64,000 bases of DNA. Source: Arthrobacter sp. TMP15. Its GTDB lineage: Bacteria; Actinomycetota; Actinomycetes; Actinomycetales; Micrococcaceae. The number at the start of each line of letters is the position of its first letter. Positions within the stretch are counted from its first letter, which is position 1. The DNA is taken from the NCBI RefSeq assembly GCF_039529835.1, contig NZ_CP154262.1, forward strand, positions 3,224,001-3,288,000, given 5' to 3'. Shown here piece after piece: positions 1 to 64,000 of the stretch. A program made the translations under genes and the position numbers. Under the pieces are notes generated by a model, which ran no database searches, was not told the origin of the DNA, and saw only the letters and a list, made by a program, of their open reading frames with translations.

Positions 1-469
1 GCTCAGCCGTGGCAAAGAACAAGATGCCAGCAACAATGCAGAACGGTGCGGTAATGGAGGGCAGTTTGAGGGGCTCGAGTAGGGCTGTGCGGAATACTCT
101 TTGAACCACCCATGTGACGGGCGCGCACGCAGCGCCTCCCAGAACCGCAGCAATGGCTCCAGGCACACCGCCACCGATGGCTGCGAAAGCTGCCGCGCCC
201 ACTAGCGCTCCACAAAAACCATGGTCCCCAGCACGCACCACTGCGGCCGGTGCCCGCATCAATGCCCCGCTCACGGTGGAAGCTGCGGCGCCCAGTATTG
301 CCAGCAGCGCCATCTGCCAGCTGGCCACGGCGAAGGCAGCAAGAATGAGCAGGCCCGGGAGTAATTGAGCCTGAAAGAAGATCTGCGAGAAACCACGCAG
401 AAGCGTACCGGCCGCTCCCCGGGACAGGGGTCCCCTCGATGGTCGGGCGGCTTGTTGAATATGTTCCAC
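1..469 (-). CDS. Urea transporter, N-terminal part (runs off window)
   Basis: This is an open frame from a GTG at 469 to the window edge, 156 codons with no stop, read directly from the complement. The translation is strongly hydrophobic, with alternating Ala/Gly-rich helices. It contains AGDHGFCGALVGAA near residues 80-95, which resembles the conserved GLYGFNxxLVG segment of the urea transporter family, and later LLEPLKLPSITAPF, like the proline-containing selectivity segment of that family. A family member is about 300 residues, so roughly half is present. An in-frame TAA lies just upstream (479-481), which leaves GTG 469 as the best start; the Shine-Dalgarno match is weak. It would move urea passively across the membrane. 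Family assignment is from motif memory and is moderately sure. Confidence 0.7.
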   Translation of the reverse strand, partial: MEHIQQAARPSRGPLSRGAAGTLLRGFSQIFFQAQLLPGLLILAAFAVASWQMALLAILGAAASTVSGALMRAPAAVVRAGDHGFCGALVGAAAFAAIGGGVPGAIAAVLGGAACAPVTWVVQRVFRTALLEPLKLPSITAPFCIVAGILFFATAE

Positions 470-620
470 ATCGAGACTTTACTCTCGGTTCTAAGTACTC
501 TGACACACGGCGCGCAGGTAAGTGGATTCGGTGCCAAATCTGCATTGAACACGTTCCCGAAGAACATGAAGACTTTGTCCAGAGCCACCAACACTTCCAC
601 GTCAACGGATCGCAGAGCCC

Positions 621-691
621 AAGGAAGCCGCCGGTTGCGGGTAAAGCCCCCCCGTTGACGGGGGGCTTTACCCGCAACCGGCGGCTTTTTT
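621..691 (+). terminator. Long perfect hairpin with T-run on the + strand
   Basis: A stem of about 28 bp (left arm 625-652, right arm 660-687, about 7 nt loop) is perfectly paired and extends to 32 pairs with G-U. The run of six T at 686-691 is on the + strand. On the minus strand, where cysN ends at 705, the hairpin is followed by little T. It may still stop the cysDN transcript before the urea transporter gene. Confidence 0.8.
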
Positions 692-704
692 CACACACGT
701 GGCG

Positions 705-2078
705 CTAGATACTGTAACGGTCGCGATCACCCGGGTGGTCTCTGACTAGTCCGGCCGCCAGGGTGTTCCCATCCTGCGGATCGATCACTAGGAACGCTCC
801 GGTCCGGCGGTGGCGGGCGTATGATTCCACAGGCAGCGGTGAAGCCAAACGAATTTGGGCGGTGCCAATGTCGTTTAGTTCCAGACCGGAAGCTCCTGCA
901 TACGCAAAAGACTCCAAATCCAGCTTGCCCGTCACCGCACGAACCAACCCCTGCACAGTTTTGCTGCCATGTTTGATCAGCACTTTGGCCCCCTCGCGCA
1001 GCGGTTTAGCGGACAGCCAGCACAGTTCGGCATAAACATCTTGGCTGACTTCCCCAAAGGTGCCGGTTGCTGCGATGACGTCTCCACGGGCAATGTCGAT
1101 CTCCTCGCTCAGACGCAACGACACTGACTGCGGCGCCACAGCCGTATCCAGCGCACGCCCGGCAAAGTCGATGCCCACCACCGAAGCGATGCGTCCCGAG
1201 GGCAGCACCGTAATTTCATCGCCCACGGATACCTCTCCGGAAGCTATCTGCCCGGCATAGGCGCGATAGTCGCGAAAGGAGGCTCCGGCGTCGTCCGCGT
1301 CAGCAAGCTCAGGCGCCAGTGCCCCCTGGGGACGGATCACTAGCTGAACCGGGAACCGGAACGGCTCAAGCCCACGCTCCAGTTCATCGGTCGTGGCCAG
1401 CGTTTCCAACAGATCAAGCAGGCTGTGACCGGTGTACCAAGGGGTGTGAGCGGAGCGCTGGACAACATTGTCACCCTCCAGCGCGGACACAGGGACCACC
1501 ACAACGTCAGTGAGCCCGATGTTGGCCGCAACTTCCTGAACATTGTTTTCAATGTCCCGGAATATGTTCTCACTGAAACCCACCAGATCGATTTTGTTCA
1601 CGGCCACCACCACATTGGGCACCCGCAGCAGGCGCAGCACCGAAAGGTGGCGCCGGGTCTGCTCAAGCACGCCTTTGCGCGCATCGATCAGTACGACGAC
1701 GGCATCCGCCGTCGAAGCGCCCGTCACCGTGTTCTTGGTGTACTGGATGTGTCCGGGGCAATCGGCAAGGATGAAGCTACGGCGGTCCGTGGCGAAGTAG
1801 CGGTAAGCCACATCGATGGTGATGCCCTGTTCGCGCTCGGCACGCAGGCCATCGGTGAGCAGAGCCAAGTCGATCTTCTGGGTGCTGCCATTTTCCCCAC
1901 CGAAACCGCGGGCCGCAGAGGTGCGGGTGACGGCGTCAAGGGTGTCTGCCAGGATGGCCTTGGAATCGTGGAGCAGGCGGCCCACCAACGTGGACTTGCC
2001 GTCATCGACGGAGCCCGCCGTGGCGAAGCGAAACAGAGTGGCTTGGGCCAGTGGTGTTTCGTTGATAGTTGCGCTCAT
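705..2078 (-). CDS. cysN: Sulfate adenylyltransferase subunit 1 (GTPase)
   Basis: 457 residues. This is the regulatory GTPase of ATP sulfurylase; with CysD it makes adenosine 5'-phosphosulfate (APS) from sulfate and ATP in the cytoplasm. The G1 loop GSVDDGKS sits at residues 22-29, followed by the DCPGH motif (about 106) and NKID (about 160). The rest matches the two beta-barrel domains of the EF-Tu-like family. There is no C-terminal CysC (APS kinase) fusion, as the protein ends soon after the last barrel. The start ATG at 2078 overlaps the cysD stop (TAATG), so the two are translationally coupled. It is the last gene of the minus-strand sulfate operon. Confidence 0.96.
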   Translation of the reverse strand: MSATINETPLAQATLFRFATAGSVDDGKSTLVGRLLHDSKAILADTLDAVTRTSAARGFGGENGSTQKIDLALLTDGLRAEREQGITIDVAYRYFATDRRSFILADCPGHIQYTKNTVTGASTADAVVVLIDARKGVLEQTRRHLSVLRLLRVPNVVVAVNKIDLVGFSENIFRDIENNVQEVAANIGLTDVVVVPVSALEGDNVVQRSAHTPWYTGHSLLDLLETLATTDELERGLEPFRFPVQLVIRPQGALAPELADADDAGASFRDYRAYAGQIASGEVSVGDEITVLPSGRIASVVGIDFAGRALDTAVAPQSVSLRLSEEIDIARGDVIAATGTFGEVSQDVYAELCWLSAKPLREGAKVLIKHGSKTVQGLVRAVTGKLDLESFAYAGASGLELNDIGTAQIRLASPLPVESYARHRRTGAFLVIDPQDGNTLAAGLVRDHPGDRDRYSI

Positions 2079-3016
2079 TAGAAGTAGCCATCTTTCTTGC
2101 GGTCTTCCATGGCTGCCTCGGAGATGCGGTCATCGGCCCGGGTGGCGCCACGTTCGGTCAGGGTTGAGGCGGCAACTTCGCGCACCACGTCGTGAACTGT
2201 GGCTGCCTTGGATGCCACAGCCCCAGTGCAGGACATGTCCCCCACCGTGCGGTAGCGCACTTGTTTGAGAACTACTTCCTCATCGGGGCGGGGTTGGGAG
2301 ACTTCACCCACGGCACGCCACATGCCGTCGCGTTCAAACACTTCACGCGCATGGGCGTAGTACAGCCCTGGCAGTTCTATATTTTCCCGCGCAATATAAC
2401 GCCAAATATCCAATTCGGTCCAGTTGCTGATCGGGAACGCGCGTACATGCTGGCCCACGGTGTAGCGGCCGTTATACAGGTTCCATAGTTCTGGCCTCTG
2501 ATTGCGCGGGTCCCACTGGCCAAACTCGTCACGCAAGGACAGGATGCGCTCCTTGGCACGTGCCTTATCCTCGTCACGTCGGCCCCCACCAAAGACGGCG
2601 TCAAATTTGTTCTTGGCTATGGCATCCAGCAACGGAACCGTCTGCAGCGGGTTACGCGTTCCGTCAGCGCGCTCACTCAGTTCGCCGCTGTCAATGAATT
2701 CCTGTACGGAGCCCACTTCCAGGCGTAAGCCCAGACGTTTCACCGTACGGTCACGGAACTCGATTACCTCGGGAAAGTTGTGCCCGGTATCCACATGCAA
2801 CACAGGGAAGGGCACTTTGCCCGGCCAAAAAGCCTTTGTAGCCAGGTGCAGCATCACCACGGAGTCTTTACCGCCGGAGAACAGCAGCGCCGGGCGCTCA
2901 AATTCGGCCACAACTTCGCGGATGATGTGGATGGCTTCAGATTCCAGCAGATCAAGGGAATTCAGCGCAGACTCGTTTAATGCGCTCAGGTCATTGTCAA
3001 TTATTTGAGTACTCAT
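2078..3016 (-). CDS. cysD: Sulfate adenylyltransferase subunit 2
   Basis: 312 residues from the ATG at 3016. This is the catalytic ATP sulfurylase subunit of the N-type ATP pyrophosphatase family, with the PP-loop SGGKDS at residues 47-52, LHVDTGHNFPE downstream and the GGGRRDEDKARAKER signature. It ends in KKDGYF, typical of CysD. An upstream in-frame start would add five residues, but ATG 3016 forms an ATGA overlap with the cysH stop, which fits the tight coupling through this operon. It forms the heterodimer with CysN encoded just downstream. Confidence 0.96.
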   Translation of the reverse strand: MSTQIIDNDLSALNESALNSLDLLESEAIHIIREVVAEFERPALLFSGGKDSVVMLHLATKAFWPGKVPFPVLHVDTGHNFPEVIEFRDRTVKRLGLRLEVGSVQEFIDSGELSERADGTRNPLQTVPLLDAIAKNKFDAVFGGGRRDEDKARAKERILSLRDEFGQWDPRNQRPELWNLYNGRYTVGQHVRAFPISNWTELDIWRYIARENIELPGLYYAHAREVFERDGMWRAVGEVSQPRPDEEVVLKQVRYRTVGDMSCTGAVASKAATVHDVVREVAASTLTERGATRADDRISEAAMEDRKKDGYF

Positions 3017-3762
3017 ACGTGTAGTCCGCATTCTGTTTTGGAGGTTCCGGCCCAGCGTCCACTTCTTGGATCGGCGCCGGGGGCCACTTTGTTGGTGCAG
3101 GGCGCGCAGCCGATGGATGGGTAACCCTGGCCCAACAATGGGTTCACCGGCAAAAGGTGCTCCTCGGAGTAACGAATCAATTCCTCATACGTCCAGGTGG
3201 CAACGGGATTCACCTTGATCAGGCCGTTCTTTTCATCCCATTCCACCAAGGGTGTGTTGGTTCGGGTGGGTGCCTCGTCGCGTCGCACGCCAGTGAACCA
3301 GAGCTCGTAACCTTGCAAGGACCGGGACAACGGCTCCACCTTACGCAGTGCACAGCATTGGGCAGGATCACGGGCGAAGAGGTCTTTGCCCAGTAGCGAG
3401 TCCTGCTCTGCCACGGTGTTTAGCGGCAGCACATCAACCACGTTCACACGCAAGTTCTCCGCCACCTCATTACGCGTCGCGTAGGTTTCCGGGAAGTGGT
3501 ATCCGGTGTCCAGAAACAGCACATCAACACCGGGGAGTTGCTCGGCCACCAAGGCCGGCAGGACGGCGTCGGCCATGGAACAGGCGACGGCGGCCGCACC
3601 CGTGGCGAAATTCGCCACCACCCAGCCAATGACGGCCTGTGCCGACGCATCCGCGCTTAGTTCCGCGGCACCGGCGGTGGCGAGCGCCCGTAGCTCAGTC
3701 TCGGAGCGAAGCTCCCTGGCTTTAGCGGATTTTTCTGACACGCTTGTGCTTGAAAAACTCAC
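3013..3762 (-). CDS. cysH: Adenylyl-sulfate (APS) reductase, CysH family
   Basis: 249 residues. It reduces activated sulfate to sulfite with thioredoxin. Two cysteine pairs, C136-C137 (QCCALRK) and C219/C222 (GCAPCT), are the ligands of the 4Fe-4S cluster that marks APS reductases rather than cluster-free PAPS reductases. The catalytic cysteine is C245 in the C-terminal ECGLH tail. With no cysC gene visible, this supports a direct APS route. The GTG start at 3762 overlaps the sir stop (GTGA), and the stop overlaps the cysD ATG. Substrate preference is inferred from the cysteines. Confidence 0.95.
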   Translation of the reverse strand: MSFSSTSVSEKSAKARELRSETELRALATAGAAELSADASAQAVIGWVVANFATGAAAVACSMADAVLPALVAEQLPGVDVLFLDTGYHFPETYATRNEVAENLRVNVVDVLPLNTVAEQDSLLGKDLFARDPAQCCALRKVEPLSRSLQGYELWFTGVRRDEAPTRTNTPLVEWDEKNGLIKVNPVATWTYEELIRYSEEHLLPVNPLLGQGYPSIGCAPCTNKVAPGADPRSGRWAGTSKTECGLHV

Positions 3763-5495
3763 GTCAGCAGCTCCTCATCTACTCTGTGGGCAAACTCGGC
3801 AAAAGTTTCATCAGCCAGACGGTGGGACGCATAGCTGCGAATGATCCGCTCCACGTAATCGGACAGCTCATCGACAGCCACCTTGAGCCCACGAACGGTG
3901 CGCCCCAGCCCAGCCTCTTCCCGGTCTCGTGAGGCCAGCCCACCACCAAGGTGAACCTGAAAACCACCTGTTGTGCCGCCGTCGTCCGTGGGAACAACAA
4001 TGCCCTTGAGCCCAATATCTGCTGTCTGAATCCGAGCACAGGAGTTGGGGCACCCGTTGATATTCAAGGTGATGGGCGCTCCCAGCACGCCCGCGTCAAC
4101 CAAATCCTTCATGCGCTCTTCCAGCTCTTCAATGACGTGGATGGCGGTGTCCTTGGTATTCACGATCGCCAGCTTGCAAAACTCAATGCCTGTGCAGGCC
4201 ATGGTGTTGCGGCGGAAAATTGAGGGCCTGGCTGACAATCCGAGAGCGTCCAGTTCGGCAATGACGGTTTCCACATTCGCTGTGTCTATGTCCAAAGCCA
4301 GAATTTTTTGATGCGGGGTAGTGCGCAACCTGTACGAACCCTGCACTTCCAACAAGTCCGCCAGGGCAACCAGGGTGTCCCCGGAGAGCCGACCCACCAA
4401 GGGGCTGGAGCCGATGAAGAACTTGCCATCCTTTTGTTCATGGACGCCCACATGGTCGCCGAAATCCTTGGCTTGCGGCGGAACAATGCCGTCCGGAAGT
4501 TTGCGGCCCAAGTATTCTTCTTCAAGGATTTGACGGAACTTTTCTACGCCCCAGTCTGCGATCAAGAACTTCATGCGGGCCTTGTTGCGCATCCGGCGGT
4601 AGCCATAGTCGCGGAAAACGCTGGTAACGGCTTCCCAAACTGCGGGCCCATCTTCCGGCGGCACAAATACGCCAGCCCGCTGGGCTAGCCGGGGTGCTGT
4701 TGAAAGTCCGCCGCCTACCCAGAGGTCGTAGCCGGGACCCAGCTCAGGGTGCAAAACACCCACAAAAGAGACATCGTTGATCTCGTGCACAGTGTCTTGG
4801 TTGGGGTGGCCGGTGATGGAGGTTTTGTACTTGCGGGGCAGGTTGGAGAATTCTGGGTTGCCGATGAAGCGTCGGTTGATTTCCTGGATGAAATCCGTCG
4901 GATCAAGGAGTTCCTCCTTGGCTATCCCAGCCACTGGCGAGCCCAGGATTACGCGGGGAACATCGCCGCAGGCTTCAGTAGTTGAAAGCCCAACGGCTTC
5001 CAGACGGCGCCAGATTTCAGGCACATTTTCCACTTCAACCCAGTGCAGCTGGATGTTCTGCCGGTTGGTCAAATCTGCAGTGCCCCGCGCAAAATCGCGG
5101 GAAAGTTGACCAATAACGCGTAGTTGTTCGGTGGTGAGGCGCCCGCCGTCGATCCTGACGCGCAGCATCAGGAACTTGTCCTCGAGCTCGTGCGGTTCAA
5201 GTGAGGCTGTCTTGCCGCCGTCGATCCCCTGTTTACGCTGCGTGTACAGTCCCCACCAGCGGAAGCGTCCGTGCAGGTCGTCATCAGTGATGGAATCAAA
5301 ACCTTGTTTGGAATAAATAGTCTCGATGCGGTGACGCACGGACAAACCGTCATCGTCCTGCTTCCATACCTCAACCGGGTTCATGGGAGCCTTGCCGTCC
5401 ACCTTCCACTGGCCGTGGGGCTTAGTGGCGGGACGTCTGCGGGTGGCGGGAGCATCGGCCGCGGCGCTCGCTCCGGCTAGAGCTGTCTGTGTCAT
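3759..5495 (-). CDS. sir: Assimilatory sulfite reductase (ferredoxin type), siroheme/4Fe-4S
   Basis: 578 residues from the ATG at 5495 (MTQTALAG). An ATG 13 codons upstream is possible but unlikely. It carries out the six-electron reduction of sulfite to sulfide. The siroheme-4Fe-4S ligands are C434 and C440 (ACTGIEFC) and C482 and C486 (GCPNSC), the arrangement of nitrite/sulfite reductase half-domains. The position ahead of cysH-cysD-cysN with overlapping codons argues for sulfite rather than nitrite as substrate. It is the first gene of the four-gene operon. No clear Shine-Dalgarno sequence precedes the start. The siroheme cofactor could come from SirB encoded upstream. Confidence 0.93.
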   Translation of the reverse strand: MTQTALAGASAAADAPATRRRPATKPHGQWKVDGKAPMNPVEVWKQDDDGLSVRHRIETIYSKQGFDSITDDDLHGRFRWWGLYTQRKQGIDGGKTASLEPHELEDKFLMLRVRIDGGRLTTEQLRVIGQLSRDFARGTADLTNRQNIQLHWVEVENVPEIWRRLEAVGLSTTEACGDVPRVILGSPVAGIAKEELLDPTDFIQEINRRFIGNPEFSNLPRKYKTSITGHPNQDTVHEINDVSFVGVLHPELGPGYDLWVGGGLSTAPRLAQRAGVFVPPEDGPAVWEAVTSVFRDYGYRRMRNKARMKFLIADWGVEKFRQILEEEYLGRKLPDGIVPPQAKDFGDHVGVHEQKDGKFFIGSSPLVGRLSGDTLVALADLLEVQGSYRLRTTPHQKILALDIDTANVETVIAELDALGLSARPSIFRRNTMACTGIEFCKLAIVNTKDTAIHVIEELEERMKDLVDAGVLGAPITLNINGCPNSCARIQTADIGLKGIVVPTDDGGTTGGFQVHLGGGLASRDREEAGLGRTVRGLKVAVDELSDYVERIIRSYASHRLADETFAEFAHRVDEELLT

Positions 5496-5602
5496 GGAAC
5501 GAGCGTAGATTGCCTCATGCCCGGCAACAATCACGAATGCAACGCGGCTTCACCTCGGGCAACAATTCGTCACACCGACCATTTTGGTGCTCAAGTATGC
5601 GC

Positions 5603-5655
5603 CGCTTCTGCGCGCCGTTGTTCGCCAACGTTGCGCCACAATGTTTGCTGCACAA
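5603..5655 (+). repeat. Intergenic palindromic repeat family, copy A (half copy)
   Basis: It shares the segments TTCTGCGCG, GTTGTTCGC and TGCGCC-CAATGTTTG, in the same order and orientation, with the copy at 6585-6660. It lacks the long complementary right arm. It lies just downstream of the DUF559-type gene at 5665. Confidence 0.6.
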
Positions 5656-5664
5656 GATCCGAGG

Positions 5665-6486
5665 TTAACGACGCGCTGAAGCGATGGTTGCCAAGGCTTG
5701 TTCCACCCACTGGAGCATAATCTCGGGGCGATAAAGCACAATGGCTGCCGGAATTCGAAGCCGCCAGACGCCATTGAGCACGTACATGGTGTCCCGCCGA
5801 AGGTCCTCAACCCATCCTTCTGGCGTGTTGTGGTACTTCTGTCCGTCCACTTCGATGCCGAGCACCCCATCCACAAGCAGGTCCAGATGTCCAGCATTTT
5901 TGATGTAGGCCTGAACCTGGACCGTGTACCCAGCATTCCTGAGCTGGTAACGTCCACACGTTTCAGCAATGGACATTGATTGCATATCAATCATGTCCAC
6001 AATCCGGCGCGCACGTGCATCTTTTCTCTTGGTGAAGACCCGCCGATACTGGGCCATGGTGCACTTCTTGAGCACCACCGCGGACTCTAAAATGCAGAGC
6101 GCCTCCATATCGGAGCTGCACTGAAGACAATGACGAAGGCAGTCCCAAAATGTAGCCCTGCCGCGAACCCGGTGCACAACACAACCCGCCACTGCCCTCC
6201 CATGAGATGTCGCCACGTGTGGTTGGGACGGACTGTGCAGAACCCACAATTTCATGCGCTCAGCCCGGCTAAGACAGTCAAGGGTGGCTAAACTCTGAGC
6301 CAAGTGCATATCGAAAGCGTCCGCACCTGGCAAGGAATAGACCCCTCGCCCACTGCGGCTTACCGAGCCGGAGGCGACGGCCTGCTGGAGCGCCCACGCA
6401 GTCACACCACCGTCCAAAAGTGCTTTCCTCGGGGCGGTCTTCCCCAGTAATGTCAATACCGTTTCAACTGACTTCTTTTGATTCAT
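5665..6486 (-). CDS. DUF559-type protein: AbiEi-like N-terminus plus Vsr-like nuclease fold
   Basis: 273 residues from the ATG at 6486; the frame stays open further upstream into a palindromic repeat, so the start is uncertain. The first 50 residues resemble the winged-helix 'AbiEi-like' domain common in actinobacteria (start of helix at ALLDGGV, then GRGVYSLP). Residues 175-273 match the DUF559/Vsr endonuclease-like core: an acidic residue in the SIAET helix, AGHLDLLVDG, then GIEVDGQKYH (210-219) and DLRRD. These are the acidic positions expected of a PD-(D/E)xK-type nuclease. Real substrates of this family are unknown. It separates sir from sirB and is flanked on both sides by copies of one palindromic repeat. 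Confidence 0.7.
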   Translation of the reverse strand: MNQKKSVETVLTLLGKTAPRKALLDGGVTAWALQQAVASGSVSRSGRGVYSLPGADAFDMHLAQSLATLDCLSRAERMKLWVLHSPSQPHVATSHGRAVAGCVVHRVRGRATFWDCLRHCLQCSSDMEALCILESAVVLKKCTMAQYRRVFTKRKDARARRIVDMIDMQSMSIAETCGRYQLRNAGYTVQVQAYIKNAGHLDLLVDGVLGIEVDGQKYHNTPEGWVEDLRRDTMYVLNGVWRLRIPAAIVLYRPEIMLQWVEQALATIASARR

Positions 6487-6584
6487 CAACCCAGCATGCG
6501 CCCACAGCTCTAAGCGCAGGAGCCCAAAGTTGAGAATGTGGATGACCTGCTGAGGAGCCCGTGCTGTGGAGGAGTAAACGCACA

Positions 6585-6660
6585 TCGATTCTGCGCGTTG
6601 TTCGCTGCGAATACTGCGCCGCAATGTTTGTGGCGCAGTATTCGCAGCGAACCACGCGCG
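6585..6660 (+). repeat. Intergenic palindromic repeat family, copy B (full palindrome)
   Basis: This is an inverted repeat with 28-base arms (6593-6620 and 6632-6659), 27 of 28 positions paired, and an 11-base loop. It is too long and lacks the T-run needed for an ordinary terminator. The left half matches copy A at 5603-5655, and a related pair of hairpins is at 59146-59222. It lies between the sirB stop and the DUF559-type gene. Confidence 0.75.
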
Positions 6661-6676
6661 GAAGAGGTGCTCGGGG

Positions 6677-7363
6677 CTAGTCCGCCCGGGACACAGCCGC
6701 GTCAAAATGTTCCAGAGCAAGTTCTGCCACCAGGCTAGAGGGCAATAGCGGCGGCGCCACGAGGTCAGCGCCGGCGCTGGCAAGCTGATCATGAAAATGT
6801 CCCGGCGCCAATAAGTAGGAGGCTACAGCAACCCCGCCAACCCCCTCAGATCGCAGCTGTGCCACGGCATCATGAACAGAAGGCTCCGCCCCAGCCCCGT
6901 ACCCGGGAAGAATCCGTTGGGGGCGCCGCACAGCTAAATCGGCGGCAAGCACCTCAATTTTTTCAGCCGCCTCTGGGCGTGAGGACCCCGCCGCCGCCAG
7001 CACTATGCCCCAATCTTCCGGCAGTGTCCCCAGACGCTCATCGAGCAGCTTTGCCAATCTTGGATCCGGTCCAAGTGGTGCAGCGGCAACCGTGTTGGCG
7101 CGGGCAGCAACAGCCTCGGCAATATCTACTTGAATGTGGAATCCCACTGTCAGTAACAATGGAACCACCACGGCCCGGATCCCAGGTGCTAGGCCTGACA
7201 ACACATCTGGAAGGGCAGGTTTCTGGACGTCGACGTAGGCTTCCATGACGCAAAGTTCGGGACGCAAAGCAGCAATCTCGTCCCGCACCTGATTGATGCG
7301 TGCCTGGCCCTGTGCATTGTTGGTGCCGTGGGCACAGGCAATCATGAGCGTCTGTAGCGGCAT
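6677..7363 (-). CDS. sirB: Sirohydrochlorin ferrochelatase (CbiX/SirB family)
   Basis: 228 residues from the ATG at 7363, which has AAAGGA nine bases upstream; other in-frame starts upstream are poorer. It inserts iron into sirohydrochlorin to give siroheme, the cofactor of the sulfite reductase encoded downstream. Two tandem CbiX-like halves are seen: the first begins MIACAHGT with the metal-binding histidine and VGFH near residue 87, the second begins at VLAAAGSS with APGHFHDQL later. A cobaltochelatase role in B12 synthesis is possible in this family, but proximity to sir favours siroheme. Confidence 0.85.
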   Translation of the reverse strand: MPLQTLMIACAHGTNNAQGQARINQVRDEIAALRPELCVMEAYVDVQKPALPDVLSGLAPGIRAVVVPLLLTVGFHIQVDIAEAVAARANTVAAAPLGPDPRLAKLLDERLGTLPEDWGIVLAAAGSSRPEAAEKIEVLAADLAVRRPQRILPGYGAGAEPSVHDAVAQLRSEGVGGVAVASYLLAPGHFHDQLASAGADLVAPPLLPSSLVAELALEHFDAAVSRAD

Positions 7364-7726
7364 GGTCAGCATCCTTTTTCGATGACTCGGTTGACTCGTT
7401 GCTGCCAATGTACGGCACAAGATACTCAAAGCCATGATTACTTTGCGCCAGAAGTCGGCCTGAATTTTTAGAGAATTGCTGATCCCGATAGCTGAACCGA
7501 TTGCGCTTTACTCCGGTGGAAGGCCCCAAGAAGAATAGCAACTGACCGGACAGAATCTGGAGCCCAAAAGGAGCCCACCTGCCACGATCACAAGAAACAT
7601 GACACTGGCCATGGCGGCTGTTGCCGCTGTAATCTCATTGCAAGCGGTGTCCTTGTTTCCGCGTCCTGCTTGACGATTACTGCTTGGCGCTTACTGTTGG
7701 GGCACAACGTATAGGAGGGCCATGTA
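7364..7726. other. Divergent intergenic region between sirB and ndh (363 bp)
   Basis: No convincing gene. It holds the leader of sirB and the promoter of ndh. A 14-bp tandem near-repeat TGCTTG-N-G-N-TTAC occurs at 7667-7694. Confidence 0.5.
7670..7697 (+). promoter_or_regulatory. Candidate sigma-70-type promoter for ndh
   Basis: TTGACG (7670-7675) and TACTGT (7692-7697) are separated by 16 bp, about 30 bp ahead of the ndh start. Strong Shine-Dalgarno TAGGAGGG follows at about 7711-7718. Assigned by eye. Confidence 0.4.
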
Positions 7727-9079
7727 ATGGGTGCCATAGACGAAAAACAACCGCATAAGATCCCACATATTTTGATTCTTGGCGGAGGCTATGTGGGCCT
7801 CTACACTGCGTGGGGTCTGCGCCGATCCCTCCCCCGCTCCGCGGCGCGGATCACTGTGGTGGAACCTAATCCATACATGACCTACCAGCCTCTCCTGCCG
7901 GAAGTAGCAGGTGGTGAGCTTGACGCCCGCAGTGTTGCAGTAGATTTGTCCCGCGCTTTGAAAGGTATGAACCTGTTCCGCGGGAGGCTGATTTCAATGG
8001 ATGTCAGCGAACGCACCGCGCACGTGGAATCAATCACAGGAGCCACCTCCACAATGGATTTTGACCACGTGGTGTTAGCCATGGGTGCCGTCAGCAGAAC
8101 CTTCCCCACGCCGGGGCTAAAGGAGCAGGGAATCGGTTTCAAAACATTGGCTGAGGCAGTCCATGTCCGCAACAAGGTACTGGGCAATATTGCCGCGGCG
8201 GACGCAGCAACTGACCCGGCCCAGCGAGCCAAGGCATTGACGTTCGTGTTCGTTGGCGGCGGGTACACCGGTGTGGAAGCCCTCTGCGAGCTCAGTGATC
8301 TGGCCAAACTTGCTGTGGACGAACACCCCACGCTTGACCGTAGCGAGCTGCGCTTCGTCCTAGTCGAGGCCTTGGACCGAGTAGCTCCGGAAGTAGGGCC
8401 CACACTCTCAAAGTTCACCCTGGCCCAATTACGTGAACGTGGTGTCGGTGTTCGGCTGAAGACCACCATGAAGTCATGTACTGATGGACAGGTGGTGCTC
8501 AGTGATGGAAGTACCTTTGAGGCAAACACCATTGTTTGGACAGCCGGAGTCAAACCCAACCCCGTGTTGGATAACACTGATGTGCCACGAGGACCGAAGG
8601 GGCATGTCAGCGCCAATTCCAAGTTACAGGTCATCGACAAAGACGGCATCCCGGTGCCAGGCATCTGGGCGGCCGGTGACAATGCGCAAGTCCCTGACCT
8701 CAATGCGGCCAAACAGCCTGCCTTCTATGCTCCGAACGCTCAAAACGCCATGCGCCAGGCAAAAGTGTTGGCGCAAAATATTGTTGCTGATCTTGACGGA
8801 GAACCGTTGATCGAGTTTAGGCATAAATCTTTGGGCACCTTGGCGAGTTACGGGGTGGGGCGTGGCGCCGCCGTCGTGCTGGGTATTGAACTAAAAAACA
8901 GGCCAGCCTGGCTCGTCGACAGGCTTTACCACGGGCTTGCAGTACCCACATTTAACCGAAAATGGCACGTGTTTGCGGCTTGGTTCGCTGGCGCATTCGC
9001 TAAACGTGACCTGACAGCACTGCCGGAGGTTGAGCACCCGCGGATGGCCTTTTTAGAAACGTTTACAAGGCAGGACTAG
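7727..9079 (+). CDS. ndh: Type II NADH dehydrogenase (NAD(P)/FAD oxidoreductase)
   Basis: 450 residues. A non-proton-pumping NADH:menaquinone oxidoreductase of the respiratory chain, peripheral on the inner face of the membrane. The N-terminal FAD-binding Rossmann motif ILGGGYVGLYTA is at about 17-28. The NADH-binding motif VFVGGGYTGVEAL is near 169-181, and WAAGDNAQVPD, the FAD pyrophosphate contact, is near 310. The C-terminal amphipathic region RPAWLVDRLYHG...FNRKWHVFAAW is typical of actinobacterial NDH-2. ATG 7727 has a strong GGAGGG ribosome site. It is single-gene, convergent with the ABC exporter operon. Confidence 0.92.
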   Translation: MGAIDEKQPHKIPHILILGGGYVGLYTAWGLRRSLPRSAARITVVEPNPYMTYQPLLPEVAGGELDARSVAVDLSRALKGMNLFRGRLISMDVSERTAHVESITGATSTMDFDHVVLAMGAVSRTFPTPGLKEQGIGFKTLAEAVHVRNKVLGNIAAADAATDPAQRAKALTFVFVGGGYTGVEALCELSDLAKLAVDEHPTLDRSELRFVLVEALDRVAPEVGPTLSKFTLAQLRERGVGVRLKTTMKSCTDGQVVLSDGSTFEANTIVWTAGVKPNPVLDNTDVPRGPKGHVSANSKLQVIDKDGIPVPGIWAAGDNAQVPDLNAAKQPAFYAPNAQNAMRQAKVLAQNIVADLDGEPLIEFRHKSLGTLASYGVGRGAAVVLGIELKNRPAWLVDRLYHGLAVPTFNRKWHVFAAWFAGAFAKRDLTALPEVEHPRMAFLETFTRQD

Positions 9080-9084
9080 GACTT

Positions 9085-10305
9085 TCAGCGTTTCTTCGCG
9101 AACGCCGTGCGCAACGAGAGTTTCCGGGAATATTCAATGGATCCGTAGCGGAAAAGGTGCACAGCAATGCGCAAAGCCAGCGCACCAAAAATAAACAGTT
9201 CTGCAATGACTATGACAGTTGAAACGCCATCCAGAGAGCCGAAGGCGTTGCGCAACATGGCCGTGATAGGAGCCGTAAAGGGGAAGAATGTGAAGATTTG
9301 GACAATGACTGAGCCAGGATCGCTGACAATCATTGTCACAATGTAAAATGGGATGAACATGAGGATCATCACGGGCGTAAAAATGGTACCGGCGTCTTTG
9401 GCCGTTGGCATGACGGCGCCAATGCCCACCAGCACGCCTGTGAACAAAATGAAGCCGCCCACGAACAATAGCGCTCCAACCAGCATGGGCACGAACTGCG
9501 GTTGCAAATTCGAGAGATCAAATTCAGGCATAGCAAGCTGTTCGCGGAAGAACACGTAACCAAGCACCACAGGCGCGGTAAACACCAACGCTTGAAGGGC
9601 GCCCAGTAGGAACAGCGAAATCATTTTGCCAACCACAAGTGTTGTGGGGTTGAGCGTTGTCAGGATCATTTCGGTGACACGATTTTCCTTCTCCTCCAGT
9701 GTGGAGGCCAGCATCTGGTTTGCGAGCAGGATGATCACCACGTAAAACAGCACCAAAAACAGCATTGGCGGCACAACTGTCTCCAGCCCGCCGGAGATTT
9801 CGCCATCCTTAAACGTTTGTGATTCGGTACTGAATTTCCCCTGGAGTGCCTGTGTCAGCTCTGGTGAACCCACATGTTTTTGGGCTGAGAGTATGAGAAG
9901 TTGCTTGGCCACAGCCTCATACGTACCGTTTTTGAAGATTCCTTGATCTGCACCAAAGACCAGCAGCGGGTCCTGGGACAAGTTCGCCGGAAAGCTGAAG
10001 TAGGCGTTGAGTTTCCCTTCTTTGACACGGTCGACGGCGGTGCTTGGCTGTTTTTCCAAGGAACCACCCATGTCTGTCGCCAACGCCGGGTCGATCAAAG
10101 CAGAAGCGTCGGAGTAGCTGAAATTAAGGGTCTCGTTCTTTTGCGCCTCGGTGCGGGATTGCGTGGAGGAACTGCTAGCGAAAACCAAGGCAAAAACGAT
10201 CCCCAACAACACGGGGATGGCCAAGGTTGCTATCCAGAAGCGGCGCTTTTTCACGGTTCTAAAGAACTCAAATTCCACCACTGTACGCAAGTTGTGCCGG
10301 GCCAT
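9085..10305 (-). CDS. ABC exporter permease, NatB/YhaP-like
   Basis: 406 residues. Membrane subunit of an ABC-2 type exporter: one transmembrane helix at about 22-44, a large extracytoplasmic domain (about 45-185), then five or six helices from about 190 to 390. The pattern matches the Na+ efflux permease family NatB/YhaP. The start ATG at 10305 lies one base after the ATPase stop, so the genes form a two-gene operon. The transported substrate cannot be read from sequence; sodium and small hydrophobic compounds are both known for relatives. Confidence 0.85.
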   Translation of the reverse strand: MARHNLRTVVEFEFFRTVKKRRFWIATLAIPVLLGIVFALVFASSSSTQSRTEAQKNETLNFSYSDASALIDPALATDMGGSLEKQPSTAVDRVKEGKLNAYFSFPANLSQDPLLVFGADQGIFKNGTYEAVAKQLLILSAQKHVGSPELTQALQGKFSTESQTFKDGEISGGLETVVPPMLFLVLFYVVIILLANQMLASTLEEKENRVTEMILTTLNPTTLVVGKMISLFLLGALQALVFTAPVVLGYVFFREQLAMPEFDLSNLQPQFVPMLVGALLFVGGFILFTGVLVGIGAVMPTAKDAGTIFTPVMILMFIPFYIVTMIVSDPGSVIVQIFTFFPFTAPITAMLRNAFGSLDGVSTVIVIAELFIFGALALRIAVHLFRYGSIEYSRKLSLRTAFAKKR

Positions 10306-10306
10306 T

Positions 10307-11251
10307 TCAGTTCACCAAGTCCTTGAGCGTACCGGGGGAAGCCTGGGCTGCGGCTTCCCCATACACCTGGATGAAGATGTCTTCCAAACTGCGCTTTGCG
10401 GCAACAAAACCACGCACAACCACCCCTGCAAGAACCAGTTCTTTGCACACCAGCGCCTCATCCACCTCATCGGGTAATGACAATTCCGCATAATTTCTCT
10501 CGTGAAGAGTGATTTCATAGTGCGGGGACTCTGGGATTGAACCGGAATATTTGAGTTTGATGGTTCGTCCACCAAAGTCGTTTTGTACCTCATCGATGGT
10601 GCCGTAGGCCTCAGCTTTGCCGTCCTTTAGGAGAATTATACGATCGCACAACCGTTCAACTTCTTCCATTTGGTGAGTGACCATCATGACAGTGGCCCCG
10701 GCCTCCTTGCGTTCCTCAATGATGTCCATCAGCAGCCGCCGGTTCACCGGGTCAAAGCCTTTGGTGGGTTCATCGAGTATCAACAACTCAGGTTCGTTCA
10801 TGATGGTCACACCCAGTTGGATTTTCTGCTGCTCGCCACCGGAGAGTTTGTCCACGCGCACATCAGCTTTGTCCCCAAGATCCACCCTGTCCAAGTACTG
10901 CCGGGAAAAGTTTTGTGCCTGCTGTTTTGAGAGGCCCTTAAGCCGACCAAAATAACTCATCACATCCAGCACGGACTCTTTTTTGTACAGCCCGCGCTCC
11001 TCCGGAAGGTAGCCAAGCCGGGCCCCGTAATCGTCGCTGAACACTTTGCCGTTGATCTCAAGGGTTCCCGATGTGGGCCGGTAGATACCTAGCAAAGCCC
11101 TTATCGTCGTCGTCTTTCCACTGCCGTTGCTGCCAAGAAAACCAAAAGTCTCCCCCCGCGCAACGTCAAAGGACAGGCCCTCAATGACTTTCTTTTGGCC
11201 AAATTGCATGTGGAAGTCCTGCACATGAATTAGTGGCGGTGCTGCATCCAT
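10307..11251 (-). CDS. ABC exporter ATP-binding protein, NatA-like
   Basis: 314 residues. Walker A GSNGSGKTT at about 40-48, signature LSGGEQQKIQLG at about 139-150, Walker B ELLILDEPT at about 158-166, and the H-loop VTHQMEEVE. The C-terminal extension of about 90 residues after the nucleotide-binding domain is typical of NatA-like exporters (DUF4162-type tail). It energises the permease encoded immediately downstream. ATG 11251 is the first gene of this operon, divergent from the TRIC-type gene. Confidence 0.9.
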   Translation of the reverse strand: MDAAPPLIHVQDFHMQFGQKKVIEGLSFDVARGETFGFLGSNGSGKTTTIRALLGIYRPTSGTLEINGKVFSDDYGARLGYLPEERGLYKKESVLDVMSYFGRLKGLSKQQAQNFSRQYLDRVDLGDKADVRVDKLSGGEQQKIQLGVTIMNEPELLILDEPTKGFDPVNRRLLMDIIEERKEAGATVMMVTHQMEEVERLCDRIILLKDGKAEAYGTIDEVQNDFGGRTIKLKYSGSIPESPHYEITLHERNYAELSLPDEVDEALVCKELVLAGVVVRGFVAAKRSLEDIFIQVYGEAAAQASPGTLKDLVN

Positions 11252-11355
11252 GTCTTCACACTAGTCATAAACCGCCCAGCTGATGAGCGCTCCTTTGGCC
11301 GGATTTGCGAACACGCCGTAAGCTTGGCGCTGCTGCCACCTTTCCGCACCTACTG

Positions 11356-12012
11356 ATGAATATGCCCATGACCTTTGACCTTCCGTTAGTGCTCGATCTT
11401 TTGGGCGTCTTTTTCTTTGCCGTCTCTGGCAGTCTGCTGGCGGCCCGCAAGGGATTTGATCTGGTGGGTTCGGTTCTGCTGGGCTCCATGGTGGGTTTGG
11501 GCGGTGGCGTGGTCAGGGACATCGTCCTGAACCAGGGCCCGCCCGCCGCCTTTGTGAACCAGATTTATTTGGTCCCACCCGTCCTTGCTGCCACCTTGGT
11601 TTATTTCACTGTGCAAAATGTCCAGCGCAGCGGAAGGCTGCTTTACATGTTCGACGCCGGCGGGCTGGCTTTGTTTTGCGTCACCGGTTCGCTGAAGGCG
11701 CTTGAAAGCGGAATGAACCCTGTGGCCTCCATTTTGTTGGGTGTCACCACCGCGGTGGGTGGCGGGATCCTCCGCGACATCACAGCCAACGACGTACCTA
11801 AAATCTTTGACCCAAAGGATCTTTACGCCATCCCAGCATTTGCGGGGGCAGCCCTGACCACAGCGTTGTGGCATTTAGACTGGCTGAACCTGGCCACAGG
11901 AACCGTGGCCGCCGTGGTGGTGTTCATGCTGCGTCTGCTCAGTCTGCGCTACGGCTGGCATGCTCCGCTCGCTGCCCGGAGCTGGGCTGCGAGACGTCCC
12001 ACTCGCGGCTAG
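11356..12012 (+). CDS. TRIC-type cation channel / UPF0126 membrane protein
   Basis: About 218 residues. Two tandem three-helix repeats are visible. The first has FFAVSGSLLAARKGFDLVGS then GLGGGVVRDIVL; the second has GLALFCVTGSLKALESGMN then AVGGGILRDITAND. The paired GGGxxRD motifs are the hallmark of prokaryotic TRIC channels, which conduct monovalent cations. Several in-frame ATGs lie close together (11356, 11362, 11368) with no clear ribosome site; the frame upstream is Arg-rich and unlikely to be coding. Physiological role in bacteria is not settled. Confidence 0.88.
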   Translation: MNMPMTFDLPLVLDLLGVFFFAVSGSLLAARKGFDLVGSVLLGSMVGLGGGVVRDIVLNQGPPAAFVNQIYLVPPVLAATLVYFTVQNVQRSGRLLYMFDAGGLALFCVTGSLKALESGMNPVASILLGVTTAVGGGILRDITANDVPKIFDPKDLYAIPAFAGAALTTALWHLDWLNLATGTVAAVVVFMLRLLSLRYGWHAPLAARSWAARRPTRG

Positions 12013-12014
12013 AA
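12009..12014 (+). promoter_or_regulatory. Candidate -10 element (CTAGAAT) for the SUKH-like gene
   Basis: TAGAAT follows the TRIC stop codon, about 50 bp before the ATG at 12063, which itself has CGGAG as ribosome site. No good -35 is seen. Confidence 0.3.
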
Positions 12015-12062
12015 TTGTAGAAAGCGCATCACTGCACCGCACGCCAATTTTCGGAGATTTGA

Positions 12063-12482
12063 ATGTCTGACATGTTCGTAGAGAAGTTCCGCGCTCTGGT
12101 GTCCTTGTATCTGGAGGGCACGTGGCAGGATGCCGATGGCATCACGTGGGAAGACCTCGACGCCGTGTTTGGCGAATTACAGATCACAGTGCCGCTAGCC
12201 CTGCGCGAATTTTTGCATGCTTTGGGTAATTGCGAAGAGCTCATGGAGGCCTACTACTACTTCTGGGACCCTGAAGAACTTGAAATAGAGGACGGTTATC
12301 TTCTGTTCCTGGAAGACGAGGATGAGGCTTACACCTGGGGCATGCTTGCCGATCAAGGCGAGGTCCCCGACCCGATCGTCTGGCGACGGAACAACGCCAC
12401 GGGCGAATGGATCAATGAAGAAGGTACCTTCAGCGAGTTTGTGTTCGACATGCTCGATTGGGTATTCGGGGACGAAGACTGA
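12063..12482 (+). CDS. SUKH (SMI1/KNR4)-like small acidic protein
   Basis: 139 residues, very acidic. The run TWEDLDAVFGELQITVPLALREFLHALGNCEELMEAYYYFWDPEEL and the later DPIVWRRNNATGEW...FSEFVFDMLDWVF follow the SUKH fold pattern: a start helix, a conserved LP/PLALREFL turn, a central 'y.f..p.el' strand, an 'E-D-E' strand and a terminal Phe-rich helix. SUKH proteins are often immunity proteins against polymorphic toxins, but many are orphan or housekeeping. No toxin gene was recognised beside it. The family call is by pattern and moderately sure; a function is not claimed. Confidence 0.6.
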   Translation: MSDMFVEKFRALVSLYLEGTWQDADGITWEDLDAVFGELQITVPLALREFLHALGNCEELMEAYYYFWDPEELEIEDGYLLFLEDEDEAYTWGMLADQGEVPDPIVWRRNNATGEWINEEGTFSEFVFDMLDWVFGDED

Positions 12483-12544
12483 TCCTGTGTAACTATAAGG
12501 TTCCAGCTATGGGAATATTCATCCGGTGGCGGTAGCGTTGCGTT

Positions 12545-13156
12545 ATGGACGCACAGCAGCCTTTATCCTCCTTAGTTCCGGACCCAGCTGACATTGTGGG
12601 CCTGGTCGAAAAGATGGTCGACGGTAGATGGCCACGCTCAGAGTTTGATCGAAAAACTCTGTTCCTTAACCTTGGTTTCACTTCTGGCGCCAGCTGGGAA
12701 GACGCCGCCACGGCCACGGAGACTCAACACTACTCACTGGGACTGGGGCTGCCGCGTGAAATCATGTCCTCGTGGACCTCTCACAATGGCCGCTTCGTGG
12801 GGATAAGTATGCACCTTTACTCATCCATGGACACGGATAACCCCTCAACCCGCCAAGGTTATGAGGATTTCCGCCGCCAGTTCACTGCCCTTTACGGTGA
12901 GCCGGCCAACCCCTGGCACGATCCCATGGTGCCTGCTTGTGTATGGAATGTGAATGGACGCAGAATTGCTATCCGTTTCTTCAACCTCCAGCACAGCTCC
13001 ATGATGCTCAGTGTTGAAGACGCGGGCCTAGCCAATGCCGCAGAAGCCGCGGCACGGCGCCAGAATGCCCCCACCAACTGGAACAATAGTGTTGCAGGGG
13101 CTAGTCCCTTCAACCTTCCTGGCTTTGGTTCAGAAACCAACAAGCCAAGAATTTAA
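12545..13156 (+). CDS. Hypothetical protein, 203 aa
   Basis: I do not recognise a firm family; it has some likeness to DUF6301-type actinobacterial proteins. Soluble, no signal peptide or membrane segment. The core contains a duplicated-looking alpha/beta pattern with conserved-looking WPRSEFDRKTLFLNLGF, GISMHLYSSMD and VWNVNGRRIAIRFFNLQHSSMMLSVED. The C-terminal 40 residues are Asn/Ala/Ser-rich and probably disordered. It begins 62 bp after the SUKH-like gene in the same direction, with a possible -10 TATAAG at 12492, so the two may form a unit. It converges on the polyprenyl synthase gene. Confidence 0.65.
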   Translation: MDAQQPLSSLVPDPADIVGLVEKMVDGRWPRSEFDRKTLFLNLGFTSGASWEDAATATETQHYSLGLGLPREIMSSWTSHNGRFVGISMHLYSSMDTDNPSTRQGYEDFRRQFTALYGEPANPWHDPMVPACVWNVNGRRIAIRFFNLQHSSMMLSVEDAGLANAAEAAARRQNAPTNWNNSVAGASPFNLPGFGSETNKPRI

Positions 13157-13162
13157 GCGCAA

Positions 13163-14266
13163 CTAAACGTCGCGATCCACCACGGCTTCGGCAAATGTTG
13201 CTAGTGCTGTTTTGACGCTGCTTTCTGGTAGTGGCGCAAGTGCGGCAATAGCAGCCGCGGACCACTCACGGGCCACCGCCCACGATTGCGCTGTCACAGG
13301 GTGCTCGCGCAGAGCCGTCACGGCAGCGGCCAAAGCCTCATCACGGCTCAGATCTCCGTCCACTAGCTCCAGCACGGACACAGCAGCTACGTCACCGGCG
13401 GCCGCAGCTTTACGCAGTAACAGAACGGGAAGCGTTGGTACGCCTTCGCGCAGATCCGTCCCGGGGGACTTCCCTGAAACCTGCTTTAGCCCTGTGACAT
13501 CAATAACGTCGTCGGCGAGCTGGAAAGCCACACCCACCTTTTCACCGTACTCAAGCAGAATCTCCTCGATGCCCTCATCAACCCCCGCAAAGATAGCGCC
13601 AAGCTGACCCGAGGCCGCCACAAGTGAGCCGGTCTTATCGGCAATGACGGAGAGATAGTGCTCAATGGGATCTTCGTCTTCACTCGGTCCCACAGTTTCA
13701 TGGAGTTGACCCAGGCAGAGCCGTTCAAAAGTGCGGGCCTGGATGCCCAGTGCTTTTCCACCAAGTTCGGAGACCAGGATTGAAGCGCGGGCAAACAGCA
13801 GATCCCCGGTTAGGATTGCCACTGTATTGCCCCATATCTCGTGAGCCGTGGGGGCTCCGCGCCTAAAGGGCGCGGAATCCATGACATCATCGTGGTACAA
13901 AGTGGCAAGGTGCGTCAGTTCAACCACGACGGCGGCCTGCACCACCTGTGCGCGGTTGGGGTCGCCAAGATGGGCAGCCAGGAGCACCAGCAACGGACGA
14001 ATCCGTTTGCCGCCGGCCTCAACTAGGTGGCGGCTGGTGGCGTCAGCAAGCGGGTCAGAATGCGCAATCGCTTCCCGCAGCCTCTTTTCCACTCTGGCCA
14101 GGCTCATGGAAATGGAGGGACCCAGTTCTGGATCGCCCGCTACGGCTGAAAAACCTGACGGCAGTTGCATCTCCGTGGCGATAGCCATGGTGCTGGGATT
14201 TGGATCGTGCGATTCAGGGCGCCCTTGACCGGCAGGGGCCCAGCTGTGGTTCGCGGAAGTAGTCAC
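13163..14266 (-). CDS. Polyprenyl diphosphate synthase (menaquinone side chain)
   Basis: 367 residues. A trans-prenyl chain-elongating enzyme. The first Asp-rich motif YHDDVMDSAPFRRG (about 127) and the second, LADDVIDVTG (about 250), bind Mg-diphosphate; GKRIRP near the N-terminal third is the usual IPP site. Position directly after menG and menJ in the same operon indicates it makes the octa- or nonaprenyl chain of menaquinone, but chain length cannot be read by eye. The GTG at 14266 overlaps the menJ TAG stop (TAGTG). An ATG at 14188 is an alternative that would remove a low-complexity N-terminus. Confidence 0.9.
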   Translation of the reverse strand: MTTSANHSWAPAGQGRPESHDPNPSTMAIATEMQLPSGFSAVAGDPELGPSISMSLARVEKRLREAIAHSDPLADATSRHLVEAGGKRIRPLLVLLAAHLGDPNRAQVVQAAVVVELTHLATLYHDDVMDSAPFRRGAPTAHEIWGNTVAILTGDLLFARASILVSELGGKALGIQARTFERLCLGQLHETVGPSEDEDPIEHYLSVIADKTGSLVAASGQLGAIFAGVDEGIEEILLEYGEKVGVAFQLADDVIDVTGLKQVSGKSPGTDLREGVPTLPVLLLRKAAAAGDVAAVSVLELVDGDLSRDEALAAAVTALREHPVTAQSWAVAREWSAAAIAALAPLPESSVKTALATFAEAVVDRDV

Positions 14267-15585
14267 TACTTAACACTAACTATTGGAAGGGATTGTTGCT
14301 TGGCGGTGGCGGACATGTCCTGGTTTCCGGTAGCGGGAACCATTTTCTCCAGTAAATGAATCACTCTATCCTCAAAACCATGTTCGTCCTTGTCGGTGAG
14401 GTTGGCCATCAGGCGCACCACAAAGCGCATCAGCACCGGCAAGGGCATTCCTGTGCGCAACGCCAACTTCATGATGCCGGGTTTGCCAATGAGGGATGCG
14501 AACATCCGGCCCAAGGTGAAGTGGCTTCCCCACTGCTCACGAACAAAGCCGCTGTAGCCCGAGAGCGCATAATTAGCGGCCAGCGCCGAGTTTGTTCCAG
14601 CTGCCCGGACAATGAATTCGGCCGCGAATCGGGCCGATTCCATGGCGTAGGAGATACCTTCACCGTTGAACGGGCTAACCATGCCGCCGGAATCTCCCAG
14701 CAGCATGAGACCGTCAGAGTAATGCGGTGTCCTGTTGAAACCCATGGGTAGCGCCGCTCCACGGATGGGACCCACTTGGTTTTCAGCAGTGAACCCCCAT
14801 TCGGGGGGCATACCAGCGGTCCAGTCGCGCAGCACTTGACGGTAGTCCAATTTTCCAAATTCTTTGGAGGAGTTCAAAATACCTAAGCCCACGTTGGAAG
14901 TGCCGTCGCCCACCCCAAAGACCCAACCGTAGCCGGGGAGTGTTTTTCCCTCTGGTGATTTCAGCTCCAGCCACCCCTCCATCCAGTCATCGTCGTGACG
15001 AGGAGAGGTGAAGTAAGTGCGGTAGGCCACGCCCATGGGCCGGTCATCACGTTTTTCATGCCCTAGGGAGACAGCTGTGCGGGTGGAGTTGCCGTCCGCG
15101 GCCAGCACCACGTCGGCAAAGAAGTCCCGCGTCTGGCCCGTCTTCCGCCCAGTCTCATCCAAAACTGACGCCCTGGCACCCACAACAGTTCCGGAGTCGT
15201 CTTTTAAAGCTGTCATGACCGAGTGCCCCTCATGGATCACGGCACCTGCGGCACGAGCATGGGCGGCGAGTGACTCATCAAAACCAAGGCGGGTGCGGAT
15301 GAGGCCGTAGTTGGGGAAATTGCTGAGCTCGGGCCACGGAACTTCAATACTGCGACCCCCGGCAATCAAGCGCAGACCCTTATTGCGGCGCCAGCCTTCG
15401 GCGGGGTCGTGCGGCAGGCCCATAAGCTGCATTTCACGAACGGCCCGGGGGGTAAGTCCATCACCGCAAACCTTTTCACGCGGGAAGCGTGTCTTTTCCA
15501 GCACTGTGACTTCGATCCCGGCGGTAGCCAGGTGGTAGGCCGCGGTGGATCCGGCGGGCCCGGCGCCTACAACAAGTACCTTCAC
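14266..15585 (-). CDS. menJ: Geranylgeranyl reductase family FAD protein, MenJ-like menaquinone reductase
   Basis: 439 residues from GTG 15585, chosen because AAAGGA precedes it and because the frame upstream overlaps menG. It reduces one double bond in the prenyl side chain of menaquinone, giving the MK-n(H2) type quinones typical of Arthrobacter-like bacteria. The FAD fold VLVVGAGPAGSTAAYHLA starts at residue 3. REKVCGDGLTPRAV near 40 and MLLGDSGGMVSPFNGEGI near 300 are family signatures. Context between menG and the polyprenyl synthase supports the quinone role over chlorophyll- or archaeal-lipid-type reductases. Confidence 0.88.
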   Translation of the reverse strand: MKVLVVGAGPAGSTAAYHLATAGIEVTVLEKTRFPREKVCGDGLTPRAVREMQLMGLPHDPAEGWRRNKGLRLIAGGRSIEVPWPELSNFPNYGLIRTRLGFDESLAAHARAAGAVIHEGHSVMTALKDDSGTVVGARASVLDETGRKTGQTRDFFADVVLAADGNSTRTAVSLGHEKRDDRPMGVAYRTYFTSPRHDDDWMEGWLELKSPEGKTLPGYGWVFGVGDGTSNVGLGILNSSKEFGKLDYRQVLRDWTAGMPPEWGFTAENQVGPIRGAALPMGFNRTPHYSDGLMLLGDSGGMVSPFNGEGISYAMESARFAAEFIVRAAGTNSALAANYALSGYSGFVREQWGSHFTLGRMFASLIGKPGIMKLALRTGMPLPVLMRFVVRLMANLTDKDEHGFEDRVIHLLEKMVPATGNQDMSATAKQQSLPIVSVK

Positions 15586-15602
15586 GATGGGTGGGGGTTC
15601 CT

Positions 15603-16349
15603 TTAGTTGGCAGGGTTGGTGGCAGGGGTGAATGCAGGCACGGAGCTCTGCAGAGGCTTCACGGCGCGATGCACGGCCACAATACCGCCACTGAGATTCC
15701 GGTAGGCAACCGATTCCCAACCGGCCTCACTGAGCCAAGCCGAGAGCTTGTCTTGATTGGGCCAGGTCCGGATGGACTCGGCCAGGTAAACATAGGCGTC
15801 CGGATTAGAGGCAGCCTTTTTGGCGATAGATGGCAGGGCTCGCATCAAATACTCGGTATAAACAGTGCGGAACAGAGAAAGTGTGGGGTGGGAGAACTCT
15901 GCCACAACCACTTTGCCTCCGGGTTTTGTCACGCGCAGCATTTCCCGAAGCGCCTTCTTGGGATCCACAACGTTGCGCAGCCCAAACGAGATAGTTGAGG
16001 CGTCAAAAGAGTCATCGGCGAAGGGCAGATTGGTGGCATCCCCGGCAATAAAGTCAATATCTGGGCGGCGACGCTTACCAACTTTGAGCATGCCTACCGA
16101 AAAGTCGCAGGCCACTACGGCTACCCCGGCGTCAGCAAAAGGCTCACTTGAAGTTCCCGTGCCAGCAGCTAGGTCTAACACCCGCTGACCGGGTAGCGCG
16201 CCCACAGCATCCACCACAATGCGACGCCACCGCCGGGTCTGTCCCATGGACAAAATATCATTGACGATGTCGTATTTAGGCGCCACGTCGTCAAACATGG
16301 CGGCCATTTCTTCCGGACGCTTCTCCAAAGATGCACGGTTCACCCTCAT
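15603..16349 (-). CDS. menG: Demethylmenaquinone methyltransferase
   Basis: 248 residues. SAM-dependent methylation of demethylmenaquinone, the last ring step of menaquinone synthesis. The family N-terminal signature [20 protein letters not shown] is at 18-37, SAM motif [11 protein letters not shown] at 57-66, and [19 protein letters not shown], the UbiE/MenG post-motif, around 130. ATG 16349 is the first gene of the menG-menJ-prenyl synthase operon and is divergent from menF with about 108 bp between starts. Confidence 0.94.
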
Positions 16350-16457
16350 AGTCTCTCAAACTTTGGCTGGATTTGTGCATCAGCGGCCTTTGGCTGTGGG
16401 CCATCACACGGCAGCTTCTCCAGCGTTCGGCACCGAGGCGAGTAATCTGGAGACATC

Positions 16458-17840
16458 ATGACTGCTTCCTTGGGCACTACTTCGCTGCGCACTCTGACTC
16501 TGGCCCTGGATCCAGCCACGCTGGCTGAGCTAGGTGTGAGTGGTCCCGCGCACCTTTTAGGCGCCGCCTCCACCGACGACCCCATGTGCTGGCTTCGCCG
16601 CGGCCAAGGACTGCTGGGCTTTGGCGAGATCACTACGTTTAGCGCTCGTGGCCCCGAACGGTTTGCTGACGCAGAGTCATGGTGGCGGGAGTTGCTAGGC
16701 GAGGCCCGGATTGAAGATTCTGTGCGCATGCCGGGCACCGGTCCCATGGCTTTCGGCTCCTTTGCCTTCTCCAAAAAGAGCACTTTTAACTCGGTGCTGA
16801 TTGTTCCGGCCCTCGTGGTTGGTTTCGCCGATGGGGCCGCGTGGCTCACCCAGCTAAGCATTGATGGCACGGTTCCCACCGCGGAGTCGGCTTTGGATCT
16901 TTTCCGCGAAACAGCTGCGGGGGCCCTCTCACCGAGCATTTCCAGCCCCCTTTCAAGCGCCGCTTCCGAGGAGTGTTCCATGCCGTCTGAAGTCTCCGCG
17001 GGCACCGTGCGTTCCGGAGCGCTCACCGAGGAACAATGGATGCAATCAGTAAGTGCCGGTGTGCAGGCGATTGCCGGCGGTGGGCTTGAAAAGGTCGTTT
17101 TGGCCCGAGATGTTGTTGCAACGTTCCCTGAACCCCTGCAGAGAGTTTCAATTCTGCAACGATTGGTGGATCTTTACGATGAATGTTGGACCTATGGTGT
17201 CCGCGGTCTAGTAGGCGCCACACCCGAAATTTTGATCAAGGTGGAGGGCTCAATGGCCCAGGCCCGAGTATTGGCTGGAACCCTGGATCGTGAGGATGAA
17301 CCCGCCGGTTCCTCCGGTTTTGCGGATGCTGTCTTAGGCGGCTCTGCCAAGCAGCGCCAGGAACATGACTTCGCTGTTCGATCCCTCACCAGACAGTTGG
17401 CGCCTTTCGCAACTGACCTTTCTTTCCCACCAGAACCGTTCATCCTGGAGCTCCCCAATGTGTGGCATCTGGCCTCAGATGTCACCGCCGAACTCGCTAG
17501 CTCAAATGGTCATCTGCCCAGTTCGTTGGCGCTAGTAGCGGCCCTCCACCCCACAGCAGCGGTATGCGGGACGCCTCGTGAGGATGCTGGAGAGCTCATC
17601 CTAGAGCTGGAAAAGATGGACCGTGGACCCTATGCCGGTCCCGTGGGATGGCTTGACGGTGCCGGTAATGGCGAGTGGGGAATCGCCCTGCGCGGGGCAG
17701 TACTGGAGGATGCCCACAACGTGCGGCTCTACGCCGGCGCGGGCATTGTTCAGGCGTCCGACCCGGCTGCCGAACTGGCAGAGACATGGGCAAAATTGAG
17801 GCCCATGCTGCAGGCCCTGGGTCTGCCAAACCACCCTTAG
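16458..17840 (+). CDS. menF: Isochorismate synthase
   Basis: 460 residues. It isomerises chorismate to isochorismate, the committed step to menaquinone. The chorismate-binding domain occupies the C-terminal two thirds: GLEKVVLARDV, TPEILIKVEGSMAQARVLAGT, SAKQRQEHDFAV, LHPTAAVCGTPRE and FGPYAGPVGW-like (RGPYAGPVGW). A salicylate or siderophore isochorismate synthase is an alternative, but the divergent menG operon and nearby menD favour menaquinone. ATG 16458 is preceded by only a weak ribosome site. Confidence 0.92.
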   Translation: MTASLGTTSLRTLTLALDPATLAELGVSGPAHLLGAASTDDPMCWLRRGQGLLGFGEITTFSARGPERFADAESWWRELLGEARIEDSVRMPGTGPMAFGSFAFSKKSTFNSVLIVPALVVGFADGAAWLTQLSIDGTVPTAESALDLFRETAAGALSPSISSPLSSAASEECSMPSEVSAGTVRSGALTEEQWMQSVSAGVQAIAGGGLEKVVLARDVVATFPEPLQRVSILQRLVDLYDECWTYGVRGLVGATPEILIKVEGSMAQARVLAGTLDREDEPAGSSGFADAVLGGSAKQRQEHDFAVRSLTRQLAPFATDLSFPPEPFILELPNVWHLASDVTAELASSNGHLPSSLALVAALHPTAAVCGTPREDAGELILELEKMDRGPYAGPVGWLDGAGNGEWGIALRGAVLEDAHNVRLYAGAGIVQASDPAAELAETWAKLRPMLQALGLPNHP

Positions 17841-17916
17841 GCCGATTCCGTGTCTGCGGAGTTTGCACCGTGCCAACCAACCGTGCCTTGCAAGCTGCGC
17901 CAATAAGTTGTTCAAT

Positions 17917-17934
17917 GGTGAAATATTGTTCACC
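17917..17934. promoter_or_regulatory. Palindromic operator candidate upstream of amino acid ABC transporter
   Basis: GGTGAA-ATATTG-TTCACC is a perfect 6+6 palindrome with a 6-base spacer. It lies 20 bp upstream of a -10 like element (TACACT, 17955-17960) and about 86 bp upstream of the binding-protein start. Confidence 0.5.
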
Positions 17935-18019
17935 GTGATGCAAATCACTCAGCGTTACACTATATTCAACCTACGCAGTGATCCATGTACGCAATACTTC
18001 AAGACAAAAAGGGACAAAA

Positions 18020-18955
18020 ATGCAAATCTCTACAAAGCTGACTGTTCGCCTGGCCGCAGTTGCGGCCGTCGCAGCATTGGCGCTGACAGGCTGTACCACC
18101 GCATCTCAGGACGGCGGCACGGAAAGCAGCGGAGGCCCTTCGCAGGTCGCCACCTTTGACCCCACCACGGTAGCCAAGGACGAGGCCTTGATCGCCATGC
18201 TGCCCGCCTCAATGAAGGGCAAAACCACCCTCAACGTTGGCGCGGATACTTCCTATGAGCCCGCGGAGTTCTTGGATAAGGACGGCCAGACCCCTATCGG
18301 CTACGACGTGGACATCGCCAAGGCCATCGCTGCAACGCTTGGCATGAAGGCAGAGGTACAGACCGCAGATTTTTCCTCCATCATTCCCAAAATTGGTAGC
18401 GCCTACGATCTGGGTATCTCTTCTTTCACCATTAACCCTGAGCGTTCAAAAGCGGTGAACTTTGTCAGCTACTTCAACGCCGGAGTGCTGTGGGCCGTTG
18501 AAAAGGGCAACCCCAAGGGCATCAGCATGGATGACCTCTGCGGGAAGAAGGTGGGTGTTCAGACAGGAACTGTTGAAGAAGATCCTGATGTGAAGGATCG
18601 CTCCGCCAAATGTGTTGCCGATGGCAAGCCTGCCATTGAGATCGTATCGCTGAAAAATCAGACCGATGTCACCACCCGCCTGGTCGGTGGCGCCATTGAC
18701 GCCATGAGCGCCGATACTCCCATCATCAATAACGCACTGGCAAAAACTAATGGCCAGTTGGAAACATTGGGCGAGGCTTACGATTCAGCTGAGCAGGGCA
18801 TTGCCGTTGCCAAGGACGATCTGGTCTTTGCCGGAGTGATTGAAAAGGTCATGAACAAGTTGATTGATGATGGCAATTACACCAAGATCCTAACCACGTG
18901 GAACAACCAGGATGGCGCTTTGAAGAAAGCAGTCCTAAATCCGACGGCGGGCTAG
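18020..18955 (+). CDS. Polar amino acid ABC transporter, substrate-binding lipoprotein
   Basis: 311 residues from the ATG at 18020, which has AAGGGA upstream; an upstream GTG-type frame would spoil the signal peptide. The N-terminus is a lipoprotein signal with lipobox ALTGC (Cys about residue 21), so the mature protein is anchored to the outer face of the membrane. The family 3 binding-protein fold is clear: LNVGADTSYEPAEF, GYDVDIAKAIAATLGMKAE, FSSIIPKIGSAYDLGISSFTI and GKKVGVQTGTVEE. The ligand is probably a polar amino acid; which one is not decidable. First gene of a three-gene operon. Confidence 0.92.
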   Translation: MQISTKLTVRLAAVAAVAALALTGCTTASQDGGTESSGGPSQVATFDPTTVAKDEALIAMLPASMKGKTTLNVGADTSYEPAEFLDKDGQTPIGYDVDIAKAIAATLGMKAEVQTADFSSIIPKIGSAYDLGISSFTINPERSKAVNFVSYFNAGVLWAVEKGNPKGISMDDLCGKKVGVQTGTVEEDPDVKDRSAKCVADGKPAIEIVSLKNQTDVTTRLVGGAIDAMSADTPIINNALAKTNGQLETLGEAYDSAEQGIAVAKDDLVFAGVIEKVMNKLIDDGNYTKILTTWNNQDGALKKAVLNPTAG

Positions 18956-18958
18956 CAG

Positions 18959-19933
18959 TTGAGCCGACTACTCTCCCGTGGGTCGACACCGGGCCCGGGA
19001 GCCGACCTGGAACGCATTGATGCAGTTCCGGTTCGGCACCCGTGGCGCTGGGTAGGCGCAGCATTTATTTTGCTGGTGCTCGTTATGGTCATCCAGTCAA
19101 TGACCACCAACGAAAAGTTCTATTGGGAAACTTTTAGGACGTATCTCTTTGATGTCCTTGTTATCCAAGGCGTGGGCTGGACACTCGTTTTAACTGTCAG
19201 CTCCATGGCGATCGCCATTGTGCTGGCCATTTTGCTGGCCTTCATGCGGCAATCTGAGAATCCTTTGTTCAGGTATGTGGCCTGGGTATGGGTTTGGTTC
19301 TTTCGTGGCACCCCCGTATATACCCAGCTGTTGTTTTGGGGTTCAGTGGGGGTGCTTTATCCCAAGATCATTCTTGGGGTACCGTTCGGGCCTGAGTTGT
19401 TCTCCTGGGACACCTCAACGGTTATCACCGCCACCGTTGGTGCGATCGTTGGTTTGGGTTTGAACGAGTCCGCTTACCTGGCTGAAATTTTCCGGGCGGG
19501 GCTTAAATCTGTTGACAACGGGCAGATGGAGGCGGCCGAAGCATTGGGTATGCGCCGGTCCAAGGTCATGTGGCGGATCATCTTGCCTCAGGCCATGAGA
19601 GTCATCATTCCCCCCACGGGCAATGAAACAATCGGCATGCTTAAGACGACCTCGCTGGTGCTGGCAGTCCCATTCACTTTGGACCTGACATTTGTTACCA
19701 ATGCGCTCGCGAGCCGAACGTTCCTGCCTATCCCATTGCTCATGGTTGCCGCATTCTGGTACCTGTTGATCACATCGGTTCTCATGGTGGGCCAGTTCTA
19801 CGTTGAACGGCATTTCGGCAAGGGGATTGACAATGTGATGAAAGCACCGGTGAAGGCAACTGCCGCCGCAGCCTCAGCCCACGCAACTCCAGAGAAAACT
19901 ATTGGCGGAACCACGGAAGGTGGCAAGCAATGA
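18959..19933 (+). CDS. Polar amino acid ABC transporter, permease
   Basis: 324 residues from a TTG at 18959, four bases after the preceding stop; no better start is available before the first helix. HisM/GlnP-type permease: about 5 transmembrane helices, with the EAA loop [29 protein letters not shown] at about 177-205 that docks the ATPase. The N-terminal 25 residues are charged and cytoplasmic; the C-terminal 25 are Ala-rich and probably disordered. A single permease suggests a homodimer. The stop overlaps the ATPase start (ATGA). Confidence 0.92.
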
Positions 19934-20733
19934 CCAAGACCACCTCAACGGATAAGGTGAGCCCTGCCGGCGTAAAGCCGCTGGTGGAAATTCAGGGTGT
20001 GCATAAATTCTTCGGCGATCATCATGTGCTTCAGGGCATCGACATGACAGTCAAGCCCGGAGAAGTTTCAGTGATCATTGGGCCCTCTGGTTCAGGGAAA
20101 TCTACGCTTCTACGGTGCATCAACCTGCTGGAAACAATCAGCGCCGGGCGGATCTACGTCCATAACGAGCTGATCGGTTACCGCGAGGTCAATGGGAAGC
20201 TGCACGATCTAAACACTAAACAGATCGCAACTCAGCGCACGGAAATCGGTATGGTTTTTCAGCGCTTCAATTTGTTCCCGCACAAAACTGCGCTGCAAAA
20301 CGTGATCGAGGCCCCTACTCAGGTCAAACGTCAGTCAAAGGCGACTGCGAAGTTGAAGGCACAGGAACTGTTGGAAATGGTGGGTTTGTCTGACCGTGCC
20401 AACTTCTACCCCTCCCAGCTCTCTGGCGGCCAGCAGCAACGTGTTGCCATTGCCCGGGCACTGGCTATGGAACCGGAACTGATGCTCTTTGATGAGCCCA
20501 CATCAGCACTGGACCCCGAGCTGGTCGGTGATGTCCTTGAAGTCATGAAGAATCTGGCCAAGTCAGGCATGACAATGATTGTGGTTACTCACGAGATTGG
20601 TTTTGCCCGCGAGGTTGGAGACACCCTCACGTTCATGGATGCTGGCGTGGTGGTTGAAACCGGTAACCCTCGGGATATCATCGCCAATCCGCAGCACGAA
20701 CGCACCAAGGAATTCCTTAGCCGCGTCCTCTAA
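19930..20733 (+). CDS. Polar amino acid ABC transporter, ATP-binding protein
   Basis: 267 residues. Walker [10 protein letters not shown] at about 51-59, Q-loop FQRFNLFPH, signature [15 protein letters not shown], Walker [15 protein letters not shown] and the switch histidine VVTHEIGFA are all intact. Standard length for the GlnQ/HisP family. A small insertion after the first strand pair ([15 protein letters not shown]) is common among actinobacterial members. ATG overlaps the permease stop. It is the last gene of the operon, followed by a strong terminator. Confidence 0.95.
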
Positions 20734-20741
20734 CCGCAGAT

Positions 20742-20785
20742 AAAGCTGGCCCGCAGCAGTGCACTGCTGCGGGCCAGCTTTTTTT
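20742..20785 (+). terminator. Intrinsic terminator after the amino acid ABC operon
   Basis: Perfect palindrome with 20-base arms (20742-20761 and 20762-20781) ending in a run of seven T. It sits 9 bp after the ATPase stop and between convergent genes, so it may also act on menD transcripts. Confidence 0.9.
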
Positions 20786-20798
20786 GGGCCCTTTGCTG

Positions 20799-20851
20799 CT
20801 GTGAATTTTGCTACTGTGAATTTTGTTTCTGTGAATTTTGTTACTGTGAAT
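20799..20851. repeat. 15-bp tandem repeat overlapping the end of menD
   Basis: Three and a half copies of a 15-bp unit CTGTGAATTTTGYTA (20799-20813, 20814-20828, 20829-20843, partial to 20851). It spans the menD stop codon. Confidence 0.8.
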
Positions 20852-22601
20852 CAGCCAAGGCTGCGGCGATACGTGCGTGGAACTCTTGCAATCCTGCCCG
20901 GCTGGCCGATACCTCAATGAGGCTGCGCCCCTGCACAGGTGCGGCCAGAGCCTGCCCCAGCTCCGCGGGAGTGCGCACCAACGTATGAGCCCATCCGTAA
21001 GCTTGCGCCAAAACACCCAGTTCTACTGTGTGCGGGGTGCCAAAGAAGCGTTCGACGGCGGCCGCGTAGTTGGGTGCCTGCGCTAGTGTTCCGTGCTCCA
21101 AGACTGAGAAAATGCCTCCGCCACCATCATTGAGGACTACGGCTTGCAGGTGCGGAATTTCTTCGGTGGGACCTGTATTCATAGCTCCTACGTCATGCAA
21201 AAAGGTCAGATCCCCTATCAACACCCGTGTTGGCCGGCCCGTAGCCAGGGCTACCCCGGTTGCTGTGGCGAGGGTGCCGTCAATACCTGCCAGACCCCGG
21301 TTGGCGAACACAGTGACGTTGTTTACCCTGGTGGGTTTACCCGCCAGGTCAACGTCGCGGACAGGGTTTGAGGAACCCAGCATGAGGTTGCTACTGGGCT
21401 CTTGCTGGGCCTTGGCCCACACTGCGCGCGCCACCGCCGGGCCCGTAAGTTCCTTGGCATTGGGGGGTGCATCATTGAAGAGCGCATCTAATTGCTTCTC
21501 GCCAAGAGCGGCCGCTTCCTGCCACACTTGGAGCCAGCCGTCCGGGCCCTGCCCGGCGAAGCCAACGAGTTGATCCCATTGAGTCAACATCAGTTCCGTG
21601 CGCCGCCCAGCCTCGAACCAGGGAACAGGCTTGGGAATAAATAGTGCCCGTTCCAGGTCGGTGCGGGCCAGCAACGCATTGATTTGCCGCGATAGTGTTG
21701 GCCGACCAAAAAGTACCACCCGCTCAATCGGATGAGTGCTATCAGGGCCAAAGGCCTCAATGAGCAGCCGGTATGGGCCAACCGCGTTGGGTCCAAACCG
21801 AGCATTGGAAGACGGTTCCGCGAGCAGCGGTAGAGACAACATTCGGGCAAAGTATTCCGCTTCCGCACCTGCCCCGTGCCCGGCCACCACCACTGTTCTG
21901 TGGCTCGTTGCCGGCAAGCTCGTTACCGGCAAGCTCGTTACGGGCAGGCTTACCACTGGACTGCTTGCCACCGGGCTGCTTATGGCCTTTCTGGGCTCAG
22001 GACCAAGGCCATCTCCCGCCTTCACCACAGGCAGCAGCCGTTCCCATTCCGAACCGTCCAGTGCCGGTGTCAGCGGGTCCCGAAAGGCGAGGTTCACCTG
22101 AACGGGACCGGAGGGAATACCTTCTAACCGTCCGCGGGCAGCACTTAGGGCTGTTGAGATGGCGCTGGAGGGATCCAGACCGGCTGGAACATCCGTGGCA
22201 AAACGAACGTGATCGCCAAAGATGTCCAGCTGCTGTGTTGTTTGGTTGGCTCCGGTGCCCCGCAATTCTTCGGGTCGGTCCGCGCAGAGCACAACGATGG
22301 GTGTTCCGCTGTGGTTAGCCTCCATGACCGCAGGCAGTAGGTTGCCTACAGCCGTTCCCGACGTTGTCACAACCGCCACGGGAGCCTTCGCCCCCAGTGC
22401 CAGGCCTAGGGCCGTAAACCCGGCAACTCGTTCGTCAATTCGTACATATGTTTTGAGCCGGTCATCTGCCTGCGCTTCAGCAAGGGCATAGGCAAGAGGT
22501 GCACTGCGGGATCCTGGCGCCACCACCACGTGAGCAACTTCCGCACGGACCAAGGCGTCTACAACGTGGCGGGCAGCATCCATGGAGCTAAGTAAAGTCA
22601 C
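20841..22601 (-). CDS. menD: SEPHCHC synthase (menaquinone)
   Basis: 586 residues. A ThDP enzyme that joins isochorismate and 2-oxoglutarate. The N-terminal domain has VVAPGSRSAPLAYAL, RIDERVAGFTALGLALG with the catalytic glutamate, and TTSGTAVGNLLPAVMEA. The C-terminal domain has GDLTFLHDVGAMN and the NDGGGGIFSVLEHG ThDP motif. The inter-domain linker at about 210-235 carries five-residue repeats (VTSLP and variants) encoded by 15-bp tandem repeats. The start is GTG 22601 or ATG 22583. Divergent transport operon upstream ends convergently with it. Confidence 0.95.
   Translation of the reverse strand: MTLLSSMDAARHVVDALVRAEVAHVVVAPGSRSAPLAYALAEAQADDRLKTYVRIDERVAGFTALGLALGAKAPVAVVTTSGTAVGNLLPAVMEANHSGTPIVVLCADRPEELRGTGANQTTQQLDIFGDHVRFATDVPAGLDPSSAISTALSAARGRLEGIPSGPVQVNLAFRDPLTPALDGSEWERLLPVVKAGDGLGPEPRKAISSPVASSPVVSLPVTSLPVTSLPATSHRTVVVAGHGAGAEAEYFARMLSLPLLAEPSSNARFGPNAVGPYRLLIEAFGPDSTHPIERVVLFGRPTLSRQINALLARTDLERALFIPKPVPWFEAGRRTELMLTQWDQLVGFAGQGPDGWLQVWQEAAALGEKQLDALFNDAPPNAKELTGPAVARAVWAKAQQEPSSNLMLGSSNPVRDVDLAGKPTRVNNVTVFANRGLAGIDGTLATATGVALATGRPTRVLIGDLTFLHDVGAMNTGPTEEIPHLQAVVLNDGGGGIFSVLEHGTLAQAPNYAAAVERFFGTPHTVELGVLAQAYGWAHTLVRTPAELGQALAAPVQGRSLIEVSASRAGLQEFHARIAAALADSQ
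21904..21978. repeat. 15-bp tandem repeats inside menD
   Basis: Five consecutive 15-bp units (21904, 21919, 21934, 21949, 21964), the first three nearly identical and the last two diverged. They encode Ser-Leu-Pro-Val-Thr-type pentapeptides in the MenD linker, keeping the frame. Confidence 0.75.
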
Positions 22602-22664
22602 GCCACTACTCTAGTCACACAGAGCGCCGGATGCCCATACGCGCGCTAGGCGATGCCCCGGGCG

Positions 22665-23654
22665 TTAGAACAGTTCAGGACCCAGCAGGGCATGGCAGCG
22701 GCTCAAACGTTCATGCCACCAGGCACGCCGCTGCGCCGGTGCGGCAAACCGGGTAAGCAGCTGCGGATCAGCAACAACCTCGCGCAGCTCAATTCCGCCG
22801 TCAACCGCTACCAGGCTTGGCACTGCCACATCTGCTTCCATCAAAGATACTGTGCCCAGCCCGCAGGCGTAGGGTAACTGTGGCAACGCGGCCGCAAGTG
22901 CTAATCCGGTTCGGATGCCCACAGAAGAATCCAGCGCCGAGCTCACCACAGCGGGCAAACCGGCTTCGGCAACGATTGCCAACGCCCGTCGGACGCCTCC
23001 CAGGGGGGCTGCTTTAATCACGAGTAGATCTGCGGCTCCGGCGCGGGCAACAGCCAGGGGGTCAGTAACTTTGCGCACGCTTTCATCCGCTGCAATCAAA
23101 ACCGAGCCACCAAGCGCCGCACGTACAGCAGCCATTTCCGGAATCGTGGCAACGGGCTGTTCGGCGTATTCAAGCCCAAACACTGAAAGCATGCGCAACG
23201 CTGCCACTGCCTGCGGCACCAACCATCCGCCATTGGCATCCACTCTGATCCGGGCCTCTGGCAGCAAATTCCGTACTGCCCCCACTCTGGCAGCATCCTG
23301 CGCCAGCGACTCTCCAGCCTCGGCCACCTTGATCTTCACAGTGTGCAGACCATCAAATGCCGAAAGTACCGCCGGAATTCTCTCAGGAGTAACTGCTGGA
23401 ACGGTAGCGTTCAGCGGAATCCAGCTGCGCGCTGGCTCGGGGTACCCCAGCCAGCCAGCTTCCAAAGCTGCGGCTAGCCACCGGGCGGACTCTGCGTCGT
23501 CGTACTCAAGGAAAGGCCCAAATTCCGCCCATCCCGCGGGACCTTTAAAGACCATCACTTCGCGGGTCTGCACACCTCGAAACTTCACCTTCATGGGCAG
23601 GGAGACTACATGGGCGTCGGCAAGAACCTGCTCAAGCGGTGGGAGTGGAAGCAT
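22665..23654 (-). CDS. menC: o-Succinylbenzoate synthase
   Basis: 329 residues from ATG 23654; an ORF extension upstream overlaps the divergent PAP2 gene and is Arg-rich. Enolase-superfamily dehydration of SHCHC to o-succinylbenzoate. The catalytic acid/base lysine is in HTVKIKVAE (KxK motif, about 108), metal ligands are in RVDANGGW (about 144), EYAEQPV and ADESV, and the second lysine is in LLVIKAAPLGG. The short form is typical of actinobacterial MenC. It shares direction with menD, 60 bp downstream of this gene, so both could be one operon. Confidence 0.93.
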   Translation of the reverse strand: MLPLPPLEQVLADAHVVSLPMKVKFRGVQTREVMVFKGPAGWAEFGPFLEYDDAESARWLAAALEAGWLGYPEPARSWIPLNATVPAVTPERIPAVLSAFDGLHTVKIKVAEAGESLAQDAARVGAVRNLLPEARIRVDANGGWLVPQAVAALRMLSVFGLEYAEQPVATIPEMAAVRAALGGSVLIAADESVRKVTDPLAVARAGAADLLVIKAAPLGGVRRALAIVAEAGLPAVVSSALDSSVGIRTGLALAAALPQLPYACGLGTVSLMEADVAVPSLVAVDGGIELREVVADPQLLTRFAAPAQRRAWWHERLSRCHALLGPELF

Positions 23655-23713
23655 CTCTTCACTGTAGCCCCAACCACAGCAAGCTCCCATGAATCTGTGG
23701 GAAGCTAGGCGGG

Positions 23714-24616
23714 ATGAAGAACCATGCCGCCCCTCACCGTTCAGGCCCGCACAGCCGTGCCGCCTCACGCATTGCCGCCTGGCCATTCTTCTCGGCGGCG
23801 TTCATTAGCTTGGTTGGGATGGCTCTTAGTTACAGATTTTTCATCACCACCACCTCCGGACAGTTCATTGACGAGTCAGCCCTGGTTGAGGCCGAGGCGG
23901 CCCGCCAACGCATTGGTATACAGACTGCCCAAGTCCTTGACTCACTTCCCGTGACGTCCCTGGTCATCGCCGCGCTTGTGGTCTTATTCGTCACCCTTGC
24001 CCGACGCAGGTGGAAAGCGGCTGGTTTCGCTATTGTCGCCATGGCCGCTGCTAATCTCTCCACCCAGGTGATCAAGGCTGGGCTACCGGACCGACCCAAT
24101 CTCGGCGTGAACACTCTGGCCCTGAATTCGTTGCCGTCCGGGCACACTACCCTGGCCGCCAGCGCCGCAGCCGCCGTGTTCCTGGTGGTTTCCCCACGCT
24201 GGCGCCCTGCCGCAGGCTTTGTGGGCGGCAGTTACGCCCTTGTGGTGGGAATTTCCACGCTCATCAATCAATGGCACCGACCATCAGATGTCTTGGCGGC
24301 TTTCTTCATTGTGGCGTTCTGGACCGCCCTGGCGGCGCTGGTTGTTATGCGTACAGGCCCGAAGTGGAATGTCTGGTTGGGCTCGGATATGCACTGGGCA
24401 TCGGCACGGTGGTGGACTGTTTTGGCCGGGCTGTTGGCCCTGTTGGCGGGAGTGGCAACGGCCCTGATCTTACGTTCGGTTTCCGGGCCCGATGCGGTTA
24501 GTACCACCAGCTATTTCCTTATTGGACTTGGCCAAATAGTTGTTGTTGGCTACGGCCTCACTTTTGCTGGCATATTGCTGCTGACATTGGCTGTTCGACG
24601 CCGTTCACGGCGTTAG
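23714..24616 (+). CDS. PAP2-family membrane phosphatase
   Basis: 300 residues, about 6-7 transmembrane helices. The three phosphatase motifs are present: KAGLPDRPN (about 117-125), LPSGHTTLAA (about 138-147) and INQWHRPSDV (about 184-193), with the catalytic His in the third and the acid His in the second. The first motif KxxxxxRP matches lipid phosphatases. Likely substrates are phosphatidic acid or undecaprenyl diphosphate; sequence does not decide. The C-terminal 80 residues form two more helices beyond the core. Monocistronic and divergent from menC. Confidence 0.88.
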   Translation: MKNHAAPHRSGPHSRAASRIAAWPFFSAAFISLVGMALSYRFFITTTSGQFIDESALVEAEAARQRIGIQTAQVLDSLPVTSLVIAALVVLFVTLARRRWKAAGFAIVAMAAANLSTQVIKAGLPDRPNLGVNTLALNSLPSGHTTLAASAAAAVFLVVSPRWRPAAGFVGGSYALVVGISTLINQWHRPSDVLAAFFIVAFWTALAALVVMRTGPKWNVWLGSDMHWASARWWTVLAGLLALLAGVATALILRSVSGPDAVSTTSYFLIGLGQIVVVGYGLTFAGILLLTLAVRRRSRR

Positions 24617-24650
24617 TTCGGCTGCTCGCCTAACAGTCTGGATTCCCGAA

Positions 24651-25898
24651 CTAGCGCTGGATGGGTTTGTGCCGGGGTACCGAATACCCCAGTACGGCAG
24701 CCGCTACCAGCCCCAACAATCCGGTGGCCGCAATGCCAAAAGATAAACTCACCACAGCCGTTAGGCCCGCAAGGATCGCTGGTCCGCTTGAGCCACCAAT
24801 GTCAGAGATGAACCGCCATACGCCCAGAAACTGGGCCCGCCCGTTCCGTGGTGCGTAGTCAGCTCCCAAGGTCATGACCAGGCCCGATCCAATGCCGTTT
24901 CCAAACCCGATCAGCATGGCTACCAGCAGCAGAGTGAGCGCTCCTGTGGTTAGCGGCATCAGCAGCAGCGAGACGCCCATCAACACCATGGACGGCACGG
25001 CTACCGCTATGCGCCCCTTTTTATCCATGACCTTGCCGGCTGGATAAAAGACAAGCATGTCGATGGCACCGGACATGCCATAGATCAGGGAGGTGGCAGC
25101 AGGGCTCAGACCCAAGTTCTCTGCCCACAACGGCACTACAACCTGCCGGGAAGAGCGCACTGCACTGACGAAGAGGATCCCAAGCCCAACACTGAGGAAG
25201 ATTTCTTTATGCGCCGAAACCAAGGAACGCAGGGTGGGGGCTGGCCCGTCACTGCGCTCACCTTGGTCGCTGACAAGATCAGGTAGCCACAGAGCCAGGG
25301 CTCCTGCACCAGCCACGGCCACAGCGGCCACCCAGTAGGCGCCACTGAGCCCCACCAGGTGAATCACCAAGGCACCAATGAACGGTCCGGCGAACAAACC
25401 AATCCTGCCCACCCCACCAAGCGTCGACATGGCCCGGGCCCGCAAGAGTGGCGGAACAGCTTCGGTGAGGTAACTTTGGCGCGCTAGGTTGAACACTGCC
25501 GAGGCAGCGCCAATCAGGAGAATCCCTGCGGCAAAGGGCCAGAGTTCGGTGGCGAAAACGCAGAGCAGGAGCGCGCACAGGCTCAGGATGGCAGCGCCAA
25601 CCATGCTGAGCCGTTCACCAAACTTAGCTGTGATCATCGAGGCCGGAATATTACTGACCAGGGAACCGATCCCAATCAACGCCACAATGAGAGCCGCCCC
25701 CGCCAGGGACGAGCCCATGGTGCGCGCACTGAGCGGGATGATGGGCAGAATAGCCCCTTCGCCAATACCAAAAAGCAGTGATGGCCCAAATGCCGGAAGG
25801 GCAATGGACCACAGACTGAAGTCTCCTGGTTTCGATGGTTTGCTCACTGGCTCTACTCTAGACCTGACGGATGGAGACGTCGCGGACGGCGGAGCCAT
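24651..25898 (-). CDS. MFS transporter, putative exporter
   Basis: 415 residues with 12 predicted transmembrane helices. The loop 2-3 region is AKFGERLSMVGA and the loop 8-9 counterpart is GKVMDKKGRIAVAVPSMV, in line with the Gx3DrxGRr pattern of major facilitator proteins. The N-terminal 28 residues are Pro/Ser-rich and cytoplasmic. It most resembles drug/solute exporters of the 12-helix type; no substrate can be named. It ends convergently with the PAP2 gene, 35 bp apart. Upstream is a 545-bp stretch without an intact ordinary gene. Confidence 0.85.
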   Translation of the reverse strand: MAPPSATSPSVRSRVEPVSKPSKPGDFSLWSIALPAFGPSLLFGIGEGAILPIIPLSARTMGSSLAGAALIVALIGIGSLVSNIPASMITAKFGERLSMVGAAILSLCALLLCVFATELWPFAAGILLIGAASAVFNLARQSYLTEAVPPLLRARAMSTLGGVGRIGLFAGPFIGALVIHLVGLSGAYWVAAVAVAGAGALALWLPDLVSDQGERSDGPAPTLRSLVSAHKEIFLSVGLGILFVSAVRSSRQVVVPLWAENLGLSPAATSLIYGMSGAIDMLVFYPAGKVMDKKGRIAVAVPSMVLMGVSLLLMPLTTGALTLLLVAMLIGFGNGIGSGLVMTLGADYAPRNGRAQFLGVWRFISDIGGSSGPAILAGLTAVVSLSFGIAATGLLGLVAAAVLGYSVPRHKPIQR

Positions 25899-25979
25899 AG
25901 CGGCTGGAAGCTATTAGCGAAGGCCACCGCTGCCCACCCAACAACCAAGTTCCACAGGCAAGCTCCACAGACCAGGTCG

Positions 25980-26106
25980 GAGCCGGGGTGTTCGCAGTCC
26001 ACTGCTTGCGGCTGGTCGAGCCAATCCAAACAACACCGTCGGTCGCGTTTCCACCTTCTAGGGGCACCTCTTGCTCTACCACCTGATAAGAATGGCCCGT
26101 CATCAA
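25980..26106 (-). pseudogene. Remnant of a phosphotransferase (APH-like) N-terminus
   Basis: From an ATG at 26106 the frame reads HSYQVVEQEVPLEGGN then DGVVWIGSTSRKQWTANTPA, which resembles the N-terminal 'EVPLEGGNVxxGVVRVGDTVRRPxGPWTPAVH' block of actinobacterial aminoglycoside/phosphotransferase-family proteins. After about 42 codons the likeness stops and no catalytic core (HxDxxxxN) follows before the MFS gene. It therefore looks like a decayed or deleted gene rather than a working enzyme. The likeness is from memory of the family, so this is a tentative call. Confidence 0.4.
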
Positions 26107-26221
26107 TGGGGCAACGCACGGGGGCTGGTAGCGGAGGGTGCGTATAAGTCAGCGAGGACTTCACATGGATGGCTTACATCAGTCATCGCGTTTGTCACGC
26201 TGAGGCTTCGAACTCCCGGCG

Positions 26222-26446
26222 TCAGCATAGCTCACCGATATTTTTGCTGATTGTCGCCTCATCCCCGTTATCGGGATTGTGGAGGTCAACCCGTCGAACA
26301 TTGCAGGGGCTGGAGCATTTCATGTAGACAATGATGCCCTGTGAAGTTGTGTGGGCTGATTCTAGTTGCCATGTGTGCTCATGGAGCTCATTGGACTTGC
26401 TAGTCTTTTTGGTCTCTGAAGAAATAGAAAGCGTCATGTAAAACAC
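26222..26446 (-). CDS. Small hypothetical protein, 74 aa
   Basis: Composition is more AT-rich than its neighbours. The segment HEHTWQLESAHTTSQGIIVYMKCSSPCNVRRVDLHNP resembles short actinobacterial proteins with the pattern HxWxxESxHxTSxGxxxYxxCxxCGxxRV; here the usual second Cys-Gly is replaced by PCN. It may be a diverging or non-essential copy. It starts 17 bp from the divergent CGNR regulator gene, so both share a promoter region. Not a shadow of a larger gene: no alternative coding frame covers this stretch. Confidence 0.4.
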   Translation of the reverse strand: MFYMTLSISSETKKTSKSNELHEHTWQLESAHTTSQGIIVYMKCSSPCNVRRVDLHNPDNGDEATISKNIGELC

Positions 26447-26463
26447 TATGATGTAATGGCCTT

Positions 26464-27006
26464 ATGGAACTCAACCCTTACGGAGAATATGCGGTTCTTC
26501 TTGCCGCTTCGCTCGCCAACGCGTTTCCCGACGACAGGGCTGGCATTGTGGCCCGCGCCCGGGATATCGGCATGACAATCGACTTTACGGCAGCGGCGAA
26601 TGACTACGGGCTGGTTCGGGCGATCATCGACGATTGGCTAACTGTTGTTGATGCGCGCGACCCTCATGAACGCGCTGCCCTGCTCAATGCCCACATGGCC
26701 ACAGCATCGGCCTACCCAAGGCTTACCGAGCACAACGGAGAAGACTGGCATTTGCACTACCGCGATCAAAATCAGAATCTCTCACATGTTTTGCGCGCGG
26801 TTATCAGCGTTGGCACCGCTTTACATCTCACCACCCGCGGCATGCACCGGCTTGGGCGTTGCGCTGCCGGAACGTCACTTGGCGATGGTTGTAGGGCGGT
26901 AGTGGTTGATACTACTCGCAACGGCCGCCAACAATACTGTTCGGTGAGATGCGCCAACCGTGCAGCGGTACGTAGGCATCGGGCCAAATCAGCAGAGATC
27001 TCATAG
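26464..27006 (+). CDS. CGNR zinc-finger, putative transcriptional regulator
   Basis: 180 residues. The N-terminal part (about 1-125) fits the 'ABATE' ligand-binding-like domain that accompanies CGNR fingers. The C-terminal finger reads RLGRCAAGTSLGDGCRAVVVD..NGRQQYCSVRCANRAAVRRHRAK, with four cysteines (RC, GC, YC, RC) and the CANR variant of the CGNR motif followed by an Arg-rich tail that would contact DNA. Such genes often sit beside and regulate a transporter; here the nearest is the MFS gene, with the phosphotransferase remnant between. Confidence 0.8.
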   Translation: MELNPYGEYAVLLAASLANAFPDDRAGIVARARDIGMTIDFTAAANDYGLVRAIIDDWLTVVDARDPHERAALLNAHMATASAYPRLTEHNGEDWHLHYRDQNQNLSHVLRAVISVGTALHLTTRGMHRLGRCAAGTSLGDGCRAVVVDTTRNGRQQYCSVRCANRAAVRRHRAKSAEIS

Positions 27007-27037
27007 CCCGCACCGCCGCCTTCCCCGAGAATTCGTA

Positions 27038-27958
27038 TCAGCCGTTGAGTAAGACGTCCGAGCTGGCCGGAACCAGTACTTTCACTGCCCGAGGCACCAC
27101 TTCCAGCAGAGCTGGCAGTGCGGCCAGCTTTTCCCCGTCGGCATAGATATTTAGCGGTTTACTGGCGCTGATCAACACCACTTTCCCTCGGGTGAAGCTT
27201 ACGTTCTCTTGTCGGAGATGGCTGCCCCGGTAGGAACGCAGAAAAGTGGCCGCCACCGCCAGAATCGTTGCCTTGCCCAACGAGACAACATCCAGCAGAC
27301 CGTCGTCAACCATGGCCTGCGGGCAGATTCGCAGCCCTCCCCCGTACTGGCCAACGTTTCCCACGGCAACGAACCAGCCTGGGAAGGTGCTTTGTTTGCC
27401 ATCCACTGAGAGAGTGAAAGTAACATCCTTCCAATCCAGAAACGCCTTGATTCCACCGTAAAGGTACACGAACGGCCCAAGGTTCAGCCGCGCATTGTTG
27501 CCATATTCATTGGCCAGGCCATCAAAGCCAACATTGGCAACACCCAAATACGGACGATCATTAACAAGCCCCAGATCAAGTTCGCGCACGCTCAGGTTTT
27601 TGATGTCTCTGACCGTCTTGACTGGGTCAAGCCCCAGTCCCAGACGGCGTACGGTGTCATTTCCGCGCCCCCCTGCCAGCGGCAGGATGATAGCCCCCGA
27701 TTTCCGTGCACCTGCGGCAGCTGCGCCGAGAAAACCATCCCCACCCAGAATAGCCACCAAGGACCCCGCAGCTCCTGCTTCTGCCTGGGCCGTGGCATCC
27801 TCTAGCCCGTCAGTAACAGAAACTTCAACACGGAACCCGGCAACCCGGAGAGCCTCGGCGGTGCTGGCCATCAACCGCAAGCCACGCCCCCGGCCCGACG
27901 TCGGGTTCACAAGCAGCAGTGCCCTTCCACTGTCCAGGCCGCCAGCGCCGGGGTTCAT
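27038..27958 (-). CDS. Diacylglycerol-kinase-like lipid kinase
   Basis: 306 residues. DAGK/LCB5 catalytic fold: RALLLVNPTSGRGRG at 11-25, then LVAILGGDGFLGAAAAG where the family has GGDGT, then LPLAGGRGNDTVRRLGL (family P.GTxNDxAR) and LGLVNDRPYLGVANVGFDG. The Thr-to-Phe change in the nucleotide motif and the Gly-Arg-Gly for Gly-Thr-Ala are unusual and may reflect altered substrate or weakened activity. It overlaps glpD by an ATGA, and relatives beside GlpD, TetR and AGPS-like genes are known in mycobacteria (Rv2252 region, from memory). Phosphorylates a lipid hydroxyl; which one is unknown. Confidence 0.85.
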   Translation of the reverse strand: MNPGAGGLDSGRALLLVNPTSGRGRGLRLMASTAEALRVAGFRVEVSVTDGLEDATAQAEAGAAGSLVAILGGDGFLGAAAAGARKSGAIILPLAGGRGNDTVRRLGLGLDPVKTVRDIKNLSVRELDLGLVNDRPYLGVANVGFDGLANEYGNNARLNLGPFVYLYGGIKAFLDWKDVTFTLSVDGKQSTFPGWFVAVGNVGQYGGGLRICPQAMVDDGLLDVVSLGKATILAVAATFLRSYRGSHLRQENVSFTRGKVVLISASKPLNIYADGEKLAALPALLEVVPRAVKVLVPASSDVLLNG

Positions 27959-29526
27959 GTGGCGCTCTCCTCGACGGTGGACAGCGATAGAGCCAAAGCC
28001 AGTATCTGCTTTGCCGCAGCGCGAGCCCTTGCCTCATCGGTGGGTATAAAGGCTAACCGTGTACGCCGCTCCAGGAGATCCTCCACTGTGGCTGCCCCTT
28101 CTGCCAAAATGCCGAACATCAGCTCAGCTCCGGTGATGTCCGTCCCCGCAAACAACGGCTCCGCAAGTAGCGGATTTACCCTCCCCAGCTTTTGCACCTC
28201 GGGGGCCTCGGTCCCGTACTTAGCAACCAGCCGTGCCGGAGCGTCAATAGCCTGCAACTCTTTCGCGGATGCTGCACCCACCAGCGGGAGGGATTTTGTG
28301 CGGCAGGGCAGCTTGAGCCCGAGCCGTGACACCACGGCGTCGACCGCGTCTTCTGCCATGCGCCGGTACGTTGTCATTTTCCCTCCCACCACTGTGATGG
28401 GTGAACCCGGGACATCCCTGATCAGGTGACGCCGGGAAACATCCGCGGTACCACGTCCACCGGCACCGGACGCGCCCTGAACAAGAGGCCGGAGTCCTGC
28501 GAAGGAGCCAACCACATCAGCGCGCGTTAGCGGCACCGACAAGGTGGTGTTAACAATGTCTAAGAGGAAGTCGACATCGCGTTCCGGGACCTGAGGGTGG
28601 TGCCCATCCCCCTGATAATCTTCGTCATCAGTGAGTCCTATGAAGACAACGCCGGCTGGTTGTGGCAACACAAAAACGTAGCGCCCAAAGTGTCTCGGCA
28701 CAGCAACCGTGTGGGCGGCGTGGGGGTTGCCCAGCCGTTGTGCCCGCACCACCAAGTGCGTGCCCCTGCTTGGTGTTACGCGCAGTTTCGGCTCGAAATC
28801 AGCGGCCCAAACTCCGGCAGCGTTCACAACGGTTCGGGCACGGATATGCACGGGCGCCCCGGTTCTGGTGTCGATGGCGTTAACTCTCTGCGCCGTCACC
28901 GCTGTGGCCCGCACATCTCGGAGAATGTGCGCCCCGAGCCCGGCGGCTGTTCGGGCAACGCCCAGAACTAACCGGGCATCGTCGATCACCTGACCATCCC
29001 AATATAGGTAGCCGCGGCGCAGCGCCTTCTCATCAAGGGCAGGCACCAATGCCCCCACCGCCTGCCTGGACAGCAACTGCGGACGCGGCAGTACCTTCGA
29101 GCTCAGCCCCGAAAGTCTGCGCAGCACATCGTAAATGACCACGCCAGCCCCGGCAGTCAGACCTTCCCACCCCGCGGCACTACGGGCATCCGGGATGACA
29201 AAACCGAGTGGATGGACAAGATGTGGGGCGATTCGCCCCATCAACCAACGCCGCTCCACAGCAGACTCCCACGCTACCTGGAAATCCATTTTGGCCAGGT
29301 ACCGCAGCCCTCCGTGGATGAGTTTGGAGCTGTATCCGCTAGTCCCGGAGGCAAGATCGCAGCTCTCTACCAGCACCACGCTTAGGCCGCGGCTCACCGC
29401 GTCCAAGGCCACCCCTGCGCCCGTTATTCCGCCGCCTACAACAACAACGTCTACTGTGTGTGCACCCACGTGCTCCAGCGAGCGGCGCCGGCTTGCCTCA
29501 TTGATCCAGCTAGCATTTACAGTCAT
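27955..29526 (-). CDS. glpD: FAD-dependent glycerol-3-phosphate dehydrogenase
   Basis: 523 residues from ATG 29526, which overlaps the TetR stop (TGATG). It oxidises sn-glycerol 3-phosphate to dihydroxyacetone phosphate and passes electrons to menaquinone. The FAD fold VDVVVVGGGITGAGVALDAVSRG starts near residue 26. ASGTSGYSSKLIHGGLRYL near 62 is the GlpD signature and GGKMTTYRRMAEDAVD near 375 is the second. The C-terminal domain of about 110 residues is present. Its product DHAP is the precursor for acyl- and alkyl-DHAP, consistent with the divergent AGPS-like gene. Confidence 0.92.
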   Translation of the reverse strand: MTVNASWINEASRRRSLEHVGAHTVDVVVVGGGITGAGVALDAVSRGLSVVLVESCDLASGTSGYSSKLIHGGLRYLAKMDFQVAWESAVERRWLMGRIAPHLVHPLGFVIPDARSAAGWEGLTAGAGVVIYDVLRRLSGLSSKVLPRPQLLSRQAVGALVPALDEKALRRGYLYWDGQVIDDARLVLGVARTAAGLGAHILRDVRATAVTAQRVNAIDTRTGAPVHIRARTVVNAAGVWAADFEPKLRVTPSRGTHLVVRAQRLGNPHAAHTVAVPRHFGRYVFVLPQPAGVVFIGLTDDEDYQGDGHHPQVPERDVDFLLDIVNTTLSVPLTRADVVGSFAGLRPLVQGASGAGGRGTADVSRRHLIRDVPGSPITVVGGKMTTYRRMAEDAVDAVVSRLGLKLPCRTKSLPLVGAASAKELQAIDAPARLVAKYGTEAPEVQKLGRVNPLLAEPLFAGTDITGAELMFGILAEGAATVEDLLERRTRLAFIPTDEARARAAAKQILALALSLSTVEESAT

Positions 29527-30224
29527 CACGCCACTTTTTCTTCGGCTGAGTGGCAAGCCGCAGAGGGTGCAAAAGGTGCGGTAGGCGTGAGGTATCGCCT
29601 CAACATCTTCGCCAATTCCGTCAAAGAATCCTCAAAAGTGCCCGTCTTCCGCAGCACTTTAGAGGACAAGGCAACTCCTTGGAGCGCAAGCAGCAACGTG
29701 GTCGCGGTGCCCGGTGCGGCCTCGATGCTGCCATCGGCGAAACCGGCATCAAGCAGTACGTTTACCTGGTCAAGAATGAGTTGCTGGCCCGTCCCAAATC
29801 TGTCAGTGACATAGGGAATCAGGAATTCTGGATCCCGCTCGGCAATGGAATCCAGCAGTTCCGAGGTTGCGAACACTCGCACGCTTTCAACAGCGAACTG
29901 CACCAACTGCTCGCGACCGTTACCCGCGTATGCACGTATCCGCACACTACCTGCGTAGGTGCGAAACTCCTGCGTCAGGGCCGCCAGCACAGCATTCTCC
30001 ACTGATCCCATGCGCCGATAGAAGGTCATGCGGGAGATGCCTGCCCGCTCGGCAATATCATTGGCTGTGGTACGCCTGACCCCATGCAGCACCACGGATT
30101 CTCGGATGGCGGCAAGGAGCCTCTCATCAGTTGACGAGGCACCAGCGCCCTCCCCAGCGTCAGTAGTCCTAGGATCAACAGCCTGCGGCTCAACACCTTG
30201 GGTGGTGGTACGTTGTGACTTCAT
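29526..30224 (-). CDS. TetR-family transcriptional regulator of the glpD/AGPS locus
   Basis: 232 residues. An N-terminal disordered 30 residues, then the TetR helix-turn-helix: GVRRTTANDIAERAGISRMTFYRRMGSVENAV (about 48-79). The ligand-binding half is helical and not informative. It is the first gene of the minus-strand arm (TetR-glpD-lipid kinase) with overlapping codons, and its start is 17 bp from the divergent flavoprotein start, so it is well placed to control both arms and itself. Homologous organisation TetR/GlpD is remembered for Rv2250c/Rv2249c in M. tuberculosis. Confidence 0.88.
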   Translation of the reverse strand: MKSQRTTTQGVEPQAVDPRTTDAGEGAGASSTDERLLAAIRESVVLHGVRRTTANDIAERAGISRMTFYRRMGSVENAVLAALTQEFRTYAGSVRIRAYAGNGREQLVQFAVESVRVFATSELLDSIAERDPEFLIPYVTDRFGTGQQLILDQVNVLLDAGFADGSIEAAPGTATTLLLALQGVALSSKVLRKTGTFEDSLTELAKMLRRYLTPTAPFAPSAACHSAEEKVA

Positions 30225-30232
30225 GTGTCACA
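30214..30232. promoter_or_regulatory. Operator candidate between TetR and AGPS-like genes
   Basis: TGTGAC-N7-GTCACA, a perfect 6+6 inverted repeat, lies across the TetR start codon and 10 bp before the flavoprotein start. A TetR dimer bound here could block both divergent transcripts. Suggested by position and symmetry only. Confidence 0.5.
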
Positions 30233-30241
30233 CTGTATCTT

Positions 30242-31924
30242 ATGGTGACCCACCTCACAGAAGAAATTTCTCCCTCCGTTTGGTATGGCTGGGGCGATCC
30301 AACCCATGCCCGGCCGCTCAACGCTGGAGCCCTTGAGTTTCTGCGCCGTACATTGAAACTCTCCAGTGTTGGCGCCAACCACCCGCCCGTAGACTTGGCC
30401 GACGTCCGCCTCGGAGCCGTGAAATTGGACCAGGATGTCCTGCAAGAGCTTGGCTCCATCACGGGGCAAGAGCACGTCTTAACCGATGCTCACACCCGCA
30501 TTCACCATGCCGGTGGCAAGAGCACACCCGATTTGTTGCGACGTCGCAGTGGGGACGCCCTTGATGCCCCTGACGCCGTGGTCTTCCCCGGCAGCAGTGA
30601 GGAGGTCGGCGCCGTGTTGGCCCTTTGCGTAAAGCGAAAAATAGCTGTGGTTACCTTCGGGGGTGGAACATCCGTAGTGGGCGGGGTTGAACCTTTGCGA
30701 GGGCGTTTCACCGGAGTTATCACCATCGATCTCAGCCGCCTGAACCAACTGCTGGAAGTGGACCCCACGTCCCGTACGGCCAGTTTTGAGGCTGGCATTC
30801 GAGGCCCGGCCATAGAAGCAGCTTTAGCCCCGCACGGCTTCACCCTGGGACATTTCCCCCAAAGCCATCAGGAGGCGACGCTTGGCGGGTACGTTGCCAC
30901 CCGGTCCGCCGGACAAGCCTCCACCGGCTACGGGCGTTCAGAGGAGCTTGTGAAGTCGGCCCATCTGGAAACCCCTATGGGAGACTTCGATGTTGGCTCA
31001 TCGGCGCCTGGCACCGCAGCCGGACCGAAGCTGCTCGATGTCATCATCGGCAGCGAGGGAACACTGGGGGTCATCACCAGGGCCACTGTAAAAGTGTCCC
31101 CAGCACCCAAGAGCAAGGTTTACGGCGCATGGTCCTTCCCGTCCTTTACTGCCGGCGCGCAAGCAATGCGGCAACTGCGCCAGAACGGTCGCCGCGGTGA
31201 CATGCCGCACGTCTGCCGCCTCAGCGACACTGATGAAACGGCGTCGACCTTCAAATTAGGTGGGGTGAAGACCGGCGCCCTATCCCGTTATCTGCGTATC
31301 CGGGGTCAACGGAATCAGGCACTTGCGCTCTTTGTCTGGGAGGGCGATCGCGCTCATGTACGTGCCCGCCGCCGCCGCAGTGCCCGAATTCTGCGGCAGG
31401 CAGGTGGAATCTGGTTGGGACCGCTGCCCGGAAAGGCGTGGGAGCACGGCCGGTTCAGCGGCCCGTACCTCCGCGATGAGTTATTGACCCGTGGCGTCTA
31501 CGTGGAAACACTGGAAACGGCAGCTACCTGGACCAAAATTGCGCAGACATACCGAGATATCCGCCAGGCCATCCTGGGTGCCCTGGAAGTTGGAGGTGGT
31601 GGCGCCTATGTGCAAACACATATTTCCCATGTGTACTCCGACGGCGCATCTTTATACTTCACCTTCTTTGCGGGTTTGGAGGAGGACGGGCTGGCACAAA
31701 ATGCCCGCGTGAAAGAGGCCGCCTCCAACGCCATAACGGCAGCAGGGGCCACCATCACCCATCATCATGGAGTAGGCATGGACCACGCACCCTACTTGTC
31801 TGCCGAAATCGGACACCTGGGCGTCTCGGTTCTGACCAGCATTAAGAACACGCTGGACCCCGAGGGCATCATGAACCCCGGCAAGCTCATCCCCAACGAA
31901 CCCCACTTAAAGGAACCATCATGA
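30242..31924 (+). CDS. Alkyl-DHAP synthase-like FAD-linked oxidase
   Basis: 560 residues from ATG 30242. VAO-type FAD domain: VTFGGGTSVVGGV (about 147-159), LGGYVATRSAGQASTGYGR (about 222-240) and IIGSEGTLGVIT. The C-terminal lobe contains THHHGVGMDHAPYL (His cluster of alkyldihydroxyacetone-phosphate synthases) and DPEGIMNPGKLIP. In eukaryotes AGPS swaps the acyl chain of acyl-DHAP for a fatty alcohol, giving ether lipid; bacterial members are mostly untested. Rv2251 in M. tuberculosis is a remembered homologue in a similar gene neighbourhood. Ether-lipid formation is an inference. It overlaps the SDR gene by ATGA. Confidence 0.85.
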   Translation: MVTHLTEEISPSVWYGWGDPTHARPLNAGALEFLRRTLKLSSVGANHPPVDLADVRLGAVKLDQDVLQELGSITGQEHVLTDAHTRIHHAGGKSTPDLLRRRSGDALDAPDAVVFPGSSEEVGAVLALCVKRKIAVVTFGGGTSVVGGVEPLRGRFTGVITIDLSRLNQLLEVDPTSRTASFEAGIRGPAIEAALAPHGFTLGHFPQSHQEATLGGYVATRSAGQASTGYGRSEELVKSAHLETPMGDFDVGSSAPGTAAGPKLLDVIIGSEGTLGVITRATVKVSPAPKSKVYGAWSFPSFTAGAQAMRQLRQNGRRGDMPHVCRLSDTDETASTFKLGGVKTGALSRYLRIRGQRNQALALFVWEGDRAHVRARRRRSARILRQAGGIWLGPLPGKAWEHGRFSGPYLRDELLTRGVYVETLETAATWTKIAQTYRDIRQAILGALEVGGGGAYVQTHISHVYSDGASLYFTFFAGLEEDGLAQNARVKEAASNAITAAGATITHHHGVGMDHAPYLSAEIGHLGVSVLTSIKNTLDPEGIMNPGKLIPNEPHLKEPS

Positions 31925-32754
31925 CCGGCACCATAGAATCTCTTGCGGGAGCTACCGTCCTCATTACCGGCGCTGCCATGGGTATGGGCGAAATGTATGC
32001 CCACCTGGCCGTACAGGATCACGCAGCACATGTGATCCTGTGGGACATCAATGCCGAACTACTGGAAAAGGCCGCCGCCAAGCTTCAAGGCAAGGGCTCA
32101 GAGATTCACAGCTACGTGGTGGATGTCAGCAAGCTGGAGGCTATCGAGGCCGCGGCACAAAAGGTACGGGACGAGGTCGGCACCCCGGATATCCTGATTA
32201 ACAACGCTGGTATTGTGCGTGGAAAGTATTTTTGGGAGCACGATCAGCGTGCGGACATTGCTGTCACTATGGCCATTAACACTCTGGCCCTGATGCATAT
32301 CACCCGCGAGTTCCTGCCAGCCATGATTGAGGGCGGCCGCACGTCTCGGATAGTGAATGTCGCCTCGGCCGCGGGGATGCTGTCCAACCCCCGCATGAGT
32401 GTTTATTCCTCCTCTAAATGGGCAGTCATCGGGTGGAGTGACTCCCTTCGCTTAGAACTGAAACAGGCGGGCCACAACCACATCATGGTGACAACGTTTT
32501 GCCCTTCCTACATTAAAACGGGGATGTTTGAGGGTGCCCGTGGACCACTGATGACACCGCTGATGGAGCCTGTTGCGGTAACGGAGCGGGTGTGGCGGGC
32601 CATGAAAGAAGGCACGCCAATGCTGATGATGCCGTGGACAGTGAAATTGAGCATGGCTCTGCGCGGGGTATTGCCAATCGCCGCCTGGGATGTGGTGGCT
32701 GGCCGCGTGTTTGGCGTCTATAAATCCATGGAGCACTTCACCGGCCGTAAATAA
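31921..32754 (+). CDS. Short-chain dehydrogenase/reductase
   Basis: 277 residues. Rossmann motif VLITGAAMGMGEMYA (family TGxxxGxG), NNAG at about 95, catalytic Ser (NVASAAGML) and YSSSKWAVIGW with the YxxxK dyad at about 160-164. The C-terminal extension is hydrophobic and may associate with membrane. Translationally coupled to the AGPS-like flavoprotein, so it probably reduces the keto group of the flavoprotein's product (for instance acyl- or alkyl-DHAP) or a related lipid ketone. That role is inferred from context; the substrate is unknown. Confidence 0.88.
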   Translation: MTGTIESLAGATVLITGAAMGMGEMYAHLAVQDHAAHVILWDINAELLEKAAAKLQGKGSEIHSYVVDVSKLEAIEAAAQKVRDEVGTPDILINNAGIVRGKYFWEHDQRADIAVTMAINTLALMHITREFLPAMIEGGRTSRIVNVASAAGMLSNPRMSVYSSSKWAVIGWSDSLRLELKQAGHNHIMVTTFCPSYIKTGMFEGARGPLMTPLMEPVAVTERVWRAMKEGTPMLMMPWTVKLSMALRGVLPIAAWDVVAGRVFGVYKSMEHFTGRK

Positions 32755-32758
32755 ACCA

Positions 32759-32800
32759 GACCCGCCTCCCCCTAGACAGAGCGGCAGGAGGCGGCGGGTC
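32759..32800. terminator. Imperfect GC-rich hairpin between convergent genes
   Basis: GACCCGCCTCC pairs with GGAGGCGGCGGGTC (3-base bulge), loop about 17 bases. No strong T-run. It lies between the SDR stop and the paaG stop. Confidence 0.4.
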
Positions 32801-32825
32801 CCGCAGTTATTTCTTCGCTGGCGCC

Positions 32826-33608
32826 TTAACGTCCCTTAAAGTCTGGCTTCCGTTTCCCGGCGAAGGCGGCGAATCCTTCTGCATAGTCTGCCGTTTCTGA
32901 GAGCTCAATCTGCGCAGCGTTTTCCAGTACGACGGCGTCCCATAGTCCCAGCCGGCGGTCCCGAATCGCCCCCACAAGCGACTTGCTGGCGTTGAACGCC
33001 TGGGTGGGTCCGGTGGCAGCCTTCACAGCGGTGGCGCGGGTGAAGTCCAGAAGTTCCTCGGCAGGTTTGGCGCGGCTAAACATCCCGGACGCCACAGCTT
33101 CAGCGCCGCTGATCAGCTCTGCAGTGTAGATCAAATCCAAGGTACGCGCTGCCCCCAGCCGTTCGGTAAACAACCAGTGCCCGCCAGAGTCGAGAGTGGC
33201 GCCGAGGTTGGCAAAGGGGGAGCCAAATTTGGCATTCTCGGCCACGTATACAACGTCTGTGGCGACGAGCAGCCCCAGTCCCACCCCGAGGCAGGCTCCT
33301 TGCGCTGCGGCAAAGGTGGGGGCAGGAAAATTACTCATTTTTTGCAGGAGTGGGGTCAGCAACGTTTCCAGGTAGTGGCGGGCGTCATCGTTGGCGCCGT
33401 CCACCTCAGCAATGTCGCGGCCTGCGCAAAATGCCCGCCCTTCCCCCCGCAGCAGCAGCGCTCGCACTGACCCCGCAGCGACTCCCACAGCCGCATGGTC
33501 ATAGGCTTCACTGAGCTCACCCAGCCCGGCCTCATCAAGAGAGTTCAGTTTCCACGGAGCATTCAGCACAATCTCCGCTACATGGTTGGTAATGCTCAGC
33601 TCAATCAA
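32826..33608 (-). CDS. paaG: 1,2-epoxyphenylacetyl-CoA isomerase (crotonase family)
   Basis: 260 residues from TTG 33608, with GGAG five bases ahead. Ring-1,2-epoxyphenylacetyl-CoA to oxepin-CoA isomerase. The oxyanion-hole segments FCAGRDIAEV (about 61) and AQGACLGVGLGLL (about 101) fit. At the second catalytic site it reads GATLDSGGHWLF, with Asp as in PaaG, and it lacks the first crotonase glutamate. It ends AGKRKPDFKGR, like the E. coli PaaG C-terminus. It follows paaE in the paaABCDE operon, which agrees with an isomerase directly after the epoxidase. Confidence 0.82.
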   Translation of the reverse strand: MIELSITNHVAEIVLNAPWKLNSLDEAGLGELSEAYDHAAVGVAAGSVRALLLRGEGRAFCAGRDIAEVDGANDDARHYLETLLTPLLQKMSNFPAPTFAAAQGACLGVGLGLLVATDVVYVAENAKFGSPFANLGATLDSGGHWLFTERLGAARTLDLIYTAELISGAEAVASGMFSRAKPAEELLDFTRATAVKAATGPTQAFNASKSLVGAIRDRRLGLWDAVVLENAAQIELSETADYAEGFAAFAGKRKPDFKGR

Positions 33609-33639
33609 AGAGACTCCTTAGTAGGTTGTGCCAGCTTTT

Positions 33640-34830
33640 TTACACGTCATAATCCACGTCCACCTCTGCTGTGGTGGGGTGTGATTGACAGGTCAAAACA
33701 TAGCCAGCGGCCAATTCATCGGGCTCAAGCGCGTAGTTTTCGCTCATCCCCACGGCTCCTTTAACAACCTTGGCCCGGCAGGTTCCACACACGCCACCGG
33801 TGCAGGCAAAAGGCACGTCGGCTCTGACTCGTAGAGCCGCGTTCAGCACGGATTCGCGGGCGTGGGTTGGGCTAAGGACTGTAGTTTTAAGCCCGTCAAG
33901 GGTGAAACTTATCCTGTAACTTTCCTTGGAGTCATCCACAGGGACCACATGCCCAATTTGTCCTTCCGGACGGTCGGGGCGGCCCGTGGAAAACAGTTCA
34001 AAACGGACTTTTTCTCTTGGTATGCCGCGAGCTTCCAGCAGGTCTCTGCACAGTTGAACCAATTCGAAAGGTCCGCACAAAAACCATTCGTCAACTTCCT
34101 CGCTGTGGATTGCCGTTCCAAGCAACGCTTCCAGCTTGGCCGCATCTAAACGTCCGGAAAGCAGTGGGGAAATGCGTTGCTCACGAGAAAGCACATGGTG
34201 AATGGCGAACCGTTGCGGGTATCTGTCTTTTAGATCCGCCAACTCCTCTAGGAACATGACATCCATGGTGGCCTTATTGGCATAGATCAGATCAAGCCGG
34301 GTTTCTTGATGTCCGGCCAGCAACGATTTTGCCAACGCCATAACGGGTGTGATGCCCGAACCGGCCGCTATGGCAACATAAGTACCAACTTGCCCCGCCA
34401 TGGACTCCGGCTGATTTAATCCGGTGAGGACGTTGCTGACCAAGCCGTGCCGGGAGATGAAGGCGCCCATGGGGCTCATGACCTCCAGGACGGTGCCAAC
34501 ACTGAGTTCGGTGGTGGCCCAGGTGGAAAATTCTCCACCAATGTCACGCTTGATGGCCACCTGTATTTCCGCGCTGCCGTCCGCAAAATGTGTGGGGAGG
34601 GCGCAGATGGAATAGCTGCGGCGTATTTCACGTCCAACGCCGTCGGCACCGGGGCGTTGCACGCGCAATGCCACATATTGACCGGGTAAGTAGTCATAGA
34701 ACCCGGCCAACTCAGCTGGCACCGCAAAGGTGACCTCCACGGAGTCGTCGGTGAGCGGGCGGATCCGTGAAACACTCAGTGCATGAAAAGCGGCTCTACG
34801 CCTTGCCGTGGCATCAACGGGGACACTCAT
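33640..34830 (-). CDS. paaE: Phenylacetyl-CoA epoxidase reductase subunit
   Basis: 396 residues from ATG 34830; the frame continues upstream but overlaps paaD. Transfers electrons from NAD(P)H to the diiron subunit PaaA. Domains in order: FAD-binding barrel with RRSYSIC near 79, NAD-binding with AAGSGITPVMALAKSLL near 158, and a C-terminal plant-type [2Fe-2S] ferredoxin with CTGGVCGTCRAKV near 344 plus a final cysteine in LTCQSHPT. ATG overlaps the paaD stop (TGATG). Confidence 0.95.
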   Translation of the reverse strand: MSVPVDATARRRAAFHALSVSRIRPLTDDSVEVTFAVPAELAGFYDYLPGQYVALRVQRPGADGVGREIRRSYSICALPTHFADGSAEIQVAIKRDIGGEFSTWATTELSVGTVLEVMSPMGAFISRHGLVSNVLTGLNQPESMAGQVGTYVAIAAGSGITPVMALAKSLLAGHQETRLDLIYANKATMDVMFLEELADLKDRYPQRFAIHHVLSREQRISPLLSGRLDAAKLEALLGTAIHSEEVDEWFLCGPFELVQLCRDLLEARGIPREKVRFELFSTGRPDRPEGQIGHVVPVDDSKESYRISFTLDGLKTTVLSPTHARESVLNAALRVRADVPFACTGGVCGTCRAKVVKGAVGMSENYALEPDELAAGYVLTCQSHPTTAEVDVDYDV

Positions 34831-35384
34831 CAAAGCACCTTGAAGTAATCGAAGGGTTCCAGACAATCCGAGCATACATAGAGTGCTTTGCAGGATGTGG
34901 AGCCGAAGCGGGTCAGTTCGCGGGTGTTCAGCGAGCTGCACTGGGGACATTTCACCTGTAACGCCAACCGGATGGGGCCGCTGTGCCCACCAGCCGTGGA
35001 GTTTCCGCTGGGAGGTGCGATCCCGTAGTCCTGTAGTTTGACCCGCCCAGCAGCGCTCATCCAATCGGTGGTCCAGGCCGGTGACAGCGTCACCACCACC
35101 TCCACGGGTGAGTAGCCCGCCTCTGCAAACGCTGCTCTGAGGTCATCGCGGATGGCATCCACGGCCGGACAACCTGAGTAGGTGGGAGTAATCGTAACCC
35201 GCACGCCACCGGCCTCAGCACCTTCAGCGCGCGCGGTAACTTCAGTGCCCGCGGTAACTTCAACGCTTCGCAGGATGCCTAGATCCGCGATGCTCAGCAC
35301 GGGAATTTCGGGGTCGCACACAGTAGCGGCAATCTCCCACGCCACCTGCTGAGCCGTCAGCGCATCCGCAACCATGGCCCTCAC
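34830..35384 (-). CDS. paaD: Phenylacetyl-CoA epoxidase maturation protein, MIP18 family
   Basis: 184 residues from GTG 35384, which overlaps the paaC stop (GTGA); ATG 35375 is the alternative. Needed for assembly of the epoxidase iron site in other bacteria. The N-terminal MIP18/DUF59 domain has CDPEIPVLSIADLGILRSVEV, TPTYSGCPAVDAI and VTLSPAWTTDW. The C-terminal zinc ribbon has four cysteines in CPQC...C and CSDC. An in-frame 18-bp duplication encodes a repeated TEVTAR-like stretch at about residue 48. Confidence 0.93.
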   Translation of the reverse strand: MRAMVADALTAQQVAWEIAATVCDPEIPVLSIADLGILRSVEVTAGTEVTARAEGAEAGGVRVTITPTYSGCPAVDAIRDDLRAAFAEAGYSPVEVVVTLSPAWTTDWMSAAGRVKLQDYGIAPPSGNSTAGGHSGPIRLALQVKCPQCSSLNTRELTRFGSTSCKALYVCSDCLEPFDYFKVL

Positions 35385-36292
35385 CAACTCGCGCCGGGAA
35401 ATTCGCGCGCCAGCACCTGCATCTCGGCCAGCATAAAACCGAGATGTTCGCTGTGGTGGCCGCTGCGTCCGCCACCGGTTGCCCTTTCAATACCGGAGAT
35501 ATCCAGTTCAGCTTCTGCCAGTACGGCGCCGGTGGCGAGGTCAAAGCCAGCCCTGAGGCTGGAGGGTGTCACACCGGCGGAGCCCAGCCTGTCACTCAGC
35601 GAATCATCTTCGAAAAGTTCAGCGGCAAACGGCCACATCAGCTTGAGGGCTGCAACCATGCGACGGCGGGATTCATCGGTGCCCCCTGCCAACCGCAAAA
35701 CCCACTGGCTACTGTGGTCCACGTGGTAGTCCACTTCTTTCACAGCCTTGGCGGCAATGGCAGCCAAAGTAGGATCACTGGATCCCATTAATGCCTGGTA
35801 GAGCAGGAACTGATAATTCGAGGCAATGAACTGCCGGACTATGGTCGCGGCGAAATCGCCATTGGGTTGTTCAAAAAGATGCGCCGAACGGAATTCTTCT
35901 TCGCGCCGGAAATAAGCCAGTTCATCTTCGCTCTTGTTCCATGCGCTGCCGGCATAGCTCAGAAAAGAGCGGGCATGGCCCAACTCATCCAAAGCAATGT
36001 TTCCAAGCGCCACGTCTTCTTCCAGCTCGGGGCCACGGGAGATCCAGTGTCCCAAACGTTGAGCCAGGATGAGGGCATCATCGCCCAACCGCAAAGCATA
36101 TTCGGCCACGTCTGCACCGGGCAGGTCCTCCCCCGTACTCGCTGCCTGACGGGCTGCGAGCGCAATGTCTTCGGGTCGCAATACGTGGCCGGATGGGCCC
36201 ACAGCAGCTTGGGACCCGTCGTGAGGTTGCGAGCGTTGGGAGCTGTTGGGGAGAATGCGTGTGGCGGAAGAATCACCCAAAGGCTGGTTCAC
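35381..36292 (-). CDS. paaC: Phenylacetyl-CoA epoxidase structural subunit
   Basis: 303 residues. Ferritin-like helical subunit that pairs with PaaA. Diagnostic stretches: YALRLGDDALILAQRLGHWISRGP, DVALGNIALDELGHARSFLSYAG with the degenerate metal-like EL.H, and KEVDYHVDHSSQWVLRLAGGTDES. The first about 40 residues are poorly conserved and probably flexible, so the protein is longer than the roughly 250 residues of E. coli PaaC. GTG start overlaps the paaB stop. Confidence 0.94.
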   Translation of the reverse strand: MNQPLGDSSATRILPNSSQRSQPHDGSQAAVGPSGHVLRPEDIALAARQAASTGEDLPGADVAEYALRLGDDALILAQRLGHWISRGPELEEDVALGNIALDELGHARSFLSYAGSAWNKSEDELAYFRREEEFRSAHLFEQPNGDFAATIVRQFIASNYQFLLYQALMGSSDPTLAAIAAKAVKEVDYHVDHSSQWVLRLAGGTDESRRRMVAALKLMWPFAAELFEDDSLSDRLGSAGVTPSSLRAGFDLATGAVLAEAELDISGIERATGGGRSGHHSEHLGFMLAEMQVLAREFPGASW

Positions 36293-36639
36293 AGGTGTTT
36301 CACTCCTTCGCTCTTAGTGTAATAAGTGGCGTGGCGGTAGTCCTTGCCCTGCGGTGATTCAAAGAATGAACCCTTGGAATCGGGGTCCGACGCTGCAATG
36401 GCGTCTGCCGGGACTACCCAGATTGAGAGTCCTTCGTTGCGGCGGGTGTATAGATCGCGGGCGTTGCGAAGTGCCATGTCAGCATCAGGTGCGTGCAAGG
36501 ACCCAGCATGGACATGGCTTAGGCCGCGGCTGGAACGGACAAAGACCTCCCACAGGGGCCAACGCCGCACGCCCGAATCCGGAGCTGGGCTGGTGCTCGT
36601 GCCCGTGCCCGTGCCCGTGGGTGATGTTGGCGTGCCCAT
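36289..36639 (-). CDS. paaB: Phenylacetyl-CoA epoxidase small subunit
   Basis: 116 residues from ATG 36639, three bases after the paaA stop. The body starts at WPLWEVFVRSSRGLSHVHAGSLHAPDADMALRNARDLYTRRNEG, typical for PaaB, then SIWVVPADAI and the acidic DP.S tail region, and ends with KDYRHATYY. The first 25 residues are Thr/Gly/Ser/Pro repeats encoded by a GTGCCC tandem stretch (about 36600-36620); ordinary PaaB proteins lack this. PaaB bridges the PaaAC dimers. Confidence 0.95.
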   Translation of the reverse strand: MGTPTSPTGTGTGTSTSPAPDSGVRRWPLWEVFVRSSRGLSHVHAGSLHAPDADMALRNARDLYTRRNEGLSIWVVPADAIAASDPDSKGSFFESPQGKDYRHATYYTKSEGVKHL

Positions 36640-36641
36640 TC

Positions 36642-37709
36642 TCAAGCCGCTACCTTCTGTGCTTTTTTAGCACTTTGTTTATCCGCATACGCTGCGGCGG
36701 CTTCGCGCACCCACGCACCCTCTTCATGGGCACTGCGCCGGCGCTCCAAACGCTGAGCATTGCAGGGGCCGCGACCGGCCAAAACCTCTTTGAACTCTAC
36801 CCAGTCCAGGGCGCCGTGTTCCCATGTCCGGGTGTCCTCGTTGAAGCGGATGTGCTCATCAGGCAACGTCAAGCCCAGCACTGTGACCTGCTCGGCAAGC
36901 ATGCCAACAAAGCGCGAGCGGAGTTCGTCATTGCTGAAACGTTTAATGTTCCATGCCATGGACTGCTTGGAGTTAGGCGAATCATCGTCCGGAGGACCAA
37001 ACATCATCAGTGATGGCGCGTACCAACGGTTCACGGCATTCTGGGCCATGGCACGCTGTTCCGCGGTGCCATTGGCCAGCTCCAAGAGGATTTCAAAACC
37101 CTGCCGTTGGTGGAATGATTCTTCTTTGCACACCCGGACCATGGCCCGCGCGTAGGGACCGTAGGATGCCCTGCAGAGTGGCACTTGGTTGCAAATCGCA
37201 GCACCGTCAACCATCCAGCCAATGGCACCCATGTCTGCCCACGTCACAGCGGGGTAGTTAAAAATCGAGGAATAGCGGGCGCGTCCGGCCACCAGGGCCT
37301 CCATCATGTCATCCCGGCTGGTACCCAACGTCTCCGCGGCGGAGTACAAATAAAGCCCGTGTCCAGCCTCATCTTGAACTTTCGCCATGAGGATCGCTTT
37401 GCGCTTCAGACTTGGCGCGCGAGTGATCCAATTCCCCTCCGGCTGCATGCCAATAATTTCAGAGTGGGCGTGCTGGGAAATTTGCCGCACCAGCGAGCGC
37501 CTGTAGGACTCTGGCATCCAGTCTTTGGGCTCCACGCGGGAATCCTTGGCGATGATCGCGTCAAAATTCGCCTGCCCGGCCGCATCCTCTTCACCCTGGG
37601 CGACGGGGGCCTGGGCGACGGGGGCCTGACCACTGAGACCCCCAGCGAGCGGGGTCTCAGCGTGGGGGGCCCCAGCGTGGGGGACCTGGGGCTGTTCGTT
37701 GTGTGCCAC
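36642..37709 (-). CDS. paaA: Phenylacetyl-CoA epoxidase catalytic diiron subunit
   Basis: 355 residues from GTG 37709, with CAGGAG five bases upstream; the longer frame would run into the operator. Oxygenates phenylacetyl-CoA to the 1,2-epoxide. Conserved core: [47 protein letters not shown] (iron ligands E and H) and [13 protein letters not shown]. The N-terminal 45 residues are an extra Ala/Pro/Gln-rich stretch with APVAQ repeated, encoded by perfect 15-bp tandem copies at 37598-37627. First gene of paaABCDEG. Confidence 0.95.
37598..37627. repeat. Two perfect 15-bp tandem copies in the paaA 5' end
   Basis: Unit GGGCGACGGGGGCCT occurs at 37598-37612 and 37613-37627. A second imperfect 15-bp pair follows nearby (about 37663-37692). 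Both keep the reading frame. Confidence 0.85.
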
Positions 37710-37753
37710 GACTACTCCTGAAAAATCATGCCAATCGAGTCCTGCCGATTTAT

Positions 37754-37771
37754 TTACCGACCGTTCGTTCA
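37754..37771. promoter_or_regulatory. Putative PaaR operator, box 1
   Basis: TTTACCGACCGTTCGTTC, an imperfect palindrome (10 of 14 core positions symmetric) of the ACCGACCG type bound by TetR-family PaaR regulators. It lies about 45 bp before paaA and in the divergent region with paaI. The identical 18 bp recur at 45703-45720. Confidence 0.75.
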
Positions 37772-37942
37772 GGATATAGTGTGAGCCAGGCCTCGTCAAT
37801 CAAATGAGGCTGCTCTATAACGGACTTGAGGGGCCATTGCATCAACTGCAATCCCGTCCCCGCGTTTTTAGGACCCATTGACAGAACGTGCCACAAGGGT
37901 ATTACCTAATGAACATTCGGCAGGAAAAGTCAGGAGCAATAC

Positions 37943-38431
37943 GTGGTGGCCACTAATCCAAGTACGGAGCACCCGCTGCTGCGAAATGACATGGCCTCCG
38001 CATGGCTTGGGCTTGAGGTTTTGGCCCTTGGCGACGGTCACGCCACCGTTGCCATGACACTGCGGGCAGAAATGATGAATGGCTTTGGCATCACACACGG
38101 AGGCATGATCTTCTCCTTAGCTGACTCCGCCTTTGCCTTGGCGTGCAATCCATCGGATTACACGCCATCGGATTGCACGTCGCCAAACGGCGCCGCAAAC
38201 ACTGTCACGGTTGCCTCCGGTGCCGACATAAATTTTCTGGGCCCCACCCGCGCAGGCCAGCGCCTCACAGCTGTTGCCAACAGGCGCCAGCAGAGCGGAC
38301 GCAGTGGACTTTATGACGTCCAGGTTTTCGCTGAAAACGACGATGGCACGGCGGTGGTTGCCGAGTTTCGCGGCCGCAGCAGAACCATCCCATCTCCGCG
38401 CACAGGCCAGGAAAGGTCCCTCCCACAATGA
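37943..38431 (+). CDS. paaI: Hydroxyphenylacetyl-CoA-type thioesterase
   Basis: 162 residues from GTG 37943 with CAGGAG ahead. Hotdog-fold thioesterase that releases CoA from dead-end ring-hydroxylated CoA esters. MNGFGITHGGMIFSLADSAFALACN (about 44-68) contains the Asn and Asp of the PaaI active site. A 15-bp tandem duplication (38150-38179) inserts a second Pro-Ser-Asp-Xaa-Thr after the helix. It overlaps paaK by ATGA and is the first gene of the rightward paa arm. Confidence 0.9.
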   Translation: MVATNPSTEHPLLRNDMASAWLGLEVLALGDGHATVAMTLRAEMMNGFGITHGGMIFSLADSAFALACNPSDYTPSDCTSPNGAANTVTVASGADINFLGPTRAGQRLTAVANRRQQSGRSGLYDVQVFAENDDGTAVVAEFRGRSRTIPSPRTGQERSLPQ

Positions 38432-39750
38432 TTGATTCCTCCGCACTAGCCCCCAGCGCTTATGACCAGGGCGAGTTAATCAGCCGCGACGAGCTCCAGG
38501 CGCTGCAGCTTGCACGGCTTCAGCACACACTGGCCTACGCCTAAGAGCGTGTGTCGATGTATAAACGCAAATTTGATGAAGCTGGAGTCCATCCACGCGA
38601 TCTGCGGGAACTTTCTGACCTTGCCCTATTTCCCTTTACTACCAAAGAAGACCTCCGCCAGGAATACCCCTTTGGCATGTTCGCGGTGCCGCAAAGCGAG
38701 GTGGTGCGTGTCCATGCAAGCTCCGGCACCACAGGACGGCCCACAGTGGTGGGCTACACCAAGAACGACATTGCCTTATGGGCGTCCTTGGTGGCACGGT
38801 GCATGCACCTTTCCGGCATCCGCCCCGGCATGAAAGTTCACAACGCCTACGGTTACGGCCTGTTTACCGGTGGCTTGGGTGCCCACTACGGGGCCGAGGC
38901 CCTTGGCACCACCGTCATCCCCATGTCCGGTGGCCAAACGGAGAAACAAATCCAGCTGATCACTGACTTCGAACCCGACGCCATCATGTGCACTCCCACT
39001 TACCTGCTGACAATCATGGATGCCATGGCACGCCGCGGCCTGGATCCCCGTGCCACCTCCTTGAAGTTTGCCGTCTGCGGGGCTGAGCCGTGGACGGAGG
39101 AAATGCGCCGTGAATTGGAGCAGGGCATGGACCTGCAGGCCTGCGATATCTACGGCCTCTCCGAAGTCATGGGCCCAGGTGTGGCAGGAGAATCGGTGGA
39201 AACCAAGGATGGCAACCACATCTGGGAGGACCACTTCCGCCCCGAGATCATTGACCCGTTCAACCCGGCCCCCGGGGAAAGCGCTGTACTTAATGACGGC
39301 GAAGAAGGCGAGCTGGTGTTCACCTCCCTGACCAAAGAAGCTCTGCCCATCATCCGGTACCGCACCAAGGACCTCTCCCGTCTGTTGCCCGGCACAGCCC
39401 GCCCAGCCATGCGCCGGATGGCCCGCATTACCGGTCGCAGCGATGACATGATCATCCTGCGCGGGGTGAACCTATTTCCTTCCCAGTTGGAAGAAATTGC
39501 CTTGCGCATTCCCGCCCTGAGCCCACATTTCCAGCTGGAACTCACCCGCCACGGCCGTATGGATGAGATGAGGGTGCACATCGAACCCCGTGAAAACACC
39601 AGCGCTGCGGATCGTGACACTGCGGCACTGACACTGAAATCCCAGATCAAAACCCACATTGGCCTCTCTGTCATCATCGATGTGGTGGCGCCCGGCTCGC
39701 TTGAACGCTCCAACGGCAAGCTCAAGCGCGTTTATGACAACCGCACCTAA
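38428..39750 (+). pseudogene. paaK: Phenylacetate-CoA ligase interrupted by an in-frame TAA
   Basis: The family start is clear at ATG 38428, which overlaps the paaI stop: SRDELQALQLARLQHTLAYA follows, then TAA at 38542-38544 (codon 39), then in the same frame ERVSMYKRKFDEAGVHPRDLRELSDLALFPFTTKEDLR. Intact homologues read through this as YAYERVPMYKRKF, so a Tyr codon has become a stop. The rest is intact: ASSGTTGRPTVVGYT (AMP loop), YGLSEVMGPG, YRTKDLSR and NGKLKRVYDN. A restart at GTG 38551 or ATG 38557 would give about 397-399 residues. The gene activates phenylacetate, the entry step; whether the short product works is unknown. A sequencing error is possible. Confidence 0.85.
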
Positions 39751-39813
39751 CCTGGCTGCCCCGGTGTAAGCCCCAAGCTCGTACCCGTGCCGACCCGTGA
39801 GAAACTAGGAACC

Positions 39814-40428
39814 ATGCCCTCCGCCACAGATGCAGCTCACACCGCCGGTTCCCGACGCGGACGCCCCGGTTACGATCAACGCTCGGTGCTGCGGATCGCC
39901 GTGGAGGTGTTCAATAAACACGGCTACGAGGCCACATCCATGGGTATTCTTGCCGAGCACCTTGGCATTTCCAAGTCCGCCATTTACCACCACGTCCCCT
40001 CCAAAGAGGATCTGCTGCGGCTGGCTTTGGATGAGGCCCTGGATGGTTTGGAAGAGGTGTTGATGGGCGACGGCGCAACATCCGGACCAGCCGATGCCCG
40101 CCTTGAATTTGTGCTCAGGGAAACCATTGCCGTGCTGGTGGCCAGGCTGCCTTTTGTCACCCTGCTCTTGCGATTGCGCGGGAATACGGAGATGGAACGT
40201 GAGGCGCTTACCCGGCGTCGTTCCTTTGACCGAACCATCACCGAGTTGGTTGCTGCCGCACAAAAAGATGGTTCATTGCGCACGGACATTGCCCCCGGCA
40301 CCATCACCCGGCTGCTCTTTGGCACCATTAATTCAATTGTGGAATGGTACAAACCCGGCGGCCAGCTCTCCGCAGATAAGCTGGCCGACGATCTCATCAC
40401 CATGTCTTTTCAAGGCCTGCACCGCTAA
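39814..40428 (+). CDS. paaR: TetR-family regulator, PaaR-like
   Basis: 204 residues from ATG 39814, which has AGGA close upstream; an upstream GTG would add nine residues. The N-terminal DNA-binding domain is GYDQRSVLRIAVEVFNKHGYEATSMGILAEHLGISKSAIYHHVPSKEDLL, with the YHHVxSKEDLL end typical of TetR. The C-terminal half is a ligand domain. Placed after paaK in the paa island, it is the natural reader of the two identical boxes at 37754 and 45703; PaaR proteins usually respond to phenylacetyl-CoA. Converges on paaZ. Confidence 0.86.
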   Translation: MPSATDAAHTAGSRRGRPGYDQRSVLRIAVEVFNKHGYEATSMGILAEHLGISKSAIYHHVPSKEDLLRLALDEALDGLEEVLMGDGATSGPADARLEFVLRETIAVLVARLPFVTLLLRLRGNTEMEREALTRRRSFDRTITELVAAAQKDGSLRTDIAPGTITRLLFGTINSIVEWYKPGGQLSADKLADDLITMSFQGLHR

Positions 40429-40460
40429 CGCAGCGCCTTCCGTGAGGCGACCATTAGCGT

Positions 40461-42590
40461 CTAGGCGTAAATGGTGTCTTCCTTTTCCACCAATGTCAGG
40501 ACATCGTAGGTAGCCACGATCTCACCGTTCTGGTTGTGCAGCAGAGCATCCCAGCACACTTCGCCATACTCGTCTGTGACGCGCGGAGTGATCTTCTTAG
40601 CCGTCAGTGTCACTCGGATAGAGTCGCCGGCGGCCACGGGGGTGATGAAGCGCAAACTTTCCAAGCCGTAGTTGGCCAATACCGGCCCCGGGGCGGGTTC
40701 CACAAATAACCCTGCAGCCCATGAGAGTAGTAAATAGCCGTGGGCAACAATGCCGGGGAAAAACGGATTTATTGCGGCTGCTTCGGCATCCGTATGGGCG
40801 TAAAAAGTGTCGCCGGTGGTCTCGGCAAAAGCGGCGATGGCCTCCGGGGTGACCTCACGCAGCCCTGAGGCGAAGCCATCACCAATACGCAATTGAGCCA
40901 GTGATTTCCGGAACGGGTGAACAGCATCCGGGGAAGCCCCAAAGTCCGGATCGCCGGCCAAAACCTGGTCTGCCCCGGCATGCCACATGCCTGTCACGGC
41001 CGTGAGCATGTTCGGTGAGCCCTGCAGCGCAGTGCGCTGCATGTGGTGCTTGACCGAGCGGATACCGCCCAATTCTTCTCCGCCACCAGCGCGCCCAGGT
41101 CCACCATGAACAAGGTGCGGCACGGGTGAGCCGTGCCCGGTGGAGGACCGGGCATCTTCCCGGTTCAGGAGCAATACTCGGCCGTGGTGGGCAGCTATCC
41201 CTGTCACCAGCTGGCGGGCGATCGCGGGATCATTGGTGCAGATAGTGGCTACGAGGGAGCCAGCCCCCAACGCGGCGAGGCTGACCGCCTCGGAGGCATC
41301 GCCGTCGTGCGTGGCATAACCCAGCACGCTGGAGACCGGCCCAAACGCCTCCAACCCGTGCAGCTCGGGGGCCTGCGCATCAGCCCAGTTCAGCAGCACC
41401 GGGGACATGAATGCGCCATCGGCAGCGACGGCCACGGTTCCATCGGCAGCGCGGACCTCCGGTGTTTCAAGACTGCCATGGACAAGCTCGCCCCCGGCCG
41501 CGATCATGGTTTCAACCGCGGCGCGGACATCAGCCAACTGTTCCAGAGAAGCCAGTGCGCCCATGGTGACGCCGGGGACACGCGGGTCACCCAGCACAAC
41601 ACGCTCCGTGATGCGGGCACTGATCGCCGCAATGACACTCTGGCGAAGTTCGTTGGGGACAATGATGCGTCGGATTGCCGTGCACTTTTGCCCAGCCTTA
41701 ACCGTCATTTCCGTGACAACCGACTTGATAAAAGCATCAAATTCTGGCGTTCCACTCACGGCATCAGGGCCCAGAATGGCGGCGTTGAGCGAGTCCGTTT
41801 CCGCTGTGAAACGGACTCCACCCAGTGCCACGGCGGGGTGCTCACGGAGCTGGTTCGCCGTGCTGGCTGAGCCGGTAAAGGAGACCATATCCCGGTAATC
41901 AAGCTCGTCCAGGAGAGTCCGGGCCGAGCCTGAAATCAGTTGAAGTGAGCCCGCAGGCAGTATCCCGGAGTCAACCATCATGCGCACGGCTGCCTCGGCA
42001 AGGTAACCACTGGGCGTGGCCGGTTTGACAATGGTAGGCACCCCCGCAATGAACGCAGGTGCAAACTTTTCCAGCATGCCCCATACGGGGAAGTTAAACG
42101 CGTTGATTTGCACAGCCACCCCGGGGATCCGGGTGAAGATGTGTTCGCCAATGAATGAACCGTCTTTGGCGAGCACCTCCACCGGGCCCTCCACAATGAC
42201 GTTTGAATTGGGCAGCTCACGCCGGCCCTTGGAGGAGAACGTAAAGAGCACGCCAATTCCACCGTCAATATCCACCATGGAATCGATCTTTGTGGCGCCC
42301 GTTTGGGCGGAGACGGCGTAAAGCTCTTCGCGGCAGCCGTTGAGGTGGGCAGCCAGTTCCCGCAGCTTCAGGGCCCGCTCATGGATTGTCAGTTTGCCCA
42401 GTTCGGCCTGACCCACCGTGCGCCCGTACTCCAGCGTGGCGGCGTAATCCAAGCCCTCAGACGATACTTGAGCCAACACTTCACCGGTGCTGGCGTCGCG
42501 GGCGTCGGTGCCTTGCGTGTTCTGCGCAGGTCTCCACCACGCGTCCTTTACGTAACTGGGAACAAAACCAGCCTTCGTTGCAGTGGCCAT
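40461..42590 (-). CDS. paaZ: Oxepin-CoA hydrolase / semialdehyde dehydrogenase, bifunctional
   Basis: 709 residues from ATG 42590. Opens oxepin-CoA and oxidises the resulting aldehyde. The N-terminal aldehyde dehydrogenase domain (about 1-500) has FTGSASTANQLR, FTAETDSLN with the Glu, and AGQKCTAIRR with the catalytic Cys. The C-terminal MaoC-like hydratase domain (about 560-709) has FAETTGDTFYAHTDAEAA and FPGIVAHGYLLLSWAAG with the Asp/His dyad. Length is like the fused PaaZ of E. coli. The longer frame to 42647 lacks homology. Last gene of the paaJFHZ operon, 87 bp after paaH. Confidence 0.94.
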   Translation of the reverse strand: MATATKAGFVPSYVKDAWWRPAQNTQGTDARDASTGEVLAQVSSEGLDYAATLEYGRTVGQAELGKLTIHERALKLRELAAHLNGCREELYAVSAQTGATKIDSMVDIDGGIGVLFTFSSKGRRELPNSNVIVEGPVEVLAKDGSFIGEHIFTRIPGVAVQINAFNFPVWGMLEKFAPAFIAGVPTIVKPATPSGYLAEAAVRMMVDSGILPAGSLQLISGSARTLLDELDYRDMVSFTGSASTANQLREHPAVALGGVRFTAETDSLNAAILGPDAVSGTPEFDAFIKSVVTEMTVKAGQKCTAIRRIIVPNELRQSVIAAISARITERVVLGDPRVPGVTMGALASLEQLADVRAAVETMIAAGGELVHGSLETPEVRAADGTVAVAADGAFMSPVLLNWADAQAPELHGLEAFGPVSSVLGYATHDGDASEAVSLAALGAGSLVATICTNDPAIARQLVTGIAAHHGRVLLLNREDARSSTGHGSPVPHLVHGGPGRAGGGEELGGIRSVKHHMQRTALQGSPNMLTAVTGMWHAGADQVLAGDPDFGASPDAVHPFRKSLAQLRIGDGFASGLREVTPEAIAAFAETTGDTFYAHTDAEAAAINPFFPGIVAHGYLLLSWAAGLFVEPAPGPVLANYGLESLRFITPVAAGDSIRVTLTAKKITPRVTDEYGEVCWDALLHNQNGEIVATYDVLTLVEKEDTIYA

Positions 42591-42677
42591 TGCCAAACCG
42601 TCCCATCCTTGTTGAATGCCCTCTTCGTTGAAAGCAGTTTTTCTCATCAGCTGCGGTGCACATGCAGTGTGGGCACC

Positions 42678-43604
42678 TCAGTCCCAGTTAAAAAATCCCG
42701 TGCCTGATTTTCTGCCCAATTCACCACGGGCAACCTTGTCCCGCAAAATTTGTGGCGGCGCAAATCGCTCCCCCAACGTTTCGGCGAGATATTCGGCGAT
42801 CTCAAGGCGCACATCAAGTCCCACCAGATCGGTGGTGCGCAGCGGACCCGTGGCGTGTTTGTAACCCAGCACCATGGCGGCATCGATATCCGCAGCGCTT
42901 GCCACGTTTTCTTCCACCATGCGCATGGCTTCCAGCGCCAGCACGACCCCCAGTCTGGAAGATGCAAAGCCTGGTGCGTCATTCACCACAACGGCGGTCT
43001 TGCCCAGCGCCGCAACCCAGCTTTTTGCCGTGTCTACCAGGGCTGGTGCGCTTTGGTTGGCAATAACCACTTCAACCAACGTTGAGGCAGGAACGGGGTT
43101 AAAGAAGTGCAAGCCCAGGAAGTTCTCCGGCCGCTTTAGCTCCCCAGCCAGCCGGGATACTGACAGCGAGGAGGTGTTGGAGGCCAGGAACGCGGACGGG
43201 GCCAGCTGTTTTTCAGCATTGACCAGCGCAGCCGTCTTCATGGCCCACACTTCTGGTACAGCCTCCACAACAAGCCCGCAGGGTCCAAGATGGGTGTAGT
43301 CAGTAGTAAGCCGCAACCGCTTCATGATGCGTGCGGCGTCTGCCTCACAGTCGCTGGCACGCTCTTTATCTGCTGACTTTTTTAGAACTACCTGAAGTGA
43401 TTTACCCACCGAGCGCTCCACACGCACGGCGGCGCTGGCCACTGATTCATGATCGCGTTCCACAATGACAACGCGGCAGCCAGCCATGAGGAATGCATGG
43501 GCAATCCCGGCCCCCATGCGTCCACCACCGAGAACTCCCACAACCTGCGGCAACGTTGGCTTCACCTCTGCCCCCTCCTGGCCCATATTCTGTGCGGCTG
43601 TCAT
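42678..43604 (-). CDS. paaH: 3-Hydroxyacyl-CoA dehydrogenase
   Basis: 308 residues. NAD-dependent oxidation of 3-hydroxyadipyl-CoA. Rossmann motif VGVLGGGRMGAGIAHAFL (about 22-39), SNTSSLSVSRLA (about 140), and the catalytic GLHFFNPVPASTLVEVV (His about 158) and NDAPGFASSRL. The C-terminal domain ends ELGRKSGTGFFNWD. Overlaps paaF by ATGA. Its place between paaF and paaZ under the same operator makes phenylacetate degradation the likely pathway rather than general beta-oxidation. Confidence 0.92.
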   Translation of the reverse strand: MTAAQNMGQEGAEVKPTLPQVVGVLGGGRMGAGIAHAFLMAGCRVVIVERDHESVASAAVRVERSVGKSLQVVLKKSADKERASDCEADAARIMKRLRLTTDYTHLGPCGLVVEAVPEVWAMKTAALVNAEKQLAPSAFLASNTSSLSVSRLAGELKRPENFLGLHFFNPVPASTLVEVVIANQSAPALVDTAKSWVAALGKTAVVVNDAPGFASSRLGVVLALEAMRMVEENVASAADIDAAMVLGYKHATGPLRTTDLVGLDVRLEIAEYLAETLGERFAPPQILRDKVARGELGRKSGTGFFNWD

Positions 43605-44416
43605 TTTGGGTCCTTCTTCCGGTTGAGGAAAGACTGCATGAGCGCGAATTTGGCAGGGGATTCAAACAGTTCTGCCTGCGCCACGTTATCCGCCTCCGGG
43701 TGGGCCTCTCGGGGCACGTGAAATACCCGTTTGGTGCTCTGGATCGCTAGGGGGTCCTGCGCGCAAATCTTATCTGCGAGCGCGTGCGCTGCCTCTAACA
43801 GCCTGGCTGGTTCCACTAGTTCGGAGATTAGTCCTACCCGCAGCGCCTCTTCGCCCGTGATGATTTTTCCTGCCAGCAGCATCATTTTGGCTACCGGTTC
43901 ACCCACGAGCTCCTTCAGCCGCCAGGTGGCCCCGGCTGCTGCCATGATGCCCAGGGAGGTTTCCGGCTGTCCCATGCGTAGCGCCTTGGTGCCGATCCGA
44001 AAATCTGCGGCGTAGGCCAGTTCGGCACCTCCGCCCAGCGCATATCCGTCAAGGGCTGCAATGACGGGCATGGGTAGCGCGGCGATTCGCACAAAGAGCG
44101 CGGAGTTAATGCCGGCCAACGCATCAGGGGCCCGGCGTTCGCGCAGTTCGGCAATGTCGGCACCTGAAGCAAAGATTCCTTTCTTCCCGGTGGCGCCATC
44201 ACTGGGGATACCGGAGAGCAACAGAACCTTGGGGGTGGACTCCAAATACGCGCAAATTCCATGCAATTCCGCAACCATTTGCGCGTTGATGGCATTGCGG
44301 ACCTCTGGCCGGTTCAACTGCACCGCCACGCGGTCCTTGTCTTCGGTGACCAACAGCGTGGCACAGCTTGGCGGCACTAGGTGCGTTCGGCGAACGTGCG
44401 TCTGGGGTTCCTGCAT
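43601..44416 (-). CDS. paaF: Enoyl-CoA hydratase of the phenylacetate pathway
   Basis: 271 residues from ATG 44416 (TGATG overlap with the thiolase). 2,3-dehydroadipyl-CoA hydratase. Crotonase signatures: FASGADIAELRERRAP, ALDGYALGGGAELAYAADFRI with the first catalytic Glu, and GQPETSLGIMAAAGATWRL with the second. Both Glu are present, unlike the PaaG-type paralogue at 32826, so this is the hydratase of the pair. The N-terminal about 28 residues are extra. Confidence 0.85.
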   Translation of the reverse strand: MQEPQTHVRRTHLVPPSCATLLVTEDKDRVAVQLNRPEVRNAINAQMVAELHGICAYLESTPKVLLLSGIPSDGATGKKGIFASGADIAELRERRAPDALAGINSALFVRIAALPMPVIAALDGYALGGGAELAYAADFRIGTKALRMGQPETSLGIMAAAGATWRLKELVGEPVAKMMLLAGKIITGEEALRVGLISELVEPARLLEAAHALADKICAQDPLAIQSTKRVFHVPREAHPEADNVAQAELFESPAKFALMQSFLNRKKDPK

Positions 44417-45639
44417 CAGATTCTCTCCACCAACAGGGCGGCACCCTGACCCACGCCAACGCACATAGTGGCTAAGCCGAGGGACCCTGCGGCACCCTCG
44501 CGCTCCAGTCTGCCCAGCAGTGTCAACACAATTCGTGATCCGGAGGAACCCAGCGGATGGCCCAGTGCGATGGCGCCGCCGTCATTATTCACTGTGCCAG
44601 GATCCAGACCCAGCTGGCGCATGCTGGCTAGTGACTGGGAGGCGAACGCTTCGTTAAGTTCCACGGCGGCCAGCTGGTTCACGCTGATTCCTTGCCGGTC
44701 AAGGACCTTTCGGCTGGCGACTACAGGGCCCATGCCCATGATTTCCGGGGCCAACCCGGCGGCGGCGCCGTCTAAGATGCGGGCGCGCGGAGTTAGCCCG
44801 TACTTTTTGATGGCACGTTCGGAGGCCACCAGGATGGCGCAGGAGCCGTCGTTGAGCGTAGAGGAATTTCCGGCCGTGACAACGCTGCCTCCGGCAACTA
44901 CCGGACGCAAACCGGCTAGGATCTCCAAGGTGGTGCCGGGGCGGGGGCCCTCATCGGTATCCACCACTGTGTGGGATTTGCGCCCCCGCACTGTGACAGG
45001 AACAATTTCTTCTTTGAATCTTCCGGCTGCGATGGCGGCCAGCGCCCGTTCGTGTGATCGCAGGGCAAAGGCGTCGCAGTCCAGGCGGGAAGTGTTGAAG
45101 CGCCGCGCCACTTCTTCGGCGGTTTCGGTCATGGAGAACGTCATTTTGCCATCTCGGGAGAGCTCGCCGGAGAAGAAGGCAGGATTAGTGAAGCGCCAAC
45201 CAATCGAGGTGTCGAACATGGCTCCGGGCTTGGCAAAAGCCTTCTCCGGCTTGGCCATAACCCACGGCGCACGCGACATGGATTCCACTCCGCCAGCCAC
45301 CACCACATCAGCCGCTCCCGCCATGATCATGTGGGAGGCCTGTGTAATGGCGCTCATGCCGGAGGCACATAGCCGGTTAACCGTGATGGCAGGGACGGTG
45401 TCTGGGAACCCGGCCAACAACCAGGCCATGCGGGCAACATTGCGGTTCTCCTCACCGGCACCGTTGGCGTTGCCCATGATGACCTCATCCACTGCTGCCG
45501 GATCAATACCTGTGCGCGCAACCAACTCGGAGATGACAACAGCACCAAGGTCATCAGCCCTGACGCTGGCGAGCACTCCACCATATCTGCCCACGGGCGT
45601 GCGGACCCCACCCACCAAAAATGCCTGCGGTATGGCCAT
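44416..45639 (-). CDS. paaJ: 3-Oxoadipyl-CoA thiolase
   Basis: 407 residues from ATG 45639, with GAAGGA eight bases upstream. Cleaves 3-oxoadipyl-CoA (and the dehydrosuberyl intermediate) to acetyl-CoA plus succinyl-CoA. Thiolase motifs: nucleophile Cys in VNRLCASGMSA (about 92), GGVESMSRAPW, ELNEAFASQS with the catalytic His family position, ALGHPLGSSGSRI and CVGVGQGAALLVE with the second Cys. The ORF extends upstream into the operator and is not needed. First gene of paaJ-paaF-paaH-paaZ. Confidence 0.92.
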   Translation of the reverse strand: MAIPQAFLVGGVRTPVGRYGGVLASVRADDLGAVVISELVARTGIDPAAVDEVIMGNANGAGEENRNVARMAWLLAGFPDTVPAITVNRLCASGMSAITQASHMIMAGAADVVVAGGVESMSRAPWVMAKPEKAFAKPGAMFDTSIGWRFTNPAFFSGELSRDGKMTFSMTETAEEVARRFNTSRLDCDAFALRSHERALAAIAAGRFKEEIVPVTVRGRKSHTVVDTDEGPRPGTTLEILAGLRPVVAGGSVVTAGNSSTLNDGSCAILVASERAIKKYGLTPRARILDGAAAGLAPEIMGMGPVVASRKVLDRQGISVNQLAAVELNEAFASQSLASMRQLGLDPGTVNNDGGAIALGHPLGSSGSRIVLTLLGRLEREGAAGSLGLATMCVGVGQGAALLVERI

Positions 45640-45702
45640 GAATGCATCCTTCGCGTTCGCGTTCGCCGCGTCTATGCCGGCCTGGTTTGTCGGAGAAAAC
45701 AA

Positions 45703-45720
45703 TTTACCGACCGTTCGTTC
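45703..45720. promoter_or_regulatory. Putative PaaR operator, box 2
   Basis: Identical 18 bp to box 1 (TTTACCGACCGTTCGTTC). It lies 64 bp before paaJ and is in the divergent region with the S9 peptidase gene. Confidence 0.75.
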
Positions 45721-45835
45721 TATAAATATTCCATGTGATGCTCATACGGTCAACCATGGCTGTGCCCGGTAGGGGTTCTCCGCTGTTGGCATAGACCCGT
45801 GCTTGAAGCGGGGCTCCCTCTATACAGTGGATTCC

Positions 45836-48067
45836 ATGACGAATCCCGACTCTGCCGCGCAATTGTCCGCCCCAACCTCCCACGCCTCACCGGCGCCAGG
45901 GGCGGCGGGGTCGCCTGCCCTTGCGCCAGTTGCCAAGCAGGTCCCGGTTGAACGAATCCATCACGGTGAGAGGTTCGTTGACAACTATGAGTGGCTGCGG
46001 GAGAAGGAAAGCCCTGAGGTGGTGGCCCATCTCAACGCCGAGCAGGCCTATACGGACATTGTCACCGCGGGTCAGGAACAGCTTCGCCAGGATATTTTTA
46101 ACGAGATCAAGAACCGTACGCAGGAAACCGATCTGTCTGTGCCCAGCCGCAAGGATGACTGGTGGTACTACGCCCGCATGGTGGAAGGTCAGGCATATGG
46201 GATTCAGTGCCGCGTGGCGGCCAGTAGTGATGGGACGTTGGCGGATTGGACTCCTCCGTTGGTGGAAGACGGCGTAGACGTTCCCGGTGAAGTCATCATC
46301 CTCGATGGCAATCGTGAAGCGCAGGGCCAGCAGTTCTTCTCCCTGGGTGGCGCGGCCGTTACCCGCGACGGGAACCTGTATGCCTATGCCGTGGATAACG
46401 CAGGGGATGAACTTTTCACCGTCAAGATCAAGGATCTGCGTACCGGCGAGTTGCTGCCGGACACCATCGAGAACGTGTTTTACGGCCTGACGTTCTCCCC
46501 CGACGCCACCACGTTGTACTACATGGTGGCCGATGATTCATGGCGCCCCTACCAGGTTAAAACTCACGTTCTGGGAACCCCGGTTGAGAGTGATGAGGTG
46601 CTGTACCAAGAAGATGATGTGGCCATGTGGACGGGCTTTGAGCTCTCCGCCGACCGTCGCCACCTTATGGTTAGCATTGGCTGTTCCGAGTTCAGCGAGA
46701 CCCGTCTGTTGGAATTTGCCGCCCCACAAAAGGGCCTCCAGGTGCTGATCCCGCGCAGCTCCGGGATTCTGTACGACGCCGAGCCTTTCCTTTTGTCCGG
46801 AGTCGAAAAGATCTTGCTAACTCATAACCGCGACGCCGTGAACTCGATGATTTCACTAGTTGACGCCGCGGAGTTCACCCAGCCTGTGGCAGAACAAAAC
46901 TGGGCAACTGTGGTGCCGCACAGCGATTCCGTGCGCATTAACGGCTCCACCGTGACCGCAACACACATGATTGTTTCCTTACGCAAGGACACCATTGAAC
47001 GGATTCAGGTGACCGCGCTGGAATCTTTGGGCACCGCAAACCAGAGTCCCGCCGTCGAGCCTGTCTTTGATGAAGAGCTGTACACAGCTGCCATGGGCGG
47101 AACCGAGTTTAACTCCCCTGTGATCCGGCTTGTCTACACCTCGGATTTCACCCCGCCGCGCGTTTATGATTACGTGCTGCCCGTAGACCAGGCTGACGGG
47201 GAGCTGTTGTTGCGCAAGGAAACCCCGGTTTTGGGCGGTTACCGGGCGCAAGACTATGTGGCCACTCGTGAATGGGCGAAGGCGGCCGATGGCACGCTGG
47301 TGCCGCTGTCGGTGTTGCACCGGGCAGATCTGGTGCGCGACGGATCCAACGCCGGCGTGATTTACGGCTACGGCTCCTACGAAGTCAGCATGGACCCCGG
47401 ATTCAGTGTGCCGCAGCTTTCGCTCCTGGACCGTGGCGTGGTGTTTGTGGTGGCCCACGTGCGTGGCGGCGGCGAGATGGGCCGGCGCTGGTATGAGGAC
47501 GGCAAGAAACTGAACAAGAAGAACACCTTTGGTGACTTCGTGGCGGCAACGGATTGGTTGGCGCAATCGGGGTGGGTTGATCCGGCCCGGATCGCCGCCA
47601 TGGGCGGTTCGGCGGGTGGACTGTTGATGGGTGCCGTAGCGAACCTCGCCCCAGAAAAGTACGCGGCCATTGTGGCGCAGGTTCCCTTTGTGGATGCCCT
47701 CACCACCATCTTGGATCCGGAGTTGCCGCTCTCCGCCCTGGAATGGGAGGAGTGGGGCAATCCGATCACTGACGCGCAGGTCTACAAGTACATGAAGGAG
47801 TACACGCCCTACGAAAACGTGAGGGCCGTGGCGTATCCAAAAATCGCCGCCGTGACCAGCTTCAACGACACCCGGGTGCTCTATGTGGAACCGGCCAAGT
47901 GGGTGCAGGAACTGCGTTCGGTTTCCACCGGCACCGAGCCCATTGTGCTTAAAATTGAGATGGATGGCGGTCACGGCGGCGCATCCGGGCGGTACGAAGG
48001 CTGGAAAACCCGCGCCTGGGACTACGCGTTTTTGGCCGACGCCCTCGGGGCAAGCACGCTGCTCTAG
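45836..48067 (+). CDS. Prolyl oligopeptidase-family peptidase (S9A, oligopeptidase B type)
   Basis: 743 residues from ATG 45836. Cytoplasmic serine oligopeptidase. The N-terminal propeller domain begins RFVDNYEWLREKESPEVVAHLNAEQAY, typical of the family. The alpha/beta hydrolase domain has GGSAGGLLMG (Ser about 606), SFNDTRVLYVEPAKW (Asp) and MDGGHGGASGRY (His). ANLAPEKYAAIVAQVPFVD is the oligopeptidase B pattern, so basic-residue specificity is likely. The Ala/Pro/Ser-rich first 40 residues are probably disordered. No operon partner. Confidence 0.92.
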   Translation: MTNPDSAAQLSAPTSHASPAPGAAGSPALAPVAKQVPVERIHHGERFVDNYEWLREKESPEVVAHLNAEQAYTDIVTAGQEQLRQDIFNEIKNRTQETDLSVPSRKDDWWYYARMVEGQAYGIQCRVAASSDGTLADWTPPLVEDGVDVPGEVIILDGNREAQGQQFFSLGGAAVTRDGNLYAYAVDNAGDELFTVKIKDLRTGELLPDTIENVFYGLTFSPDATTLYYMVADDSWRPYQVKTHVLGTPVESDEVLYQEDDVAMWTGFELSADRRHLMVSIGCSEFSETRLLEFAAPQKGLQVLIPRSSGILYDAEPFLLSGVEKILLTHNRDAVNSMISLVDAAEFTQPVAEQNWATVVPHSDSVRINGSTVTATHMIVSLRKDTIERIQVTALESLGTANQSPAVEPVFDEELYTAAMGGTEFNSPVIRLVYTSDFTPPRVYDYVLPVDQADGELLLRKETPVLGGYRAQDYVATREWAKAADGTLVPLSVLHRADLVRDGSNAGVIYGYGSYEVSMDPGFSVPQLSLLDRGVVFVVAHVRGGGEMGRRWYEDGKKLNKKNTFGDFVAATDWLAQSGWVDPARIAAMGGSAGGLLMGAVANLAPEKYAAIVAQVPFVDALTTILDPELPLSALEWEEWGNPITDAQVYKYMKEYTPYENVRAVAYPKIAAVTSFNDTRVLYVEPAKWVQELRSVSTGTEPIVLKIEMDGGHGGASGRYEGWKTRAWDYAFLADALGASTLL

Positions 48068-48086
48068 AGCCGCCCCGATCCTGGAT

Positions 48087-49226
48087 TTAGTCAGTTGCTG
48101 AACGAACGACGGCGGCAGTCGCCTCCGCGATCGCCGCCTCCTCGTCCGTAGGAACCACCAGGACGGGGATCAGCGATCCGGGGGCGCTGATCACCCGGGG
48201 TGAGCCCGAACGCGCAAGGTTGGCTTCGCCGTCGAGCATCACACCCAAAGCACCTAGACGATCCGTGACCCGGGCACGGAAACCGGCCGAGTTCTCACCA
48301 ATTCCGGCCGTAAACACCAACGCATGAGCGCCGCCCACAGCCACGTGATAGCCGCCAATGTACTTCGCCAACCGGTAGGAGGTGATGGCGAGCGTCTTTT
48401 GTGCTGACGCATCCCCGGCGTCGGCGGCCTCAACTATGGCGCGCATGTCATTGTCGCCGAAGAGGGCCTTGAGCCCGGATTCCCGGTTCAGTAGCGTATC
48501 AATACTGTCCGCAGACATCCCCTGGCGCTGCAAAAAGATCAAGATCGAGGGGTCAATATCGCCGCTGCGGGTACCCATCACCAGACCCTCCAACGGGGTA
48601 AAGCCCATAGAGGTGTCAATGCTGGCGCCGCCCTGAATGGCTGTCAGCGAAACCCCATTCCCCAGATGCGCCACCACGGCGTTGAATTCATCCAGTGGCA
48701 CGCCCAAAAGCTTGGCGGCACGCCCCGTCACGAACTGGTGCGAGGTCCCGTGGAAGCCGTAACGCCTGATCCCGTACTGCCTGTACAGCTCATCCGGCAC
48801 CGCATAACGCCATGCGTGCTCGGGCAGCGTGCGGTGAAAAGCCGTGTCGAAAACTGCCACCTGCGGCATCTGCGGCCATTTGGCGGTGATGGCGCGGATC
48901 CCCAACACATTCGCCGGATTGTGCAGCGGCGCCAAAGGGTTTAGCCGCTCAATGGAGCGCGTGATTTCATTGTTGATCAACACGGGCTCGCTGAAACGCT
49001 CGCCACCGTGGACCACTCGATGCCCGACGGCGTCAATCGGCCTCTGAGCAAGCTCCCCTGCCAGCTGGGCCGCGACCTGGTCCATGGCCTCGCCATGGTT
49101 GGCCGGCCCCCCGGCGCCCTCGCCAATGCGCTCTATCAAGCCCTTGGCGGGAACTTCATTGGTGTCGGTATCCCGCACCTGATACTTCAGCGAAGAGGAA
49201 CCAGAGTTAATGACAAGCACACGCAT
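48087..49226 (-). CDS. ackA: Acetate kinase
   Basis: 379 residues. Converts acetyl phosphate and ADP to acetate and ATP. ASKHA fold: VLVINSGSSSLKYQ at 3-16, HRVVHGGERF at about 68, FDTAFHRTLP at about 123, YGFHGTSHQFV at about 150, HLGNGVSLTAI at about 185 and FTAGIGENSAGFR near 310. All catalytic stretches (N7, R-rich HGG, D of FDTAFH) are intact. ATG overlaps the pta stop (TAATG), so expression follows pta. Confidence 0.97.
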   Translation of the reverse strand: MRVLVINSGSSSLKYQVRDTDTNEVPAKGLIERIGEGAGGPANHGEAMDQVAAQLAGELAQRPIDAVGHRVVHGGERFSEPVLINNEITRSIERLNPLAPLHNPANVLGIRAITAKWPQMPQVAVFDTAFHRTLPEHAWRYAVPDELYRQYGIRRYGFHGTSHQFVTGRAAKLLGVPLDEFNAVVAHLGNGVSLTAIQGGASIDTSMGFTPLEGLVMGTRSGDIDPSILIFLQRQGMSADSIDTLLNRESGLKALFGDNDMRAIVEAADAGDASAQKTLAITSYRLAKYIGGYHVAVGGAHALVFTAGIGENSAGFRARVTDRLGALGVMLDGEANLARSGSPRVISAPGSLIPVLVVPTDEEAAIAEATAAVVRSATD

Positions 49227-51331
49227 TAGAAATCCTTAACTTTGCTGGGCTGGGAGGCTGAGGCGCCTTGGGCCTGGATGGCGGTGATGGCCACAGTATT
49301 GACAATGTCCTCCACTGTGCAGCCGCGGGAAAGATCATTGATTGGCTTGTTCAGTCCCTGAAGGACAGGCCCCACAGCTACGGCGCCGGAGGATTGCTGC
49401 ACCGCTTTGTAGGTGTTATTCCCGGTGTTCAGGTCAGGGAAGATGAATACGGTTGCCTGTCCGGCCACCGTGGAGGCAGGCATTTTTGAGGCTGCGATGG
49501 ACATATCCACTGCCGCGTCGTATTGGATGGGGCCCTCAATGGCCAGGTCCGGCCTGGCCGCACGGGCCAACTCGGTGGCTTTGCGAACCTCATCCACGGC
49601 TTGGCCTGAACCTGATCCGCCGGTGGAATAGGAGAGCATGGCGATGCGTGGTTCCACACCAAACTGGGCGGCTGTTTGCGCCGAAGCAATGGCAATATCG
49701 GCAAGCTGTTCTTCGTTGGGGTCCGGGTTCACGGCGCAATCCCCATAAACAAGCACCCTATCCGCCAACAGCATCAAGAAAACTGAGGAAACAAGACGAA
49801 CCCCCGGCCGTGTTTTTACAAACTCAAGAGCCGGGCGAATGGTGTTTGCCGTGGTGTGCCCCGCTCCTGAGACCATCCCATCAACATGCCCCAGTTGCAC
49901 CATCATGGTGCCAAAATATGAGCCGTCCGTCATGACTTCACGAGCCCGAGCCAGATCAACACCTTTGTGGGCTCGCAGCCGCTGGTACTCAATAGCGAAA
50001 GATTCCCGCAAAGGGGATGTGGCCGGATCAACAATATTGACCCCGCTGAGCTCGATGCCCTGGGCAGCAGCCTGCTCCTGCACAGCCTGAACCGAGCCCA
50101 ATACGGTCAAATCACACACGTCGCGGCGGTGCAGAATTTCGGCCGCAGCCAGCACCCTGGCATCAGTACCCTCCGGCAGCACAATGTGTTTGCGTTCGCT
50201 GCGGGCCCGCTCGATCAGTTCGTGCAGGAACCGCAGCGGTGTCATGGTGGCGGGTCGCGGCAACGTTAGCCTGTCAAGCAGTTCACCCTCATCAACAGTG
50301 CGTGCCCAGGCACCCATCGCGGCGGCCACTTTGCGCCGCTGCCCCGTTGTCAGCTCGCTACGCACTTCGCTCACAGCGCGCGCGGTACTGAAAGTGTCGT
50401 CGTCGGAGGCAAAAACGGGGAACGGGGCATGCGCCAGAAAAGGTAATACGTGCGGGTCCGGGGCAAGACCTCCTGTGAGCACCATGCCGCTAGGGACAGG
50501 AAACTCGGGGGAGAACGCGGACGCCAACGTTGCCACCATGACATCCGCGCGGTCACCCGGGACAATCACTAGATCGTTGGCTTGAAACTGGTGCAAAAAG
50601 TTGCCCACCGTCATGGCAGCAACCTTGATCGCATGGACATCACGCTCCAGCTCGGAACTGCCAGCCATCTGACGCAGGCCAAGGGCGGTAGCCACCTCAC
50701 CCACTGTGGGACGGGAAATTTCGGCAATCTCCGGGATCACATACACAGGACGGCTACTCTGGCCTGGCCGCACGGCCGCCTTGATTGCCTCAAGTCCGTC
50801 AGGGTCGGCGCGGTTGACCATCATGGCTAACAAGGAACAATTCTCTGCGGCCAATTCCTTGCGGGCAACGTCAACCGCGTCGGCGATCTCCTCGGCAGCC
50901 AACCCCCGTGCACCAACAACAGCCAGCACGGGCAGGCCCAGGTTGTTGGCAAGGCGGGCGTTCAGGTCAAACTCGACGGCGGCGTCTTGGCCGGTCAAAT
51001 CGGTGCCTTCCACAATAATGACATCGCAATTTTTGGCGATTTCACTGAAGATCTCCACCGCGCGGGTATCGATTTCTTGCCGGCGTCCGGCCGCCAGCAG
51101 CGCGCGAGCTTCCGTGGTGCTCATCCCTGCCCGGCATACCTGCGGGGTGAGCTGGTACATGCGTTGCAGCATGAGAACTGTGGGGTCCTGCTCGGGATCA
51201 GCGGCCGAGGTGATGGGACGGAAAAACCCGATCCTGTCGGCGCGCCTGTGCAAAGCATCAGCCAGCCCTAGGGACACTAACGTTTTTCCTGAACCAGGAG
51301 TAGTAGCACTGACATAAATTCCACGGGCCAT
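49226..51331 (-). CDS. pta: Phosphate acetyltransferase (long form)
   Basis: 701 residues from ATG 51331. Acetyl-CoA plus phosphate to acetyl phosphate. The N-terminal P-loop/BioD-like domain has GIYVSATTPGSGKTLVSLGLADAL, followed by the DRTGG-like middle region and the catalytic PTA domain (about 370-690) with HIVLPEGTDARVL, DGMVSGAGHTTANTIRPAL, YSTGGSGSGQ and FPDLNTGNNTYKAVQQSSGAVAVGPVLQGLNKP. The long form agrees with E. coli-type Pta. First gene of pta-ackA. Confidence 0.96.
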   Translation of the reverse strand: MARGIYVSATTPGSGKTLVSLGLADALHRRADRIGFFRPITSAADPEQDPTVLMLQRMYQLTPQVCRAGMSTTEARALLAAGRRQEIDTRAVEIFSEIAKNCDVIIVEGTDLTGQDAAVEFDLNARLANNLGLPVLAVVGARGLAAEEIADAVDVARKELAAENCSLLAMMVNRADPDGLEAIKAAVRPGQSSRPVYVIPEIAEISRPTVGEVATALGLRQMAGSSELERDVHAIKVAAMTVGNFLHQFQANDLVIVPGDRADVMVATLASAFSPEFPVPSGMVLTGGLAPDPHVLPFLAHAPFPVFASDDDTFSTARAVSEVRSELTTGQRRKVAAAMGAWARTVDEGELLDRLTLPRPATMTPLRFLHELIERARSERKHIVLPEGTDARVLAAAEILHRRDVCDLTVLGSVQAVQEQAAAQGIELSGVNIVDPATSPLRESFAIEYQRLRAHKGVDLARAREVMTDGSYFGTMMVQLGHVDGMVSGAGHTTANTIRPALEFVKTRPGVRLVSSVFLMLLADRVLVYGDCAVNPDPNEEQLADIAIASAQTAAQFGVEPRIAMLSYSTGGSGSGQAVDEVRKATELARAARPDLAIEGPIQYDAAVDMSIAASKMPASTVAGQATVFIFPDLNTGNNTYKAVQQSSGAVAVGPVLQGLNKPINDLSRGCTVEDIVNTVAITAIQAQGASASQPSKVKDF

Positions 51332-51502
51332 AGTCAATTTCCGCCTTTCGCGCGTCTTCTCTTATCCAAGCATGCCGGGGTGATGCGCGGAGCTGAAAGC
51401 GGCCGGAATCACTCTGGTTATTACTGCGTGCTATTGCACCGTGCTGGCTTATGCTGCCCGCCGAAAGGTGCACCAGCCACACTTCCGCCTACAGTGGGAG
51501 GC

Positions 51503-52219
51503 ATGGATGGAATGAGCGATCTCTTATTTGGCCGCCTCGACACCGGCATGAGCACCCTGTTTGTTGCCTTTAGAATCGTCAGTGCTTTATTGATGTGTGC
51601 CGCCATCATCCTTTTGGGGCGCCGCAATCAACTGGGCTGGTGGCTTGTAGCCGTTGCTTTCTTGATGCCCGGGCTTGCTGAGCTTGCCAATATCCCCGGA
51701 TCCAGCATCCGTTCCCCGTTAGCACTGCTCTTATTCGTCAGCAGCATTGCAGTGCCACTGGCATTGACCATTGGGGTGGGCATCTACGGGCTGGTTGCAT
51801 TCCAAAAGTTCCCCCGTGATTCTGAGCTAACCCGTGCTATTACCCTCCGCCAATATAAGCCCACCAACCTTGTTGCTCCGTTGCTGATGGCGGTGGTTTA
51901 TACGGCAACCTCCTTGATCGCCGTGGTTTCGATCTACCTTTCTTTCTCCCCTTCCAATCTTCCTGTTATCACCATGGTGGTCTCAGGTTTCTTGTACGGG
52001 TTGCTGCCGGCGGGGATGCTGGGCCTGGCCCGGCGTTCTCGCTGGGCGTGGTTCTTGGTGGCCTCTTCCGCGTTCGTCTCGCTGGCCGGCACAGTCCTCG
52101 CAGCACAAGGCTCGGTGCTGATTTTTTTATTCTTCGCCCAAGCTTGCTTGGCAATCTACGGCTGGCAACGCTGGGGCGCTATAGTGTCCGCGCCACCGCC
52201 AGCTAAAAGCGTCAGCTAA
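51503..52219 (+). CDS. PnuC-like multi-spanning membrane protein
   Basis: 238 residues from ATG 51503, with GTGGGAG just ahead (ATG 51512 is as good). About seven transmembrane helices. Two similar pieces, GRRNQLGWWLVAVAFLMPGLAE and ARRSRWAWFLVASSAFVSLAG, suggest an internal duplication, and the C-terminal FFAQACLAIYGWQRWG resembles the last helix of PnuC-type vitamin transporters. The family call is tentative; function unknown. Isolated gene between pta-ackA and a hypothetical. Confidence 0.6.
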   Translation: MDGMSDLLFGRLDTGMSTLFVAFRIVSALLMCAAIILLGRRNQLGWWLVAVAFLMPGLAELANIPGSSIRSPLALLLFVSSIAVPLALTIGVGIYGLVAFQKFPRDSELTRAITLRQYKPTNLVAPLLMAVVYTATSLIAVVSIYLSFSPSNLPVITMVVSGFLYGLLPAGMLGLARRSRWAWFLVASSAFVSLAGTVLAAQGSVLIFLFFAQACLAIYGWQRWGAIVSAPPPAKSVS

Positions 52220-52222
52220 GAC

Positions 52223-52519
52223 CTAACTGGCTTTATTTATCTTTCCTTTCAGGAACGGAAGCCATGGAGCGCGGTACACCAAGGGGGCCGGGGTGTTCGG
52301 CTCAACAGTGAAGTTCACTTCACCAAATTTCCACATCCGGTTATACAAGTAGATGCGCACGGTGGCACTCTTTGCTCCGGATATTTTCCAGTTTCTGGTG
52401 CCCCACTGGGTTGGTTGGGCCACGCCATCAACCACAACAGTGGGCTTAGGGAACCAGCCCAGCGGCGGTTTACGCAGGGTCAGTTCAAAACGACGAAGGG
52501 TATTTGTTGGCTCGCTCAC
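52223..52519 (-). CDS. Small hypothetical protein, 98 aa
   Basis: Chosen start is GTG 52519; upstream the frame becomes an Ala/Arg-rich repeat (a 15-bp tandem duplication at 52566-52595) that is unlikely to be translated. The body is protein-like: RRFELTLRKPPLGWFPKPTVVVDG, TQWGTRNWKISGAKSATVRIYLYNRMWKFGEVNFTVEP, a beta-rich pattern with many aromatic and basic residues. I do not recognise a family. It converges with the PnuC-like gene and is divergent from the M50 gene. Confidence 0.55.
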   Translation of the reverse strand: MSEPTNTLRRFELTLRKPPLGWFPKPTVVVDGVAQPTQWGTRNWKISGAKSATVRIYLYNRMWKFGEVNFTVEPNTPAPLVYRAPWLPFLKGKINKAS

Positions 52520-52565
52520 GCGTTCCAGCCTAGCTCTTGGACCTTGCACCGCCCCGCCGGCCCTT

Positions 52566-52595
52566 GCCAGTTCGGCTCCCGCCAGTTCGGCTCCC
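52566..52595. repeat. Two perfect 15-bp tandem copies
   Basis: GCCAGTTCGGCTCCC at 52566-52580 and 52581-52595, upstream of the 98-aa hypothetical gene. Confidence 0.85.
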
Positions 52596-52684
52596 GCGCA
52601 CCGTGATGTGCTCAAGTGCCGCAGAAGTAGCCGTGCCGCAGCACGCGCACCTGGCCATGCGCAGGAGTCGAAGTAGTTTGGCAA

Positions 52685-53482
52685 ATGAGCGGCCTTGGAG
52701 CTTCATCGTTTAGTGTGCACGTTATGACTAATGCTGTTGGAGGATTCTCAGATGCTGCCGCTAACTGGTGGAGCGCGGTGCTCAATGGTTTTATCCGCGT
52801 GGACGCACCGGATGTTTCAACGCTTCTTTTGCTTGGAATTGTGGCGGCCGCTGTTGCACTGAGCATCCCTCGTGTGACCTGGCGCTGGTTTGGCCTCTAC
52901 GTGACGTTCGTGCATGAACTCGGCCACGCCTTTGCCGCCTTAATGACGGGGCGTTTTATTCATGGGCTCAAAATTGGGCTGGACCATTCAGGGCAGCTGG
53001 TTAGTAGTGGCCGCCGGGGATTTAGCGCTACGTGGTCGGGTTTTTGGGGCTACCCGGCCCCTGCGGTAGTGGGCGCCGCACTTGTTTGGAGTGTTTCAGC
53101 GGGCTGGGCGGGTGCCGCGGCATCAATCGGCGCCCTTGTTCTTTTGGTGGCGTTGATCTTCTTGCGTAATTTCACCGGCATTATCGTGGCTCTGATCAGT
53201 GCTGTTATTGCTCAAAGCCTCGTCATGTTCGCCGATGCGCAGACGGTCAGCTACGTGGTCTTGGCGCTGGGCATTGCCTTGGGCGTTGGTTCGGTGCGTG
53301 ACTTCTTCAAGGTTGCCAGCGTCCATACCCGCCGACGCGCCCAGTTGGCCAGCTCTGATGCCTATATTCTCTACAGTTCAACAGGAGTCCCCTCATTCAT
53401 CTGGCTCAGCGGCTTCGCCTTAGTTATAGCCGGCTCCGCCATGTTCTCGACTTGGCTTCTCTGGGGCATGCTGGCACTCTAG
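52685..53482 (+). CDS. M50B-type membrane metallopeptidase
   Basis: 265 residues. Site-2-protease-like fold: helix 2-3 carries the zinc motif FVHELGHAFAALMTGR (HExxH near residue 76), and LSS-G-R then FWGYPAPAVVGAALV provides the second conserved NPDG-like helix position, although the canonical NPDG is not seen. Six or more membrane helices. The start is ATG 52685 (or ATG 52724). M50B members are widespread in actinobacteria and mostly untested. No linked anti-sigma factor. Confidence 0.78.
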   Translation: MSGLGASSFSVHVMTNAVGGFSDAAANWWSAVLNGFIRVDAPDVSTLLLLGIVAAAVALSIPRVTWRWFGLYVTFVHELGHAFAALMTGRFIHGLKIGLDHSGQLVSSGRRGFSATWSGFWGYPAPAVVGAALVWSVSAGWAGAAASIGALVLLVALIFLRNFTGIIVALISAVIAQSLVMFADAQTVSYVVLALGIALGVGSVRDFFKVASVHTRRRAQLASSDAYILYSSTGVPSFIWLSGFALVIAGSAMFSTWLLWGMLAL

Positions 53483-53654
53483 GCCACGCCTTGGGTACTT
53501 CATAAGTGCTGCCGCGAGAAATATTAGCCGCTAGGACCGAAAAATCCGACACGGCATATGACCTAGTGGGCAATAAAAACGTTTCAGCTAACCTTTAATT
53601 TCTCGCATATGTGCCCGCGTTCCGTGGCGGGAGAACCACCTGGAAAGGATTGTC

Positions 53655-54596
53655 ATGAGCAATAACAACGGGGCTCCCCCGCCTCCTCTCAACGCTCCAC
53701 TCCAGGGCGGCTACACTCCTTCACCGCAACCGAATAACCACAAGACCCTGGCAATCGTGCTGGGTTCGGTGGCAGTTGCAGTGGGACTGGCGCTGATTGC
53801 CCTATTTGTTTGGATTATTCCTGCCCTGACCAAGGAAGCAGCTGATGAGCAGCTCGTTCCCTCAGCAAGCTCCGGGCAGCACACACCCAGTGCAGACGCC
53901 ACGAATGCCGCGTCGGAACCGTCCGCCACGGCTGATAACAGCACAGAAAAAGCAGCTGCTGACGGGATGCCCGATGGCGCAACGGCGTTGCCCCCGGGCT
54001 GGGACAAATTGGCCGGGCCCAGTCAGGTACCAGCGGATGGTGATCCTGAATTCGCTAAATTCGTCACCGGTGAGTCCTCGTTCCAACGCCTGAAATCGTG
54101 GACTTATGACGGTACCTTCGGCATCTCAACAGACCCGTCCTCAGGCAAGGAAATGCAACAGGTGGCCCAAGGCACCGAGGAAAAGGATGCGGACGGAATC
54201 TCTATGGCCTTTGCCTTCTTCTCCGAAACTGACGAGGGCAAATACGGCACTGATCCAGTCAAGGTCAAGGCTGCTATCCAAGCTACACAGGACAAACTTG
54301 CTGGCACTGCTGCCGCGGACCTGCCGCAGCTTCTCGTAGGGCATAAATGCGTCTCAGATTTTCAGTCAAGCAAACCCGAAACCCGCGAGTTTCGGCGTGG
54401 TCTTGCCGTGGTCATAGACTTCAGCTGCAAGACTGCCGCGGGGGATGAGATCCAAGGCGTTAATCTTTTCTCCGTCACACCGTGGGGCACTCCGCAGCGT
54501 ATGGGTATCAGTGGCCACAAAAGCTACTGGGACGCGAACCCGGGAAAACTTGAATTACTTGCCAACTCCTACCGCATTAACAAATGGAAAATCTAG
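53655..54596 (+). CDS. Membrane-anchored hypothetical protein
   Basis: 313 residues, preceded by GGAAAGGA. A Pro/Asn-rich cytoplasmic N-terminus (1-28), one transmembrane helix (about 30-56, LAIVLGSVAVAVGLALIALF), a Ser/Ala/Thr-rich linker (about 60-105), then an extracytoplasmic domain (about 115-313) with two cysteines (HKCVSDF and FSCKTAAG) that could form a disulfide. I do not recognise the domain. It is convergent with secA2, which might or might not be meaningful. Confidence 0.75.
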   Translation: MSNNNGAPPPPLNAPLQGGYTPSPQPNNHKTLAIVLGSVAVAVGLALIALFVWIIPALTKEAADEQLVPSASSGQHTPSADATNAASEPSATADNSTEKAAADGMPDGATALPPGWDKLAGPSQVPADGDPEFAKFVTGESSFQRLKSWTYDGTFGISTDPSSGKEMQQVAQGTEEKDADGISMAFAFFSETDEGKYGTDPVKVKAAIQATQDKLAGTAAADLPQLLVGHKCVSDFQSSKPETREFRRGLAVVIDFSCKTAAGDEIQGVNLFSVTPWGTPQRMGISGHKSYWDANPGKLELLANSYRINKWKI

Positions 54597-54650
54597 TAAA
54601 AAATTAGGCCAACGCTCAGCGTCATGCGGGAAATCAAATGGTGTGGGAAA

Positions 54651-57023
54651 CTATTTGCCCAGCTTTTTCAAAAGCCACTTCACAATCTGATCCGATTGCT
54701 TCCCAAACGGGTTCTCGTCCACAACGTACGTCCATGTGGTGGAGCCGCTGCGGATACCGGCAGCGGCAAGATCAACCCCATCGTTGGTAATTTCCAAGGC
54801 TGCCATAGTCTCCCGAGCATCGTGTTGGGCGCGGTCAAAGAAGCCATCAAAAGCAAAGATGGTCTCACGCCTGAACTCATCCAGCGGGTTTTGCCGGCCA
54901 AGGGCGCGCAGATGGATAGCAGCGCGCTGCTCCGATAACAGAGCCAGGTGATCGCTCCACTGGGCGTCAAGGTGAAATAAGAGCACCTGACGGCTTATAT
55001 CAACGAGTTTGGCGTCCCCCAACGCGTCGCGAAGTTTGGCAAACTGACCCCCGCCAGCACCATCAACCAGTTCAAACGGCTCAACAGCAGCCACATCATC
55101 GTTGAGAACCTTATCCCGTTCGGCAAGGACCACCCGGCGTTGATAGGCGATGAGTTCGTTGTATTTCCAAGAGTTCTCTTGCGTGGTGAAACGTTCCTGC
55201 TCCGAGAGCCGCTGGGCCCGGTCAAGAAGTTTTGAGACACCCACTTGGGTGACCAAACCGTCGTCGTCCGCATGCTGTGCCACCGAACCACTTAGCTCCC
55301 GGCCGTGGGCTTCCTGCCCATTTGCGGCGGGGTCTTCCATGCTGGAAAAAATGACGCTGACACCGGGGTCTCCTTGCCGCCCAGCTCTGCCACGCAGCTG
55401 CGCATCAAGGCGCGATGAGTAAAAACGGCCCACAATCAGAACCAGGAGCCCACCCAATGCGGCCACCTCGTCATGCGCAGTTGCACTAGCGGCGGCGCCA
55501 CCGAGGATAATATCGGTACCGCGGCCGGCCATCTGCGTGGACACCGTCAAAGCATCCCTGCGCCCGGCTTGAGCAATGATTTGCGCCTCTGCCGTGTCAT
55601 TGCGGGCGTTGAGCACTTGGCAAGTGAGACCTAGGGCTCTGAGACTTTCAGCGAAACGTTCAGAAGTTGCCACATCGTGGGTGCCAATCAGCACTGGCTG
55701 ACCGGTGGCGTGGGCCGCTGCGGCTGCGTCAATCACCGCGGCATCGCGCTGGGTCCCCGTAAGAAAGATCTGTTCCGGGCGATCGTCACGGATGCACGGT
55801 TTGTGCGCAGGGATTCGGCCGGTGTTCACGGTGTAATGTGTTCGCAGGTACTCCGCAACGGCCACGGCCGTACCGCTCATACCGGCGATGGTGGTGAAAC
55901 TCTTGATCAGATCCCGCACCAGCAACTGATCCAGCACTTCACCCTGCTCGGTTTTGTGCAGCCCCTCCTTGGTTTCCACGGCGGCCTGTAATCCGTCTGG
56001 CCAGCGTTGCAAATGTGCCACCCGCCCGCGCGAATCGGAAACGATCTCAGCTCTGCCCTCGCGCACAATGTAGTCCACATCGCGTGTCAGCAGTACCTGT
56101 GCGTGCAAGGCAACATTGATGGAGGAAAACAGTGGTGTGCCGTCCGCTGAGTAAAGTTCAACCTCGGGCCACCTCGCCTGAGCTTGACGCAGGCCAGCGT
56201 CCGTGAGGGACACATTGCGTTTGTCCGCCTCCACCGTGTAATCGAGGGTTGGTCTGAGCGCGCGGACAAAGTCATCGACGTCCACACTTTCCAATTCGCC
56301 GCGCGCCCGGCCCGCCAAGACCAACGGAACTGTAGCTTCATCCACCAACACGGAATCGATCTCATCCACAATGCAGGCATGGAAAGGGGCCAACACTATT
56401 TCCGCTAACGTGGTGGCCGTGCGATCCCGCAGAACATCAAAGCCGAGTTCGTTAACGGAAACGTACACAATCTGCGATTCATACGCTTTCCTACGCAGAT
56501 CAGTGGAGTCCTCCGCGGTAACGGAGGCCGCGCGCACGCCGAGGGCAAGAAAATAAGGGCCCATCCAGTGCGCGTCACGGCTGGCCAGATAATCATTGAC
56601 CGTCAGTACGTGAACACGGTTCCCGCGCAGGGCATGCGCGCCAGCCACAAGCGCGCCCACCAAAGTTTTGCCTTCGCCGGTGTCCATCTCCACCACGGTG
56701 CCCCGCAACATATTGGCGGCTGCCAAAAGTTGAGTGTCAAAGGCCGTCATGCCAAGGGATTCTGCCGCAGCCACCTTGGCACACACCAAGTAGTCTTCCA
56801 GCTGTGAATCGGACCAGTCAGCGGCGCCGTGCCCGAAACTAGCGTGCCCGGAGGCGCCGGGCACTGAGGCGCGCCCTAACGCGTCAACCATTTCATCAAC
56901 AGTTTTGCAATTTTCTCCTGCAGCCCGCAGCACTGCGCGTCTGACAAGCCCGTCAAGGCCTGCGGTGTCGGTGACACCGGGAGTGTTGAAGAGCCAGTTC
57001 TTGAATTTCGTGGGTCCGCGCAA
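54651..57023 (-). CDS. secA2: Accessory preprotein translocase ATPase SecA2
   Basis: About 790 residues from TTG 57023 (AGAGGA 4 bases ahead); a longer TTG frame to 57095 is possible. SecA DEAD motor: AAANMLRGTVVEMDTGEGKTLVGAL (Walker A), VHVLTVNDYLASRDAHWMGPY, HACIVDEIDSVLVDEA (DEID box) and TVSTQMAGRGTDIILGG, then RGRAGRQGDPGVSVIFSS. The C-terminal zinc-binding linker of housekeeping SecA is absent, and at about 790 residues it is shorter than SecA1, as for mycobacterial SecA2. Its export substrates are unknown; no accessory SecY2/Asp genes are nearby. Confidence 0.9.
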   Translation of the reverse strand: MRGPTKFKNWLFNTPGVTDTAGLDGLVRRAVLRAAGENCKTVDEMVDALGRASVPGASGHASFGHGAADWSDSQLEDYLVCAKVAAAESLGMTAFDTQLLAAANMLRGTVVEMDTGEGKTLVGALVAGAHALRGNRVHVLTVNDYLASRDAHWMGPYFLALGVRAASVTAEDSTDLRRKAYESQIVYVSVNELGFDVLRDRTATTLAEIVLAPFHACIVDEIDSVLVDEATVPLVLAGRARGELESVDVDDFVRALRPTLDYTVEADKRNVSLTDAGLRQAQARWPEVELYSADGTPLFSSINVALHAQVLLTRDVDYIVREGRAEIVSDSRGRVAHLQRWPDGLQAAVETKEGLHKTEQGEVLDQLLVRDLIKSFTTIAGMSGTAVAVAEYLRTHYTVNTGRIPAHKPCIRDDRPEQIFLTGTQRDAAVIDAAAAAHATGQPVLIGTHDVATSERFAESLRALGLTCQVLNARNDTAEAQIIAQAGRRDALTVSTQMAGRGTDIILGGAAASATAHDEVAALGGLLVLIVGRFYSSRLDAQLRGRAGRQGDPGVSVIFSSMEDPAANGQEAHGRELSGSVAQHADDDGLVTQVGVSKLLDRAQRLSEQERFTTQENSWKYNELIAYQRRVVLAERDKVLNDDVAAVEPFELVDGAGGGQFAKLRDALGDAKLVDISRQVLLFHLDAQWSDHLALLSEQRAAIHLRALGRQNPLDEFRRETIFAFDGFFDRAQHDARETMAALEITNDGVDLAAAGIRSGSTTWTYVVDENPFGKQSDQIVKWLLKKLGK

Positions 57024-57139
57024 TGATCCTCTAGTCTCTTGGAAATGAACCTGCAGGTGATCTTTACGGTACTCGTGCGGGAAAGTTGGGAGCAACGGGA
57101 GTCCGTTTGTGAATTGCCAGCCAGGGGTAGTGGAGCGCT

Positions 57140-57631
57140 TTAGTACTCGATTCTTGTCTCCAAGGATGACCAGAGCTGGAACGGCTCCAGGTGGTTAAAG
57201 CCGGGGCTGGTGATGCGGTCAACGGGCATCAGCGTAGCTCGGTCGGCCGGCGCTTTCTCTAAAAACTCGTAAAACGCTGCATCATCAAACCCGGCATCCG
57301 CTGCATCGTGCCTGTCGGCGGCAAAGACAACCCGTGAGACTCTTGCCCAAAGCGCGGAGGCCAGGCACATGGGGCACGGCTCGCAGCTTGTGTAGAGGAC
57401 TGCTCCGGATAGATCGAAGGTGCCTAGGGCGCGGCAGGCGTTGCGAATGGCCGTAACTTCGGCGTGTGCAGTGGGGTCGTTATCCGCTGTGACCCTGTTG
57501 AGGCCTTCAAACCGGGTGCCGTCCGCGGTAACGATCAAGGCCCCAAAAGGTCCGCCAGAATTGCGTACATTTTCTGCGGCGATATTCACTGCGACTTCGA
57601 GGTTTTCTGCTGCAAGGGTGGTGTTGTACAT
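57140..57631 (-). CDS. Nucleoside/guanine deaminase-like (CDA fold)
   Basis: 163 residues from ATG 57631 with AAAGG ahead; a longer frame upstream lacks homology. Zinc deaminase: HAEV (about 54-57) with the proton-shuttling Glu, and TSCEPCPMCLASALWARVSRVVFAADRHDA (PCxxC about 85-88). GGPFGALIV and VTADNDPTAHAE are typical of guanine deaminase GuaD-like members; tRNA adenosine deaminases lack the DAADAGFDDA insertion. Guanine or cytosine-type substrate is inferred only. Single gene. Confidence 0.85.
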   Translation of the reverse strand: MYNTTLAAENLEVAVNIAAENVRNSGGPFGALIVTADGTRFEGLNRVTADNDPTAHAEVTAIRNACRALGTFDLSGAVLYTSCEPCPMCLASALWARVSRVVFAADRHDAADAGFDDAAFYEFLEKAPADRATLMPVDRITSPGFNHLEPFQLWSSLETRIEY

Positions 57632-57826
57632 GGGTGCCTTTCTGAGGCTCCAGAGGAAACTGAGGGGTGAATCGCCCCGGTCATTTCCGACCACGGACAA
57701 CGACCCCCAGCTTGAAATACGCTGGTCAATTGTTTGCGCCTGGTTGTTGACTACCCCATAAATCGGGGAGAGCCCGCCTTTGACAAGCCTAAAGCTAGCA
57801 AGGAAAAGTACTCACTGCCACTCGGA

Positions 57827-58507
57827 TCAGCTTCGGCCAATGACGGCTTCGATCTCCGCGGCACTAACCCCATTTGAGCGCAGGAACGCCCACACGTCTA
57901 TTCCAGCGGCAAATTCCGTCACAGCTTCCGCGCGGTCAGAGACTACTTGTGCCAGTTCATTTGCGGCCAAGTGCCGCTCGTAAGGGTGCTTCACGGGCGC
58001 CACCAAATGCCAAGCATTGATCCCGCGCGTGGCAAGTTCATCTTCCCGCGGCACCCGCTCAGCCTGGTCCAGCAGCGATAACAGCAACGTGGCGATCAAC
58101 CCGGTTCTGTCCCGCCCGGCCGAACAGTGAATCACCACCTTGCCCTGTGCAGCCGCCAACTCTTTAAACACACCCGCCACGTGCCGCGGAAACATTGTCA
58201 TTATCTCTGTGTACAGCCGGGGATGGTTCATGTAGGGAAGGAAAAATTCTTGGTACCGCGGATCTTCCGTGTCTTCCGTTGGTGAGTGTACGACGTCGAA
58301 TCTTGCCAACGTTTGCGCGCTCACCTCCGGGTCGGTTGGCCTGCGTTTGCGCTCCGCTGGGTTCCTTAGGTCGATGACTGTGCGGACGCCGTCGTTATAT
58401 AGTTGCTCCCAGCCGTGCTCGGTGAGCCATTCGCTGCGACCCATGCGGTAAATATCTCCTGCAAGCAGCCGCGCGTTGACGGCTCCTTCCCAGTGGGGCG
58501 CGCTCAA
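57827..58507 (-). CDS. Tyrosine-type protein phosphatase (HCxxGRDRT family)
   Basis: 226 residues from TTG 58507, overlapping the GNAT stop (TTGA) and preceded by GGAGAAG; the longer frame lies inside the GNAT gene. The catalytic P-loop VVIHCSAGRDRTGLIATLLLSL (Cys about 118) and the upstream RTVIDLRNPAERKRRP with the general-acid region match the Y_phosphatase3/MptpB-like family. Substrate may be phosphotyrosine, phosphoinositide or another phosphoester. Coupled to the GNAT gene. Confidence 0.86.
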   Translation of the reverse strand: MSAPHWEGAVNARLLAGDIYRMGRSEWLTEHGWEQLYNDGVRTVIDLRNPAERKRRPTDPEVSAQTLARFDVVHSPTEDTEDPRYQEFFLPYMNHPRLYTEIMTMFPRHVAGVFKELAAAQGKVVIHCSAGRDRTGLIATLLLSLLDQAERVPREDELATRGINAWHLVAPVKHPYERHLAANELAQVVSDRAEAVTEFAAGIDVWAFLRSNGVSAAEIEAVIGRS

Positions 58508-59112
58508 CGGTTCTTCTCCAGACGGAAATCCAAACCACTGCGCACCTGCGGCCATTCGGTGGCAAGGATGGAAAACACCACGGTATCGCGCAGAGTGCCG
58601 TTGGCTAGGCGGCGGTGCGCCCGCAGGATTCCGTCTTGTTTGGCCCCTAACCGGGCAATGGCCTCGCTTGATTGCACATTCATCCAATGCGTATGGAACT
58701 CCACTACTTCACAGCCAAGTGTTTCAAACGCGTAAGCCAGCAGCAGCCTTTTGCTGTCAGGATTTGTTCCCGTTCCCTGCACACTGGCGGCGTTCCAGGT
58801 TGAGCCAATGGCCAGCCGAGGGACGTTCAGGTCAATGGCGTAGTAACTTGTCAGTCCAATAATCTTCCCGGGCGCGCCAGTGAGCGGATCATTAAGCCTG
58901 GTTGTGAATGACAGCTCGGTACCTGCATCTTGTGCTGCCAGTCGTTGCCGAATTTCCGTGGCCATCGCTTCGGGGCGGGGCACGGTGGTGTACCAGAGGT
59001 TCCACAATTCACCATCCGAGGCGGCAGCAACCAACCCGTCATGATGCGCCGCATCCAGCGGCTCAAGCGTGACATATTTTCCGTGCAGGGTTACAGGTAC
59101 AAGTGCGCTCAT
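58504..59112 (-). CDS. GNAT acetyltransferase, RimJ/RimL-like
   Basis: 202 residues from ATG 59112. LEPLDAAHHDGLVAAASDGELWNLWYTTVPRPEAM is the usual start. IGLTSYYAIDLNVPRLAIGSTWNAASVQGTGTNPDSKRLLLAYAFETLGC carries the acetyl-CoA-binding region (QGTGTNPDSKRL), and VVEFHTHWMNVQSSEAIARLGAKQDGILRAHRRLANGTLRDTVVFSIL is the typical end. Substrate unknown. It precedes the phosphatase gene in one transcript. Confidence 0.87.
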   Translation of the reverse strand: MSALVPVTLHGKYVTLEPLDAAHHDGLVAAASDGELWNLWYTTVPRPEAMATEIRQRLAAQDAGTELSFTTRLNDPLTGAPGKIIGLTSYYAIDLNVPRLAIGSTWNAASVQGTGTNPDSKRLLLAYAFETLGCEVVEFHTHWMNVQSSEAIARLGAKQDGILRAHRRLANGTLRDTVVFSILATEWPQVRSGLDFRLEKNR

Positions 59113-59145
59113 GTGGAAAACACTAGCGGATGCCCCCACCACCGC

Positions 59146-59222
59146 CGTTTCTGCGCACGGTTGTCCGCAAACCGTACGCAACAGACCTTGCTGCGCGCGG
59201 TTGTCAGCAAACCGTGCGCAAA
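59146..59222. repeat. Intergenic palindromic repeat family, copy C (two tandem hairpins)
   Basis: Two adjacent hairpins, GCGCACGGTT/AACCGTACGC and GCGCGCGGTT/AACCGTGCGC, each with a 6-7 base loop. The left flank (TTTCTGCGC, GTTGTCCGC) resembles copies A and B. It separates the surface-protein gene from the GNAT gene and could also act as a transcription block. Confidence 0.55.
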
Positions 59223-59244
59223 AGCAGTGCCGCCCGGCCCGGAT

Positions 59245-60675
59245 TTAGTGTCTGCGACTGACAGTGGTCACAGTAAGTACGCCCAGCACCAGAAACAACA
59301 ACGCAGCACCTCCGAAGATCAAAATACTGCTCGCTCTAACACCCGTATTCGCTAAAACTTCCGTGGTGTCTGCTTGGACGCTTACGCTCGTTGTAACTTC
59401 AGCTTCGAGCTTTGCGGGTGCTGACTGAGTGATTCCTAACGCCGCGACTGTGGTGGTTGCTGCAGTCGCAGCAGATGTCGTTACAGCAGGTGTCGTCGTG
59501 GCACCAGGAGCAGGCTTAGTGGCCGCGGCCGACGTTGTACTGGACGCCGCAGTAGTGGGCGCCGCTGACGTCACAGGGGCGGAGCCCTCGGGGACTTTAC
59601 AGCCAAACGTCTTGTCGCCTGCCAGTGCATATCGGTGTAGCTCTGAGCCCGAGCCTCGATGCAACAGGTCTCCGGCCACCAGGATTCGTCCATTGGTGCC
59701 GGGTGCGGAAATATCTGTTGTCCCACCAGAGGTGGGCACTAGGATCAGCCCGGGAACCTGGGCAGAGCCGCCGATTCTGACATCCTTGGCTGCTTCGAAA
59801 TTCCATACGATCCGTGAGGCTAAGTCAGCGAAGACCGAACTCCCGGTTGTCGAGATGGGCGAACCCGCACCGTCCAGCACCGCATTGAGAAACAGACCGG
59901 CGGACGGCCCGCCAATAACGTTAATAACAATCTGAGCACCGTCGGGAATATCCAGAAACTGCAGAGAAGCAGCTTTGCTCTCAGAGCCAAGGGTGTTCCC
60001 TTGGACTGTGAACGTCTGCACCGTCGAAGCGTTATCGCCTGTGAATGTGATGGCACCCCACGATTCGAAGGCGGCCGCACCTGTGTCCGCGCTGGCGGAG
60101 AAAGCGTTAGATCGCTGGGTCAGCAGTGCCGGGAACTCGGTGTAATCAGATACCGCTGTTGAATCCGATGCCGTGACGGTGGCGCCATTGACATCCAGCT
60201 TTCCCGTTGGAACCTTATTTTCGCCGCCGATGCGCACAGCCCCACCAATGAGCGAGCCAACGTCAATTGTGGTTCCGTTGCTGCCTAGATCTCCACCGAC
60301 CAGCAACATGTCGGAGTTGGGTGTGGGCGGAACCAAGGCGCCAACTCCTACTACGCCAACGTTGTACCGACTCATATCTGCTTTTTCAAAGGAAGCATTG
60401 CCCATGACTACCATTTTGCCTTCAGCTTCCGCAGCTGTCTCTGCCACAGAAAAGTTGCCACCCACAAAAACGTTGGTGTTGTTGTCATAACCGGGAAAGA
60501 CGCTTCCGTTGTTGATACCAGGAGGCGTATCGGGGCAGGCAAAAGAACCATCCGCATGGGCCATGGGTACCATGGCGAAGAACCCACTCACAGTCAGCGC
60601 AGCCGCCACGGTGCTTAGACCAAGGAGAACTAGCCGTCCGGGACGGGGAGTTGTGAGAGAAGCGGGGTGATTCAT
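59245..60675 (-). CDS. Choice-of-anchor A surface protein with LAXTG sortase motif
   Basis: 476 residues. Signal peptide about 1-42 (RLVLLGLSTVAAALTVSGFFAMVPMAHA). The choice-of-anchor A domain follows (about 50-355), with the repeated pattern of 'VFVGGNFSVAETAAEAEGKMVVMGNASF', 'MLLVGGDLGSNGT', 'VRIGGENKVPTGKLDVNG' and 'GRILVAGDLLHRGSGSELHRY'. A Thr/Ala/Ser/Pro stalk (about 365-440) leads to LANTG, a membrane helix and the basic tail SRRH. LAXTG is the motif of class E sortases. It would be covalently attached to the cell wall. No sortase gene is in the window. Confidence 0.85.
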   Translation of the reverse strand: MNHPASLTTPRPGRLVLLGLSTVAAALTVSGFFAMVPMAHADGSFACPDTPPGINNGSVFPGYDNNTNVFVGGNFSVAETAAEAEGKMVVMGNASFEKADMSRYNVGVVGVGALVPPTPNSDMLLVGGDLGSNGTTIDVGSLIGGAVRIGGENKVPTGKLDVNGATVTASDSTAVSDYTEFPALLTQRSNAFSASADTGAAAFESWGAITFTGDNASTVQTFTVQGNTLGSESKAASLQFLDIPDGAQIVINVIGGPSAGLFLNAVLDGAGSPISTTGSSVFADLASRIVWNFEAAKDVRIGGSAQVPGLILVPTSGGTTDISAPGTNGRILVAGDLLHRGSGSELHRYALAGDKTFGCKVPEGSAPVTSAAPTTAASSTTSAAATKPAPGATTTPAVTTSAATAATTTVAALGITQSAPAKLEAEVTTSVSVQADTTEVLANTGVRASSILIFGGAALLFLVLGVLTVTTVSRRH

Positions 60676-60695
60676 GGGATCTACTTTCAGTTGAA

Positions 60696-60720
60696 GCGAC
60701 TGCGGCCTAAACGCAGTTGC
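60696..60720. promoter_or_regulatory. Hairpin in the leader of the surface-protein gene
   Basis: GCGACTGCG/CGCAGTTGC, nine pairs including one G-T, loop seven bases, 21 bp before the ATG at 60675. It could affect mRNA stability or translation. Confidence 0.4.
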
Positions 60721-61021
60721 ATTGAAGCTCTACCTATCCAAAAGGACTAGATATCTTCATGAGCCTAACCAAATGAATAGCCGTCTTCTGCTTATGGGTA
60801 GACAGCTTGAAAGGACCGCCGCTTTAAGCAGAAAATCACTCAAAACAAATTCACCTCTATCCCTGGATTGCGGTGTTGACGGTCTCAGAGGAATGCGTAG
60901 AAGCGGCTCACTCACCGCAAGAGGCTCTAAATCAGGACGGCCCGCAACACGAAAACCCATCACCGTAACATTTCCTGCACCTGAGTCTTATTGCCCGCCG
61001 CCCACCTAGCGCCCGGCCAGC

Positions 61022-61027
61022 TAGAAT
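61022..61027 (+). promoter_or_regulatory. -10 element placing menB as leaderless
   Basis: TAGAAT ends seven bases before the GTG at 61035, so initiation would fall at or next to the start codon; no Shine-Dalgarno could fit. Confidence 0.4.
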
Positions 61028-61034
61028 CACAAGG

Positions 61035-61988
61035 GTGAGCGCTACGAATCTTCCCGAACAGGTATCAGAGATCTTCGACCCCACCCGGTGGCGTGTGGTG
61101 GAGGGCTTCGACTTCACCGACATGACCTACCACAGGCAGGTTGAACGCGACGGCGACGGCAGGATCGTGCGCGATCTGCCCACTGTGCGCATCGCCTTCA
61201 ACCGTCCCGAGGTGCGCAATGCATTCCGCCCCGGGACAGTGGATGAGCTGTACAAAGCCATGGACCATGCCCGGATGACCCCGGATGTGGCCAGTGTGTT
61301 GCTCACCGGCAACGGCCCCTCCCCCAAAGACGGCGGCCATTCCTTCTGTTCCGGTGGGGACCAGCGCATCCGCGGCCGCGACGGCTACAAGTATGCCGAA
61401 GGGGAAACGAAGGAAACCATTGACCCGGCCCGCGCCGGACGTCTGCATATCCTGGAGGTTCAGCGCCTCATGCGCACCATGCCCAAGGTGGTCATTGCGG
61501 TTGTCAATGGTTGGGCAGCAGGCGGGGGACACTCCCTGCACGTTGTCTCTGACTTGACCATCGCGTCCCGCGAGCACGGCAAGTTCAAGCAGACAGACGC
61601 CACAGTGGGCTCGTTCGACGCCGGTTACGGCTCGGCATTGCTGGCCCGCCAGATTGGCCAAAAGAAGGCCCGCGAGATCTTCTTCCTGGCACGCGAATAC
61701 TCAGCAGATGAGATGGTCAGCATGGGGGCGGTCAACGAGGCGGTTGCCCATAAGGATCTGGAAAACGTGGCACTGGAATACGCAGCGGACATTGCTCGCC
61801 AATCCCCACAGGCCCTGCGGATGCTGAAATTTGCGTTCAACTTAGCCGATGACGGCCTCGCCGGCCAGCAGGTTTTCGCTGGCGAAGCCACTCGTTTGGC
61901 CTATATGACCGACGAGGCTGTAGAAGGTAAGGAAGCGTTCCTGGAAAAACGCGACCCCGACTGGTCCTCCTTCCCGTACTACTTCTAA
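61035..61988 (+). CDS. menB: 1,4-Dihydroxy-2-naphthoyl-CoA synthase
   Basis: 317 residues from GTG 61035. Closes the second naphthoquinone ring in the menaquinone pathway. Crotonase signatures SFCSGGDQRIRG (oxyanion/substrate), VNGWAAGGGHSLHVVSDLTIAS and TDATVGSFDAGYGSALLARQIG fit MenB, with the Asp in the SFDAGYG loop. FNRPEVRNAFRPGTVDEL is the family start block. It begins the menB-menE-menA run (12 and 86 bp gaps). Confidence 0.94.
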   Translation: MSATNLPEQVSEIFDPTRWRVVEGFDFTDMTYHRQVERDGDGRIVRDLPTVRIAFNRPEVRNAFRPGTVDELYKAMDHARMTPDVASVLLTGNGPSPKDGGHSFCSGGDQRIRGRDGYKYAEGETKETIDPARAGRLHILEVQRLMRTMPKVVIAVVNGWAAGGGHSLHVVSDLTIASREHGKFKQTDATVGSFDAGYGSALLARQIGQKKAREIFFLAREYSADEMVSMGAVNEAVAHKDLENVALEYAADIARQSPQALRMLKFAFNLADDGLAGQQVFAGEATRLAYMTDEAVEGKEAFLEKRDPDWSSFPYYF

Positions 61989-62000
61989 GCACAGGCACCC

Positions 62001-63143
62001 ATGACCATTGAACCCTTGCTCAAAGCCCTCTCCGACGCATTGCACGGCGAAGGTCCCGCAGTGCAAATCGCCCCCGATGGCAGCTTCGCCCTGATTCCGC
62101 AAACCGAGCTGGGACTCCCGGCCGGCAGCGAAACCGACATTGCCGCCGTCGTCCTTACCTCAGGCAGCACAGGCACACCCAAGCGCACAATGCTCAGCGT
62201 TGAGGCGCTGGCGGCATCGAGTGTGGGCACGGCCATGGCGTTGCGCGGGGAAGGCCAATGGCTGCTGGCCCTGCCCACAAACTACGTGGCCGGGCTGCAA
62301 ATTTTGGTGCGCAGCCTCTTCGCCGGGACCCGGCCCTGGGCCATGGATCTAAGCGGCGGCTTCACCTCCGAGGCATTCACGCAGGCCGCGCTGGAGCTTA
62401 CCGACAAAACCCGTTTCACCTCGCTAGTCCCCACCCAGCTCACCCGCCTGTTGACCAACCCAAGTGCCGAAACACTCACCGTGTTGCGCCGCTTCAACGC
62501 CATCCTGCTGGGTGGTGGCCCCATCAACCCCGTGCTGCTGGAGGCCGCTCGCGGTGCCGGACTCAACGTCATCACCACCTACGGCATGAGCGAAAGTTGC
62601 GGCGGTTGCGTGTACGACGGCGTCCCGCTCGACGGCGTGCAGCTCGCCATCCGCGACGGCAAAGTGGTGCTGGGCGGCGAGGTTGTCGCGAGCGGCTACC
62701 TCGGCGATCCCCAGCTGACGGCCGCCTCATTCTTCACTGAAGAGCACGACGGCGAACTGGTGCGTTGGTATGCCACCGGCGATTTGGGCGAGCTGGATAG
62801 TGCGGGACGGCTTCGCGTGCTGGGCAGGGTTGACGATGTCATCATCACCGGCGGCTTGAAGGTTTCCGCCGGGGCTGTCACGGACGGCCTCCACCGGGTC
62901 CAGGGTGTGCGGGAGGCTTTTGTGGCACCCGTTCCATCTCAAGAATGGGGACAACAAGTGGCTGCAATGGTGGTTGCTTCCTGCACAGAAGAAGAGTTGT
63001 TGGCTGGCGCCGCGGAGATCATGGAAGCCCATCTGGTGCCTAAAACTGTGCTTTTCGTCTCCGAACTGCCGCTGCTAGCCAATGGCAAACCTGACAGGAC
63101 GGCAATTTTGGCGGCCCTCACCGGTGCTGCGCAAAGCAGTTAG
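62001..63143 (+). CDS. menE: o-Succinylbenzoate-CoA ligase
   Basis: 380 residues, the short form seen in actinobacteria. Adenylate-forming ligase. LTSGSTGTPKRTMLS (AMP loop, about 52-66), LLGGGPINPVLLEAA, TTYGMSESCGGCVYDG and GYLGDPQLTAASFF, then WYATGDLGELDSAGRLRVLGRVDDVIITGG and the catalytic Lys in PLLANGKPDRTAIL near 365. It follows menB by 12 bp and precedes menA. Confidence 0.94.
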   Translation: MTIEPLLKALSDALHGEGPAVQIAPDGSFALIPQTELGLPAGSETDIAAVVLTSGSTGTPKRTMLSVEALAASSVGTAMALRGEGQWLLALPTNYVAGLQILVRSLFAGTRPWAMDLSGGFTSEAFTQAALELTDKTRFTSLVPTQLTRLLTNPSAETLTVLRRFNAILLGGGPINPVLLEAARGAGLNVITTYGMSESCGGCVYDGVPLDGVQLAIRDGKVVLGGEVVASGYLGDPQLTAASFFTEEHDGELVRWYATGDLGELDSAGRLRVLGRVDDVIITGGLKVSAGAVTDGLHRVQGVREAFVAPVPSQEWGQQVAAMVVASCTEEELLAGAAEIMEAHLVPKTVLFVSELPLLANGKPDRTAILAALTGAAQSS

Positions 63144-63229
63144 CCCGTATGAGAGGGCACAATTACAGTTGTGAACTCCCCTAGCGGGTTCGTGTTTATT
63201 TTTTCGTTTGCATAATAAGGAGCAACACT

Positions 63230-64000
63230 GTGGCCACTCTGGGTCAATGGATTTCCGGGGCACGTTTGAGGACCCTTCCCATGGCCGCGGCTCCCGTGAT
63301 AATCGGTACTGCCGCGGCCTACGATCTGGGTGCTTTGCACTGGGACCGGGCAGTTCTGGCCGCTTTGGTGGCTCTGCTGCTACAGATTGGTGTGAACTAC
63401 GCCAACGATTACTCTGATGGCATCCGCGGCACGGACGAGGTTAGGGTGGGCCCACTGCGCTTGGTTGGCAGTGGCGCGGCTAAACCGTCGCACGTGAAAA
63501 TGGCTGCCTTCACCATGTTTGGGCTGGCCATGTTGGCCGGGTTGTTTCTGGTGCTTGCATCCCAAGCGTGGTGGCTGCTGCTAGTAGGCGTTGGCGCCGT
63601 ATTTGCGGCATGGGGTTACACAGGCGGCAAAAGTCCCTACGGCTACATGGGGCTAGGTGATGTCTTTGTGTTTGTATTCTTTGGACCCGTAGCAACTTTA
63701 GGTACCACTTTCACCCAGGCCGGGTCCGTGAGTACGGCGGCAGTGTTAGGTTCCTTCTCAACGGGACTGATCGCCGTCGCACTTTTGATGGCTAACAATG
63801 TCCGGGATATTCCCACCGATACCGAGGTGGGCAAGCTAACTCTCGCCGTGCGGTTGGGGGATAAGAACGCGCGCCGGAGCTATGTGGTCATGATGGCGCT
63901 CTCGCTTGCCTTGATGATATTCGTAGCACCTGTAAAACCGTGGATTCTGCTGGTGCTGCTGCTTGTTCCGTTCATGCTGATGCCCTGCTGGCTCATGCTC
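63230..64000 (+). CDS. menA: 1,4-Dihydroxy-2-naphthoate polyprenyltransferase, N-terminal part
   Basis: Starts at GTG 63230 with AAGGAG 8 bases ahead and runs in frame to the window end (257 codons, no stop). UbiA-family membrane enzyme that prenylates and decarboxylates DHNA. NYANDYSDGIRGTDE, the first Asp-rich motif, and NNVRDIPTDTEVGKLTLAVRLG, the second (DxxxD), are both present, with GGKSPYGYMGLGDVFVFVFFGPVA between. At least six helices are seen. Substrates come from menB/menE and from the polyprenyl synthase at 13163. Confidence 0.94.
   Translation, partial: MATLGQWISGARLRTLPMAAAPVIIGTAAAYDLGALHWDRAVLAALVALLLQIGVNYANDYSDGIRGTDEVRVGPLRLVGSGAAKPSHVKMAAFTMFGLAMLAGLFLVLASQAWWLLLVGVGAVFAAWGYTGGKSPYGYMGLGDVFVFVFFGPVATLGTTFTQAGSVSTAAVLGSFSTGLIAVALLMANNVRDIPTDTEVGKLTLAVRLGDKNARRSYVVMMALSLALMIFVAPVKPWILLVLLLVPFMLMPCWLML

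Follow-up and report, generated by a model that had tools for sequence, protein, structure and literature searches.

The window, by which we mean the whole 64,000-nucleotide stretch of Arthrobacter sp. TMP15 DNA analysed here, carries a nuclease-like gene between sir and a sirB-like gene, with all three read in the same direction and a hairpin element on either side of the middle gene (Table 1). A sequence-only reading of the same DNA had reported this gene, a palindrome before its start and a related sequence after its stop, all of which are real, and its placement of the gene is borne out by the domains of the two neighbours. A longer open frame runs to 6792; the family alignment starts near the ATG at 6486.

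Table 1. Positions of genes, hairpin elements and leader boxes in the window
Feature	Position	Strand	Remarks
sir	3759..5534	minus	neighbour; nitrite/sulphite reductase domains (NIR_SIR)
Downstream hairpin element	5596..5690	minus	85.3 bits, this copy being among the six sequences used to build the covariance model; outer arms kept and pairing, middle decayed
Family gene, 273 aa	5665..6486	minus	AbiEi-like wHTH N-terminal part; predicted MTES_1575/Vsr-type nuclease C-terminal part
Leader box 2	6537..6545	minus	reads TCATCCACA; spacing to box 1, 28 bp
Leader box 1	6565..6573	minus	reads TCCTCCACA; between element and start codon
Upstream hairpin element, ~94 nt	6579..6673	minus	94.9 bits; directly after sirB stop
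sirB-like gene	6677..7435	minus	neighbour; CbiX domain
Weaker lone copy	52582..52676	.	35.5 bits; covariance model
Lone copy, without gene	59139..59233	plus	60.4 bits; covariance model

The gene belongs to a family matched in 38 of 58 genomes (the window genome and 57 relatives) and in 21 of the 22 genomes of the genus, and Arthrobacter sp. H35-MC1 has a protein 100% identical to that of the window. In Pfam, all 29 aligned members match MTES_1575 (PF18741), 17 match AbiEi_4, 6 match AbiEi_3_N and 5 match DUF559; no families beyond the AbiEi, MTES_1575 and DUF559 types were found among these 29, and a Y1/HUH tyrosine transposase domain was absent from them. For the window protein itself both Pfam scores (MTES_1575 and AbiEi) fall under the curated cut-offs, and NCBIfam provided no name. 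An AlphaFold2 model of this protein (mean pLDDT 90) was compared with known structures using Foldseek, which ranked AbiEi 6y8q first (E 2.4e-4), followed by I-Bth0305I (E 0.02, the best-ranked nuclease), Vsr and 3hrl, the E values of 0.02-0.12 for these being weak (TMt 0.68 for 3r3p, 0.70 for 3hrl and 0.45 for 1vsr). A profile search against the sequences of solved structures also returned 3hrl, with E 1e-4. Seven residues (E175, D202, E212, D214, H219, D228 and R231) are invariant in 29/29 aligned members and present in the window protein. By fold and by catalytic-type residues, the C-terminal domain is a predicted Vsr-type nuclease.

Each part of the protein has known counterparts. With the Vsr-type nucleases, including the homing endonuclease I-Bth0305I (a group that we take to be the one named EDxHD), the family shares the predicted C-terminal fold and the conserved acidic and His residues; unlike them, it carries an AbiEi-like DNA-binding part and has cognate repeats on both sides. 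The N-terminal and middle fold is shared with the AbiEi antitoxin of the type IV AbiE toxin-antitoxin system, but the window gene adjoins sir and sirB, without an AbiEii nucleotidyltransferase partner, and has a nuclease domain attached. The REase domain named MTES_1575 in a HEPN survey (PMC3710099) is of the same domain family; in the available part of that survey it belongs to a large protein with multiple domains, and repeats are not mentioned there.

The upstream element has arms of 36 bp that are 92% complementary (6589-6624/6628-6663), and positions 6580-6670 folded as DNA reach -47.8 kcal/mol, with a z of -11.7 against shuffles. What had been described as a 28-base palindrome just before the start codon is a palindrome but not of that size, as the arms lie inside the larger element, whose near edge is 93 bp and whose arm is 103 bp from the start codon. 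The supposed half copy after the gene is instead a full-length element with a decayed middle, overlapping the last codons and the stop; the z of -0.7 to -0.8 obtained for it is explained by a fold that ended at 5665 and hid the full copy. The two repeats do have the same orientation, as had been noted. Allowing up to 3 mismatches, the core pattern of the element has 8 matches in 3.7 Mb versus 1 for a reversed control, and nothing in the window matched Rfam.

Matched elements are a feature of the family and not of this locus alone. Matches shorter than 200 residues, weak ones such as L030, and L144-L147 were excluded beforehand; 66 family genes were gathered, and L017, L083 and L124 were set aside for short flanks (n=63). 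The best local score between the upstream and downstream flanks of one gene was compared with those of all mismatched pairs. For 43/63 genes the flank pair exceeded the 95th percentile set by the mismatched pairs, and for 34/63 the own partner ranked first, with 0 of 20,000 permutations reaching the summed flank score; flanks taken 700 bp further out, as a control, exceeded the same percentile in 2/63. Genes with matched flanks include those of Pseudarthrobacter, Agromyces, Demequina and Gordonia, in which the spellings are quite different. A clear matched pair is missing in 20 of the 63 genes, both Cryobacterium genes among them, and in the Pseudarthrobacter set, where concerted evolution is only partial, the own flank partner ranks first in no more than 4/13 loci. 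For the 43 matched pairs the same orientation scores better in 33 and the opposite in 10, a soft measure because the elements are near-palindromic. Hairpins with z below -3 were found upstream of 28, downstream of 14 and on both sides of 7 of the 63 genes, compared with 3/126 in the control. Five genomes (L067, L068, L069, L075 and L078) have a pair of family genes, separated by about 4 kb, with differing flanks.

The arrangement around the gene is also regular. Among 38 genus genes, a model derived from the window matches upstream of 22, downstream of 17 and on both sides of 14. Where the model matches, the upstream element lies 94-135 bp from the gene in 16/22 and the downstream element begins 15-22 nt inside the coding sequence in 12/17. 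Two CCACA boxes 27-28 bp apart precede the start codon in 24/63 family genes versus 1/819 random stretches. Similarity of element and of protein are correlated over 455 non-syntenic pairs, with a weak rho of 0.20 (9/2000 permutations); by part, rho is 0.20 for residues 1-70, 0.18 for residues 71-170 and 0.07 (n.s.) for the nuclease part.

BLAST with the window element gave 6 matches at 4 places in its own genome (E up to 10), with 1 further place at E <0.01. As BLAST with this element is poor for copy counting, we built a covariance model from six copies of this genome, namely the two flanks and four found elsewhere. The consensus hairpin has 35 pairs, 11 of them changed on both sides; pairing at several positions is broken in some of the copies, which makes the covariation term slightly unfavourable (+1.45). 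The model matches 22/22 genus genomes, with at least 37 matches here and at least 3 to at least 65 per congener (n=21), both strands and training copies being counted and 150 candidates scored per genome, which makes these counts lower bounds. Distinct sites in this genome number at least 14 (12 among the matches listed, 1 in the window and 1 beside a second family gene), and 4 of these sites flank one or other of the two family genes. Most copies, counted absolutely, adjoin unrelated genes, as with any dispersed repeat. The sequence-only reading had accepted that a repeat equally frequent beside unrelated genes would speak against it. Per gene the frequencies are far from equal: 64 family-gene loci (370 kb) hold 71 model matches at 43 places, none further than about 430 bp from a family gene, against one weak match in 400 kb sampled from this genome outside the window, the loci being short (2.4-9.5 kb) so that some closeness is built in.

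Copies are mostly extragenic. By a rough custom gene caller, the centre of the copy lies inside a likely CDS for 2/10 copies in this genome versus 284/524 background positions, and for 6/18 dispersed copies in genome G003 versus 840/915. A simple CTGCGC-N-GCGCAG pattern is in 1.8- to 9.3-fold excess over its control in the 22 genus genomes (56 versus 9 here); this pattern was not used as proof because the ratio in other genera runs from 0.4 to 18. A set of 28 lone copies shows no sign of being scars of gene loss, since leader boxes are left within 300 bp of 0/28 of them.

Whether each genome's repeat follows its own gene was tested by comparing four elements across genomes. The gene of G003 has an atypical element with 36 matches at 21 sites in that genome (one weak and probably chance), whereas 16 congeners have none and 5 have 1-3. 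The copies align end to end as an element of about 87 nt (22 rows, one from G021 and one a chance match). No recent burst is seen in G003 because the similarity of the dispersed copies to the element at the gene is 72-83%, and activity of the element may be old, the copies being diverged. In G011, the resident element has 20 matches at 12 sites, with none in 12 congeners and 1-4 in the other 9. The element of G029, from another genus, has 19 matches at 10 sites, with a single match in one of 16 other genomes and none in the remaining 15. Of the matches outside the own genome, at least two are flanks of related genes (G009:C59:20441 and G019:C22:83398). Cognate dispersal was not found for the Pseudarthrobacter element (L130): its own genome yields 3 matches, of which two are the flanks of the gene itself, and the 11 other genomes yield 0-6. 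Cognate dispersal is hence seen in three genomes, from two genera, of the four tested.

The sirB-sir interval in congeners shows how the site looks without the gene. The family gene lies between sirB and sir in 0/21 congeners, which settles one objection that the sequence-only reading had raised against itself, a sir-gene-sirB order fixed across the genus. Seven of the 21 (G006, G007, G008, G011, G018, G019 and G021) have a lone element -20 to +41 bp from the end of sirB; by the covariance model, G001 and G016 have an element elsewhere in the gap and twelve congeners have none. A match in G010 beyond the sirB start falls outside the gap, and a second, weak match in G011 (E 0.049) was left out. 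The lone element matches the flanks of the resident gene better than those of other congeners in G011 only, of the seven; the flank of the window genome scored high for most gaps because it includes the shared sir promoter. The gap itself is variable, at 0.9-3.8 kb in 6/21 congeners (L045, L047, L048, L051, L058 and L059), and some larger gaps contain unrelated genes, such as a thioredoxin-like one in G016 judged by eye (open frames were examined in three).

We consider it fairly probable that gene and flanks form the unit of a REP-like system that is served by a Vsr-type nuclease in place of a RAYT. Under such a mechanism, the AbiEi-like N-terminal part would recognise the palindromic element, as family knowledge and the weak protein-element correlation suggest, and the C-terminal nuclease, like Vsr or I-Bth0305I, would nick or cut at it. 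Repair or replication of the cut would put new copies of the element into other extragenic positions and could keep the two flanking copies alike. Gene and element would change together, giving each lineage its own spelling, which is consistent with the correlation. At sirB-sir, the unit would occupy a place that holds a lone element in the seven congeners. The proposal in the sequence-only reading of a small mobile unit, in which the nuclease acts on its own repeat, gains from the demonstrated association of gene and element, from the cognate dispersal demonstrated in three of four genomes, and from the distribution of the usual mover, as Y1_Tnp (PF01797) is present in 2/22 genus genomes (G016 and G019) and absent from the window genome, G003 and G011; the binding, cutting and movement in that proposal are what we infer from these observations.

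Comparison with REP-RAYT systems, drawn from parts of two descriptions (Nunvar 2010, PMC2817692; Bertels and Rainey 2011, PMC3116915), reveals both likeness and difference. In both, palindromes flank the gene on both sides, palindrome and protein diverge together, cognate repeats are abundant where the gene is (here in 3/4 tests), and copies are mostly extragenic. As in REPINs, the element is an extragenic doublet of about 90 nt, seen by eye in the G003 alignment, that forms one long hairpin. The enzyme differs, combining AbiEi and a Vsr-type nuclease where RAYTs are HUH/Y1 proteins, and the flanks here are mostly in the same orientation whereas RAYT units, in the portion of Nunvar 2010 considered, are flanked by inverted REPs. 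The repeat has no GTAG-type head (by eye in the element alignments), and it occupies 10-21 sites compared with the more than 100 copies said to be usual for REPs.

One alternative would be that the elements are ordinary REP- or terminator-like palindromes spread by other machinery, and that the nuclease gene inserts into them or recombines between them. The lone elements beside sirB fit such a reading, as does the prevailing same orientation of matched flanks, which recombination between repeats would produce. Ordinary genes can likewise be bracketed by two elements, as in G014 (L228 1019-3013, TetR- and SDR-like by eye), and the Pseudarthrobacter element gave no cognate dispersal. Furthermore, model counts do not track presence of the gene: G009 and G015, which have it, show at least 3 matches each, and G017, in which none was detected, shows at least 4 along with many matches to the CTGCGC-N-GCGCAG pattern. 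This reading is nevertheless unlikely, given that flank pairs match in 43/63 genes despite spellings that differ between genes, that the atypical element of G003 follows its gene, and that Y1_Tnp is missing from 20/22 genomes.

Homing could also be considered, with the nuclease cutting lone elements as targets and copying its own gene into them, and the elements spreading by other means. The best-ranked nuclease fold, at E 0.02, is indeed that of a homing endonuclease domain, I-Bth0305I, and in seven of the 21 congeners a lone element at sirB takes the place of the element-gene-element order seen here. Elements outnumber genes, however, with 0-5 gene matches per congener versus at least 3 to at least 65 element matches, and both flanks are whole elements instead of the halves of a split target, and we regard homing as quite improbable.

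The leader boxes resemble what we take to be actinobacterial DnaA boxes, and from this resemblance it is possible that the gene is timed to replication or autoregulated through these boxes. Another form of autoregulation would have the AbiEi-like part bind the upstream palindrome as an operator, the other copies being operators of a regulon or decoys. AbiEi antitoxins are described, in the part of the source considered (PMC7319586), as binding inverted repeats in their own promoter, the predicted fold matches AbiEi, and the spacing of the upstream element is steady. The downstream copy, starting inside the coding sequence, would be an odd place for an operator, and the leader box pair looks more operator-like than the element. 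By the same rough gene caller, 0/18 dispersed copies in G003 (one side unknown) and 1/10 copies in this genome (5 unknown) lie between divergent genes. We thus hold it very unlikely that the element is chiefly an operator. Intrinsic termination as the sole explanation was rejected, since terminators require neither a cognate spelling nor a matched pair around one gene family.

Extending the nuclease-served reading, it is conceivable, at somewhat less than even confidence, that these elements represent REP-like selfish DNA of a second class, one that evolved independently and in which palindromes of Actinobacteria are spread by an AbiEi-carrying Vsr-type nuclease; the gene would perhaps be timed to replication, with the element cut at the fork or close to it and the gap filled from another copy. 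How REP-like repeats come about in genomes with no detected RAYT is an unanswered question, which this candidate enzyme addresses. With enzyme, element and private spelling tied together in several genomes, the question is reducible to a binding and cutting assay. If true, the reading would point to a possible role of the nuclease genes presumably labelled DUF559 or AbiEi-family proteins in current databases. A 2013 survey (PMC3733652) reports, in the section considered, no association of CGTC repeats with transposase genes. Among open-licence literature searched by title and the start of the abstract, no papers were found that connect dispersed palindromes with DUF559, MTES_1575 or Vsr-type genes, an absence that is weak evidence.

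Other repeats are present in the window. Strong hairpins with terminal T runs at 621-691 and 20735-20788 are probably ordinary terminators, and a short tandem repeat of 15 bp lies at 20792-20851. Among the genomes used, NZ_JADHDY01 (L108, L113 and L122), named Sporosarcina beigongshangi REN13, has contigs equal in length to three of those of congener G012, and its name looks wrong.
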